A DNA stretch of 64,000 nucleotides, taken from the NCBI GenBank assembly GCA_963681505.1, contig OY811985.1:4655183-4719182 (forward strand). Direction: 5' to 3'. Under the pieces are notes generated by a model. It did not search any database. It worked only from the letters and a program-made list of their open reading frames with translations, and was not told where the DNA came from. Source of the DNA: Eunapius fragilis (Eukaryota > Porifera > Demospongiae > Spongillida > Spongillidae). Position 1 is the first letter of the stretch. Each line of letters starts with the position of its first letter. A program made the translations under genes and the position numbers. Below, in pieces: positions 1 through 64,000 of the stretch.

Positions 1-125
1 GTATCTGAGATACATCCTTGTTCTAAGTCTGAGGTGAAGACAGCTTAAGGGTTGTCAACCAAACAAGTCAACTTAGCTTTCATTACATGCCCAACATGAG
101 GGTGTGTGTTGGTTGACTGATGACC

Positions 126-242
126 GGTCCCCAGGAGGAAATAACCAGCTCGCTGGGTCCCCAGGAGGAAATAACCAGCTCGCTGGGTCCCCAGGGAGAT
201 GGACCAGCTCTCTGGGTCCCCAGGAAAAAGAACCAGCTTGCT
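126..242. repeat. 30-bp direct repeat, about four units
   Basis: Units of about 30 bp built on GGTCCCCAGG and ending in AACCAGCTCGCTG repeat almost four times. The first two are identical and the last two diverged. The array lies just upstream of the DIRS-like coding remnant. Confidence 0.8.
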
Positions 243-1440
243 GATTACTTCAATTACATAATGGATTACGATGAATGGTACATAGAACCCTCAGTGTTTG
301 CCATCATGGGGTCCAGACACAGTTGATAAATTTGCATCTTCATATAACAAGCTTGTTTTGCATGCCCTGGGACCGAGGCAGTCGACAACTGATATGGGGA
401 AAATAACTGGTTATGTCCACCACCCAGTCTTATACCTAGAGAGATTAGGCATGTTGAATGCTGTCTCTGAATTCAAGGGACACCTGTTAGTACCCTGTTT
501 GGGAGCCTACCCCGTTTTGACCATTGCTGCGGACAGGCTGTGATGAATTTGGTGACATTTGTTGTAGACACCTGGACGTTGCATGCCCCTGTCAGAGGGG
601 CTGGTCAGGCCCGGCAGATCAGGCTCCAGATAGTTCTATGGAAAGTGGTCCAATACAGCTATGATTGCTCTATTTGTGTCAATAGCACAACCTAGTTGCT
701 TGCTGCAGGGCAAGTAGTTATGGGGAACCCAGTTCAGATCATAGTGTGTGTGACATGAACTGTGTGGTACTGTGTTAAGCCAAAGTGCTGTTGTACCATG
801 TACTTGTATGTATTGGCCGGAGGGCCTATAGTGTTGATGGTACTGTGAAATCGACTGTGTATTTCAACCCGGAGGGTTGGGGCCCAGTGGTGGAGGCCAA
901 TGGCGGTGTAACCTGGGGAGGGGGTAGGGGGGGAGCAAGCCAGTATTTCTGCGCGTACTCATCAGTAAATTAGAAAATACTGACAAGTATATGAACGTGC
1001 GTGGCCCCCCTCTCTAGCCACATCACCATTATGGAGAGGCCAACCAGTGTCTCAATGCAGGTGTGTTTACAGCAGGGATGTAGTCATTGTTGCGCAACTT
1101 GGAGGGCCCGGAGCTGGAGAGGCTGGCCCAATCAACAGTGCTCAAGAGCTGAGCAGACAGCACTACAAAGAAGTACCTTGGGGCCTTTCAGAGATGGGTG
1201 ACCTGAGCAGAGCCCATCAGGGAATGCCAAGCTTCCCGATAAATGTACATGCAGTGCCTCAGTGAGCGGTGCATGCTATCTGATGGGTATAAGGGTCTGG
1301 TTCCGTTCCAGCCAATTGGAGGTTTACCCTTAGTTAAGTCCACCATAGAAGGTTTGAGGCATAAGCCGAAGGTTCGGAAGGAACTAGTTACGGTTGATAT
1401 GGATGGTTGGAGGCAGCGGGGTCAGTTCCATCCCTGACGG
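224..1440 (+). mobile_element. Decayed DIRS-type (tyrosine recombinase) retroelement fragment
   Basis: Two coding remnants lie in the order RNase H then tyrosine recombinase, which is the DIRS order. At about 224-330 the plus-strand translation reads NQLADYFNYIMDYDEWYIEP followed by a WGPDTVDKFASSYN segment. This resembles the end of the RNase H-like region of invertebrate DIRS elements (family knowledge from memory). At about 1090-1440 a frameshifted stretch contains LERLAQSTVLKS, STTKKYLGAFQRWV and FPINVHAV, then ending KELVTVDM. That is the helical N-terminal part of the element's tyrosine recombinase. Stops and frameshifts occur throughout, and 545-1000 has no recognisable coding. The catalytic R-H-R-Y half of the recombinase is absent, replaced from 1518 by (GT)n and a minisatellite. 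No termini were found. Confidence 0.6.
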
Positions 1441-1516
1441 AGATCGGGCTGTTGGCACGGAGATCGGGCTGTTGGCAGTGTGTAAGGTGGCTTTTGCTGG
1501 GTTTATGAGTATATGG

Positions 1517-1517
<1 letters not shown>

Positions 1518-1590
<73 letters not shown>
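1518..1590. repeat. (GT)n microsatellite
   Basis: An uninterrupted GT run of about 73 bp separates the DIRS remnant from the following minisatellite. The Cys-Val or Thr-His open frames across it are translation artefacts. Confidence 0.95.
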
Positions 1591-1592
<2 letters not shown>

Positions 1593-1625
1593 GCATGCAC
1601 AATGACATGATGTGTTATTTAGTTG

Positions 1626-3218
1626 TAGGAGAGAAGTGTGCTGTTAGAGGCATAGGGAGGGAGCAATGGGGAAGTGTGCTGTTAGAGGCATGGGGAGGGG
1701 GAAGTGTGCTATTAGAGGCATGGGGAGGGGGAAGTGTGCTGTTAGAGGCATGGGGAGGGGGAAGTGTGCTATTAGAGGCATGGGGAGGGGGAAGTGTGCT
1801 GTTAGAGGCATGGGGAGGGGGAAGTGTGCTGTTAGAGGCATGGGGAGGGGGAAGTGTGCTGTTAAAGGCATGGGGAGGGAGCGATGGGGAAGTGTGCTGT
1901 TAGAGGCATGGGGAGGGAGAAGTGTGCTGTTAGAGGCATGGGGAGGGAGCGATGGGGAAGTGTGCTGTTAGAGGCATGGGGAGGGAGAAGTGTGCTGTTA
2001 GGGGCATGGGGAGAGAGAAGTGTGCTGTTAGAGGCATGGAGAGGGAGAAGTGTGCTGTTAGAGGCATGGGGAGGGGGAAGTGTGCTGTTAGAGGCATGGG
2101 GAGGGAGAAGTGTGCTGTTAGAGGCATGGGGAGGGAGAAGTGTGCTGTTAGAGGCATGGGGAGGGAGAAGTGTGCTGTTAGAGGCATGGGGAGGGGAAGT
2201 GTGCTGTTAGAGGCATGGGGAGGGGAAGCGTGCTGTTAGAGGCATGGGGAGGGAGCGATGGGGAAGTGTGCTGTTAGAGGCATGGGGAGGGAGAAGTGTG
2301 CTGTTAGGGGCATGGGGAGAGAGAAGTGTGCTGTTAGAGGCATGGAGAGGGAGAAGTGTGCTGTTAGAGGCATAGGGAGGGGGAAGTGTGCTGTTAGAGG
2401 CATGGGGAGGGAGAAGTGTGCTGTTAGGGGCATGGGGAGAGAGAAGTGTGCTGTTAGAGGCATGGAGAGGGAGAAGTGTGCTGTTAGAGGCATAGGGAGG
2501 GAGAAGTGTGCTGTTAGAGGCATGGGGAGGGAGAAGTGTGCTGTTAGAGGCATGGGGAGGGAGAAGTGTGCTGTTAGAGGCATGGGGAGGGGAAGCGTGC
2601 TGTTAGAGGCATGGGGAGGGTGAAGTGTGCTGTTAGAGGCATGGGGAGGGGAAGCGTGCTGTTAGAGGCATGGGGAGGGTGAAGTGTGCTGTTAGAGGCA
2701 TGGGGAGGGGAAGCGTGCTGTTAGAGGCATGGGGAGGGTGAAGTGTGCTGTTAGAGGCATGGGGAGGGGAAGCGTGCTGTTAGAGGCATGGGGAGGGTGA
2801 AGTGTGCTGTTAGAGGCATGGGGAGGGTGAAGTGTGCTGTTAGAGGCATGGGGAGGGGTTAGAGGCATGGGGAGGGAGCGATGGGGAAGTGTGCTGTTGG
2901 AGAAATGGGGATGGGGAAGTGTGCTCTTAGAGGCATGGGGAGGGTGAAGTGTGCTGTTAGAGGCATGGGGAGGGGTTAGAGGCATGGGGAGGGAGCGATG
3001 GGGAAGTGTGCTGTTGGAGAAATGGGGATGGGGACGTGTGCTCTTAGGGGCATGGGGAGGGTGAAGTGTGCTGTTAGAGGCATGGGGAGGGGTTAGAGGC
3101 ATGGGGAGGGGTTAGAGGCATGGGGAGGGAGCGATGGGGAAGTGTGCTGTTGGAGAAATGGGGGAGAGGGGGGGGGGGAGTGTGTTGTTAGAGGCATGGG
3201 GAGGGAGCGACGGAGCGA
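1626..3218. repeat. 30-bp purine-rich minisatellite with higher-order pattern
   Basis: About 50 copies of a unit close to GAAGTGTGCTGTTAGAGGCA plus TGGGGAGGGA. Unit variants (GGGGCATGGGGAGAGA, GGCATGGAGAGGG and a GAGCGATGG insertion) recur in the same order around 1950-2100, 2255-2390 and 2400-2490, so blocks of several units have been duplicated. Toward the 3' end an AGAAATGGGGATGGGG variant appears. One strand is strongly purine-rich. Reading frames open in several phases only because of the repeat. Confidence 0.95.
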
Positions 3219-3570
3219 TTTATATCCAGGACCATATGCTGTCAAATTAAATGCATACGTATAGAAATTTATCCGTTTATTGTTGTTATTTATTTATTAA
3301 ATTTTAAATTGTTCTATTGTTTTGTTTATTATTGTTGTTCCAAGTTAGTAACAGTTTCCATAGCAATCATTACCATGCCAACACAAATATAATACCAATC
3401 AAACTAGGCTATCATAATGCATCTAATATTTGAAGCAAAAAAGCACCTATCGTATATATGACTCAGCTCTGCTTCATCTTCTATCATATCAAATATACAT
3501 CAAGTTATATTTACTGCTGACTTCATTTGATGTGATTTAATTCGATTTAATTTCAGTAGCATATATTGCA
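3219..3570. other. AT-rich spacer, no gene seen
   Basis: AT-rich single-copy-looking DNA between two minisatellites. No reading frame, RNA gene or repeat could be supported. Confidence 0.6.
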
Positions 3571-3589
3571 AGGGTAGTTAGGGGTTGGA

Positions 3590-3800
3590 TCCGGGTAGTT
3601 AGGGGTGTTGGGTCTGGGTCATTAGGGGGGGTTGGGTCTGGGTCATTAGGGGGGGTTGGGTCTGGGTCATTAGGGGGGGTTGGGTCTGGGTCATTAGGGG
3701 ATGTTGGGTCTGGGTCATTAGGGGGGGTTGGGTCTGGGTCATTAGGGGGGGTTGGGTCTGGGTCATTAGGGGGTGTTGGGTCTGGGTCATTAGGGGGTTG
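3590..3800. repeat. 24-bp G-rich minisatellite, about eight units
   Basis: Units of GGGTCTGGGTCATTAGGG plus a variable G run repeat about eight times. The plus strand has regularly spaced runs of three to seven G, so it could form G-quadruplexes. The TTAGGG-like core does not make it telomeric because the period is 24 bp. Confidence 0.9.
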
Positions 3801-4265
3801 AGATTGGGGCTTTGTCTATCTTTGAGGAATTTGGTCCATCACTTACACCTGGTCATTTTGGGCACCCCCATATGTGGTAGCAGGTCTACCCTATGGGTGG
3901 CCTTGGCTTGCGGCTTTTCTTACCATTCTTCTTTGCACAGCCTATATTGTTTCTGTGTGCTCCTCCAGCTGTGATGACTAATTGTGTGCAATCTTACAGC
4001 AGTGGCAGAAGGTGTTATATAGTGGGGGTAAGACTATGAATATATGAAGTGGTTGTGGTAGATCAAGGTAGCACATGCTCATGGATTGTGCATGCCGATT
4101 ATGCAGCTAGACTCGAGAAATTTACTTTCCTAAGTCCAGTCTGTTTCTCTTTAGCGTGTATAGAAGAGGACTAACAAAGTCTGGAAAAGGCTATTTTTGA
4201 GTTTCTTAGACAAAATTCTCTCACTCACTGGTGGAGAGGACATAACAGAGTCTACATAAATGGCA
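3801..4265. other. Non-coding spacer
   Basis: No supported gene or repeat was seen on either strand. Confidence 0.5.
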
Positions 4266-4268
4266 TAA

Positions 4269-4392
4269 AGATGACCCGACCATACACTAGGCAACAATGT
4301 TGCATGCAACTCAATGAATCCAATTATATTTTCAGTAAAACATTAGTTTGCATAGTGTTGCGTGCAACATGTTGCCTAGTGTATGGTCACCT
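4269..4392. mobile_element. Foldback MITE with TAA target duplication (Harbinger-like)
   Basis: The two ends form long inverted repeats: AGATGACC, then ACCATACACTAGGCAACA at the left, and the reverse complement ending GGTCACCT at the right. TAA flanks both sides (4266-4268 and 4393-4395). A 3-bp TWA duplication is typical of PIF/Harbinger elements. The 124-bp body has no coding capacity. Confidence 0.7.
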
Positions 4393-4639
4393 TAAGACAG
4401 CAGTGGTGGAGCCAAGGAAGGGGGGGGATGGGGGGTTAATACCCCCCACCCCCCAACTCTAGCAGACAAAAATTAATATTCATACATTGCATCGCTAACA
4501 GCTTTTCTAGCAAACAAAGCTTGCCTTTTGTCTGAGTCTGCCCCTCATTGCTGTAAGTGCTACTGTCTGTTGCCCACAGCCTCCCCTTGGAATCGAATGC
4601 TTTGTGGTAGTTGTAAAATGATTGCTTGGCAATGATTAA

Positions 4640-4800
4640 TCCAGGTACAATTTGTGAGTATGAGAGTGGAAAAAACTATGCAATCCAACAAGTAATACAT
4701 CTGTGAAGGATTGAAGCGATTTTTTCTCGGGAGCAGACAATAGATATCTTGCATAAAAGGCGGTGGAATATTGTGCCCCCCCCCCCCCCCCCAGAAAAAA
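4640..4800. repeat. Diverged dispersed repeat, copy 1
   Basis: The stretch AAAAAACTATGCAATCCAAC through GAGCAGACAATAGAT and GTGGAATATTGTG matches, with many differences, positions about 5798-5950 in the same orientation. It is a non-coding duplication of unknown class. Confidence 0.6.
4776..4792. repeat. Poly-C run
   Basis: Seventeen consecutive C followed by AGAAAAAAA. A likely length-variable or assembly-sensitive site. Confidence 0.9.
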
Positions 4801-5149
4801 ATAGATAGAGCAGAGTCATCTCTGGCATTAAATGTTAACTGACCATCCAAATGTGAGCAGAAAAAAATTAGACATCATTGATTAGTATATTGACGTTTTC
4901 TCTTTCCGGCACAGTTTTATTCATAATAGACCGAGTCCTTGATTAAATTATGAAGTGCAAGAAAAGCAAATATTACAAAAAGGCCTGAGATTAGGTGATA
5001 AAACCTGACCTACATATTACTAAGCTCTGCATGAAGATTTAATGTGCAAGTGAAGAATATTCTTGCAGACTTGCTTAGATAGTTTTTATGCTCCTTGGAG
5101 AAACTTGAATTGCAACCTGGGCCTTCAAAGTTGCTTTTTCCCAGTATAT

Positions 5150-5390
5150 ATATATATTGGAACACTGTCGAGCAATATCACCCCTGTGATACTTTTTAAG
5201 TCCTTCACGACAAGCAAAAGAAAACTAACGCTCACATTGAAATGTATGGCTAATTATAAATTCCATGCCTTATAATTTTATGATGGATAGTCCAATTTTG
5301 GATGCTTAGTGATCATTTTATAGAAGCTCTTTGCAGTTCACAGAAAATTAAAAACTTGAAAACTACCTAGAAGGGTTATTTTTGCTAGAT
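5150..5390 (-). mobile_element. MITE of the 'ACAGTGTCCAGCAAAATCAC' family, degraded copy
   Basis: Read on the minus strand, this copy matches the element at 21289-21489: AACCCTTCTAGGTAGTTTTC, then ATTGGACTATCCATCATAAA, AATTAGCCATACATTTCAAT, and finally an end resembling GGGTGATATTGCTCGACAGT. The two ends are imperfect inverted repeats. A second end-like piece follows at about 5405-5475. Confidence 0.65.
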
Positions 5391-5797
5391 GATGTGCAAT
5401 TAATGTACGAGACAATGTCCAGCATAATTGCCCTTGTGAGTAGCTTTCAAGTTTTTAATTTTTATTTTCTGTTTAAAATGTGCAGCTTCTCTTTCAAAGA
5501 ATCATTGTGCATTAAGAATTCTACTTTCCCTCGTAGGGTCATAGGGCACAGAATGTTCAATTTATTTTGAATTGAATTCTAACTGACCTTTAGTCCGATT
5601 CAAAGTGTAATTTTCACTGTGCTACAATCAAGCAGTTTTATACATAAAGTTTAATTACAATCGCAGTGTAATTATAGTTTTGTTATTTTTCGAACCTTGG
5701 GCAATTAAATCTCCTTTTCCGACGTATTACTAAAACACCTCAGCCCCATCAAGGGTATGCACGTATAATATAATGTGTGTGTTTTTTAATTTTGTGA

Positions 5798-5955
5798 GGT
5801 AAAAAACTATGCATTCAACAAGCAATACTTCTGTGAAGAATGGAAGCATATGTTTAAAAGCGTACAATGGTTGTGCCGATTACTAGCTTTATGCTTCTCT
5901 TGGGAACAGACAATAGATTGCTTGCATAATAAGACCATGGAATATTGTAATGAAA
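5798..5955. repeat. Diverged dispersed repeat, copy 2
   Basis: Second copy of the repeat at 4640-4800, sharing AAAAAACTATGCATTCAACA and GAACAGACAATAGATTGCTT. No coding was recognised. Confidence 0.6.
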
Positions 5956-7160
5956 AACTCGAACTCAATTCACTGACCTTGCACACATGGATGGACCCGC
6001 AATTCAATGGAGGCAAATCCTTTAAAAGGGGCTTACATTTTAAAAATCGTTTTAAATGTGCTTTGCTAACAATCATTAGCTCGGGAGCCAAGCAGGGATC
6101 TGGTATGCTTTGGTATTGAGCTGCCCTGTGCTTGTTTTTGGAAAGATTTGTCATGATCCCACGAACATCTCCTTATGAGTTGTCTTCCATGACACCTTAC
6201 ATGTGTGCATAATGGGGAATACCTATGAATACAAAAGGAAACAGCCCTAGGGCAACAAGGTTCCATTGGGACAATCAAATATTGTCTTTAGGGCTTGGCA
6301 AGACAAAGATAAATTAATAATAGTAGTGAGCAGTTGGTATATGAGTTAGTTTATGTGAGATGCGTCCAATAATATTACTTGCCAGTTGATAGTTGGTATT
6401 CAGTAAAACTCAACAAGGATATACAATGTCTATGTTTTGAGCAAGCAGAAATCCCTCATGTAGGGTCTATTGCGGGACTATTTACATCAAGTGCGCAGAC
6501 AACCGCATTTTATTGTCATTCCAAGTGGGTATTTAACACCACAGCGTTAGTCGATCCGCATTTATTGCGTATGCTGTTACAAGTGAATCAGTTTTTTTTT
6601 TTGTTTAATCACTATGCATGCAAGAATTGATTCGCGCGCCGCGTTTTCACCTGTGAATTATAATTGGAGCTATATAGGCACACCGGTCATGCAAATAGCA
6701 GCACAAAAATGCTACTACCAGGCATGAATGCATGCATGCATGCATGCCTGCATGTAGTAGTATTTTTTTAGGGCTTTATAATGCAAGGTGTACAATTGGT
6801 ATGGAATTTAATCATGATGTAATGCGAACATTGCGTCCTTTGAGCAGTATAAAGCCCTTCATTTTACCATGCATTCTTTCATGTGTCAAACATTTACTGG
6901 GAGTGGTTCATTTATATGGCGTCGTGCATAAAGAGGATGGGCGTTGGTCTCATGTAATGCTTTGCTGCAGCAAACAAAAACGGAAGCCTTAATTTAATTC
7001 GCGCGCTAAATGACTTATCACTTGAGATCATCTCGCACGGTGATCGAATGCGTAATGCGTAACTTGATGCAACAACCCATGCATGCAGTTGCATGTACAT
7101 GACGAGCGCGGAAGGTTACGGGAATTATATAGTCATGCAATCTTAATTTTCCTATATCAG
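5956..7160. other. AT-rich intergenic DNA, no gene recognised
   Basis: Only short chance reading frames are present. Clusters of GCATGCATGC occur around 6725-6755, and inverted pieces such as TGCATGCATG recur through the region. No protein family, tRNA or structured repeat could be supported. Confidence 0.5.
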
Positions 7161-7167
7161 ACTCCAT

Positions 7168-7175
7168 TATAAAAA
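7168..7175 (+). promoter_or_regulatory. Candidate TATA box of the first CTCK gene
   Basis: TATAAAAA lies about 280 bp upstream of the ATG. If the intron proposed at 7267-7446 is real, the spliced 5' UTR would be about 70 nt. That matches the arrangement of the paralogue at 31 kb, whose TATA motif is stronger. Confidence 0.5.
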
Positions 7176-7266
7176 GAAAGGCGACCGCTCAAGTGATGTA
7201 CAACACGAAGGCGCGGAGAACCAGGATACCAGACAAGGATAAAGACTGAAAGAGGCATATCTGCCC

Positions 7267-7446
7267 GTAAGATATGGTGCATGCATGCATGTGCATTTTG
7301 TCGTGGTACGAAAATAAATAAAAACTGCCTGACCTGTTCTTACATAGTTTGCGAGTTCTGTACATAAAAAACCATTTCTGCATGTCAGGATAATTTACAT
7401 CTATACGTCCACGTACTTTTTTCACACCTCATTCATGCATATGTAG
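7267..7446 (+). other. Proposed 5' UTR intron of the first CTCK gene
   Basis: The donor would be CCC|GTAAGA at 7267. The acceptor would be the T-rich stretch ending ATGTAG at 7446, four bases before the ATG. The paralogue has an intron ending six bases before its ATG, which is the main support. Without transcripts it is a prediction. Confidence 0.45.
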
Positions 7447-7449
7447 TGA

Positions 7450-7953
7450 ATGAACATGAGAACTCACTGTTTCCTTGTGCTCCTTTGCGCGCTCATCGCT
7501 CTACTCCAAAGTTCGCGCGGAGCACCCAATCAACGGATGACGCGCAGCAAAGAAGACCTGCTACCAAGCACTTCTTCAACTCCAGATCTCTCCACGAATT
7601 CTTCATCGATAGCTACTCCCTCCGTAACGTCGGCTCCTCCCGTTACCGCCCCTCCTGCGACTCGTACGGCTTGTCAAAAGAAGCTGGTAAACATCACAGT
7701 CGGTGCCCCTCGAGAGGGGTGCTCGCCCGGATTGATGGTCGCCGTACCCGTATGTTCGGGTGCATGCAACTCATACGTGCAATACCTCAAAGACAGACCT
7801 TACAAAGAGTCACAATGCTCCTGCTGTCGAGCTACCACGTATCGTTCCTCAAAAAGAGCTGTTACTTTCCAGTGCGGTGGTGCAACAGAAACTATATCGT
7901 ATCTCATTGCAGCTGCAATAGACTGTAATTGCAGCCCCTGTGGATTCGTGTAG
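7450..7953 (+). CDS. Small secreted CTCK cystine-knot protein (copy A)
   Basis: The protein has 167 residues. Residues 1-25 form a signal peptide with hydrophobic core CFLVLLCALIALL, with cleavage probably before AP at RGAP. Residues 30-74 are a Ser/Thr/Pro-rich linker, likely O-glycosylated. Residues 75-164 form a C-terminal cystine-knot (CTCK) domain with eleven cysteines. The pattern includes CSGACNSY, CSCCRATTY and a terminal CNCSPC, very like the CK domain at the end of von Willebrand factor and mucins, which dimerises through disulfides. An N-glycosylation sequon NIT follows the first cysteine. The protein is much shorter than VWF or mucins and has no other domain, so it may act as a ligand, matrix or mucus-linking dimer; the role is inferred only from the fold. 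The start is the first of two close ATGs (7450 and 7456). Its paralogue lies at 31302. Confidence 0.85.
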   Translation: MNMRTHCFLVLLCALIALLQSSRGAPNQRMTRSKEDLLPSTSSTPDLSTNSSSIATPSVTSAPPVTAPPATRTACQKKLVNITVGAPREGCSPGLMVAVPVCSGACNSYVQYLKDRPYKESQCSCCRATTYRSSKRAVTFQCGGATETISYLIAAAIDCNCSPCGFV

Positions 7954-8052
7954 ACAATCTAACAGTTCGCGTGTCTTATCAAGCCCGGTTATGTTCGCGA
8001 GTCACTTGTGCATTCTGCCTGTTTTTGCTTCGTTTGTATTCATTACACATGA

Positions 8053-8058
8053 AATAAA
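8053..8058 (+). terminator. Polyadenylation signal of the first CTCK gene
   Basis: AATAAA lies 100 bp after the stop codon, followed by an (ATT)n tract. It is the first good match downstream of the gene. Confidence 0.6.
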
Positions 8059-8138
8059 TTATTATTATTATTATTATACAGGATGATTACAAATGGTTAT
8101 AAATATATAATACACATCAAACACACACAGGTACGGTT

Positions 8139-8262
8139 CTACACTCTTCGGAGAATGGCTCTAGCATTCGCTCTAATTAAGCAAATGCTTAAGTTGGAGA
8201 ACAGTTCGAAAGAAGCCTGTGACTTCGGCAGGGACTTGTGGATAGCAAGCCGAGCTGCAACT
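8139..8262 (-). pseudogene. REL-ENDO retroelement fragment, C-terminal end
   Basis: The minus-strand frame reads ARLAIHKSLPKSQ, then FELFSNLSICLI and RANARAILRRV and ends at a stop. This matches the C-terminal end of the REL-ENDO retroelement family repeated across this window (fullest copy at 9158-9882). It sits just after the polyadenylation signal of the first CTCK gene, on the opposite strand. Confidence 0.7.
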
Positions 8263-8857
8263 AATTATACTATTTAAGAAATGTGCATATTTACAAAAAC
8301 TACTACACTAAATTAATAGCACGCAAAAAACACACGACAGTTCTTAGGAGCTCAATCTTACTAAGGATGGCCGATGCCACTGATCCGGTGTCAGTCTCCC
8401 ATATAGGTCATGCTTACCGATGGTCATGCTATTTTGGAACGGTAAAATTTTTGCTGTAACAGCGTCCCTGCTAAGATTTACCATCGGTAAGGATGCAAGG
8501 GTGTAGGTAGATACACTACACAGGTATCTCCTAATTGAGCCATGTTCCAAAACATGCTATATACTACTGCTACTAAACGCATCATTCCAAAATTTGTACG
8601 CCGGCGCCTGATTCCAAAATAATTGGCCCTTCAGCATATGTATATGTATATATTATATTATAATTATATATATATCTACGTGCGTTCACAAAGAATTGAT
8701 TGGCTCAATGCATTACACGCGGCTTTATATATATTACACAAAACAATTAATGCATGCTGGTTACTATACACATTACTACCTAGTTATTTTACATGTATAA
8801 TATAATTATTGGTTGTCACTGGTTAACAGTATTTTATTTCTTTAGTGTGTTATTAGT

Positions 8858-8899
8858 AAATGACCTATATGGCAGGCTGAACCTCAACCTAGTTAGAAC
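8858..8899 (+). pseudogene. Tiny REL-ENDO retroelement fragment
   Basis: The plus strand encodes DLYGRLNLNLVRT, the most conserved string of the family's C-terminal end, without flanking coding. It is about 40 bp of retroelement debris. Confidence 0.6.
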
Positions 8900-9157
8900 C
8901 ATGCAACGCCACAGCCATACTCTGCAGATGTTTTGTCCCTGACTATTAGCTTTTATTTGTTGTTTGTCATAGTAGTTCATGTATTATATTGTATTTTCAG
9001 AGATATGCCAAATGATTGCTCCTCTCACACACAAACAAGAATTCAGTTGCTTTGCACGTACATGTGTTGTTACAATGTGGTGTCTATAATAAAAGTCTAT
9101 AATAAAAATATATACATTTCACATATACACCAGTTGAAAAACATGCAAAAATCAAAG

Positions 9158-9882
9158 TTAAACTTCACCCTCAGATCTGAAAAAGCCTAAACGTGAGGGT
9201 AAAGCTTGAGCATTTGCTCTCACCAGTGTTAGATTGAGACGTTGGTAGATGGTAGTGATGGCCTTGGATTTGCTACACTGCAACTGGATGGCCAGACGGG
9301 ATGCTGGCCAAGAAATGGTTGACTGGGCTTCTGCACCCCAGCAACCATAAGTCTCAACTGCTAAGGGTATAAAAACCCATCCGAGCTCTGCACACTTACG
9401 ATCATTAACACCATGTTTCCGAACTTCAGCTGCCATAGCTGCAGACCCTCTTGCAACTCCTGCTTCAGTTAAAGTAGTGAGATTAAGCGGTGAGGTTACA
9501 GTTAGGTCAAAAGCTGCTGGTTTGCCGATTATCCAGTTCTGTACAAGAATATCAGCTGGACGACTGTGTCTTTTGTCTACTCCTATGCCACAACCTACTT
9601 CAAGCTGTCCCCCAGACATGCTCGATGGCAGAACTGTGAAAAGGCATCCCTCAAGCTGTTGTGGCGTAGCACGACATCCCCTCTACCTCTACACATCACT
9701 GCATGGTGTCCTAGGTGGTCTAGCTGGTGTTCAGGACAGTATGGACAGCAAGAACCTAAAGATGTGTTCATTCCAAGCCACCACTTCAATGCAATCTGGA
9801 ACTCATCAGGTTCAAGGTGAAGGTTAAGACCTATTGTTTTATTATTTGCAGTATAATTAATTAATGTGTCATGTGACCACAA
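9158..9882 (-). pseudogene. 3' end of an R2-like (REL-ENDO) non-LTR retrotransposon, best copy
   Basis: This is the most complete copy. The first frame (9882 to about 9600) carries EFQIALKWWLGM and a zinc-knuckle-like motif, C-x2-C-x9-H-x4-C (CPYC...HHAVMC), followed by GDVVLRHNSLRDAF. A second frame (9619 to 9158) continues with SRPADILVQNW, GKPAAFDLTVTSPL, CAELGWVFIPLAVETYG and IYQRLNLTLVRANAQALPSR. A CCHC knuckle followed by a conserved RPADxLV...KPAAFDxTV block fits the C-terminal restriction-like endonuclease of R2/NeSL-type LINEs, where the aspartates and lysine would be catalytic (family knowledge). The frames join by a shift near 9600, so the copy is broken. No reverse transcriptase is present, consistent with 5' truncation. 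It could instead be a related stand-alone family. Confidence 0.65.
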
Positions 9883-9899
9883 TTTCTATTAAAACCAAT

Positions 9900-10960
9900 T
9901 TGGTTCACAGACGTTATACGGTCATATCACGCGATGAAAAGTGTCCATAAATTTTCTACAGAGACAGTCAATTACCTATACTTTAATGCGCAGAAACTTA
10001 ATTGGTAGTCATTGGCAGTGTTGATGCGGCATGCAGACTGACATATACTTTGCTACATGCATTTGTGGCAAAAATGGACCGCAGACTGTAAGGATACGTA
10101 TATATAGCAACATTGCCAGTGTGACCTGTCAGGCCGGGGTCTGGCCTGAAAGGTCGGGACACACCCTCACATTTTAATACCACATGTTAGATTGACTGAT
10201 GGTTATGGCAAAACAGCACACATACATTGTGGATCCGAATTAGCATTCACATGCCTCCAAACATCGCGGGAGATGATTCCACATCTATAGTCTGGCGCTG
10301 CTGGTATCTATCCGCTTAACTATTTTCGTCAGATATTGTCGCAGTGGAATCATTGTTTCTAAACAATATTCGCATCTGCGGTTACAATTGGAGTGACGTT
10401 ATCTTGGTTAAAAAAAAAAAAAAACTGTCATCGCAGCTATGGGATATGTAAGATCCTTGCGACTACTCCTCTTTAGGTACTTCCCTTGCGGTTCTTGCAA
10501 ACCCAGACACGGATATCAGTTTGCAAAGAGGCATTTCCAAGGTCTGGTGCGTAGAAACAACAAGGGAAGAGGAGTTGGATTTGACGCAGCATCCGTACCG
10601 ATATACAGGGAAACTTTTAATCCTGGGATATTTTTGTGTACCGATTGCATGTCTATATACTGCATGATGACCAATGCTATATCCTGATGACTATATCCTG
10701 CATGATGACTATATCCTGCATGATGACTAATGCTATATCCTGATGACCAATGCTATATCCTGATTACTAATGCTATATCCTGAGGGCTTGCATCTGGAAG
10801 GATTCGTGTTCTCTGATTGTGTTTGCAAACATACTAAAATGCTAACCGGCCCAAGGGCATGTTTACTATTAATTAATAAGGTTGCCGAAAGTCAGGCCTC
10901 GGGTCTTTAGGCCTGGACTGAAAGGTCCACATGCCAGGCCGAATAATTAATTCACTCATG
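9900..10960. other. Intergenic DNA with short repeats
   Basis: A short inverted structure around TCAGGCCGGGGTCTGGCCTG occurs at 10128-10160, and a related GC-rich piece at 10880-10940. A tract at 10670-10785 repeats a 15-22 bp unit containing CTATATCCTGATGA. No gene was recognised. Confidence 0.5.
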
Positions 10961-10981
10961 AAACAAGTAATAAAACATTCT

Positions 10982-11192
10982 TTATAAGAAAGCTGGTGAC
11001 ATATAGGATTGGAAGGCAAAAATGAAGGTAACAAGGGTCAAATAATAAGCACATTTGTAGGGCATTATGTTGTTTGTGTGCGAAAAATTGAACTATTTCA
11101 TTTTCCCTTATTATTTGGCCCTTGTTTCCTTCCTTTTTACACCACCATTGCCTTCCAATCCTATATGCCACCAACTTTCTCATTTTTAATCC
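10982..11192. mobile_element. Foldback element (MITE-like)
   Basis: The left arm AGAAAGCTGGTGACATATAG, continuing GATTGGAAGGCAAAAATGAA and AACAAGGGTCAAATAATAAG, is complementary, with indels, to the right arm at about 11100-11192. The reading frames on both strands simply read the two arms. Confidence 0.65.
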
Positions 11193-11530
11193 TTGTTCAA
11201 GGTACAAGTATTCAACATGCATACATATGGAGATTGTGTATTGACACGTATAAGTTTGTATATATAATGGTTCCTCCATCGCCCGCGCCCAAATCAGTTA
11301 TGTAGCCAATAGTTTGAGTCAGTACGCGTTTTTATATCAAAATAATAGTTGGAAACGGAAGTTCGGATCAGCAAAAACTGGCAGTGTACGGTATGACTAT
11401 TATATATTGCATACATCCCAGTGGTTTAAAACCATAGGCGATGATGACATTTGATATTTTTTATATAATAAACAATAAAATAAATGCACATATATACACG
11501 TTACTACACACGAACTTGCACAAAACTACC

Positions 11531-11845
11531 CTAGCCTTCAAGCAAGTCCATTGTTGTAGCCAACCTAGCATTGAAAGCACGGGCATTGGCTCGAACTAGT
11601 GTGAGGCTTAGTCTCCCATAGATGTTATTCAACATTATAGTCTTTGAGGAATGGCTTTGAGCCGCAAGTCGTGATGCGAGTTCTCCAAAAAACTGGCCTG
11701 CAGTTCTTCCCCAAGCACCAAACGTCTCCACCACTAATGGTACACACTTCCATCCCAATTCGGAGCAGATAGTATCATTGGATATATGCTTTCTCTCTTC
11801 TGTTTGCCTTGCTGCTGCACCTGCCACCACACCCGCTTCAGACAA
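11531..11845 (-). pseudogene. REL-ENDO retroelement C-terminal fragment, open frame
   Basis: The 104-residue minus-strand frame carries MSEAGVVAGAAA, CSELGWKCVPLVVETFGAWG and NIYGRLSLTLVRANARA, the family's C-terminal third. It is uninterrupted and ends at a stop, but lacks the upstream RPADxLV/KPAAFD catalytic block, so it is a 5'-truncated copy. Confidence 0.65.
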
Positions 11846-12149
11846 AATGTTTGATTTAATTTTATAATAATTATATTATTCCTCCACTATATACATGTAT
11901 ACATGATGTTAATAAACTAGTCCTATTAATAACTGTTACACTTTGAAAATCAAACCATAAAAATCAAGTTCTGCCTTATGTTACACAGGTATACATATGT
12001 AATAAAATGCCTAGTTACGTAGCCTTAATTAGATTTTATACTTTCCCAAAACAAAATTAATTAACTATTGCATATCATGTCACAGAAATCAAGTCAAATA
12101 TATCAAGATTCAATACATTATCATTATATACATTTTGAGATTGAAGGGG

Positions 12150-14583
12150 TCAGTTTAAGCTAGAAGAGTTACAAGCAATATCATCTACATCTTGTAGAGC
12201 AGCTCCTTCAGTAAAAACACATGCTAAAAGATGATCTTCCATTGACAACACCCACTAATAGCAGCATGTCTTTGGGGACAGGAGCGAACATTGTGCTGTC
12301 CACTGCAAAATGTGCATTTTACTATAGCTCTAAAGCCTCTCACTATTGGATCTGATTTGACCCAAAACTTTGTTAAAGCATCCGATAGATTATCTTGCTG
12401 TGTTGTTTTGCGAGCCAGCCTCTCTCGATATGTGCAAAGATTTTTGTTATTATGTTCTAGCGGTTCTTCAGACAGTACTAGTGTTCCTAAACCCCTTGAC
12501 TCATTTTTATGAATCAGTTTTGCAGAATGTGCTAGAACCTGATGAACAGATGGTGTAAAGGCTCCGCACTAGCACAGGCAAACCGGACCATCCACATTGT
12601 AAATTTGGTAAGCGAATAGGGATCACTGTTACCAACTGATTAAATTCATTGAACACAGCGGGTCGATCCGGTTTGCTTTTGCTAGTGTGGAAACGCCTTA
12701 AATCTGAAGGTAGGCCAATGAGTGACATGTTTGATTGAGGTCTCCTTGCAGAGTTGGTCAAGCTGCTCAGTGTTGACTGTTTGCTTTGACGAAATAGCTC
12801 TCAAAATGACAGAAAAGTTTGTCATAAATTCACCAAACACTTGTCTGTCACACTCTCCAACAGACCTGACTTTAAGGGGTACACAATCAATCAGTACCGG
12901 ACGGTTCTTCACATCAAAAAAGCACTTTCGTGCTATATTCCCAGTGGTAGTGGTGCCACCTGCTCCTACACTGTCTGGTGTGTCTACCCAGTTTTTTCTT
13001 TTATCAATTCTCTTACCCGCTTCTTGGCCACATCAACTCGAGCAGCTTGTTGTTGATTCTCCTTCCATGCTGTGACCCCTGCATTCAACTTATAGATGAT
13101 CTTCAAGCAGTATTCTAACCCCTCAGCAGTGCATGAAGAATAGGAAAAGTATAAACATCAAATGATGTTATAGGCTTTTGTGTTAAGCCCATTTGTTCAT
13201 CATAGTCTCCTCTGTGTTTGGAAATATCCCCATCTACTTCTAAACATTCATAAAGAGCCTTCAAAGTTACAATGTCAACATTCTCCATTTCAAAGCCTTC
13301 CTTAATCTGTTCCACTGAAACAGAATCCTAATCTGAAAAAGAGCAAAGGATACAAAATGCTCCTCCTCTTCCCAGCAGCAGTTTTTGCATTTTCCCATCA
13401 TTCATTGACCTGATAGATTGAATATCGCTTTTCCTCATCGTCAATTATCACACCACTCTTGTGCAACTCTTCAATATCTTTCAACAGGAGGAACAATTGT
13501 GCTCAGCAACACTTTGTCTTCTTTCCCCATTGTGATGAGAATTGGCCGAGCAGCATCAGGGCTATTAGGAGCACCTTCCCTCCATACCACACCACTCTCA
13601 CTTGTGCTTGCTTGCTCTTGATACTTGTATGGGCACCCACATCCTGGGTCCCCACATTGTCTTTCTGATCGTATATAGCATGCCTCCCAGAACCATCGAG
13701 GCCTTCTTTTGCTGTCATTGTGTAAATTCCAGGCTGCAATTGTAGGAGTATTATCAATCGCTGGAAGTGGATTCGTACTGATTCAATGAGGCTTAAAGTG
13801 ACTCTTGTTGCATCACTTGCAAAATGAATCATGTGCATAATTTTGTTCTTATGTTGCATGATCTTGTGATGAGCTGGTAAGCTGACCCTCTGCTTTAAAT
13901 CGTGTCTTAAACTAGTATATGCCGATCAACCAAGCTTATATGTCGAAAGCATGTGGAGTGATTCAACTAAGCTAAGTTCCGTGTCTACTGATTCTGAGTT
14001 GAAAAACTTCATGCCACCTCTATCATGAGTATAATTTTCCTAGAAAATAAGTCAGTAATACAAAAAAGTTTAACATTTATCTGTGCAATAGATATCCTAA
14101 CAGTTGTGTGGTTGTGATCATCTGCTTTTCAGCTTCCACCCTCAACTGTGAAAGCAATGCATCAGTTCTCCTCTTTGCATGCTGTTGGCTGACCTTGTCT
14201 AAAGGGCTTAGTGGTGTAAGACCTTTCTCTACCTCCTACAACAGCTGGAGGACTTTCCGGACTCTCTTTACACGAGGAAGCTGATGATAAAGGTGTATCC
14301 TGATTTTCTAGAATTGTAGCAGGCTCATAGAATACTTCTGTCTGGTAGGAGAGAAAAGCTTCTTTTGTCTTATCTAGCTTTTTAGCTCGACTCAGCTTAC
14401 TCTACTTATTCCTCAATAGACCCACTCGATTAGCCCAGTACTTTCTCAGCTTATTAACTTCCTCCTTTTCGCAAAGAAGACCTTTGTCACTGAAAAACAA
14501 GCCTGCAGCCTCCCAGTCGCTTTTAAACTTCTTTACGTATTCATCATAAGCTTCCAATTGCAGATATTTCTCTTTTCTGCCAT
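12150..14583 (-). pseudogene. RAG1-core-like DDE transposase pseudogene
   Basis: Minus-strand coding remnants run in RAG1 core order. Start MAEKRKYLQLEAYDEY at 14583; coiled-coil-like region; TMTAKEGLDGSG near 13690 (RAG1 D600-type motif); APNSPDAARPILITMGKEDK near 13550-13600 (RAG1 also has PNS then a D/E segment); AFCILC near 13350 (CxxC); KPITSFDVYTFPILHALLRG near 13130-13180 (region of D708, but the aspartate seems absent); TTGNIARKCFF near 12930; VHQVLAH near 12535 (H-x4-H); LSEEPLEHNNKNL near 12460 (E962-type glutamate); and C-x2-C-x3-H-x4-C near 12280-12310. The CxxC and H-x4-H pairs match the RAG1 zinc site, and the tail resembles the CCGHC tail of amphioxus RAG1-like proteins (memory). 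There are several frameshifts and stops, plus a MITE at 12559-12698. No terminal repeats or RAG2-like kelch gene were seen. It could be Transib-like, RAG1L, or a sister lineage. The 3' end is uncertain (12150 or 12224, depending on frame). Confidence 0.75.
12559..12698. mobile_element. 140-bp MITE inserted in the RAG1-like pseudogene
   Basis: The ends are imperfect inverted repeats: AGGCTCCGCACTAGCACAGG at the left and the complement of AGGCGTTTCCACACTAGCAA at the right. TAA flanks both sides (12556-12558 and 12699-12701), a Harbinger-type duplication. Removing the element plus one TAA leaves the pseudogene frame continuous at that point, so the insertion came after the coding sequence existed. 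A related element lies at 38786-38900. Confidence 0.75.
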
Positions 14584-15980
14584 GCCAATGGAGACACTAG
14601 AAGTAGTTTCCGCGGAATAGCACGCTTGCACGTTAATGTAACGTAACTAGTCAAAAACCCAAGCAATCGAACAGAACTTCGCATAAAACAAGAGACTACG
14701 AATACACATGCGTGCACAACACAAAATAGCGCACGGACAGCGCACAGCTTCCACAAAAGAACAAAGACGGCGCAGCCTGCCTGTGGTAGAGCAGCTATTC
14801 CAAAGCGTAGGACATAGCCCCACCTACCTAGTTATTATGAAAATTATTTGTAAATCAGTCACCGCGTTTGAACGTAAGCAGCAGCGCTAAACGAGAAATC
14901 GGTTAGAGTCGGCTACTTCGGTGTTTTGGCAACACATAGGAAAATCTATGTGTATTTTATACTTCCTACATTACGTCCTAGAATTGTCTAGAAAAGTGCT
15001 GGAAGTCGGTATTTAGGAAACGTTTTCACGTATAAAGACCCCTTCTGTAAGACTGTAACCCCCCCTGACAAAAGATTAAAAAATATACACCCTGGTTATT
15101 TCTGTGCTATCTGGTTTTTGCATAGCCATACATGTGGTAGACGGCTCACAGTAGCCATAATTCAATAGCAACCTTAACCCTCTGGACAATACCCTGATCA
15201 TTCTTCATTTTTATGAAGGTATATCATTTAATATTAACCCCTAAAAGCAAATTTTACAATTGATAGTAGCCATAATTCCATCACAAGGACGCTGGATATC
15301 TTAACCCCTGGACAATACCCTGATCGTTTATCTTTATATTTCCAAAAAGGTGAAATCATCCAGGTAGAGTATATTCACAGTGACTTCATTTAAGTCCTTT
15401 CGATGCATATCCCTTGCAATCTGCTTCACTTAACCTACTCACACACACCCCTCCCCCTTTCCCAGACATCCATATTAAACCCCCCTGGACAGCCTCTCGT
15501 TTTCATCCACCCCCCCATGTGCACTTATTTACTGGAACAGCCCAATGTCATCATCCTAGACCACTATGTACATGCATCTTCTATCTTGTTGGTGAAATTA
15601 GCATGCACTCGTCTGCATGTGTATTCCATGCAGGCTTCGCTTGCGTTCCTAATATGCATTACTAACCTCATGGGGGGAAGTTGTTCACAGCTTTCTACAA
15701 TCGGGCTGCTTTCCCGAGGCAAGGATGGTTACATTAAACTCGAGATCGAAATAAAAGCTTTTTTTTTTTTTTAGTACTGGTAATTGAAGCGCTAAAATTT
15801 GAGTTTGTTATACTCAAGTTGTTCACACTCGTGAACTGATTTCACCACCCCAATGATTCTTTGATTAAATGATGAGTGAGTAAAAATTGATTGAGCAATG
15901 GCGGGTGTATGTATATTAATTGCATGTATTGGTTGGCTTGACTTGGTATGCACAATATATAGTACAGGGCTCATTCTCAC
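14584..15980. other. Intergenic DNA with short direct duplications
   Basis: A segment at 15150-15215 with CAGTAGCCATAATTC and GGACAATACCCTGATC is repeated at 15264-15335. A poly-T run is at 15760-15772. No RAG1-type signal sequence or terminal repeat was recognised upstream of the pseudogene, and no gene was seen. Confidence 0.5.
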
Positions 15981-16083
15981 CCCCTCATCCTCACCCACTC
16001 CTCTCCCTCATCCTTACCCAATCCCTATCCCTCATCCTCATCCACCCCTCATCCTCACCCACTCCCTCTCCCTCATCCTCACT
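15978..16083. repeat. Pyrimidine-rich short tandem repeat
   Basis: CTCATCCTCACCCACTCC-like units alternate with CTCATCCTTACCC and CTATCCCTCATCC over about 105 bp. No gene is involved. Confidence 0.75.
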
Positions 16084-16089
16084 GTGTAG

Positions 16090-16800
16090 AAAGGAAGTAA
16101 CAAAAGTTGATTGTAAATATAAGCTTTTTTTGCATGTAATTGAGTACATCAGTGCATGACTGTTATTTCTATGCATACACTAAATGTGAGGGTTCACTAT
16201 AATGATCATATTATATTCCTTACAGCACAACTGTTGCTTGCTATTAGTTCATATCAAACTAATAAAAGTTAAGTCTGATTTCTACATAGGCATAGCGGAT
16301 GTACACACTAAAGACTTCAAACATAATTAGCTGCATTTTTTAAACAGTGACTAAATTGCAAACAATGTAAAATTTAATTTAAAAAGAAAATTTTTTTTCT
16401 GACTCCCCTTCCCTTCATAGTTCTATTTCAGTGCTTGACAACATATCTAGAATACCCCAGAATGAGTTCTACAACATTCTGACATGGTTTCCCTGGTTTA
16501 TTCCTGCTGGTACATTGAGGGTCCACTCATTCACACTCAGTACGTTTCACCATGAAATCACTGGTACTAAGGGCAAAACATAATCTTACAGTGACAAATG
16601 AATGTGGGAATGTTTTTTATTTTATTATTCATCACTAACAGGGCACATTTGTTACAGTGATAAAGTTTTAGGTCAATTGGACTTGGTCTTGTTTTTGCAT
16701 TTATCAATTACTGTTTCATTGTGCTAAAAACTCATTCATTGCACATGTGAAAGTTTCATATAAATTGCAGGTACCATCAAATGCATCAGTCTATTGTGGT
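16090..16800. other. AT-rich spacer, no gene seen
   Basis: No conserved coding, RNA gene or repeat could be supported on either strand. Confidence 0.5.
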
Positions 16801-16841
16801 ATATTATTCGTCAATACCTCTGCAAATATTAAGAACACTAA

Positions 16842-17010
16842 CAGGGCACCCTTGTATGTGTACTCTGATAGGGCTGTAACATGCCACCCTTGTATGTTTA
16901 CGATAGGGTTGTAACATGACACCTTTGTATGCGTATGATGGGGTTATAACATGGCACTCTTGTATGCGTATGATGGGGTTGTAACATGACACGCTTGTAC
17001 GTGAACACTG
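16842..17010. repeat. About 45-bp degenerate tandem repeat
   Basis: Four units of GTAACATG(A/C)CAC(C/T)CTTGTATG followed by a GATGGGGTT-like piece. The minus-strand open frame across it is a by-product. Confidence 0.7.
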
Positions 17011-17260
17011 ATATGGCTGGTAACATTTTGACCCTGGTAATTCAATATAAACCATCACCCAGTAAAAGAAACAGAAGTTACACTCATTGATTCCTGTATA
17101 GATATGGTACAAGTGGTGGTATGAGATAATGGGATAAACAGCGTGCAAAATGATGTGCCCAGTAATGGGGGTCAAGGGTCACTATGTGTTATAAAGCCCT
17201 ACTGCCTGCAAGACTTTGTTTTGACCACATACTTCACTCATAAAAAATACTGTTCTTTTC

Positions 17261-17439
17261 TTAGTACCGTAGAATACCAGATTTAACGACCCCTTACGTG
17301 AGACCCTAAAAAAAATGGCATGTCTTTGAAATGAGCGTATCTCCAAAACACTTCATGCCACCGCATACCTATGTGGTGGCGTGAAGGGTTTTGGAGATAC
17401 GCTTAATGGGTCGTTAAATCTGGTATTCTATGGTACTAA
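17261..17439. mobile_element. Foldback MITE, about 180 bp
   Basis: The left arm TTAGTACCGTAGAATACCAG continuing ATTTAACGACCC pairs with the right arm, whose complement reads TTAGTACCATAGAATACCAG. The inner arms around GCGTATCTCCAAAAC also pair, leaving a loop near 17352. It has no coding capacity. Confidence 0.75.
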
Positions 17440-17861
17440 CCTTGCAGCCCATCCAACTAGTGTCTAACATCAAGTAGCTTGACATGTCTGTATAAGGTTC
17501 TTAAATAGGCCATGAACATTTTGACCAAGGTGGGGGTTTTTTTTTAGGAGTGGATCCAGGCACTGTACAAATGTTGTATGAGCTACATTTACATTGTGCA
17601 AACTGCTCTTCATTTCATCATTATTCCAAAATCGAGACATGTAACAGTCCCATCACCACCATGTTACCAATACTACAAAAATGAAAGGTAGAACTGATGC
17701 TTGTTACCCATGTGCACTTGATGTGCAAAATTTGATTGGAGTCCTTGTCAACTTGTGCAAGTTTGATTTCTACTAAATGTTCATGTAATGATTGCTCTCA
17801 ATCACAAACGCTGCAATTAAACGTTTCCTGTGGTAAGAAACGTACATCATAACATAAGGCA

Positions 17862-18025
17862 GATTGCAACCCCCAACCTCCCCAACTCTCCAACTTCTCA
17901 GCTCTCCAGCTCCCCATCTCCCCAACTCCCTAACTCCAAACTCTTCAGCTCCCCTAACTCCCAACTCCTCAACCCCACAACTCTCCAACTCCCCAACTCC
18001 CCAGCTAACCCACTCCTCAACTTCA
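17862..18025. repeat. Pyrimidine-rich CCAACTCC tandem repeat
   Basis: Imperfect units of about 9 bp (CCCCAACTC, CTCCAACTT, CCCCAGCTC) form a strand-asymmetric tract that yields chance frames on both strands. Confidence 0.8.
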
Positions 18026-18029
18026 CCAA

Positions 18030-20030
18030 CTCCCACCAGCTCATTATCTGCTTCTTATCTCTTCTGATCTCCATCCATTGCCCTTCCAACGCACCACCCC
18101 ATCCACAAATAATAAGAAAAGATTTTGCATGCGAACACCCAAGGCACAGATAAGCACTGTTAGGATGTGCTCCAAGCAAAATTAACTTGTGAAACAAATA
18201 TGAGAGACATGCAGCACAAAAAAACCACACTCTACTTATCCGAGGAGTTGAGCAGGAATCTTTCTCCTTTACTAAGAACCTGCATTGACAAACAGGAACA
18301 CTATCATAACCCAGAAATTTGAACTATAGTCCACAAAATCAAGAAATTTATTTTCAATGCCTGCCACTCTGACCTTGATGACATTGCACCATGACTATGT
18401 ATGTATTAACCTGATTGTGCATTAAATATTTGTATGTGTGGGTTTTGCGTGTCTTAGACTAGTCATCTTTGGTTTAACCCCCAGTATTTCTGCTACAAAC
18501 ATGCTGTCTAGCTCTGAACATGACCAGTTCTCAAAATTCCAGCCTTAGAATTATGAAGCAGTTGGCAGTGAGCATGGGGTGGGGAGGAGAAGGGGGAGAG
18601 GCTATCTAGGAGGTCCATGAGTGGCCACGTGTTTAATCTGGCATGCTGCTAGACAGCGAGTCTGGGATTGATGTGAGATTCACTGCTTGCAGTGTGCTCC
18701 CTAAACTTATGCAAACACTGGTTAAACTTATGGCAATCTAACCTGCTATACAAAGAGCCTGCATGGCTTCTACTTCACAGAACCTTTAACTCCAATATCT
18801 GAATTATGGTTTTATCCTCCTTTTTCATCCATTTGCACTAGGGATTAAGGGGTGTGATATAGGTAACTGTCTTGATACCATTAAACCACCCTTCTAAATT
18901 TTCTGCATCCACAGTGATGCCCTCCTGAAATTAAACTTCCCTTGACCCCTAAAATACACAATAATATATTCAAAGTAATCAATCATGTATTAAGTGTGAT
19001 GACAAGCCAGAAATGAATTCTTTTAACTGCACCTCTATTAATAACTAAAAATTATACATATAACATCTGAGTGCAATTTACACATTACTGATTTACACTG
19101 TAAATTCAGCCTGACTGATACATGTAATATAATTAATTTTTGATATTAAAATTAAGACTGCTTTTAAATTGAAGTTGGGAGTGGGCAGTTGCATACAAGG
19201 GTCTACTGATTGATGCCATAAAGATTATACAGATGCAATCTCATGTTGCGCTGATTTTGCTTTACTACAGAAAGAGAAACCAACCACATAAAACACCAAT
19301 CAGCACAATTGACCACCAACTGGTCTGCTGTGATTTAAGTTATGAATGTAAGCATTTGGTGTCAGTAACTGGTTTTTTAAACAGTAGGTACTTTTTATTG
19401 GGTACTTGGAATGAGAAGTGAATAATAAGCCAGTTATTCAATATGGAGATTATACATATACTTTCCCCTCCCATATTACTAGTTTTGTTTCACAATGCAC
19501 AAACCTGAACTATTTACATTCCTCGAGTAGCCATCTCCAACCCTCAGCATACAGGTGTTGCACACATCAGCTCTACCACACTACTTGTGCCACATTTTTA
19601 GACACATTATGCATGGAGTAGAGTGACACACTGCAGCAAGTATCTCCCCCACCTTCTGGGAATAGTCTGAGCCCCACACACATTCAGGCCGCACGTTTAA
19701 ACTCTGCTTCCAAGCATTGCATATAGGGAGGAATGTGCATATATTTGGTGTCCATTAAAATTTGATCCCTCAATGCAGTTGATTATACACCCGAGGGCTC
19801 AGCAGATATGAACGAGCATTAACGCACACAGCAGTGCTAGACTTGCAATATTCTTGTACAATGAACGTAGCACCACTACACTCAAGACCACCACACAGTC
19901 TCAGGCCCTTCACTTCTGATTACAGCCCACTCACAGTAAATCACCAGCAATAACCACCATCACTGCAACGCGCTCATAGTATCATAGCACCACCGCTCCA
20001 TCCTTCATTGCACCATATCGTCACATTCAT
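18030..20030. other. Gene-free AT-rich stretch
   Basis: About 2 kb in which no conserved coding, RNA gene or ordered repeat was recognised. GC content and k-mers look like ordinary intergenic DNA. Confidence 0.45.
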
Positions 20031-20084
20031 AACTCCCCTGCTCTCCAACTATAGCACCACTCATAGCACTGCTGAACCTCCTCA

Positions 20085-20447
20085 TCATAGCACCACTGCA
20101 CCCCATCTATACCACCACTGCACCCCATCTATAGCACCACTGCACCCCATCTATAGCACCACTGCACCCCATCTATAGCACCACTGCACCCCATCTATAG
20201 CACCACTGCACCCCATCTATAGCATCACTGCACCCCATCTATAGCACCACTGCACCCCATCTATAGCACCACTGCACCCCATCTATAGCACCACTGCACC
20301 CCATCTATAGCATCACTGCACCCCATCTACAGCACCACTGCACCCCATCTATAGCACCACTGCACCCCATCTATAGCATCACTGCACCCCATCTACAGCA
20401 CCACTGCACCCCATCTATAGCACCACTGCACCCCATCTATAGTACCA
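20085..20447. repeat. 22-bp minisatellite, about 16 units
   Basis: Units of ACCACTGCACCCCATCTATA plus GC repeat about sixteen times. Variants with ATCACTG or CTACAGC recur in phase, for example at 20310-20345 and 20375-20410, so multi-unit blocks were duplicated. Confidence 0.95.
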
Positions 20448-20539
20448 CCCATCTCTGGTACCTTGCCCAGCACCATTGGCAATTCTTTACTCACTCCACT
20501 ATTTAAGATCTTATTCCCAAGAGAAGCCCACCATGAGGT

Positions 20540-20735
20540 ACAACCATCTGCAGAGGTCACAAAGTGCACAAATGATTGAGTAACACTTCTAAGGAGTTGA
20601 CATAGCAGCAACTCCCAAAGGTACATGTGATGATTACTGCCAGTCAGGAATGTGAGCTTGTACAAAAACATTGGTCATAGGGGTTACATAACACACCAAA
20701 ATGTTATGTAACACGGCCCCTATAACTACTAAAGG
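20540..20735. repeat. Segmental duplicate, copy 1
   Basis: AATGATTGAGTAACACTTCT through GGCACC matches 21846-22035 in the same orientation with scattered changes. A short foldback ATAGGGGTTACATAACAC / GTTATGTAACACGGCCCC lies inside both copies. Confidence 0.8.
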
Positions 20736-20836
20736 GCACCCCAAAACATGCACGCTATTTGGAATGTTGCATCTGTTGAAGCACTACAAATATCTACCTC
20801 TAAGATAGTTCCTAAATCACCCCCCCCCCAATGTGT

Positions 20837-21008
<172 letters not shown>

Positions 21009-21288
21009 CCTTTGTCCTGGTTCCGTTCCTTGCAGTACAGGACACAGCAATGAAGATTTGAACTCCCAGTGTAAAAAGTATAATTAATATATATAATACC
21101 TTTTTCATTATATTTACACGTATTCGCGCACCAAACGAAAGCACTTGTTTGGTGCGCACCATGCCATACATAGCGGACCGTACGTATTAAATGATCGACA
21201 ACAATCAGGCAAGGTCTGCACACATTTCAGGCATGTTAGCAGTGTTATTAACCAATCAGATCAAACTTTTTGAGCAGCTTCAAACCAT

Positions 21289-21489
21289 TAATTGGGACAG
21301 TGTCCAGCAAAATCACCCTTCTGGATAGTTTTTCAAGTTTTCATTTCCAAACAGCTTCTATCCTTACGCATCCTAAATTGGACTATCCATCATAAAGTTA
21401 TTAGGCACTGAATTTATAATTAGCCATACATTTCAATGCGAGCGTTTAAAGTATCATAAGGGTGATTTTGCTGGACACTGTTCCAATTA
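21289..21489 (+). mobile_element. MITE of the 'ACAGTGTCCAGCAAAATCAC' family
   Basis: The terminal inverted repeats are clear: GGGACAGTGTCCAGCAAAAT(CACCCTT) at the left and the complement, ending TGGACACTGTTCC, at the right, both flanked by TAATT/AATTA. The interior of about 150 bp matches the inverted copy at 5150-5390. It has no coding. Confidence 0.8.
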
Positions 21490-21544
21490 TTATCATTTAA
21501 TGCAATAGAAGCATGCAGTTAAAACTGGATACATCTGGTGAGGA

Positions 21545-21668
21545 TGGGTGGCGTTGGCTTCCCCAGATGGAGGTTCAGCCTGTTGTATGATGTTAGACAG
21601 CACTACTGAATTGGGCCTGCAAGTTAAGGCAGCGAACCGAGAGGCTAGCTGGGAAATAACTTCCGTTT
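21545..21668 (-). pseudogene. REL-ENDO retroelement fragment
   Basis: The minus strand reads SQLASRFAALTCRPNSVVLS, then a degraded LYGRLNL-like block, and ends in a tail (GCATGCAGTTAAAACTGGA on the plus strand) shared with the copies at 22535 and 26425. The shared tail marks the element's 3' end. Confidence 0.65.
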
Positions 21669-21845
21669 CTTATTATCTCCTGGCTAATGTGGGCGAACAA
21701 TTCGGTTGTATAAACACCTTAGCTTAGTCACACGCTCAGCTGTTACCATACACGCTTGCTCAAGCGACAAAGCTCGTCTGTAGCTTGGAATGGCTTGGAA
21801 TGTCGGTTTTGACTGGACCCGCCAATAATTTTGCTCCCAGAGGTA

Positions 21846-22150
21846 CATAAATGATTGAGTAACACTTCTAAGGAGTTGAAATAGCAGCAACTCCCAAAGG
21901 TACGTGTTTAAATTACTGCCAGTCAGGAATGTGAGCACGTACAAAAACGTTTAGCCTTAAATGGTCATAGGGGTTACATAACACATCAAAATGTTATGTA
22001 ACACGGCTCCCTATAACTACTTAAGGGCACCGCAAAACATGTACACTTGCGTACACAATACATTTTTCATCGTTACTATCCAAGTCTGTACATATTTTGT
22101 TAGCAGTGTGTTCAGTTCAAACATTTTGAGCAGCTTCAAATCATCTACAC
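21846..22150. repeat. Segmental duplicate, copy 2
   Basis: The first 190 bp match 20540-20735. A further piece containing TTTTGAGCAGCTTCAAA matches 21255-21285, so the duplicated unit originally extended beyond the copy-1 block. Confidence 0.75.
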
Positions 22151-22539
22151 AATTTTAAAAAAACTTCAATCCTATGCACACAAAAATAGTCACCATTTAA
22201 TACAAGACTAATTAAAATAATAATATGACACGTTCTCAAGGCTTGCATCCCACATTGCCATCAGCCAGTCCAAACCAAAGTCAGTGGTGACTGAAATATA
22301 TGGCTGATCCCCAGTCCTTTCAATTTCTTTTACAGAGAGTGTCGGTGCTGCAGCTTTTTGGTCCATAACTAAGCCTTGAGGATGAATAGTTTAAATGTAG
22401 TTGTTAATTGTTTTAAGTAGTTGGACTGTAGGTTATTGTGGCTGGCCCTATTTGGACTTTTGTTTTTTAGTGTTGTGTTCATCATTATTTTTCATTGATT
22501 ATTGTAAAGTGAATGCAACAGAGTACAAACACAAACAAA

Positions 22540-24570
22540 GCAGTGCAGTTAAAACTGGATGCATCTGGTGAAGATGGGTGCAAAAAAGCTTCTGTGGCTT
22601 CCATTGTACATTTCAGTGACCAGGGGGACACACAACCAGCCAAGTGACCAGGGGGACACACAACCAGCCAAGTGACCAGGGGGACACACAACCAGCCAAG
22701 CGACCAGGGGGACACACAACCAGCCAAGTGACCAGGGGGGACACACAACCAGCCAAGTGACCAGGGGGACACACAACCAGCCAAGTGACCAGGGGGACAC
22801 ACAACCAGCCAAGTGACCAGTGGGACACACAACCAGCCAAGTGACCAGAGGGACACACAACCAGCCAAGTGACCAGGGGGGACACACAACCAGCCAAGTG
22901 ACCAGGGGGGACACACAACCAGCCAAGTGACCAGGGGGGACACACAACCAGCCAAGTGACCAGGGGGGACACACAACCAGCCAAGTGACCAGGGGGGACA
23001 CACAACCAGCCAAGTGACCAGGGGGACACACAACCAGCCAAGTGACCAGGGGGGACACACAACCAGCCAAGTGACCAGGGGGGACACACAACCAGCCAAG
23101 TGACCAGGGGGGACACACAACCAGCCAAGTGACCAGGGGGGACACACAACCAGCCAAGTGACCAGGGGGACACACAACCAGCCAAGTGACCAGGGGGACA
23201 CACAACCAGCCAAGTGACCAGGGGGACACACAACCAGCCAAGTGACCAGGGGGGACACACAACCAGCCAAGTGACCAGGGGGGACACACAACCAGCCAAG
23301 TGACCAGGGGGACACACAACCAGCCAAGTGACCAGAGGGACACACAACCAGCCAAGTGACCAGGGGGGACACACAACCAGCCAAGTGACCAGGGGGGACA
23401 CACAACCAGCCAAGTGACCAGGGGGGACACACAACCAGCCAAGTGACCAGGGGGACACACAACCAGCCAAGTGACCAGGGGGACACACAACCAGCCAAGT
23501 GACCAGGGGGACACACAACCAGCCAAGTGACCAGGGGGGACACACAACCAGCCAAGTGACCAGGGGGGACACACAACCAGCCAAGTGACCAGGGGGACAC
23601 ACAACCAGCCAAGTGACCAGGGGGGACACACAACCAGCCAAGTGACCAGGGGGGACACACAACCAGCCAAGTGACCAGGGGGGACACACAACCAGCCAAG
23701 TGACCAGGGGGACACACAACCAGCCAAGTGACCAGGGGGGACACACAACCAGCCAAGTGACCAGGGGGGACACACAACCAGCCAAGTGACCAGGGGGACA
23801 CACAACCAGCCAAGTGACCAGGGGGGACACACAACCAGCCAAGTGACCAGGGGGGACACACAACCAGCCAAGTGACCAGGGGGGACACACAACCAGCCAA
23901 GTGACCAGGGGGGACACACAACCAGCCAAGTGACCAGGGGGACACACAACCAGCCAAGTGACCAGGGGGACACACAACCAGCCAAGTGACCAGGGGGACA
24001 CACAACCAGCCAAGTGACCAGGGGGGACACACAACCAGCCAAGTGACCAGGGGGGACACACAACCAGCCAAGTGACCAGGGGGACACACAACCAGCCAAG
24101 TGACCAGAGGGACACACAACCAGCCAAGTGACCAGAGGGACACACAACCAGCCAAGTGACCAGGGGGGACACACAACCAGCCAAGTGACCAGGGGGACAC
24201 ACAACCAGCCAAGTGACCAGGGGGGACACACAACCAGCCAAGTGACCAGGGGGACACACAACCAGCCAAGTGACCAGGGGGACACACAACCAGCCACGTG
24301 ACCAGTGGGACACACAACCAGCCAAGTGACCAGAGGGACACACAACCAGCCAAGTGACCAGGGGGGACACACAACCAGCCAAGTGAACAGGGGGACACAC
24401 AACCAGCCAAGTGACCAGGGGGACACACAACCAGCCAAGTGGGTTTCATTGGACCTGTGATTTCTCTCTTCAATGGCTAGGACAGCTGAACCAGCAGACA
24501 CTCCCGCTTCCATCAACGTAAGAGCATTAAGCGAGAGGTCACAGCCCAGTTGGTCAACAAGAGGTCAGCA
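22540..24570 (-). pseudogene. REL-ENDO retroelement copy split by an internal minisatellite
   Basis: On the minus strand the copy begins at about 24570 with ADLLLTNWAVTS, then MEAGVSAGSAVLAIEERNHR. It is interrupted by the array at 22613-24440 and resumes with EMYNGSHRSF and the shared 3' tail. Family members read ELGWxCVPLVVETYG here. The array unit itself translates as LGWLCVPLV, so the array sits where that motif belongs and appears to be its expansion. The three 600-codon frames across it are artefacts of a stop-free 28/29-bp unit. Confidence 0.65.
22613..24440. repeat. 28/29-bp minisatellite, about 63 units
   Basis: Units of GTGACCAGGGGGACACACAA plus CCAGCCAA repeat without breaks. Length differs only by five or six G in the G run, with rare GAGGG, GTGGG, GCGACC and CACGTG variants. 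Units of both lengths intermix, so no frame is kept. Its complement CTTGGCTGGTTGTGTGTCCC resembles the coding of the neighbouring retroelement motif. Confidence 0.97.
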
Positions 24571-24734
24571 CAGCGGGGATATTATTATTATCATTATATT
24601 ATTATTTTATTTTGTACTTGAGAGAGGATGCATAATACAGTTCTATGCAAACAGTGTATGTGTTCAGCTGAAAGGTATAACCTTTTACAAGTACATATCT
24701 TGGAATAGAGTATGGAATGCAATATTTAACACCA

Positions 24735-24880
24735 CTGTCAGAGAGATGGCTTTTGAATTGGCTGTCACCAAGTTGAGGTTCAGCCTGCCATATAGGTCAG
24801 CTAGGACCACTGACTTGGCCATGTTGGAGCCTGCCATATAGGTCAGCTAGGACCACTGCCTTGGCCCTGTAGGAGCTGGT
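24735..24880 (-). pseudogene. REL-ENDO retroelement fragment with 44-bp tandem duplication
   Basis: The minus strand reads MAKSVVLADLYGRLNLNLV, then TANSKAI, the family's C-terminal end. Its first 44 bp (GCCTGCCATATAGGTCAGCT region) are duplicated in tandem at 24832-24875. Confidence 0.65.
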
Positions 24881-24949
24881 CGGGCAAGAGGTAAGACGTG
24901 ACATTGCCTCCATGGCTTCTGTTATGGCTTATCTGCAGACACCCTTCCT

Positions 24950-25296
24950 TGTTCAGGGATGGGACAGGGGAAAGCCAGTAGCCATTGATGTCACAGTCAC
25001 TTCACTCCTTACCCCTGTAACCCTGAACTATGCCAAGTGCCTCTGATGGGGGCAGCAGCTTATGCTGCTGAATGTAGAAGGTGTGCTGACAGTGACACCA
25101 GTTGGGGTGGACGGGTATCTCCTTAGCCATGAAAAGAGGCTCAGGGTTTTTTTTTTCCCTGTCTTCCTTCTCTGCTTGCCATCAGCCAGACCATCCCCAA
25201 CCCGAAATGCTTGCTGAACTCTACAGCCACCTCAACATGTCCCTGGTGAGGTCTGTGGCAAGGGCCATCATGGGAAGGGAGGTTGTCCAAGGGTAG
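24950..25296 (+). pseudogene. REL-ENDO retroelement fragment, plus strand
   Basis: Plus-strand remnants GKPVAIDVTVTSLLTPVTL (24965-25025) and LAELYSHLNMSLVRSVARAI (25209-25270) match the catalytic block and C-terminal end. The part between is decayed, with a T run. It faces the preceding minus-strand copies. Confidence 0.65.
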
Positions 25297-25299
25297 ATT

Positions 25300-26420
25300 A
25301 GTAGAGAACTATAGGTTTGTTTGTTAGTAGCATTGATTGAAGTGCTTATTATGTATTCACAGTGTGCAGATTAGGACATTTTGATCCTTGTATGTCATTT
25401 TTAAAACAATAATAAAATTATTTGAGGCATATGGTGCTGGGGCCACTTCAACTCGCACAGAAAGATGGACACGATGAAAAAAATTAGCAAAGGTGTTTGT
25501 GCTGTAACTGCATCTCAACCATGTCTTCAGGAGGCTACATGGTAACCTAGAGGGGTCAGGACACAGCGGTCACAGGGAACCTCCTGAGGTGTCAAAACCC
25601 AACCACCATCTAAGTGCTACCTGGCACTCAGGAGCAGATCAAAACTAGTAAAATGGATGACATAAATCCAAGAACCTCCATGAGGGGCAAAAACAGAAAG
25701 GATTTGAGCCTTATTCACTGGGGAGGAGGAAGATAGCAGAGATTGGAAAACGTTTTTTATCCAGCCTCTTAGATAGAGCTCTCTGCAGAGGGGGGGGGGG
25801 GGGGGGGGGGGGGCAGGCTAGAACAAGCCTCAACTGTGATTGACTCATGAGGGGGAACCTGAGTATTGAAGCGGGAGCATGTGGACGTTGTCTGGACTAC
25901 ACAAACCTGAAGAAGCCAAAGAAGAGATAAATGCAGCAGGAGTGTCCATAGCAAGGGAATGAAAACCACGCCCATCAAACATTTGACACAGCCACGCCCA
26001 CCAAACCATTGACAGAGCTGTGCTTGCTGCCAGTTTGAATCAGAATTATCCACTGCCATGCAGTGAGATACAGCCTTACATCTTCATAAACGAACTTCTG
26101 GCTAGAAGGATTGGCTCTAGGTAGATATACTAACTTACAGTAACTGCTGCCACACATGCAAAGAAGCTAAAAGGTGCATGGAGGTCAACTGTTGAGATGT
26201 CCACAAGAGCTTTAAGCAGGATCTTGGACAGTGCACAAAAGTTCCCAATTGGAACCCCCAGGTTGGGATGACTTCACCATTGGTGGAGATAGTGAGTTGC
26301 CACTTCTAATAAACAGTTCACACTTGGAAAATTGCTTAAATCATTGGCGTGAATCGATTGGATCATGAAATTTTGTCGTGAACTGTCCCAATTATTCTTC
26401 AATACAATGGAGTAAAAGCA
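25300..26420. other. Intergenic DNA with a G-run
   Basis: No gene was recognised. G occupies 25790-25813 without interruption. A short stretch near 26335-26395 resembles pieces of the 'CACTGGCGCGAATCG' dispersed repeat at 62.8 kb. Confidence 0.5.
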
Positions 26421-26424
26421 CAAA

Positions 26425-27000
26425 CAAAGCATGCAGTTAAAACTGGACACATCTGGTGATGATGGATGTGGTGTTGGCTCTCTCCAAATGGAGGTTCAGC
26501 CTACCTCTGACTTGCTAGCTGCAAAAAAGCTTCCATGGCTTCCATGGCTTCCATGACTTCCATGGCTTATTATTAAAGTACATAATAGCTACAGCACACA
26601 CAAATAGAGTCACAAGGGCAGGAGCTCCCTTGCCAGTGGCAATGGACCTGACCAAGGTAATATTCAGCCTGCTATAAATGTCTGCCAAGATGGAAGGTTT
26701 GGGAGAGGGAAGGGTGGGATCACTGGGATGCTGACCTAGAAAAAGTGAGGTGAGCCCAATTGCAGAAAGTCTCAACAGCTAAGGGAATGCACGTCCACTC
26801 CAATTCCTGACATTTGGAGTAACTTGCGTGCAGGTCTCTGCTGCTGCACCAGACATTCAGCATGATTCACTCAACATGGCTGGGCAGAGAGGTGATGTTA
26901 CTGTGCCATCAAATGCTGCAGGCTTGTCCCTGTCCCACCCAGCAATGAGCACATCGGCAGGACTGGTCTGAACGGTTTCCAGTTCATCAAGGTACCCTGC
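26425..27000 (-). pseudogene. REL-ENDO retroelement fragment with shared 3' tail
   Basis: Minus-strand remnants in order are SPADVLIAGWDRDKPAAFD, then TVTSPL (26890-26975), ELEWTCIPLAVETFCNWA (about 26770-26820, other frame) and SILADIYSRLNITLVRSIA (26635-26700). The 3' tail TGCAGTTAAAACTGGACACA (plus strand) matches copies at 21.5 and 22.5 kb. A CTTCCATGG short tandem repeat interrupts it at 26520-26575. Confidence 0.65.
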
Positions 27001-27135
27001 TTGGTAGAGGAGGTCCGTGCATTCATCATCAGCATCCAAGTTTCTGCTAGACCAGTAAGGGACCCAGGTGATTCCCCTGTTGAACTGATTTATCCTACGG
27101 GGTGCCATAACAGAGGATGTGATCCATATCACCAA

Positions 27136-27462
27136 GACCTCATCAGACCAGTGCTTCTCTGTACATATCCTCAGCCCATGGCATCAGACCAGTGCTTCTA
27201 ATGTCTACCTCATCAGACCAATGCTTCTAATGTCTACCTCATCAGACCAGTGCTTCTCTGTACATATCCTCAGCCCATGGCATCAGACCAGTGCTTCTAA
27301 TGTCTACCTCATCAGACCAGTGCTTCTCTGTACATATCCTCAGCCCATGGCATCAGACCAGTGCTTCTAATGTCTACCTCATCAGACCAGTGCTTCTCTG
27401 TACATATCCTCAGCCCATGGCATCAGACCAGTGCTTCTCTGTACATATCCTCAGCCCATGGG
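27136..27462. repeat. Alternating two-type tandem repeat
   Basis: A 41-bp unit (CATCAGACCAGTGCTTCTCT...CAGCCCATGG) and a shorter unit (CATCAGACCAGTGCTTCTAA...CTACCT) alternate about nine times in all. They share the first 18 bp, so one arose by truncation or fusion of the other. Confidence 0.85.
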
Positions 27463-27469
27463 CAATTTT

Positions 27470-28420
27470 TTTCTGCACCTGCACGACACGCCACACCAAT
27501 TTGCAGAGGCTGAATGAAACCAGCTGCCTTCTATTATTATTATTTTTGCATAGCTTAAAATGCGGGAAAACGATTCGGTTGTACAAACACACTTACACTG
27601 TAGGATGTGTTCAAACGTGCGTATCTCCGTAACTGTGAACAAAATAAAATGCGCAAAAGCGTTGACGGTTCTTTTATACGCACTGAATTTTTTTAAAACT
27701 ATGCATCGCGCAGAGACTAGACGATATTTTAAGGTGGCGTGAACTTTTGTGCTTATTATAAAAGTGCACATTACGCATTAAAAGAAACCATGCACCTCAA
27801 AAGCGGAAACAACTTACTTCTTTAATTTTCTTTAATTTTTTGTCCAGCGACTGCAGTCCCATTCGTCGAAAAAGAGAATTAATAATAAAGAACCTAATTA
27901 TAATGAACGATACCTTCATGATCTCCATCAAGCCTGATTGCTTCTTCTCCTACCCCTCCCTTATGCCCTTATGTTGCTATGTACCCCGCCTACCCCTCCG
28001 TGTTGCTATGTACACCTGCTATGTATAGCTATGCGCCACTCCCCCATAATCATTAGTTACCCCTCCCCTCCCAATATGGACTATTGCAAACCTAATAGAC
28101 CTACACACCTTCCTTGTCACCTGCATATCCATCTGTCAGCTTCTTTTGTCCTCATCACCTCCCTTCCCCCTCTTCTGCCTCTCCTTCCCTCCCCCTACGT
28201 CCCCATCCTGAGGTTTGACCTCAGCCTTGTACACATACATACATGGTCAGCACTTCATACGTAGCACTGGGATTTCACGTGTCAGATTATGCGTGCAATC
28301 AAGTTGAAAGCATCATAACCGTATGACACTTGTAACTTTTTGGCTGCTACGAACGGAACGCAGTTATATCCGCCAACAGTCTGACTTCAGTGTTCAACGG
28401 AAAATTAGCCCGCACTTTGC
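27470..28420. other. Intergenic DNA, no gene seen
   Basis: The stretch ATTCGGTTGTACAAACAC near 27570 resembles one near 21700, so it may be a dispersed repeat. Nothing else was recognised. Confidence 0.45.
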
Positions 28421-28554
28421 ACACTAGATTGCATATGCATGCATGCGAGCACACATTTTAAATATATAATTACTGGTATGCACTTTACGTATGTACTGCA
28501 TTTATACATACATACGCGTACACATTGCACACAAGCGCAAGCACACACCCATGC

Positions 28555-28617
28555 ACTACACACACTGCACAACACGCGCACGCACTCACACACGCACACA
28601 CGCACACACGCACACTC

Positions 28618-28688
<71 letters not shown>

Positions 28689-28692
28689 CACG
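28555..28692. repeat. (CA)n/(CG) compound microsatellite
   Basis: CA repeats interspersed with CGCA, ending CGCGCGCGCG at 28691. Alternating purine-pyrimidine DNA of this kind can adopt Z-form. Confidence 0.9.
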
Positions 28693-28899
28693 CGCGCGCG
28701 CCGCATAGAGACTACATTATCATGCTGTCGGAAACCGGGCGATTAATTATATGACATGCATGGTATATGCACTAGCTGATGTCATGCATTGAACCATAAG
28801 TCCATATCGTTACCATCTGCTCCGCCTACCTTATACGACTGAATTATAACTATCTGCATGCATGCATAGAGAGGATTCGGTTTTCTGCAAGTAGCACAA

Positions 28900-29345
28900 C
28901 TAGGCAATCTATTTATAAATGCGCGGATAGTCTTCTGTCTGTCCTGTTTGTCTGTCTGTCTGTCTGTCTGTCCGTATGTGTTCGTTTTATGAGTGTTTGG
29001 CTGCGCCGTTTCGACAAAAGTGAACTCTTTCTATTCCTTTCTGCAATGCACAGACTGCGTAACTTAACTATGTATGTACGGCCTGCGGGTGTAAAAGAAA
29101 ACGGACGTCAAAATCACGTAAGATTTGCCGTAGCACCTATTTATAAATGCGCGGATAGCAGGAACAGGAACACAGAGAGAAAAAGGTGTGAAATTCAAAA
29201 AGGTAAGCCCGTCACGGATAATTAAATGTTACATATACCTGAATGTTGCGCGCAATTTAACAGTCTGTGTTCGTTTCTTGAGCATTTGGCTATAGGCCTT
29301 TTTTTAAATAAAAAAAGTGAGCTCTTTCGATTCTTTTCTATGATG
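28900..29345. repeat. Local direct duplication of about 110 bp
   Basis: TTTATAAATGCGCGGATAG occurs at 28909 and 29139. Blocks with GTGTTCGTTT...GAGCTCTTTC and ATGCGTAGACAGT at 29268-29350 echo 28977-29065. No conserved protein was seen. Confidence 0.6.
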
Positions 29346-29682
29346 CGTAGACAGTGACAGGGGTAATTTTTTGTTCACACATTTTTCTAGCTCTCTCTGC
29401 ATCATTCAAATATTATTACAACTATGTACATGTAAACCAAAATGCCACATTCATTGCATGTGCATTAATATTAATGGTGATACTTATATGAAAAATGCAT
29501 GCAGAGCTGCAACGGGCCTCCGATGCATATAAATGCTCTATAATGAATAATTATAAGTTTTAGAATGCATTATATATCTTCGATACTCTAGTTTGAAGGT
29601 GATGTAAAAAGGAAGGAAATAAATATCATGAATGAAGCATTATAAAGTCCTATTGGGCAAAAAAGATCGTCATCCTACATTA

Positions 29683-29898
29683 GGCCGGTGTTCGGTGAAA
29701 AGATGTTTCTGGTCATTCTAGCGGTGGTTTGTGGTAGAGACGCGGTGGTTGTTATCCGACCATTATCACAAATGAATGTTTTCTTCGCTAGCTAGAAGAA
29801 AACATTCATGTTGTGATAATGGAAGATAACAACCACCGCGTCTCTACCACAAACCACCGCTAGAATGACCAGAAACATCTTTTCACCGAACACCGGCC
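29683..29898. mobile_element. 216-bp foldback MITE with TTA target duplication
   Basis: Arms of about 95 bp starting GGCCGGTGTTCGGTGAAAAG are almost perfectly complementary. TTA flanks both sides (29680-29682 and 29899-29901), as in PIF/Harbinger elements. The loop near 29790 contains CGCTAGCTAG. Confidence 0.85.
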
Positions 29899-29904
29899 TT
29901 AAAA

Positions 29905-31080
29905 TAAGGTTCCTGCGGATACGTCACTTCCGCATGGTAATGCGGCGTAACGATTGGGGTGGGGGGCTCGCGCGCCCCATGCAAATGACATCGAAGGGGC
30001 TCGGCTCCTCCTAACCTAACAACGGGTCTGTGCATTGCGCGCATTTCAATTTATTATCAAAACTAGATATGTCGCATGCTGACAAAAGCCCCCGAAAACA
30101 TGAATTTAATTATTCTCGCAGACGCAACTGCCATAATAGCTTAAGCTATGAACAGTCTTAAAGAACGGCAGTTGTGCTTCAGAATATATCCGCGTGGTGC
30201 CTTTTAGGGAGTCAGATAGGGTATAACACATCGGACAACAAAACACTGGCCCCACCTCCAATACAAATTGACCGACATACAGCAAACCCCATATACCGCT
30301 TTTCAATAAAGTGGGAATTACCTGCTTTCATCACGCGTGATATATTACTGCATGGCGGATATCATTATTTAAATGACTTCATTATACTGCTATATGGAAC
30401 TGCGACGATAATAATTATGGTGTCAGCGATACGGAAATATATTATATGCACGTGACCACAAAACCTTTTTTTTACAAGGCTATGACTGAGGCAAGAGAGA
30501 AGTGCTTTCCAATCGGAGTATGAGTTTTCCACAGTGTCAGTGTATATCTCAGTACGCATGCAACAACCTTATAGATACTTTGTCCACGCGCACGTATAGA
30601 ATTATAACGTATGTAAGTACCTGTGCACATGCCTCATGCACTATTTGTAAGCCAGACGCACGGAACAAATCATTAAAACAATATAAAATCGAACGTTCTA
30701 CGAGATTTTGACCGTGGTGGATTTGTCTACATCAGCGTCAAATCAAATCAATATATATCTTCTGAACTGTTAACGGTATCGGCTTCCTATTTTCAACACT
30801 ATATATACATACCATGCACACTATTTCTACATGCGAAAATACATTTTGGTGCCTCCCACAAGCGGGATACCGACGTTACGAGTCCAGAATCCATGGGGTT
30901 CAAAACGGCCACATCTTCTATATAGGTAGGAGCGTCCCTTCGATCCATATCAGTAGGAGCCCAATTGGCTAGTCCGTCGCTATTCGTGTGGCTAGTGTTT
31001 TGAAAAGCGGTTAGGATTTAAGCATTCACTAGTCTATTTAATATACCACGTAAGATTCAATATACTATATTGATGTTTTA
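29905..31080. other. Upstream region of the second CTCK gene
   Basis: No coding sequence was recognised. TGATGTTTTACGTCATAG, with a CRE-like ACGTCA, lies at about 31070-31088, close to the TATA box. Confidence 0.5.
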
Positions 31081-31097
31081 CGTCATAGCAAGTGGCG

Positions 31098-31105
31098 TAT
31101 ATAAG
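31098..31105 (+). promoter_or_regulatory. TATA box of the second CTCK gene
   Basis: TATATAAG lies about 75 bp before the proposed 5' UTR intron donor and about 200 bp before the ATG. A start site near 31128 would give a short first exon. A CRE-like ACGTCA lies about 18 bp upstream. Confidence 0.65.
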
Positions 31106-31171
31106 CACTGCTGCAGCGCACAGACGTACAGAAAGCTACGAACCAAAGAGGAACGAATCAAAACAAGGAAG

Positions 31172-31295
31172 GTACGTATACAGAACCATATTAACGGTAC
31201 CTGGTGTGCATGAAAAGAAAAAGTGCGGATTTGAACTGGGAGAGGGAATTATCATTTTCCCCCATCGTATCCCCCCCTCGCTTCTTTTCACTTAG
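31172..31295 (+). other. 5' UTR intron of the second CTCK gene
   Basis: Donor AAG|GTACGT at 31172. Acceptor at 31295 is a pyrimidine-rich CTTCTTTTCACTTAG, six bases before the ATG. Both sites fit the consensus well. The first CTCK gene shows the same layout. Confidence 0.65.
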
Positions 31296-31301
31296 ACCGC
31301 A

Positions 31302-31871
31302 ATGAGCATTCCAGCAAAAAGAACCTTTCACTTACTTCCATTCCTGATCCTGCTTACAGTCCAGTTCCATAATTCCATCGGAGCGCCCAGTCAAAACACG
31401 TCAACTAACGCACCTCCTTCATCACCAACACCGTCAACTAACGCACCTCCTTCATCACCAACACCGTCAACTAACGCACCTCCTTCATCACGAACACCGT
31501 CAACTAACGCACCTCCTTCATCACCAACACCGTCAACTAACGCACCTCCTTCATCACCAACACCAGCGCCTCCCAATAACCCGTGCAAAAAATCCGCTGT
31601 AAACATCACTATCTCACGGAACGGCTGCTTGCCAGCCACGATAGAAGTACCCATGTGTTCGGGATCCTGCAACTCTTTCGTCCACTACCGTGTGGCCAGT
31701 TCGCAGAGAGATGAAAACTGCTCCTGCTGCCGAGCTACGACGTACTCTACCAGGAACATTATGGTTAATTTCCAGTGCACACAGGGAACTATCCAATCGG
31801 TGCCATACGTAGTCCCATGGGCGAGTGCGTGCTCGTGCAGTAGGTGCGGGTCACTGCCGAAACCAAAATAA
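31302..31871 (+). CDS. Small secreted CTCK cystine-knot protein (copy B)
   Basis: The protein has 189 residues. A signal peptide covers residues 1-27 (core LLPFLILLTVQF), cleaved before APSQ, the same place as copy A's APNQ. Five perfect or near-perfect 11-residue repeats of TNAPPSSPTPS form a Thr/Ser/Pro linker, then a CTCK domain begins at CKKSAVNITIS. All eleven cysteines of copy A are conserved in order (CSGSCNSF, CSCCRATTYS, ACSCSRC), and an NIT sequon follows the first cysteine. The fold is that of VWF/mucin-type CK domains, suggesting a disulfide-linked dimer; function is unknown. The coding repeat is a 33-bp minisatellite and may vary in length between individuals. SND1 converges from the other strand. 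Confidence 0.87.
   Translation: MSIPAKRTFHLLPFLILLTVQFHNSIGAPSQNTSTNAPPSSPTPSTNAPPSSPTPSTNAPPSSRTPSTNAPPSSPTPSTNAPPSSPTPAPPNNPCKKSAVNITISRNGCLPATIEVPMCSGSCNSFVHYRVASSQRDENCSCCRATTYSTRNIMVNFQCTQGTIQSVPYVVPWASACSCSRCGSLPKPK
31401..31565 (+). repeat. 33-bp coding minisatellite, five units
   Basis: Units start at 31401, 31434, 31467, 31500 and 31533 with TCAACTAACGCACCTCCTTC. They differ by at most one or two bases, for example one CGAACACC. The multiple-of-three period keeps the reading frame. Confidence 0.95.
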
Positions 31872-32316
31872 GCTGTAGCTCCTCGTCCCTGACTATACAA
31901 CACCGCGATCCATCTTTGGCCCGGCGCCACGACCTCTTCCATACAGCAACGATTCACACTCATGTGGCTTTATGAATTTGTGCGTGCATCCCATATTTAT
32001 GTTTTTAAAATATATGATTTAAAAAAAGAAGCAAGATATGCGTATATGTTGCGACCAACACTACGATTTTAAGCGAGGGGGGGGGGGAAGAAATATTTCT
32101 TAAACACCCATCGTCAAAAGGGCCTACGCCCCTTTCTCACCCACGCGGTAGTAATCTGCTGCTCCGGGGTTTAAGTGCATGGATCCTGTCCATATGGTGC
32201 AAAGTGTTCACAGTCCAGAGCCCTCATGTAGCCCCGTTTGCTCAAAGGTGAAAGGAAGCTGCTGTGTGCTGCCAATGCCCAGTTTTGGATAAAGGGCTAA
32301 GGCACATGTGGCAAAT

Positions 32317-32317
<1 letters not shown>

Positions 32318-32362
<45 letters not shown>
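32318..32362. repeat. Poly-C run of 45
   Basis: Forty-five consecutive C between the second CTCK gene and SND1. Exact length is doubtful in any assembly. The flanking region at 31900-32900 shows no gene. Confidence 0.9.
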
Positions 32363-32363
<1 letters not shown>

Positions 32364-32736
32364 AGGCAGTCTCTGGTTCTGCTCCGATACACTAGGAACG
32401 GATTCAACGGATTCATTTGCAAGCAACGATGGGGTACCACCCCTACGCCTCCGGGCTTTAAGTCCGATTTTTATTTTGAAAGTAGATTCACCATCCTCTC
32501 TTTAAGCTCTACAATATTGGACGATGGGGTCCGTACAGTTTTTCATGCCCCCCCCTCGAAATAAAGTAATGTTTTTGCAAGAATTATAATTAGATCATTG
32601 AGCTGCATGTATGATGGCCTCTACAGTGACCAGGTGACAGCGCAGTTTGGTTCATGTCTAAAGTTGCAAAACCCAAAGCAAAACCCAAAGCAAAACAAAA
32701 GCATCAGCAGCAAGCGCTCTTTGCACATGCAAACCA

Positions 32737-32740
<4 letters not shown>

Positions 32741-32792
<52 letters not shown>
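32741..32792. repeat. (GT)n microsatellite
   Basis: A GT tract of about 52 bp, just beyond the SND1 stop codon (on the 3' side of that minus-strand gene). Confidence 0.9.
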
Positions 32793-32799
<7 letters not shown>

Positions 32800-32901
32800 C
32801 GCGTATGTGTGTACTTTAATAGTCTTGAACCTCATTAATGATGCAATGCCAAAAAATAGTCACCAAATATAAAATCTTACTGTACAGAGAAAAAAAGTTA
32901 G

Positions 32902-32973
32902 TTATTGACCTTTCTGATATCCAAATTCCTTTGCATCATCCGGTGTGATGTCACCATAACGCCAAATTCCCCT
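32902..32973 (-). CDS. SND1: SND1 exon, terminal (encodes [19 protein letters not shown] end)
   Basis: 72 bp, 23 codons and TAA. The acceptor ...CCATAG|AGGGGA keeps phase 0; an alternative AG two bases downstream would break the frame. The WRYGD and EFGY motifs are the conserved SND1 C-terminus. Confidence 0.93.
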   Translation of the reverse strand, partial: RGIWRYGDITPDDAKEFGYQKGQ

Positions 32974-35184
32974 CTATGGTGGCAGATAATAAGCATGATT
33001 AAAATACGTTACTAATATGAACACAATTGGAATCTAATTACAGTGAAGTGCCCCCCCAGCTACCATAAAGCCCATAATAATGAATACACACTAACTATTG
33101 GAAGTCCGTTGCCTGCCTGATGACATACACTGACAGGTTGTTTAACAGAAGGGTCACCATGGTTACATACACTAGCATGACATTTAAACAGAAGCTCGAG
33201 AGGCGGCATCACCACTGCTATAGTAATAATCACCATGGTGAAAATGTCAACCTCTTCCTACATGACTGCACAATAACCTGCTGAGACCAACTAATTTGTT
33301 ATAAATTTAATTTTAAAATGAACCTAGCAGTACGGCAAATTCCTATCTGGTATGCATGTGTGCACTTGTGTACGGTGGACATACCCGCTCTCTACGAGCT
33401 TGCTCTTCTGCCTTGAGATAAACTTCCACCTATTAAAAGAAAAAAGAACTAACACTTAAGCGCATGTGTGTACGTGTGTGTGTGTGCTTGTGTGTGTGTG
33501 TGTGTGTGTGTGTGTGCATACCAGCTCAAGGCCAGACTTTATGTTTACCATCACACATGCACAAACAAGAATCCATACGAAACCCAAGGCGATAAAATGT
33601 AGTCGTACCCCTCCCTCTTATCACACATTTACAGGGGGCACAACAATGGGATGCTGGGTGAGGTTTCCCTTCCTTTTCCTTCATCCTGTCCCTCATCCTG
33701 TCTAACACCACAACTACAACTCATGCACCAAACCGCACAAAGCCAACAACCATGGAGCAAAGATTTGAGGTGAGCCATAAATGAAGAAGGCGCACTAGTT
33801 GGGTTTTTAAGAGCAATTATTTCTGTGTCCACATGTGCAAAGACCAAAGCTAAAACTGATGAAGCTACAGAACATTCAACCAATGAATAAGCAGTGTGCT
33901 TCAAGGTTGGCCCACTGTGTGTATAATAGATCACCTAGTCATATTCTGTCATCATGCCAATAAGCAAAGGCGCCATGAAGGTGATTATTACATATATGAC
34001 CACACATGACTCAGGAAGGAAGATGTTTCACCCTGTGGTGGCTTCAAGACAAAATACAAACCAAATTAGATAGCACAACAACTCAACGTTGTGACGCAGT
34101 GTTGTTTGCACACAGCACTAACGATTACAGTTGAGCAATATGGTCTCTCATCTACTTGGCACGAACATCCCCCCACTGGGCACCAACACCCCCACTGGGC
34201 ACCAACACCCCCCACTGGGCACCAACACCCCCCACTGGGCACCAACACCCCCCCACTGGGCACCAACACCCCCCACTGGGCACCAACACCCCCCACTGGG
34301 CACCAACACCCCCACTGGGCACCAACACCCCCCCACTGGGCACCAACACCCCCCACTGGGCACCAACATCCCCCCACTGGGCACCAACACCCCCCACTGG
34401 GCACCAACATCCCCCCACTGGGCACCAACACCCCCCACTGGGCACCCACTGGGCACCAACACCCCCCACTGGGCACTACTGGGCCTAGAGCGGTCACTTT
34501 AATATGCAGTATATGTTGCATCCTACTGTACCAGTCCTTACTGCTCTCGACTGCTTGACAAAGGGATAGCAAGAAATGGTCTACTAGGAGTATGTGTTAA
34601 CCATTTATTTCTTAAGGGTGACCATTTTGGCACTCAATACACAGCTGTACACACAATCCTGATCAGAAAAAAGGGAATACGTTTTCAGTTTTTTTTTTTT
34701 TTTTAATTGTGCAAACAACGAAGTGCAATTATGGCCCAAGATGATCCTAATTGACGGTGACAACTACGTACACGGCATGTTACATATGGACTGTTTTTTG
34801 GTAGAATGAAATCGTATACATGTAAGATCATTATAGATATTTGCAAGCAAATCAAGTCAATCAAGCAAGGGAGGATACCATTTAACATATAAGAGCATAC
34901 CCACAGCAAACTACATCACCAGCAGCTTTTGTTGCAACATGGGTCAGAGCACAAGAAATAGCTGTTCTTGTAATTTGGACTAAACATTTCAATGTGGTGA
35001 CACACAATCACCTATTCAAGCCCTTTTGAACCCCCAACCTATTTCACAATGTGTGGTTGAACAGAGCCCCGAGAACACGCTACCAGCAGATGGCATCTTC
35101 AACAAAACAAATTAATGAGCCATACCCAACATAAGAATGTGGCAGCAGCTCTTCAGCATGTGCACACACACATGTACACACATG

Positions 35185-35215
<31 letters not shown>

Positions 35216-38200
35216 ACACAAAGTATAATGCCTGCTGCACCGATTAAAAATTAGTGGAACAAATTGCAACACTGCCACGCAAGGGTTGTGTGCACAAGCA
35301 AACTATTTACATCAGCAAACCCAGCTCATTACATACATGCCTACACCGATTAATTTACCAGAAATGACAGTCGTTTCTCACGTCTCTTCTCGACCCTCAG
35401 AAGGCCTTCCTTCACCAGCTTTTCTGCAACATCTACGTTGTCCTTGGTGAGTGAAGCATACTCCTGCAGGGTAGGGACAAGTATCGTGCAGTGATGCACC
35501 CAAATAAAATAACGGAATCAGCATGCATGGCCAGGACGGCAGTACTGGAACCTTCACACTACATGGTTAGTTAGCCTTATGCATGGATCTGTGAATTGGT
35601 ACTCACACCACCACCAAACAGCTCACCAACTACCAACTGCAACACGGGAACACCACGCAAAGGGTAAAGGGCATGTGCCCACACATACACAACAGCAGGC
35701 AGAGCTGCGCATACCTGAAGTGCTAATAACTATGGTGGTGCAACACACGGCACACATAAGCCATGCACCAGTTGGCAAACACGCTGCGTTCCCAGACAAG
35801 GTTGCAAGAGCACCATGAGGTAACAACTCGCAATAATTTACACACACACACACACACATGAACCTTCAGGTGTTCAGGTAATACCACTGCCCAATGCTAC
35901 ACAATCCATAAACACACTCCACATCCCCAAATAAGCCGATGCAAGTTGTCTCAATACATGGTATGCTGTGCTTGGAAATGAGCTACCAGGTCACTCCCGA
36001 AAGCAAACCAGAGTATATGTACATAAGTGGGTAAAAAATAATTTGCAACCAAGCAACACGGGTAAACAAAACCCATCACTGTAAAGTACACAAGGCACCA
36101 ATATGGTCAACAAACGTCTGGTGTCTTACTTTGAGGATTACACCAAGGCACTGTGAACAGCAGCCTCCCAACAATCTGCTCACGGTAAGGAATGCAACTA
36201 CAAGGAATATTTACTTAAGTTATTAAGCAGTGCCCACATGTTCCAGTCAGTACTGAAGATATCCTAACGGAATAATAAGATTTTACTGACTGGTCCTGCT
36301 GCTGCTTGTCCAACCAAATCTAGTTAGGGTGTTGTTTGTAGGTATTCATTTATCTAGTGAGTGATAGTCGGTGTTATGCTTATATGACTTGCTATTTAAA
36401 TAAATAGTGCTTGACTGTGGACCTAAAAATAGCACGGATTTGGTGAAATATCCATCACCACTCATTTTCTTTCCTGGCATCCATCAATGTTTCACATAAA
36501 ATAAACTTGGACTGTACCCAAAAATTCTTAAACCAAGACAAGATTGTTTGTTTTTCCTGAGCGCACAGGTCTGTGTGGCCTAAATCACACTAATAAATTT
36601 AAAGTATAACATTCTTTATTCCAGCGACCTCAAGCACAATGACAGGGCATTATGCCATCGTTAGAATACGTGAAGCTAACTTTGCCTCCCTTTGAAAATC
36701 AAACATAAGGAAGTCTTCCTGTGTAACAAGAGGCTTCTGTTAAGAGTAGTCTTGGAGGTTTCCATTCTTCACTGATCAGCCTGTAACCACATCCATGTAT
36801 AGTTGGAATACAGCTACTGACACCTCTATTAAGGGTGGCAAATCAATTGCTAACCTAAAACCGATTTCTGACACTTGACTACAAAAATCATTTTTGTCAT
36901 TTAGGGTCATTGCTTCATGCACACAAGGTAACGAAGTGTTGACATCCCCAAACATATTAACATGGGTGCAATCAGTTCCACAAACGGACTTGACAGCAAT
37001 AGCCAGGACCAAAATAACTTCAAGTTGCAACGATATGCAATGTATGCAGAGTGACCAAATCAAAACTTGCCTGATTGCAAGCTAAATCTTACAATTAAAA
37101 TACATTTTCAGCATTCACCTGACTCTGAGAGGTCAGAATCAACATCTCAACATTCGGAATAATTTTAAATAAGCACGTCATATTCATATTAATTTAATAT
37201 TATGCAACTACACAGCACATCAGATCTCCAACTGGTTATCTGTATACTAAATAGACTATCTTCAGAGGAGTGTTTTGGGGGTCAGACAACATCTTACAGC
37301 TAAATCATTGCAGCTGATTAGCCAAGTAAACACAGGGCATTTGATCAAAGTGGTATCAGGAATGAATTTCCAAACATTTTATACAGCATAACTGTACTGG
37401 ACTTCATGACAACATACACGTAGCACTTTACTAACCTCTTTTTGGACTTTGTATTCTACGTTGAGCATAAGCGTTTTCCCCTGAAATGAAGCCAGCCAGT
37501 AATGAACCACACGTGTGTGCAGTAGTGCGGCGCATACATACCATGACTTCCTCACTGAAGGCTGCATTTGCCTCCTCCTTCCAGTCCTCCTGCACATGGG
37601 AATGAGGCAACAGAATGTAAATAACAACCGTCAAGTGAATACAAGGGGTTGCAACCAGAAAATAAAAAGATGGAGATCTAATGCCTCGGGTACACATGCA
37701 AAACATAATCAGAGACTGGGCTAGGAGGGAAGTACCAGTGTGGACGAAAGGGGAAGTAGTGCACAGGGCACAGTGTACATTTGCAAATAAAGATTACAGC
37801 ATGGATTGATAAGGTAGATAATGATCTATTGAGTTCATCATCAACAACTACATCTCCTCTCTAACCCCCTGCTGCATCTCTCTCTTGCCCCTTGCCCATT
37901 GCTGTTCACTCTTGGCTATACACAGATGGCCTCCAGGTGCTAATTACCATAAACAAGACCATTAGAGGCTAAGGTGGGGTATGGTTTTTTTAAAAGTAGC
38001 CCAACCGTGTTTACTTGTTGCAATTTATGATGGCTGCATATCCATATATTTCACCCAAAAAAATGCAATTGGTATTCAACTTGCAAACTACAAGTAACAG
38101 CTTCCACAGTTAAAATATGACACCTTCCTAAAGGGGTGCCGACTCACATCTTCAATAGGTACAACACAAGCCAAGTGGTACTCTTTGGCTTGTGGAGGAA

Positions 38201-41200
38201 GTCTAATCAAGAGGAAATGGAAAACAATAAAAATAATGCCCACACACACACACACACAACATACATACACACACGCGCGCGCGCGCACGCATGAACATAC
38301 ATACATATGCACACACACATGCACACACACACACATGCACACACACACATGCACATACACGCACACACATCCATAAATAAATGCAATACCAAATACCCAA
38401 GAAGTGGGGTCCCTACAATAACTCTCCTTTAAGATGTTCTACTACCACACTCCTTCCCCAACCAACACATGCCTTACACGCAGTTTCATGTACCAACTTC
38501 TACCATTATTCAACAGCACTTATTCATAAATCATTACATCAACAAGACACAGTGACCTCATATCATAATCATCCCGTAAGGGAGGAGGCGTGAATCACCA
38601 CAGAGATAAGTACACACAAATGCCACACCTATGCCATACAAAAGCACAAGAGCTGTGCTGACATGGAATATTTTCACACGAGTGATGTGTTACACCATGC
38701 AAAAAAGCACAAGGGCTTAGCTGATCTGGATTATTCTCACACAAGTGTTGTGTTACACACCATAACCCCACAAAAAAGTGGCTAAAGACATTTCCACACT
38801 AGCAATTTTAAACCAAATTGAACTGTATTTTGGGTGAATGGATTTGGCCAGTGCCCAATGCAGATCAATCTGGTTTGTGGTTGCTAGAGTGGAAACATCT
38901 TAGTTCCTGGGAACTGGGGTGTGACTGCCTGCAATTTAGTAATTTTCATATGCTGATTCAATGCCCCACTACTGATCATCAAAAAACGAAGTGGCTAGGA
39001 AAACGTCTTGTTCACTGCATCAGTAATTTTAACTGCCTCTGTCTCTGTTAACAACACTTACAGCTGCAACAATCACATAAAGTTAGCAGCTGCACAATCA
39101 AATAAAGTTAGCAGCTGCAACAACACTAGGCTGACAACTGCAATACAATCAAGCTGTTTGTACACAGCTGCAATGGGGGGCAATAACCAACCAGCTTCAT
39201 GTGCTTACAACTAACTCCCCCAAATATTCCACAGTTCAGCTTATCCTGCATTGTGCATGATATTCTCAAATTGGTTGTCTTACCATAAAGTGTTGCATAT
39301 AAGCCCCTGGCCCCCCCTCTACCCCTATTGAAAAAAATTAATGACTGTGTGTATCTGTTTCGCTGTGAAGGAGAGCGTCCTTCCTTTTCTGAAGCAATGT
39401 TTTGACTGTAAAACAATAGAGCAGCACTTGCTCAACATCGCCCACAAGACATCCCAACCCAATTAGAAAGCAACCAAAAACGGAAAACCACAACTGTAGG
39501 GAACGTTTTCCCCCTGGAGTGTATCTACATATGCTATGGAAAAAAAAATCGCTTTTAACCTGCTTCGGCTTCAATTTGATGGTCAGTGTGTATGTTGTCA
39601 TGAGACTACAGCTGCTACTCCAGGGGGTATTGGGTACCCCAGGGATACTGAACACTGTACATTTACATGGAACGGAATGATGATGTACTGTAAATAAGTT
39701 TCTCATGTCACATGTCATAATGTAAGAATATGCCCAAAGGACTAGCCAGCAGAACCCCATTACAATGATGCCTATCTTGCTTATCTCTGTCCCAAGTGCA
39801 GCTGCACCACACATAGCAGTTGGGCCATCTGTAGTTCCAGATAAATTTAATCTGCCACATGCAGAGTATAGACATGTGTGAGTGTATTGTGGGCATTATG
39901 GAAGTACAAAGCCATAGCATGTAGCAGTCCAGCTGATTTAATAAGATAACAGGGTCAAGGTCACATGGACACAACAAGGTAAAGGTCACATGCACAGGAC
40001 ACAACAAGGTAAAGATCACATGCATAGGACACAACAAGGTAAAGGCCACATGCATAGGACACAACAAGGTAAAGGCCACATGCATAGGACACAACAAGGT
40101 AAAGATCACATGCATAGGACACAACAAGGTAAAGGTCACATGCATAGGACACAACAAGGTAAAGGCCACATGCATAGGACACAACAAGGTAAAGGCCACA
40201 TGCATAGGACACAACAAGGTAAAGGCCACATGCATAGGACACAACAAGGTAAAGGTCACATGCATAGGACACAACAAGGTAAAGGTCACATGCATAGGAC
40301 ACAACAAGGTAAAGGTCACATGCATAGGACACAACAAGGTAAAGGTCACATGCATAGGACACAACAAGGTAAAGGTCACATGCATAGGACACAACAAGGT
40401 AAAGGCCACATGCATAGGACACAACAAGGTAAAGGTCACATGCATAGGACACAACAAGGTAAGGTTCACATGCATAGGACACAACAAGGTAAAGGTCACA
40501 TGCATAGGACACAACAAGGTAAAGGTCACATGCATAGGACACAACAAGGTAAAGGCCACATGCATAGGACACAACAAGGTAAGGTTCACATGCATAGGAC
40601 ACAACAAGGTAAAGGTCACATGCATAGGACACAACAAGGTAAAGGTCACATGCATAGGACACAACAAGGTAAAGGTCACATGCATAGGACACAACAAGGT
40701 AAAGATCACATGCATAGGACACAACAAGGTAAAGGTCACATGCATAGGACACAAGGTAAAGGTCACATGCATAGGACACAACAAGGTAAAGGTCACATGC
40801 ATAGGACACAACAAGGTAAAGGTCACATGCATAGGACACAACAAGGTAAAGGTCACATGCATAGGACACAACAAGGTAAAGGTCACATGCATAGGACACA
40901 ACAAGGTAAAGGTCACATGCATAGGACACAACAAGGTAAAGGTCACATGCATAGGACACAACAAGGTAAAGGTCACATGCATAGGACACAACAAGGTAAA
41001 GGTCACATGCATAGGACACAACAAGGTAAAGGTCACATGCATAGGACACAACAAGGTAAAGGTCACATGCATAGGACACAACAAGGTAAGGTTCACATGC
41101 ATAGGACACAACAAGGTAAAGGTCACATGCATAGGACACAACAAGGTAAAGGTCACATGCATAGGACACAACAAGGTAAAGGCCACATGCATAGGACACA

Positions 41201-44200
41201 ACAAGGTAAGGTTCACATGCATAGGACACAACAAGGTAAAGGTCACATGCATAGGACACAACAAGGTAAAGGTCACATGCATAGGACACAACAAGGTAAA
41301 GGTCACATGCATAGGACACAACAAGGTAAAGGTCACATGCATAGGACACAACAAGGTAAAGGTCACATGCATAGGACACAACAAGGTAAAGGCCACATGC
41401 ATAGGACACAACAAGGTAAGGTTCACATGCATAGGACACAACAAGGTAAAGGTCACATGCATAGGACACAAGGTAAAGGTCACATGCATAGGACACAACA
41501 AGGTAAAGGTCACATGCATAGGACACAACAAGGTAAAGGCCACATGCATAGGACACAACAAGGTAAGGTTCACATGCATAGGACACAACAAGGTAAAGGT
41601 CACATGCATAGGACACAACAAGGTAAAGGTCACATGCATAGGACACAACAAGGTAAAGGTCACATGCATAGGACACAACAAGGTAAAGGTCACATGCATA
41701 GGTGGGTGGATGGCTGATGTGGGCTAATGTTTTTGGTGGAGTTATTTTAGTGGACTCCTTGTGTGCTGTGTGCTTGAGAAGAGTGCATGCAGTACAGGTT
41801 GAGGACAACTTCAGTTATGGACAAGTCATAGATAATGTACCCCTGCATAATACAGAGATATGGGTTCAAGTAGTCAGATATAAAGGTCAACTAATGCCCT
41901 GGCCACACCAGAATGCAATTGTGTACTTCTCTGTACTTCATAACTACTTGTACTTGATGAAGCTGTGGGTAATTTAATGGCAAACTGCACCACCCAAAAT
42001 ACCTCACCCTCTCATTTGAGATACACTTTCCATCTTTATTCTCCCAAAATAAAGTACACCAAATTGCTGCATACTCCTTAGTTTTTCCATTGATGAATTA
42101 TGGGTAACCTGCATAATTTAATGATTTTTGTGACATTTGCATTTGCCAGTTTGAAAGAGCATTGCTTGTGTGTGGGTCAGTCTTTTTTTGTACAGTAGCG
42201 GCTCACGTATAAGGAAAACCACGCACCCGCGTATAACGAAAAATAATTACATTCATCTGGAAAAAAAAGTAAGCTGTTACACCCATGTAGTGTTCTTAAG
42301 CCAACCCTCCGGATTGCTACTGCTACTCCACATAACGAAATTCAATGTCAATGAATTTGCAACTCGTTAACGTTGCTACCCCTCCGCCCCCTGAGAAAAA
42401 AAACTGTCCCGTATCTGAACGAGCGCATCTGCGTAACCATGAACGCTTCCTTCAACAATTCAAGCGTTCAGGGTACGGAGATGCGTTTGTTTAAACACGA
42501 AACAGATTTTTTTTCCCCAAACCCTCCCGTTTGGGGAAAAAAAAAATCTGTTTTGTGTTTAAACAAACGCATCTCCGTACCCTGAACGCTTGAATTGTTG
42601 AAGGAAGCGTTCATGGTTACGCAGATGCGCTCGTTCAGATACGGGACAGTTTTTTTTCTCAGGGGGCGGAGGGGTAGCAACGTTAACGAGTTGCAAATTC
42701 ATTGACATTGAATTTCGTTATGTGGAGTAGCAGTAGCAATCCGGAGGGTTGGCTTAAGAACACTACATGGGTGTAACAGCTTACTTTTTTTCCAGATGAA
42801 TGTAATTATTTTTCGTTATACGCGGGTGCGTGGTTTTCCTTATACGTGAGCCGCTACTGTACTACAATGGGGATGTACCCATCAGATGGGATTACATTAG
42901 TGTGGTTACAGAGTTAAAGTATTCATCAATTTGATTGTAAGGTATAAGCATACAGTGTAGTTGAAATCACACCTTTTTTTTTTTTAAAGCAGGAGTTATA
43001 TTGGTGTGGGCACAGGGTTAAAAGTATTCATCAATTTCATTGTAAGGTATAAGAATAAAGTGTAGTTTAAATCATACAAAACAAAATATTTAAAAGCAGG
43101 GGTGAACTTAAAAGTTGCCTCAAATCAGATTATGACTACCAAAGCATATTTTGCTGCTACCCATATAACATGTGTCTACAGCATGCGTCAGCAATGACGT
43201 CATCAACAGCAATGTGTCATCAATAACAAAGCATGCAAACCACAAAGAATGTAAAAAATACATTTTGTTTTATTTATATTTATAAATAATCATGCAATGG
43301 AAAGAGCTGTGCTTACCCTTACAATAAGTCCACTGTTTTAAACAACTGTATGTACAATGGTCCTTCGTTACTATCTGCAATGCAGCTATCTAAATGTAGG
43401 ATGCTGGGTTCCCATTTAAAGCCACTGCTGTATATCAATCACATACGTTAAACGTGCAGTGGCTCAGCATAGAATCGAACAAGAATACTATTTCCGTTCT
43501 ATTGTATAGCGCTACCCTTCCTGGAACAATTAGAATGATGTTTTTGCAATAGCATGATTACTGCAAATCATCATCAGTAGTATTAAATAGTCTTTTTGTT
43601 TACATAGTCACTGTGAGGTGTTAATGGCGACACAGTAACAGAGAACCTACAAGGTTTACAAATGCAAGTCAACACGCCAGACCATCTCCTTGCCTAAAAC
43701 TTCTGTGTCTGTAGTTGGATGCACACATGTTAGCACATCTGAAATATGTACATTCATAGTATCATCATGCATTGGGTAGGCCAAATGACCTTGCCGGTAT
43801 ATGATGTAGAAGTATTAACTATTAGGATGGCACTTTGTGATTCATTTTTAATGACTACACAGCCAAGCCAGTGTCTGCGACAGTGACATAGCCACCCATG
43901 TCATTAATTGGAATGGATTGAACACTACCTGCCAATGCTACCTTTCGAATCTACGCTGCTTGATAAGGATTTTACTTCAACAGTGTTGGTAGTAACTGGT
44001 ACAAAGCTGTGGAGCCAATGAGTTCCAGCTCTACTCCATGCTCATGCTGTGTTGCAAACCTTGCAAGTGCATCCCTTTAGTCTGGCTCAACTGCTAACTC
44101 GGTGAGCATTGCTTCAGTCATGATCTTTCCTACTACTGAAAGCCTATAGAGCCAGCCTTCAGCGGCTTTACCAATGACCAAATACTCACTGCAACACCAC

Positions 44201-45262
44201 CTATACGAATAATAATACTTGCCATTATTGGGATTCTGCCCATAGCCAGAGTATAAGAGCAACCATATGTCTATATAAAAGTTAGACACTGAAACCGAGG
44301 AAATCTATGCGATTTAGAACGCCCGAGGGCCTTGTGCAGTAGCATTCCAAGCAGAAGCTTGGGTGCCACTAAGGGCCAGAGGAATTCTATATGCAGATCA
44401 CAAAGGTTTTAGTGTCTAACTGATTTAGACTATAGTAACCAATAAACAGGGTGCAGGCATTCTAATATAGAATATCGCTTGGATGCCATCCTCTGTACTT
44501 TGTAACCCCCCCTAAATTTTTACATAAATTAGATACCAGCATATGATCTATCAGACTGCAGGATTTCATAGTATAGGCTTCCAAATGGAACAAAAAAAAC
44601 TCGTTGTATGTATGGGGTGCATTTACATTCCTTGAGTGTAGAACGATTCTTTTGAGTGAAAGCGTTCTTCAAAAAGCTGATAGGGCCCCCACTGTGAGAA
44701 AGGTTACCTTTCAATACTGCATTATTTTGCACAGCAATTGGGAAATGGATATCTACATTGGTCCTGTGATAGCTGTTTACAGTGACAAACCTCCAATGCG
44801 CAGCAACTAAGCAAGAAAAGGAAGGTACATTACTTGTACCCAGGGTCTAAGCTACACAAAGGTACATTACTTGTACTCAGGGTCTAAGCTACACAAAGGT
44901 ACATTACTTGTACCCAGGGTCTAAGCTACACAGTGGCCTAAGCAGGAGCCGGAAGATGATTATTACATGCATGTCTAGGCAAGAACAAGGATACCTTACT
45001 GAACACAGTGGTCTACATATAGAGGCAAGCCAAAGTTCATGGAATTTAGAAAATGATTTGCCACATATGTTTAATATATGAAAATTTAAATATACCCCAG
45101 ACCTTTAGTAAATGTTACACTACAAAGTGTCAATGCAGACACACCAAACATAACTGCTGATGTTGAATAGCACTGTCCCAGGACAGACACAGCAAACATT
45201 CAGCCAAGGTCAGACAACACACACACACACACGCACACACACACACACGCACGCACACGCGT

Positions 45263-45337
<75 letters not shown>

Positions 45338-48300
45338 CCCAGCAAAGGATGAAGGCAGGGATGCCAAGTTTGTGGCTGGTAACACTTGATGCTGAGGATT
45401 AATGTGTCAAAATATAAAGTTTTGTTTCTTGTGCATTCCATTCTACTCAAAAGCACATCGTAGGAGCTAAATACATACTGATTTCACATAGCCGATGACA
45501 AAAGGTCACTACTATGGTTATTCCGTGTACATGACAAATGTAATAATTTGCCATCAATGCACTCGACCAATCACAGTACAGAAACTCACATTTCCAAAGT
45601 CCACATAGAGTACGTGAACTTCTTGGCTTGAGACAACTTTCTCTATCAATGCCCTATACCTAATGAGAAGAAAAAAAGAAATAGAAAGAAAAAACACTTT
45701 TGAGTCAGGATACAAAGTGCAACCATACCAACACCTACCACATGTTTAGAACTGCATGTTGGTAGTAAGTGTGTAGTGTATTTATTGCCAATGATCAAAA
45801 TGCCTAAATATGCTGCGGCATATGCAGCCATTTTTTCCTATTGCATTCTTGTTTGGAATGGAAATTGTAATGATGAGACCTATAACTGTAAAAGAGTTAC
45901 CTTCTGCCTGAACCTAATTATTTGACCAATGAAATTGGGGAGAGGAAGCCAGTAGATGTCGACAGACTTGCTGCATGTATCGCTACTCCCAAGTCTTCTG
46001 CTGTATCAGCTTTGTACGGAAGGCTAAGCATCGTCCTAGTCTGAACCAACGCAAGGGCCATATTGGCTAGGCTCCGGTGTATTGACTCATTGTGTCTATG
46101 TAGTATTTCAGTATATTATGAAATTTGTAATTTAAAAACTTGTACATGTTGGTAATTTTATTTCCTTTATCACCGGATCCATGAGAATTGAACATTTTAT
46201 TGTTGTCCAAACCAACTTTGTGAAAGCTAGTCGGACAACGCAGATGCCGGGAAAAGATCACCCAACCATTGTAAGGTAACATGTTTCCTGGCCCTGACCC
46301 TAACTGGTATGATTGTAAGTGACAAAGTACGACACCGTAAAATTTATTGGTCTCGAGAAAGCATTGCCAAGTAAACTTTTCCCCTAGGCCATTTAGAATA
46401 GGTTTGAATATGCTGTTAAATTTCTTATGGTAGGACTATGAGGCCGCAAGAGGTATTAACAATGAGGCCGCAAGAGGTACTAGCAATGAGGCCGCAAGAG
46501 GTATTAACAATGAGGCCACAAGAGGTACTAGCAATGAGGCCACAAGAGGTACTAGCAATGAGGCCACAAGAGGTTAGCAATGAGGCCGCAAGAGGTTTGC
46601 AATGAGGCCACAAGAGGTTAGCAATGAGGCCGCAAGAGGTTTGCAATGAGGCCACAAGAGGTTAGCAATGAGGCCGCAAGAGGTTTGCAATGAGGCCACA
46701 AGAGGTATTAGTAATGAGGCCGCAACAAGTATTATACTTCCAATTGGCTTTTACATGCAGTTCATGTATAAAATTCACTTGCAGTTGTTTTGCTTCATGA
46801 GCAGACAAGGCACATGTGGCTGTAATTTAACCTGGGAACTAGCATGTCAGAGTAGAAGGCTAATATATGTATAAGCTGTAGAATGTACTTAGTGAAAGAC
46901 ACTTCTAGTTATGTATCAGATATATAATATCTCTTTCTAAGATATATATGAACTTGAGCTAATATGTGGTTTCAGATCTCAGATGTGGATAGTCCAATGC
47001 TTTATTATGCTAGCTTGGGGGGGGGGGGGGGGGGAGGGCACTGAAACACCCATGCATCTAGACTTCGGCCTACCAAAATAATAGGGAGTTTTATGCTTGT
47101 TCAAAGTTGTTTGATGCTTGCATGATAGGCTATCGCCAGAATTTTCTTCTGAGCATATTTACTTCTGAGCATATCTAACCGTTTTCAAATTCAGAAACCT
47201 TCTCAGAACAAAAGTGTGTCGTTGTTCAGTAATGGTCTTAACCTCTCGACTTAAAATGGATGCAGGTCATTGGCGATTTTAGTTGCAAGGCTGGAAATAC
47301 ATGTAGTTTAAAAGCATTATCTGGACAGTTGAACCCTGTGGCACACATGTATCTGCAACAGTTAGAGCCCTTCCAACTAATTGAGTTTGACTAAACAGGT
47401 CAAAAACAACAACAACAACAATAAAAGTTCAACTCTCATGGATCTGGTGTTAAGCAACAATCACAGTAAACACAATTATTGCTCACTGCAGCCATTTCCA
47501 ATCGACATAATTACCAACTACTTACGTAGCAGAATAAAGGTACAATGATGACAAGTAGTGGTACACCATCCCACCAGTGCAAAGCCATATCAACTTCCTA
47601 AACAGCACACCTTCTGACAAAGGCACATACATGTTTTAGGACTAAGTTTCTGCTCATCCCAGTTGTCCATACCGAGAAGAAATTTCACCAATGCAAAAAG
47701 TTGCTATGGTAACATCTTCCATATAACCAATGAAACTGATAAGTACACTTTGCTTGCCTTCCATTGCATTTTCTTCCCCAATATCTCAGGTAAGCAGACA
47801 TATAAAACTCTGATTCCATACTAATCCAACCGAGCATAACTCACATTCCCATTGTACGTACACCCACACCGATACGCTCCTGTACATATAAAACAATGCC
47901 TCTTGCATGTGCATGCAGCAATACAAAAAAAATAGGAGCTGTCCTTATTAATTATCCATAGAAGAAAAATAACAATGTCACACAACAGTAACAGGTTCAC
48001 CAGATAATTCAAATGTTGGGCATCTTTTAAGTTGCAGACTGGTACAGCCTAGTCACACACCCATGCTAATACCCCTGGTCTATACTCTCATACACCATGG
48101 TGGGTCTGGAGGCATGCTAATACCCCTGGTCTATACTCTCATACACTATGGTGGTCTGGAGGCATGCTAATACCCCTGCTCTATACCCTCATGCACCATG
48201 GTGGTCTGGAGGCATGCTAATACCCCTGCTCTATACCCTCATGCACCATGGTGGTCTGGAGGCATGCTAATACCCCTGCTCTATACTCTCATACACCATG

Positions 48301-51300
48301 GTGGGTCTGGAGGCATGCTAATACCCCTGGTCTATACCCTCATGCACCATGGTGGTCTGGAGGCATGCTAATACCCCTGCTCTATACCCTCATGCACCAT
48401 GGTGGTCTGGAGGCATGCTAATACCCCTGCTCTATACCCTCATGCACCATGGTGGTCTGGAGGCATGCTAATACCCCTGCTCTATACCCTCATGCACCAT
48501 GGTGGTCTGGAGGCATGCTAATACCCCTGCTCTATACCCTCATGCACCATGGTGGTCTGGAGGCATGCTAATACCCCTGGTCTATACTTATGCTCAACGT
48601 ATGTATTGTGGACTGGTTCATCAGAAAACATTCAGCGCATATTCTGTACTCTGATACGTACCAAGTCAAGCCTTATGAAGTGGTGGACGGACCATCACAA
48701 ACCCTTCTAACATTTCCACAGTGTTTGCAGTTACAAAGCAACATGTTACATGGCCACAGCTTACGTACTAACACGAGAAAATGAAAACTACTCACACAAG
48801 TCACAACCAGCACATCTACAGACACCTACAGCAACGCACACCTGTGGGTGGGTGTTTACTCCAAGCAGAAGCAGCTTAATTCATGCCATATCCACATACC
48901 CAATAGAACCCACAAAGCTGCTCCATGCTAATTAAGTTCCCTCCAGTGGGATTCCATGCAATTGACCAATCCTGCATGACAAGGCTTCCTAATCAAAATG
49001 TGAGAGGATATACAACCCAACTAGAAGTCATTAAATAGGGGAACAGTTGTTAAATGGGAGGATCCATTTGGCCACAATGCTGAACAGCCAATAAGAAAAA
49101 GATTGTGCTAATAGCCACACATGATTTTCACTTTGTATGTGGATTGGGTTGGTGTAGGAAGGGGGGGGGGGGGGGGGGGGGTGTTGGCATGCAAACAGAT
49201 TAGTAAATCCTTGCTTGTACTAACAATTTGGACGTGTGTCGACAAAACATACCACAGTCCGTCTGTGAACTGCGCCACACACATCTGCCCCTTCCTAGGA
49301 GTGAAAGAACCTGCCAGTGGAGGATTTTCAGCAAGGTCTTTTCTCATCTCTTCCATCACTTGTTCGAGGTGTGGACCTAAATTTTAAAAATATATTTTAT
49401 AAAACATAAAAACACCTACTGTACATTTCAATTGGATGCTTAGTTTAAAAGGTCAAATGCTGCACTACCCACATTCTCATGATGAATTTAACTAGAGGTT
49501 AGGACTAAGAATACTGACAGCTTGCCTAACTGTCCCAATGCAGGGAGCATGTTTCACTGATAAAATTGTAATATCCAGCCTGGTGATTATTTACTGTCCC
49601 CAGATAAAGAGGAAACTGATTCAAATTTAGCTGGAGGAATACCTTAAATTCACCATTGGTTTTCCACCCTATGGTGACATTTCTCCACCACAGTTGTTGG
49701 AAAACTGAAATCTACCAATATCACATAGCCCAATGCCCTGCATACCATGGATCATGTGACAAATACACTTCGACATTGTCTTTTGAGTTTAGAGCCTTTC
49801 TAAGTATATGCATGTCAATCAATTGGGTGCTATTCACCCTTTAACATAAAGGCAGTTTACGCTTTATCTGTGGAAATTTCAATTTACCTCGTAGTGTTTT
49901 TTTAAATATCAACCATTGTACCTGTGTTCTTAAATGATCTGGACACAAGGTTAGCACAAGTGAGACGTACTGAAGGCTTCACTTCATGATTGCACTTACA
50001 AAGGTGATGCAGAATCAAGGTTGTTGCCCACAATGCAACAAATTGAGAACATTACATGTGTGTTAATCACTTGCCCCATTGTACATCACATGCCAGTAAT
50101 GATGCAGTCCCCATCACGATGATCTGCAGATACACCACACCATAATTAAGATGCATGGCAATGTACTGTGGAATACTGCTACATGTCCATGATCAAGCGC
50201 GTCACACATACAATATGAAATACAAACATGCTAAGATTTGGTAATGTGCAAGTCTTTCCAGGTACACTGCACCATCTGTCTGCACAACAGACTCCAGGAG
50301 TGTGAATAAAGGGGAATTGATGCAGAAAGATGTTGCTTAAATCTCAATTCTGCTTATTGTATTAATAAAAGGTCAAATGGCCACACTGCATTCACAGGTG
50401 AATTAATTAGAGGCAAGTATGACGTTGTTAGTGGTGGGATTAGTGCTCTATGAATATTAATTATTTTCCACTATTGCCTATACACACATGGACATGTTGG
50501 AACAAAAATCGCAATGTAAGCTTGACTGTTCAATCAAAGCACAGGCAGTGAGATAGCGAGATTCGATCAAACGCATTCCCGACAAGTTAACCAGGCCCCG
50601 CCTCCGACAAATTAACCAGGCCCCGCCTCGTATAGCATGGGGCCAGCTGGAATCTAAATCTCTCAGCTCTCACACAACCTATGCACTCAAAACTGCTTAT
50701 TCATAAATGGTTTTGTAGTATAGGGTTGCAAGAGCACCACACAACATGGACAGCCACAAACACTCACAACAGATGCAGAAGTTAAACAAGAACAGCCCTA
50801 GCAGTAAAATTAAAATCCATTATCTGCAACACCCATCCAGACAGCCACTGTACTGTTATTTGAGTGACGCAGTCCAATTATATGACCACAGGTCTATCCA
50901 AGTGCAATGAAAATTAATGGTCAAAGGCAACAATGATGCTCTAAACCCACCTACCTACCACACACAGTATGAGATTGAGGCCCCTTTCCTCCCCTCTTCC
51001 AGTACAAATTTGCACAGCATCATTTCCACCGCTACAGATCAATCGCTACAGATCAATCGCGCCCGCTACAGACTAATCACATATAATCGACAGCACTGTG
51101 CTACAACCAATCACCTTTTATTATATAATCGACAGCACTGATGATATCAGTACTTACTGCCTGCTGCTACTAATGGATGCAAATACTGAACACACAATAA
51201 TCCATTGCAGCTGGCCGCCATAAGGCCAGGGCTGTACATGTAAGGTTAAGCAATAACCACTAACCACAGGAATGCATAGGATAAAATATCATGTGACTGT

Positions 51301-54300
51301 ACATCATGTGACTGTACATCATGTGACTCATCCCTTTCCATAGCACACAGTATGTCAAATCTAAAAACTTTCCTACCTAAAATAAGTACAGGTGCAGTGA
51401 TTTAAATTTTACCACACAACAGCTGTAACAATATTTAGGGGCAAATAACAAAACTAGAAATAGAACAATCTCTCAAAGGAGCTTCAAGATGAAGAACTAG
51501 AGGTTCCTTTATGGCAATGTGGTGAGATGAAAAGGATTATTAGAATGGGGGAAGAACTAGATAGCAGGCAGAGGGTTGAGATAAATAATTTGCTACATAA
51601 GACTTTTGCCAGCGCACTGAGTGACAAACCAGGAAGGACTAGCTCGTACAAGCATAGGATTTAAACTTGATACTCAGAACCTGTTAGGTTACCTCCTTAT
51701 AGGTTACCACACACCTACAGGGATTGGGTGAGAAAGGAACTGTTTAGATATGAAGCACGGAGGAATCATACAGCCAACTTGCAGAGAATGGGCCTCTCCA
51801 GTAGCAGTCGATATAAAGAAGAATGAAGACTTGCGGTTGTGCATAGGTTAAATTCAGTCACAAGGGTAGATGCTTACCTCATGGCAAGAGTTGATTATTT
51901 GCTTGATCATTTGATTGATGATTTGCTTGTCGGTTTGTGGAAAGCAAGTTTGATTACCACTCTAGATCTAACAACTTGGGAGGTATTGGCAAATACTTGT
52001 GGCAGAGAATTGTAAAGTCCAAATTTCAAGAGAACATTGCATGTGCAGATGGATACTTCCGATTGATGTAGGAGCCATACTAAATCAAGTACGTGAGGAT
52101 GGACAGGCACACCTAGACTCAACTATTGAGAAAGAGTGTTTGGCCATTAAGTTGGCATTGGATGCAGAGGGCAAGAAAAATTACTGAAGCTTACATGTAT
52201 CCAATAGCAATTTGGCATATTAAAGGCATTAGTGACGATGCATTGGCTGCCATAGTAAGTATTCTGGTAAATGTGAAATAGCACAAAGTACATCCATAAT
52301 CAAGATATTGAGATCATTATTTGCATATGCATTGTTTTGAGCCAGTATCATCAAACGTATCGATAAAATCATACATTATATACACTCCTCCCCCATTTTG
52401 AGCTGCACTTACAAGCCTAACCACCTCTTTTAAAAAATAATACAATTTGATGAGTTCGACACTTTTCAAACGAGTGCTTGTCGAAAAAAAAACTAGTAAT
52501 TTGGGGTGGGGGGAATTAGAATTAAAAAATTGAAAAAGTTGCCTTGTGGGTGGTGGCATTACGTACCTTGAGCTACCAACTGAACCCAAAATGCTGCACG
52601 AGGAGACACTTCAGTGACAACCACCTGCATTCATATGTGTGCATGTATATGTGTGTAAGCATGTGTGCATGCATACGTGTGAAAGCATGTGTGCATGTAT
52701 ACAATTGAAATCAACATCACCCATTTGCAGAGAGTTGCACATAAAGAACAGCACACAAGCAGCAGGTATACATGTTACCAAACACCTACATGTACCTAAC
52801 TAACATGTAGATTTCACATGTGTGTTACATGTACCTAACTAACATGTAGATTTCACATGTGTGTTACATGTACCTAACTAACATGTAGATTTCACATGTG
52901 TGTTACATGTACCTAACTAACATGTAGATTTCACATGTGTGTTACATGTACCTAACTAACATGTAGATTTCACATATGTGTTTTACCAAACACCTACATG
53001 GACCTAACTAACCCACCATTGTTTCAAGACAAAGAACCACTGCATTTGTTTGTTTTTTTGCGGTGTGTGTGTGTGCATAAATATAGGCCTTCCAGAGTTA
53101 TTAAACAATGCGAGTATACAAATTGCAGCAAACTACACAGACACAGACCATAACAATCGTTTTACCACAACAGTGTTTTGCCAATCTCATTTCTACCACT
53201 TTCAACATCTACTTTTCCCTCCAACAGCAGCCAGCATATCTCTGTTTTTATCCCCCGCCCCCCCCTCTTCTAACTGCAGCACAAACACATCTCTCTTTCA
53301 AAAAAGGAATCCAAAAAGTGAGAAAGCATATAAACACAAGTACAGACCATTAAGTGGTTACCTCAAGCTGTTTAAAAATAATGGAAAACAGAAAAGGATT
53401 TGACAACTTTTGCAGACTAATAACTACAGTTGAGCCCTTTATGGATATGTACATATGCAAGCTATTTATAGATGTGCAAGTGATATGAATGCAGGCACTT
53501 TAACCATACACATGTATGCAATATTGGTCGCTGAGAGTTAAGCCAGTATCCAGAACCAGTTGGAAGATTATGAGGTTCAGTGACAGATAACCCACCAACT
53601 TATTAACACACTTACCTAATCTGAAGGCTCTCATGCCATAGCAAAGGGAAAAACCCCTTCTAAGTATTTCTACAAGTTAACCAGAAACCCCAGCACTATG
53701 TTTATCAGAAATACCAAAAATATGGACATAACTATTACAACATGGTTTCTGCATATTTTCCAGGAACATCATGGTTCTGACAATACTTGTACTGCATTAC
53801 ATATTCAGCATTTTAAAAATAATTAATGTGTAAGAGTTGTTTTTAATAACTAATGTATCCGCAGGGGGGCGTAATTGTACACCCTGGTGTAGAGCAAAAA
53901 ATGTTTTTTTTTTTTTTCAGTCACAGAAGGGATCTAAGTACATTAAACGGTACTGGCATATAGTACAGGTTCTTTTAGGATTGGGTAGAGAAAAGTAAGG
54001 CTTAAATCTTATTGATATGTGTAAATGTGACTAGAGCTATCCGCACGTTTTGTTTACCGTGGATGAAACTTAATGGATAGCTCTGCTAGTGAGACTTATT
54101 TTACACGTTATCAAAAGGATTTAAGACTTACTAATCTCAGCCCGATCCTGAAAGGACTTGTACAATGTGCCAATAACCAGGTCTCTTCGATGACTTAACA
54201 ACAAAAAACATTAACATTGAAAACTTGAAAAATGAAGCAGAAGGGTGGTTTTTGTCAGGCTTGAAGACAAGGTGGGTGGGTCAGCAAAATTTATGTCTTA

Positions 54301-54378
54301 AATAGGCTGGCTCTGAGTTTCTCATGAATATTAATAAGTAATGTGAAAAATCTGCTGCCATCTGGCACGTTGATATGC

Positions 54379-54412
<34 letters not shown>

Positions 54413-57400
54413 GTGTGTTGAAAAGAATGGTTATAAAATCCAAGCTGCCAGCATGCTATCAATATACCCTGCCAATATGACACGAAAGAAATGATACTCT
54501 TACCGCCTTGTACTTCTTTTCTGGTGCAGGTTGTTCCTCCACCTGAGCTTCTTCACTCAACTTCTCTTCCACTTTCTCCTCCACTTTTTCTACATAAGAC
54601 TCCCAGATTTTCTTCTTAGCAGATTTGGCCCTAGTTTCTGCCTCAGACAAGGCCTTATAGTGCACTGAACGCTCAGCCTGAGGGCTGACCTTGCAAAGGC
54701 CCTCCTGAATGCACAAACAAACACACACAATGCATTGAGGTGTGCACAGCAACATCCAACATGTGCAGATGAATGATGGCAAGCAGTTTGGTCTAACTCT
54801 AGCACTTAATAGATGGAAAACATTTTAAATCTGTATGATTGAAAGTATTACTTATCGGGGGGGGGGAGAGGTATATGTCATGGAAAAATTGGCACGTAAC
54901 TTTGACCCCAAATGTTTGCTGCCATAGAAACATTACAGTATGACATACAAACATTACAATAAGACATAACACTTTTAATCTGTTTATATGTGTAATGCAA
55001 GTTTCTTTCTAGATTTTGCACCTAACAGAACATACCTCAACCAGCTCCACCGACAAATTCTTCCCCTCTATATACAGCCAGCCTATAAAATTTCCTCCCT
55101 TGTCACAAGCTTCAACCTCCACTTCAACCTACAAAGAATGGGGTGTGTGTGTGAGTGCAATTGCTTATGAAGTTCTTCAATTACACTGTAAATAATGTAA
55201 CCTATTGTGTGTGTGCAATCGCTTATGAACTTCTTCAATTATATGTATTGTGTGTGTACATGTATGTGTGCGTATGTGTGTACATGTATGTGTGTACATG
55301 TGTACATTTATGTGTGTGTACATGTATGCATGTATGTGTGTGTACATGTATGTGTATGTACATGTATGTATGTATGTGTACATGTGTTTCCCTTACCTCC
55401 CGCTGCATGATCATCTCCTTGGTGAAGGCCAGTGCCTCCTGTCCAAAGGGCTCCCCCTCCACCTGCTGGTCATCCTGTGTCCTTGGTGCTCGAGGACAGT
55501 TCACACCTACCAGAATGACGCCAGTGGACTGTTATAAAAACCATGCACCCCATGCGTCAACTACCACCATACACCAAGTACCACCACACATCACTACCAC
55601 CACACATCACTGACCACCACACATCACTGACCACCACACATCACTACCATCACACACCACTACCATCACACATCACTACCACCACACATCACTACCACCA
55701 CACATCACTACCACCGCACATCACTACCACCGCACATCACTACCACCACACATCACTACCACCACACATCACTACCACCACACATCACTACCACCACACA
55801 TCACTACCACCACACATCACTACCACCACACATCACTGACCACCACACATCACTGACCACCACACATCACTACCACCACACATCACTACCACCACACATC
55901 ACTACCACCACACATCACTGACCACCACACATCACTGACCACCACACATCACTACCACCACACATCACTACCATCACACATCACTACCACCACACATCAC
56001 TACCACCACACATCACTACCACCACACATCACTACCACCACACATCACTACCACCACACATCACTACCACCACACATCACTACCACCACACATCACTACC
56101 ACCACACATCACTACCACCACACATCACTACCACCACACATCCCTACCACCACACATCACTACCACCACACATCACTACCACCACACATCACTACCACCA
56201 CACATCACTACCACTATATACACCACTGTGCATCAACTACCACCATACACCAAGTACCACTACACACCACCATACGCACAACCATACCACCATCACACAA
56301 AACCATACACCACACCATCACCCTCAGCCAAGCACGTGAAAATAAGCGGTCAATGTAGCAAACACGCCCAACAACAGCAGAGCCAACAAAGGAAGATACC
56401 ACACACACATGAATGCAAACATACCACAACAAAAATGCACAGCCACAACAATTACATGAGTGCAGAATGCTCAATGCTGAGCAAGCCAAACAAAGCAACA
56501 CGCCATGCACTGCACAAGACCAGTGGACAATGTAATCAAACATGTACAAGGTAATCAAATGGATGGACCAGTGGACAACATAAGCAAGACAGTCCAATCT
56601 ATTGTTACTGATTTTCTCACATCCCCACTAGACTGAGCTACCACTAAACTGGGCTGTTCTTACATTGACCACTAGGCTGGGCTGTTCTTACACTACCACT
56701 AGACTGGGCTGTTCTTACACTACCACTAGACTGGGCTGTTCACTAAGCTGGGCTGTTCTTACATTATCACTAGACTGGGCTGTTCTTACATTGACCACTA
56801 GGCTGGGCTGTTCTTACACTACCACTAGACTGGGCTGTTCTTACACTACCACTAGACTGGGCTGTTCTTACACTACCACTAAGCTGGGCTGTTCTTACAT
56901 TACCACTAGACTGGGCTGTTCTTACATTACCACTAGACTGGGCTGTTCTTACATTGACCACTAGGCTGGGCTGTTCTTACACTACCACTAGACTGGGCTG
57001 TTCTTACATTGACCATTAGACTGGGCTGTTCTTACACTACCACTAGACTGGGCTGTTCTTACATTGACCACTAGGCTGGGCTGTTCTTACACTACCACTA
57101 GACTGGGCTGTTCTTACATTGACCATTAGACTGGGCTGTTCTTACACTACCACTAGACTGGGCTGTTCTTACACTACCACTAGACTGGGCTGTTCTTACA
57201 CTACCACTAGACTGGGCTGTTCTTACACTACCACTAGACTGGGCTGTTCTTACACTACCACTAGACTGGGCTGTTCTTACACTACCACTAGACTGGGCTG
57301 TTCTTACACTACCACTAAGCTGGGCTGTTCTTGCATTGACCACTAGACTGGGCTGTTCTTACATTACCACTAGGCTGGGCTGTTCTTACATTACCACTAG

Positions 57401-57787
57401 ACTGGGCTGTTCTTATACTACCACTAGACTGGGCTGTTCTTACATTACCACTAGGCTGGGCTGTTCTTACATTACCACTAGACTGGGCTGTTCTTACACT
57501 ACCACTAGACTGGGCTGTTCTTACACTACCACTAGACTGGGCTGTTCTTACATTACCACTAAACTGGGCTGTTCTTACTAGACTGGGCTGTTCTTATACT
57601 ATCATTAATGTAAGGAGAACAGTACTGTCCTGAGCATCATCCAGGGAGTCAAAGTGTGGGATCAATGTTTACAAACTCACCTGCCAAAAGGAAGGTGATA
57701 ATGCAAGTGTCCTTCAATAGAAAGAGCCTTGCTCGAGATCCAGAGGCTACAAACTGCAGGGAGTGGTGAAGTACATGACTATCTAAG

Positions 57788-57873
<86 letters not shown>

Positions 57874-60800
57874 GCACAACACACACACACACACACACAT
57901 GCACAACACACACAGCACATGCTCCCCTTACAGTGACAAGCCCCAGTGAGCTAATAAGCCACCCCTAGTTTAAACTTTTCACACCATTACCCATAAAAAC
58001 CAAAACCTATAAAAGACACAACATTAGATTATGATTCAAGGTAATTAGGATGGAAGACAATTTCAACCACTACTTCTGACAGACTCCGAGAAAATGGCAC
58101 ATAGATATATTATTAAAATGCATCACATCTAACCTCAGAAAAGTTAACGCTATTGATTTCCTATTATCAACAATTAATACTGCACCATTTCTCGGGGCCT
58201 TGCACTAGCTTTGTGCCAATAATACACCCCCGAGGTTCATACCCACCATTAATTTCAGCAGGAGTAATCAAATTCCATTTGTAGGTAGATAGGTCCTTTA
58301 GCTAATGATTTGTTCTGTTCGTCAATCCTTACTTTATCCGTTTAGATACGGCTGTGCAAAGTGCATACACATTTAATGATTGGGCAAACCGCGTCCATTC
58401 ATTGTATGGGAGGCGGGTGGAATCATTGGCGAGAATCGCAGGAAAATGTGCACGCACTTTGCAGAGGTATATCTTTGTAACGGATGAAGTAATAATTAAT
58501 GAACAGAATAAACCAATAGTGATAGAACCCCTGTACCTACAAACAGAAATTGAAACAATTTGATTACTCCTGCCAAAATTGATGGTTGGCACAAAACAAG
58601 TGCAAGACCCCAAAATGTATTTACCATAGAGTAATGCGTTAGTTCAAAGTGTTGAAAATAGGAAGACGATAGCCTTAACCTTCTGAAGTTATAGCGATTC
58701 AAACATGACGCATTTATCTGTGGTGCCATTTGTTCTGTCCCTCTTTTAGAAGTATTCAGCAGTATGGAGAAGTTTTTATATTTAACGCAAATGTTTTGTC
58801 TGCAGCAGAAGCAACAGCTGGTGCAGCATCAGAGGCAGCTGAGCTTAGAGCACAATGCCAATGATGCAAAGTGTGCTAAATTGGGGTGGGTGTCCATCCC
58901 TCTTGTGGTAGAGTCTTACGGGGCATGAGGCAAGGAGGCTCAACAGTGTTTTCCTAGACTAGCATCTCACTTTGCTATCCACAACTGTATGCCTGCCTTT
59001 GAACTTTATGCAAGGCTGAACCTCTCCCTGATGAGGGCATACTCTACGGCAATGTTATCTAGGTCTTAGATTATATGTTACTAATGTGTATTATTAGAAA
59101 TTATACTAATGTCTATTAATTAGATCATAGAAAAAACCCACAAATGAGAGCAACCATCGGTATCTGTGGTAAAGAGATCATTAAACTCTACTGTCAAAAA
59201 AAAAAACTGCTAATAATATTGCTGGAAGAATGAAGTGTCAAAGATCCCTACCTTGGCAATAAATAGCGTCATCATACAGGTAATTTCACTGCAAACTGAA
59301 GGTTAACTTGATAGTATCAACAGGCACAAAGCCGTGCAATGTTTAGATACTAGTTATACAGTTTTGGCAACAAAATTTCTTCATTGCTTGATTCTTTTAG
59401 TAGTCTCGGGCCCCCCAGGGTGTGGTGTGTGTGTGTGTGATGGGGGAAGGGGTGGGGCCAACTTTTTCAACTCAAATCCTACTTGGACTGTAAAAAAAAA
59501 TTGAAACACTTTCCACCTTTGTTTAGGCACCCTTGGTGTATACTAAAGAAGCCCTAGTAAGGCCAGGTGAGGTGTAACTCAATTGCACATACAATGAACG
59601 AACTGACCTAGAAGCAACTATGGATGAGTTCAAATATTTGTGGTAAGTCCACCAATATTAGTTTGGGTTGAAACCCTGCAAATAATGAACTAATTACATG
59701 TATTCAGTTGCAATTGTTGATACCATACACAACAATTGGGTCTTCAAAAAAAAAATTGGGAGATTCATAATATCTAAACAGCAATAACAGTGATACAAAA
59801 ACTGCAAGTGCTAACAAAATGTTGAACAGTATACATATAACTGAAGTAATACAGCTAAATTAGCAGTGTAAGGATTTCACTATGATATTTACTACATGTG
59901 TACTAGTCTCATGAACTGACCACAAACCTTAAAATTAGACAGCAGATGGTCCTGAATGTCCCACATGCATACCAGTGACAATTATAACGGTCGAACATCG
60001 GACATTTGGCGGGGCGTTTTAGCTAATTGTCCGATCATTTGGTTAATTAATCGGACACAATGGCCGACCACAAACGACAAACGAGACGCATGTTTTAGTG
60101 AAGATCAAGAAGCAGATGAATGTGGAAGTGCATCTAAACGGAGGCAGGTATCAAAGAGCACTTTCGAAAATTGGCAACGCAAGTTCGACAAAGAGCATCA
60201 AACGTTGACTTGGCTTCGCTGTCACACATAAAGCGCACAGTGCAATATCTGTATTGCGATGTTTGCAAGAAGTATGAAGCTAACATCCAGTCGTTAAAGA
60301 ATTTCACCACCACATGGATAACAGGCTCCACCAACCAAAAGGTCAGTAGCGTCGTCGATCATGCCTCTAGCGATGTCCACAGGGCAGCTATGATGCGGTT
60401 GCGAGCTGACCACGCCAAAGCGAAGGGTCAGCCTGCCACAATGGTGTCTCCAATTGTAGCGTCTTTGTGGCAAATGGATGACAAAACACGTTCACGAATG
60501 CGACCTCTGTTTTGTTATGGCTAAGGAAAGTCTTCCTTTTGCCAAATATCCATCGCTGCTGGAATTAGAAGCTCGACATGGTACTGACTTGGGTTTTGAG
60601 TATAGCACACCTGACTCTGCTAAGGCATTTACTAGCTATATAGCTCAAGCACAGCGTAAAGCGTTTCTTAAAAGCCTTGCAATCCGAAAATGTTTCTTTT
60701 ATAGCATAATGATCGATGTCCACCCAAGTATTTACAATTTCCGATCAAATTGGCATGTGGTCAGACATTTGTCAGATCACCACCAAAAGTTATAATTGTC

Positions 60801-61124
60801 ACTGCATACTATATACCTCAATGTTAATACGTGTAGCAAACCAAAATGTTGAACAGTATACATGTAATACAACTAAATTAGCAGTGTAAGGATTGCACTT
60901 ATGATATTTACTACATTGTACTAAAACTAGTCCAATGAACTGACCACTAACCTTAAAATTAGACAGCAGATGGTCCCGAATGTCACACATGCATACTAAA
61001 TACCTCAATGTTAATACGTGTATACGTCCCACACACATTCTCATATACAACGCACCTCAACAAGAGCCATTGTTCTGCCAGCCCTCTGAAGGAAAGGAAG
61101 AAACTGCTTGGCTTTGGCTGCATC
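32902..61124 (-). CDS. SND1: Tudor staphylococcal nuclease (SND1/Tudor-SN), C-terminal half, 15 exons
   Basis: SND1 has four staphylococcal-nuclease-like domains and a Tudor domain embedded in a fifth. It binds RNA, acts in splicing, RNA decay and transcription co-activation, and occurs in nucleus and cytoplasm. Fifteen exons total 1221 bp and join in frame to 406 residues plus stop, matching the last ~45% of the 910-residue animal protein. Landmarks: [14 protein letters not shown] and [15 protein letters not shown] (SN4), [19 protein letters not shown], a charged KVEEKVEEK linker, the Tudor core DGLWYRA...[18 protein letters not shown] (split SN5), and the C-terminus [16 protein letters not shown]. 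Human Tudor has YIDYGN where this has YVDFGN. All junctions are GT-AG. The N-terminal half and promoter lie beyond 64000. About 27 kb is intron, filled with minisatellites and transposons. Exons are listed separately. Confidence 0.95.
33385..33429 (-). CDS. SND1: SND1 exon encoding [15 protein letters not shown]
   Basis: 45 bp, phase 0, between TAATAG acceptor and GTATGT donor. It corresponds to the helix ITEYLNAQESAKS of human SND1 near the C-terminus. Confidence 0.9.
33479..33517. repeat. (GT)n tract in SND1 intron
   Basis: Short GT microsatellite 50 bp upstream of the VEVYLKAEE exon (gene orientation). Confidence 0.85.
34163..34482. repeat. 20-22 bp minisatellite in SND1 intron, about 15 units
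   Basis: Units of CCCCCACTGGGCACCAACA with a variable C run repeat about fifteen times; length varies by C number. Six-frame open frames of Pro-Thr-Gly-His or Val-Gly-Ala-Gln type are artefacts. Confidence 0.95.
35359..35463 (-). CDS. SND1: SND1 exon encoding [20 protein letters not shown]...
   Basis: 105 bp, 35 codons, phase 0. [15 protein letters not shown] matches the LVKEGLVMVEVRKEK region of SN5. Donor GTAAAT; acceptor CCCTGCAG. Confidence 0.93.
35464..37435. other. SND1 intron, no further gene seen
   Basis: A 2-kb intron with short CA runs near 35835. No conserved coding or ordered repeat was recognised. Confidence 0.5.
37436..37480 (-). CDS. SND1: SND1 exon encoding [15 protein letters not shown]
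   Basis: 45 bp, phase 0; corresponds to CLLNVEH of human SND1. Acceptor CATTTCAG, donor GTTAGT. Confidence 0.9.
37542..37589 (-). CDS. SND1: SND1 exon encoding [16 protein letters not shown]
   Basis: 48 bp, phase 0; acidic helix preceding the NVEY strand. Acceptor CACATGTGCAG, donor GTATGT. Confidence 0.88.
38148..38202 (-). CDS. SND1: SND1 exon encoding [18 protein letters not shown]
   Basis: 55 bp; begins with the third base of a glycine codon from the previous exon. LPPQAKEY matches LPAQATEY, the return from Tudor to the SN5 fold. Acceptor TTGATTAG, donor GTGAGT. Confidence 0.93.
38240..38371. repeat. (CA)n-rich compound microsatellite in SND1 intron
   Basis: CA tracts interrupted by CGCGCGCG and CATACATA, close to the exon acceptor at 38203. 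Confidence 0.85.
38786..38900. mobile_element. 115-bp MITE related to the one at 12559
   Basis: The ends AGACATTTCCACACTAGCAA and the complement of AGATGTTTCCACTCTAGCAA are inverted repeats close to the 12559-12698 element. Flanks are TAA and TAG, near-matching 3-bp duplications. Confidence 0.65.
39960..41702. repeat. 30-bp minisatellite in SND1 intron, about 58 units
   Basis: Units of AAAGGTCACATGCATAGGAC plus ACAACAAGGT repeat with little change; two copies lack three bases (near 40751 and 41470). Variants AAAGGCCACA, AAAGATCACA and AAGGTTCACA are ordered: a GGCC unit followed by an AGGTTC unit recurs at about 40550, 41180, 41390 and 41540, showing block duplication. Because 30 is a multiple of three, frames stay open on both strands; they are not genes. 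Confidence 0.97.
42193..42859. mobile_element. 667-bp near-perfect palindrome, pogo/Tigger-like MITE
   Basis: Two arms of about 330 bp are complementary almost base for base, with a 6-nt loop at 42523-42528. Ends are CAGTAGCGGCTCACGTATAA and its complement, flanked by TA on both sides. CAGT ends, GTATAACGAAAA-type subterminal sequence and TA duplication fit pogo/Tigger elements (family knowledge). No transposase remains. Confidence 0.75.
43860..44289 (-). pseudogene. Unrecognised broken coding region in SND1 intron
   Basis: One minus-strand frame reads for about 140 codons with three stops. It contains [72 protein letters not shown] and [18 protein letters not shown]. The composition and steady frame look like decayed protein coding. 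I do not recognise the family; a transposon or processed gene are both possible. Confidence 0.4.
44822..44934. repeat. 37-bp direct repeat, three units
   Basis: AGGTACATTACTTGTACCCA followed by GGGTCTAAGCTACAC repeats three times, with one C/T change. Confidence 0.9.
45213..45336. repeat. (CA)n microsatellite abutting an SND1 exon donor
   Basis: CA/CG repeats end directly at the donor of the exon at 45339-45391, so the first intron bases in the gene sense are GTAGGTGTGTGTG. Confidence 0.92.
45339..45391 (-). CDS. SND1: SND1 exon encoding [18 protein letters not shown]
   Basis: 53 bp; ends two bases into a glycine codon completed by the next exon. Matches REVLPSTRLGTLSPAFST just after the Tudor YGN motif. 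The 3' splice donor merges into a (GT)n tract. Confidence 0.9.
45590..45659 (-). CDS. SND1: SND1 exon encoding Tudor strands YRALIEKVV...YVDFGN
   Basis: 70 bp; the first base completes the Trp codon of DGLW from the previous exon. It carries most of the aromatic-cage region for methylarginine binding; the last cage aromatic is Phe where human has Tyr. Confidence 0.93.
45925..46072 (+). pseudogene. REL-ENDO retroelement fragment in SND1 intron
   Basis: The plus strand reads [20 protein letters not shown], then [14 protein letters not shown], a stop, and TNARAILAR. The middle of the family domain is deleted, joining the KPxxxD block straight to the SRLA block. Confidence 0.6.
46438..46733. repeat. 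22-24 bp minisatellite in SND1 intron, about 13 units
   Basis: Units AATGAGGCC(G/A)CAAGAGGT end in ATTAAC, ACTAGC, TAGC or TTGC; the last units alternate G-type and A-type. Confidence 0.93.
47021..47034. repeat. Poly-G run
   Basis: About 14-16 consecutive G in SND1 intron DNA. The surrounding 46740-48050 shows nothing else recognisable. Confidence 0.85.
48050..48592. repeat. 50-bp minisatellite in SND1 intron, about 11 units
   Basis: Units of GGTGGTCTGGAGGCATGCTA plus ATACCCCTGCTCTATACCCT and CATGCACCAT repeat with a 50-bp period. Older, more variable units lie at both ends, and identical ones in the middle. Confidence 0.95.
49161..49181. repeat. Poly-G run of 21
   Basis: Twenty-one G, about 70 bp downstream (gene sense) of the SND1 DGLW exon donor. 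Confidence 0.9.
49253..49376 (-). CDS. SND1: SND1 exon encoding [16 protein letters not shown]...FTDGLW
   Basis: 124 bp. [16 protein letters not shown] is the start of the Tudor domain (human PRRGEFCIAKFVDGEW). The donor GTATGT interrupts the Trp codon, completed by the first base at 45659. Confidence 0.95.
49377..51680. other. SND1 intron, mostly featureless
   Basis: A duplicated CAGGCCCCGCCTC motif lies at 50606-50628, a CATGTGACTGTA triple near 51290-51325 and a CTACAGATCAATCG pair near 51030. No coding was recognised. Confidence 0.5.
51690..52190 (+). pseudogene. Ty3/Gypsy-type retrotransposon RT-RNase H fragment
   Basis: Plus-strand pieces in shifting frames read [31 protein letters not shown] with [43 protein letters not shown] and [16 protein letters not shown]. 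These are, in order, the reverse-transcriptase fingers and palm start and the RNase H segment of Gypsy elements; the YxDD region is deleted. It lies antisense within an SND1 intron. Confidence 0.75.
52567..52624 (-). CDS. SND1: SND1 exon encoding [19 protein letters not shown]
   Basis: 58 bp; matches human [20 protein letters not shown], the strand pair leading into Tudor. Acceptor GAATGCAG, donor GTACGT. Confidence 0.92.
52788..52985. repeat. 39-bp minisatellite, five units
   Basis: TACATGTACCTAACTAACAT plus GTAGATTTCACATGTGTGT repeats five times, nearly perfect, 160 bp upstream (gene sense) of an SND1 exon. Confidence 0.93.
52990..54500. other. SND1 intron, no gene seen
   Basis: Short (GT)n at 54379-54408 and a T run near 53905. 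Nothing else could be supported. Confidence 0.5.
54504..54704 (-). CDS. SND1: SND1 exon encoding [21 protein letters not shown]...
   Basis: 201 bp, 67 codons, phase 0 at both ends. Holds the end of SN4 ([10 protein letters not shown], human AERSSYYKSL) and a Lys/Glu-rich linker ([19 protein letters not shown]) ahead of Tudor. Confidence 0.95.
55036..55128 (-). CDS. SND1: SND1 exon encoding [20 protein letters not shown]...
   Basis: 93 bp, 31 codons, phase 0. Very close to human [20 protein letters not shown]. It is flanked upstream by a TG-rich tract. Confidence 0.95.
55140..55390. repeat. (TG/ATGT)n tract between two SND1 exons
   Basis: TGTACATGTATG-type alternating repeats fill most of the 268-bp intron. 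Chance frames of Val-Cys-Met and His-Thr-Tyr type occur. Confidence 0.85.
55397..55506 (-). CDS. SND1: SND1 exon encoding [20 protein letters not shown]...
   Basis: 110 bp; matches IECPRGARN...[21 protein letters not shown] of human SND1 (SN4). The acceptor follows CATTCTGGTAG. Confidence 0.95.
55555..56215. repeat. 16-bp minisatellite in SND1 intron, about 40 units
   Basis: Units of TACCACCACACATCAC repeat with occasional TGACCACC (one extra base) or CATCACAC variants. Confidence 0.95.
56640..57600. repeat. 27-bp minisatellite in SND1 intron, about 35 units
   Basis: Units of ACCACTAGACTGGGCTGTTC plus TTACACT repeat. A TTGACCACTAGGCTGG variant recurs as multi-unit blocks near 56790, 56955 and 57065. 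Frames of period nine (TTTRLGCSY) are artefacts. Confidence 0.95.
57681..57753 (-). CDS. SND1: SND1 exon encoding [20 protein letters not shown]...
   Basis: 73 bp; matches [23 protein letters not shown] of human SND1 SN4. Acceptor CTCCCTGCAG, donor GTGAGT. Confidence 0.95.
57788..57905. repeat. (CA)n microsatellite
   Basis: CA repeats 35 bp upstream (gene sense) of the SND1 exon acceptor at 57754. Confidence 0.93.
58340..58565. repeat. Dispersed repeat, copy 1
   Basis: TTCATTGTATGGGAGGCGGG with ATCATTGGCGAGAATCGCAG matches 62830-62895 in the same orientation; both contain inverted AATGATT/GATTCGC pieces. It is probably a non-autonomous transposon. Confidence 0.55.
58800..59067 (+). pseudogene. 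REL-ENDO retroelement fragment in SND1 intron
   Basis: Plus-strand remnants [36 protein letters not shown] with ESYGA then a stop, [12 protein letters not shown] and [18 protein letters not shown] match the family C-terminal domain, with one frameshift and stops. Confidence 0.7.
59817..61025. repeat. 190-bp tandem duplication, one copy split by a hAT element
   Basis: Copy A (59817-59972 plus 60805-60840) and copy B (60841-61025) share GTTGAACAGTATACAT, AGCAGTGTAAGGATT, TTAGACAGCAGATGGTCC and ACCTCAATGTTAATACGTG. Copy B has no insertion. Confidence 0.8.
59973..60804 (+). mobile_element. hAT element, internally deleted (ZNF862-type)
   Basis: Perfect 16-bp terminal inverted repeats CAGTGACAATTATAAC, flanked by CATAC on both sides, define the element. 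Inside, plus-strand remnants read [20 protein letters not shown], then [16 protein letters not shown] and [20 protein letters not shown] with H (TTF-type zinc finger: C-x2-C...H), then [20 protein letters not shown]. These match the N-terminal half of ZNF862/KIAA1586-like hAT transposases (family knowledge). Two frameshifts break the ORF, and the RNase H-like catalytic core is missing, so this is a non-autonomous deletion derivative. Confidence 0.8.
61056..61124 (-). CDS. SND1: SND1 exon encoding [20 protein letters not shown]...
   Basis: 69 bp, 23 codons, phase 0; the most upstream SND1 exon found. [14 protein letters not shown] is nearly identical to human SND1 at the start of SN4. Acceptor TTGTCCTTAG, donor GTGCGT. 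Confidence 0.95.
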
Positions 61125-62440
61125 CTAAGGACAAATTGAGGGGAAAGGGTGGGGGGAGGATAAGGATTATCACCCCAAACACTGAAAATTGGCCCATTTA
61201 CAATTGGCTTGAATTTTTTGTCGAATGAAAATGTTACCACTGCCTATTGTGTATTTTCTAATACCTCACACTTGCTCCCTGCCAAATATCCCTCAGGGTT
61301 CAAAACCTACATATCTTTCTTGAGGAGTGTCCAATTCAATTCAATGTATGTAAATGACTGTGCCCATTGATTTCTTCGGATCATTAATTTTTGCATTACA
61401 TACAGCTGTGTGCAACGTGTCCCACTCAATTTGCGCCAGTAATTGAGGCACCCACCTCCCATGGGAATGGGGCATGGTTTGTCTAATCATTCTTAAGTTT
61501 TCCCAACCCTGCTGGTGAACAATACAATAAGATTAGCAAGAAACCATACCACCTGGCTGTCCACTAATCAATACACTAAAACACAGCTGTTGTGTAAACA
61601 GTTGAATAAGTACTTGAATCAGTACAGAACTGGAATTTGTGTAGCACAAGTGCAAAATGATATAAAAATCAATTGGTTATTTACAAACTGAAATAAAAGT
61701 ACCCCCATTGGAAAGACAGAAAAAACTTCACCAAAACCTATACTTTTACAGAAATATACCTAAATGTAATCCGATTGATCTCTAATGCTGCTTATCAACA
61801 GCCCTATTCCTCTTGCCTGTGCTGATGTTTATTACCAGAATTTTATCTAGTTACAAGATGGGACATTTTGCTCTAGATTCTCAATACCAGATTGTTACAT
61901 TTCTTCATGTACACTTAATTCATGCTTTAATTGGGTCAATTCTTGTCAAAGATCAAGCATAAGTACACTGGCTCACTGTAGAATACATAACAACAAATCA
62001 AATATACCAAAGGTACGCCACTAACAAGTATGCCACACTCCTGGTGTATGAAAGTCCTATAAATATGACACGTGTCAAAGATATCGAACCTGACCATGGC
62101 TATATGAGCAGAGTAACTTTGAAATGCCATAAACCTTGTTCATATAAAGTACACTGTTGGAGTAGGAGAAACTATCTAATAAAACTTGGATTGTGAAGAA
62201 ATATTAACATAATGAAAAGAAGCAAAAGAAACTGTACTAAGTTTAGCTGTCCTGGTACTAATTTTAGCTGTCCTGGTACTCTTTTGACGGGGCATTTTTA
62301 ATACAGCTCTGTGTCTACGGTGTGCTTGCTTAAGCACATGCAGCTCTGTGAAAGACAGTCCAATTTAAATGTATATGTACCTGCTTGAGAAAAAAATTTG
62401 AATAATAAACATGCAAAAAACATTTTTTTGCTATATATAT
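61125..62440. other. SND1 intron, no upstream exon recognised
   Basis: The preceding SND1 exon should lie to the right, but none was recognised before 64000. Only AT-rich DNA was seen here. Confidence 0.5.
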
Positions 62441-62449
62441 ATATATATA

Positions 62450-63250
62450 TGGAACAGTGTCCAGCAAAATCACCCTTCTGGGATTATAATTTTATCACTA
62501 GTATGTTACATAAATCAACACATCGTTGCAACCTAACTAGGCTTTCCTTTCAAATTTCCTACACGTTTTCCCACACCATTTCTCTCTAAGTGAGCTAATT
62601 TTGGTGCTCTAGATACTTCCGCTGCTGTTCATACGAAGTTTGCCAACCCGGCAAGTTAAAATTCCACTTATCTCCAGATATGAGTGTCAAAAGTGTGTCA
62701 AATTCGGTACATTTATAGATGAGTCCTGTAGCTATTGTTCAGATCATTGACTTGAATGTTACGCATTATGGGAATATGGCTGTACAAATTGAGTGCACGC
62801 CTTCCCGCTTGATTCGCACCAATGATTTAAGCAAACCACATCCCATTCAATGTATGGGAGGTGAGTGTCTACATCACTGGCGCGAATCGAGCAGGAATAT
62901 ATGTTCATTTACTTCACACAGCTAGATTCCTGTAACAGATAACAATCAAGTCAACGATCTAAATAGCTATCGGACTCCTCTGTAAACATACCAAATTTGA
63001 CATGCTTACCAGGAGATATGCAGAATTCTAACAGGATGGGTTGGTAAATTTTGTACTCATGGCAGCAAAAATATCTACAACACCAAAACTGGTTTTCATC
63101 AAGAAAAATGGTGTGAGAACAAGTGTACGAGATTTGAAAAGAAAGTGTTGTAAGTTTGCTAACATACATAAATTTCTGTAACATACAATGTTTATAGTGA
63201 TAAAATTATATCCCCAGAAGGCCAGTTTTGCTGGATACTGTCCCATATAC
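62450..63250. mobile_element. Long foldback element of the 'ACAGTGTCCAGCAAAATCAC' family
   Basis: Starts GGAACAGTGTCCAGCAAAAT and ends with the complement GCCAGTTTTGCTGGATACTG, TCCC; inner arms (CTTTCCTTTCAAATTTC / GATTTGAAAAGAAAG) also pair. About 800 bp, longer than the copies at 5150 and 21289. It contains the dispersed repeat at 62745-62930. Confidence 0.65.
62745..62930. repeat. Dispersed repeat, copy 2
   Basis: Contains TTCAATGTATGGGAGGTGAG and CACTGGCGCGAATCGAGCAG, matching the copy at 58340-58565. Confidence 0.55.
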
Positions 63251-63307
63251 CGGTTGTCCCAATCAAAGAAAATCAAGGAGGTAGTTAATTAAGTGTTAGC
63301 TGTTGCA

Positions 63308-64000
63308 TAGGTACGGTGGCCCGGTAGGTCGCGCTCTCAAGCGGTTTAGACGTTGTGCTCAAGACACAAAAGCTGTTAAGCTCAGAGCTATGACGCAGTT
63401 AGTGTTACGGCCGTAAGCCCAAAGCTCAGAGCTATGGGGCAATTAGCGCTCCGCCCAAAGCCACAATGACTCAGAGCAATGACACAATGACTCAGACCGA
63501 GTTGGCGTTTAATCTCAGAGGCGTTTAGTCTCAGGGAGAACTATGGGATGGATAGGATATATTACATCATATACATGTATACGGTGTCACGTGACGGAAA
63601 TTTTAGCAACATGCTTCGCAACGATCCTAAAGTGGAACATAAGAAAGGCAGCTCATTGTTAGCGTAGAGGCTATCATCCTTATCAACTTGGCAGGCTAAA
63701 CCATCTAAACCGCTTGAAGCTCATCACTCGAGAGCGCGACCTACCGGGCCACCATAGAGGCCTGCCAAGTTGATAAGGATGATAGCCTCTACGCTAACAA
63801 TGAGCTGCCTTTCTTACGTTCCACTTTAGGATCGTTGCGAAGCATGTTGCTAAACTTTCCGTCACGTGACACCGTAAACATGTATATGACGTAATATATC
63901 CTATCCATCCATAGTTCTCCTTGGGACTAAACGCCTCTGGGGCTAAACACCTTTGGGACTAAACGCCAACTCGGTCTGAGTCATTGCGTCATTGCTCTGA
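63308..64000. mobile_element. Large compound foldback element, runs off the window
   Basis: The arm at about 63480-63693 (AACTATGGGATGGATAGGAT, GTGTCACGTGACGGAAATTT, GAGGCTATCATCCTTATCAA) is complementary to 63757-64000. The 63-bp centre carries CGAGAGCGCGACCTACCGGG, complementary to 63314-63352. So the left end also folds onto the centre. The right end is outside the window. Confidence 0.75.

Follow-up and report, generated by a model that had tools for sequence, protein, structure and literature searches.

A decayed RAG1/Transib-superfamily transposon in the sponge Eunapius fragilis and the putative short-with-long pairing of its family's end signals

Introduction

Subgroup I Transibs have been proposed as intermediates between Transib and RAG1L (Tao et al. 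2022, PMC9435367), and the same study places Transib-like proteins in bacteria, fungi, plants and ctenophores, with hundreds more in other metazoans. HzTransib, by comparison, has a C-terminal tail of the CTT2 type (PMC9435367). As to the ends of such elements, a 2021 paper (PMC8355894) states that some Transibs are the only known case of 12/23-type asymmetry outside V(D)J recombination. Following Kapitonov and Jurka (2005), it gives D. melanogaster Transib5 and A. gambiae Transib2 and N1-N3 as asymmetric insect elements with spacers of about 12 and 23. It also names ProtoRAG (27/31) as the only asymmetric case among invertebrate RAGL elements; AanRAGL, with 4/13, is a later one (PMC9435367).

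Here we describe a transposon copy in a 64,000-nucleotide stretch of the Eunapius fragilis genome (the window; contig OY811985.1, positions 4,655,183 to 4,719,182 of the forward strand, assembly GCA_963681505.1) together with the family to which it belongs. Very probably it is a defunct copy of a DNA transposon of the cut-and-paste type, with one gene, that belongs to the Transib/RAG1 superfamily and sits best among the Subgroup I Transibs. The presumed mode of action of this transposon includes the pairing of a short with a long end.

Results

The decayed copy measures 4152 bp, later inserts included, and lies on the minus strand (Table 1). This length follows from the mutated family ends at 15568 and 11417, each of which is succeeded outward by ATGTA. 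The original prediction had given the feature as 12150-14583, an extent that stands for the coding part and falls short of the element itself. Both ends are in the right orientation, the 12-type with two mismatches to the family and the 22-type with one; as a control, ten mononucleotide shuffles gave four sites of either type at three mismatches or fewer, and 5-bp flanks would match by chance about once in 1000. Three further window sites, at 43707, 45004 and 56230, depart from the end pattern at four positions and are regarded as chance likenesses. The CAC triplet is altered at both ends of the copy (CATAGTG and CCCAGTG), and PMC8289069 describes this triplet as critical for cleavage in RAG and ProtoRAG. 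Given its broken frame, its inserts and these altered CAC triplets, the copy has very probably lost its activity.

Two inserts arrived later. The one of 140 bp, inside the coding region, looks like a MITE, presumably of PIF/Harbinger type. The other, near the 3' end, contains an ORF fragment (11531-11875) that is foreign to the transposase and has a motif, EAGVxxGxAA...ELGW..PLxVET.G.WG, in common with another minus-strand ORF fragment at 9158-9682; one of the two thus sits inside the transposon copy. Neither fragment had a match in Pfam; the two are reminiscent of the C-terminal region of certain retroelement proteins. Directly outside the 3' end, at about 11000-11183, there is a palindrome-like repeat, and related pieces adjoin both ends of L021, another locus of the family, as if the window copy and L021 had each inserted into, or next to, a copy of a single MITE.

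Table 1. Features of the transposon copy, in window positions
Feature	Positions	Strand	Basis or remark
Full decayed transposon copy	11417..15568	-	5' end 15568, 3' end 11417; ends, flanks and similarity to L109/L110/L111 along the element
Target-site duplication ATGTA, 5' side	15569..15573	-	
Target-site duplication ATGTA, 3' side	11412..11416	-	
5' end signal, 12-type: heptamer CATAGTG (family CACAGTG), 12-bp spacer, GACAT	15545..15568	-	
3' end signal, 22-type, read inward: heptamer CCCAGTG (family CACAGTG), 22-bp spacer, GACAT	11417..11450	+	
Insert of 140 bp inside coding region, ends AGGC...GCCT, TTA flank on each side	12559..12698	-	Alignment to relative, and sequence
Second later insert near 3' end, a few hundred bases	11453..11906 (approximate)	-	Gap in alignment to L109
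Transposase pseudogene, homologous to P0001 residues 12-753	12204..14583	-	Seven frame switches, stops
Asp codon GAT, RAG1 D600 equivalent (KEGLDGSG)	13695..13697	-	Profile alignment
Asp codon GAT, RAG1 D708 equivalent (MNDGKM)	13397..13399	-	Profile alignment
CILC, equivalent of RAG1 zinc pair C727/C730	13343..13354	-	Profile alignment
His codon CAT, RAG1 H795 equivalent (LHALLRG)	13133..13135	-	Profile alignment
HQVLAH, equivalent of zinc pair H937/H942	12527..12544	-	Profile alignment
Glu codon GAA, RAG1 E962 equivalent, last Glu of SEEPLE (SEEPLEHNNK)	12455..12457	-	Profile alignment
C-terminal zinc-knuckle-like CTFCSGQHNVRSC (Cx2Cx3Hx4C)	12278..12316	-	Sequence

We compared the window by tblastn with P0001, a 784-residue open-frame relative from locus L021 of the same genome. 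Residues 12-753 aligned in order from 14554 to 12204, in eight blocks with seven frame switches and five stops, one of the stops in a poorly aligned stretch. Read over several frames of the minus strand, the pseudogene holds KEGLDGSG, a PNSP block, CILC, KPITSFD, GNIARK, VHQVLAH, SEEPLEHNNK and the C-terminal knuckle, in that order; the RAG1-core landmarks that the original prediction had recognised in a decayed frame are thus all present. In the profile alignment, numbered after mouse RAG1 (6v0v chain number plus 264), the published Hztransib DDE residues D126, D225 and E436, as given in PMC6941560, fall on the same columns as RAG1 D600, D708 and E962. The window copy keeps this triad and both zinc pairs (CxxC and HxxxxH), which align with the RAG1 zinc site as had been proposed.

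The prediction had gone astray at D708, taken as lost at LHALLRG by likeness to LHCDIG. The equivalent is the Asp of MNDGKM, and LHALLRG belongs to the H795 region; in RAG1, D708 precedes the CxxC motif by 19 residues, counted to its first Cys, and in P0001 the corresponding distance is 15. This correction removes a misreading that made the element look catalytically odd, and with it goes the only basis for a domesticated, catalytically changed host gene. We hold such a gene to be next to impossible, because the catalytic residues including the D708 equivalent are intact, the frame is broken and the copy belongs to a multi-copy transposon family, with transposon ends and a flanking duplication of its own.

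The transposase is predicted to have a RAG1-type DDE-plus-zinc fold carrying the RAG1 residues. Its N-terminal region matches the nonamer-binding domain (NBD) of RAG1 (hhalign 94.4%, E 9e-8; reversed control 0.3%), the NBD-like part lying at about residues 124-195 of P0001. The stretch from CxxC to H795 spans 70 residues in P0001 (C421-H491), 65 in mouse RAG1 (C730-H795) and 31 in the HzTransib chain (C227-H258), and we call the alpha11-alpha12 stretch kept by length and alignment only. At the C-terminus the predicted CCHC knuckle does exist, although with the spacing Cx2Cx3Hx4C in the sponge copies, which lack the Gly of the CTT1 motif Cx2Cx3GHx4C and are one residue short of the RAG1L form. 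Among 50 proteins of at least 560 aa, the tail reads Cx2Cx3GHx4C in 35 and Cx2Cx3Hx4C in three; three have another spacing and nine have no such motif in the last 120 residues. Loose residue patterns among 50 longer relatives, some of them truncated, recovered D600 in 48, D708 in 46, E962 in 36 and H795 in 35.

The genome searched comprises 219 Mb in 24 contigs, in which window-protein pieces of 116 aa and 140 aa had at least 67 and at least 57 matches, respectively. Over 3015 bp, L021 and L022 share 99.4% identity; the other long blocks of L021 are 97.8-99.7% identical to L023, L024 and L025, apart from one 496-bp block at 92.1%. Open frames of 732-807 codons are found in L021, L022, L026 and L027. 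Two transposases of this genome, P0001 and P0002, are 57% identical, and both of their elements have a 22-type 3' end. Between subfamilies, differing sites amount to 0.26-0.28 (nonsynonymous) versus 0.78-0.80 (synonymous, saturated and hence given without a dN/dS ratio), a nonsynonymous deficit such as would be expected, judging from sequence, of an enzyme under selection. No RAG2-like gene and no other ORF of at least 150 aa besides the transposase was found in the four elements with both ends (L021, L023, L027 and L028), which were read end to end. Of the things that the original prediction had proposed to look for, open-frame copies and CACAGTG-like termini are present, the latter family-wide, and a RAG2L gene is absent from these four elements. 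L023, on contig C5 and otherwise a near-identical copy, carries a G-rich repeated insert of about 0.5 kb that breaks its transposase frame.

Profile, fold and termini all give strong support to a kinship with the RAG1 core and Transib. Both the profile and the predicted fold matched HzTransib, amphioxus RAG1L and RAG1 far above all others, with the D, E and zinc positions aligned to those of RAG1; a profile search was the check that the original prediction had suggested. An unrelated transposase family is ruled out by profile and fold. Pfam gave no RAG1 match and no other significant match on nine window pieces, and its RAG1 model recognises no more than 4 of the 13 family members examined; searches of the genome with the Pfam models for RAG1 and RAG2 returned nothing, as did all 14 controls, and are uninformative. 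Three overlapping protein searches yielded at least 7, 13 and at least 103 related proteins. Relatives with a name come from Bolinopsis microptera, Hydra vulgaris and Nymphon striatum, and include Em0020g587a, which by its prefix we take to be from Ephydatia muelleri and to which an ORF of the sponge genome is 88% identical. The more than 100 relatives P0003-P0116 lie mostly on unnamed contigs, many with the Pfam label PF26100, and the family is widespread.

In a 39-row tree the sponge copies and the window copy form one clade (100/99), the whole family stands apart from HzTransib and from RAG (93/94), and the RAG1/RAG1L rows make up a group of their own (100/100) with this family outside, in a sample that holds three RAG rows and one canonical Transib on a very long branch and that drew a long-branch warning from the program. 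This separation, read with the same reservation for its three RAG rows, argues against a RAGL (ProtoRAG-like) transposon that has lost RAG2L, as do the PDB profile scores (193.7 bits for HzTransib versus 131.6 for RAG1L) and the transposase as the sole ORF of at least 150 aa in the four end-to-end elements. We regard such an origin as very unlikely, even though the RAG1L-type tail in 35 of 50 longer relatives, the NBD-like region and the retained CxxC-H795 stretch would suit it, and several relatives score higher against RAG1L than they do against HzTransib.

A canonical (Subgroup II) Transib is very unlikely indeed. HzTransib is the best single solved relative and would favour that assignment, but the 70 residues between CxxC and H795 resemble RAG1 rather than HzTransib, the tail comes close to CTT1, and the tree separation (93/94, with its one canonical Transib row) points the same way. 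A place between Transib and RAG1L, as the original prediction had it, is plausible. The branch had also been called undescribed; since its features fit those of Subgroup I Transibs (PMC9435367), the tail nearly so, it is probably already described rather than new, the match being one of described features, not of sequences. Hydra and a ctenophore both have proteins related to the sponge family, and the order in which a figure legend of PMC9435367 gives its names suggests that Hydra Transib-9 and the ctenophore proteins belong to Subgroup I.

We defined the family ends by comparing the near-identical L021-L025, and L027 with L028. Intact ends start with CACAGTGGTTTA, and their heptamer CACAGTG is that of the RSS. 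The pattern of CACAGTGGTTTA, 0-30 bases and GACAT occurs at 234 places in the genome, compared to 2 for the reversed pattern. GACAT follows the heptamer by exactly 12 bp at 109 places and by exactly 22 bp at 110 (controls 0), that is at 219 of the 234, with other lengths at 15, where GACAT and the first 12 bp are set by the search pattern itself. With one mismatch allowed, CACAGTGGTTTAAGA occurs at 277 places versus 51 for its reversed control. The figure of 12 would shift with the chosen start of the distal block, but the 10-bp difference between short and long would not.

Convergent neighbouring pairs no more than 8 kb apart, drawn from 200 listed of the 219 places, number 48 and are of the 12/22 kind in 47; spacer lengths are partly shared by descent, and therefore these are not 47 independent cases. 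The sole exception is the 22/22 pair of L112 (C5:11649850-11654100), a large inverted duplication that takes in 100 bp of sequence beyond the element and whose two 22-type ends have identical outside flank. Nine pairs hold a transposase match, and all nine have the 12 end upstream of the gene and the 22 end downstream. Identical 5-bp flanks border 24 of the 30 pairs tested for a duplication, and four of the remaining six differ by one base. Four of six earlier pairs likewise had identical flanks, with L037/L038 (22/22) and L039/L040 lacking an exact target-site duplication (TSD). L023, L027 and L028 also have a 5-bp TSD, although the scan that listed them required one, and the TSD of L021 was judged by eye. 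Pooled, 33 duplications have a G+C content of 52% and lean to CA[TG]TG. A search for heptamer-to-heptamer (signal-joint-like) junctions found none.

Thirty-five pairs, spread over many contigs, have 12/22 ends and a length of about 1.0-2.1 kb; we presume that these short elements are non-autonomous derivatives which the transposase mobilises. Two 5.1-kb elements, C9:2914044-2919150 and C9:8063039-8068146, are read as a segmental duplication or assembly duplicate rather than as two insertions because TATTC is the TSD of both and they are 5107 and 5108 bp long.

Immediately ahead of GACAT the bases vary by subfamily and tend to agree between the two ends of one element. Across 34 pairs the mean number of matching bases is 4.12, compared to 1.40 in shuffled pairings, and across the 13 distinct combinations it is 3.23 compared to 1.13 (0.0002 of 5000 shuffles). 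Four of the 13 combinations are wholly unmatched, and in three of these four the short end has CCAT. By their sequence, the ends are a signal pair like the 12/23 pair, with RAG2 apparently absent.

Such regularity might also arise if two end types with fixed spacers were merely inherited and the transposase needed no pairing of 12 with 22. Ends common to the copies of a subfamily by descent are consistent with this, and invertebrate RAGL has been proposed to be 'relatively insensitive to TIR asymmetry' (PMC7204232). However, the lengths 12 and 22 stay constant while subfamilies differ in spacer sequence and in the bases that precede GACAT, P0001 and P0002 retain the 22-type 3' end at just 57% identity, and ProtoRAG prefers asymmetric pairs (PMC8289069). 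We consider mere inheritance somewhat unlikely, and infer that the 12/22 ends may enforce a pairing rule.

Under enforced pairing, and by analogy with RAG and Hztransib, a transposase dimer would cut at the heptamers, with a nick and a hairpin there followed by excision and strand transfer. From its anatomy, the NBD-like domain may read the distal block. A productive pair would need one short and one long end, 10 bp or about one helical turn apart, much as in the RAG 12/23 rule. We thus put forward, as a tentative proposal, that a one-protein, RAG1-like sponge transposase with an NBD-like domain enforces a short-plus-long rule on ends with the V(D)J heptamer, and does so with no RAG2.

Discussion

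The family bears on how the 12/23 rule arose. It offers a large natural sample, in which exact ends number 109 for one type and 110 for the other, subfamilies are several, some transposases have open frames and some copies are nearly identical, and it makes testable whether a lone RAG1 relative needs a short and a long end, with an NBD-like domain reading the distal block. If the proposal is true, the 12/23 principle would predate RAG2, and antibodies by far, and sponges living today would hold copies, active until recently, that allow the pairing rule to be tested.

Among known systems, the Subgroup I Transibs (PMC9435367) are alike in their asymmetric TIRs, NBD equivalent and retained alpha11-alpha12 stretch, and nearly alike in the tail. 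They differ in host, the main text of PMC9435367 naming no sponge, and the tail here is Cx2Cx3Hx4C. Among the papers listed, titles and the beginnings of abstracts gave no description of sponge Transibs, and the supplement of PMC9435367 may list some. HzTransib (PDB 6pqn-6pr5) shares the fold and the DDE residues, whereas it is without some 35-40 residues of the zinc region and has a different tail. The asymmetric insect Transibs, as PMC8355894 describes them, resemble the sponge family in that their ends are RSS-like and combine a short spacer near 12 with a long one near 23; set against that description, the sponge family differs in its intact heptamer CACAGTG, a distal GACAT in place of an A-rich nonamer, and lengths of 12/22.

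ProtoRAG/RAG1L and AanRAGL have in common with the sponge family the RAG1 core, a 5-bp TSD, TIRs that are bipartite and asymmetric (27/31 and 4/13) and, nearly, the CTT1 tail, but they carry RAG2L and space their ends otherwise. With vertebrate RAG1 and the 12/23 RSS the family shares the heptamer CACAGTG, an NBD-like domain, the DDE and zinc residues, and a division of the spacers into two classes that differ by about one turn. The nonamer ACAAAAACC of the V(D)J RSS is not matched, the sponge distal block being GACAT with subfamily-specific bases before it, and neither is the 23-bp spacer, the long sponge spacer being 22 when measured to GACAT. Vertebrate RAG1 is moreover a recombinase, whereas the sponge element is a transposon, with no RAG2 seen in the four elements read end to end. 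To conclude, the kind of element is already known; what is apparently new is the sponge family, its exact 12/22 lengths and the genome-wide regularity of their pairing.
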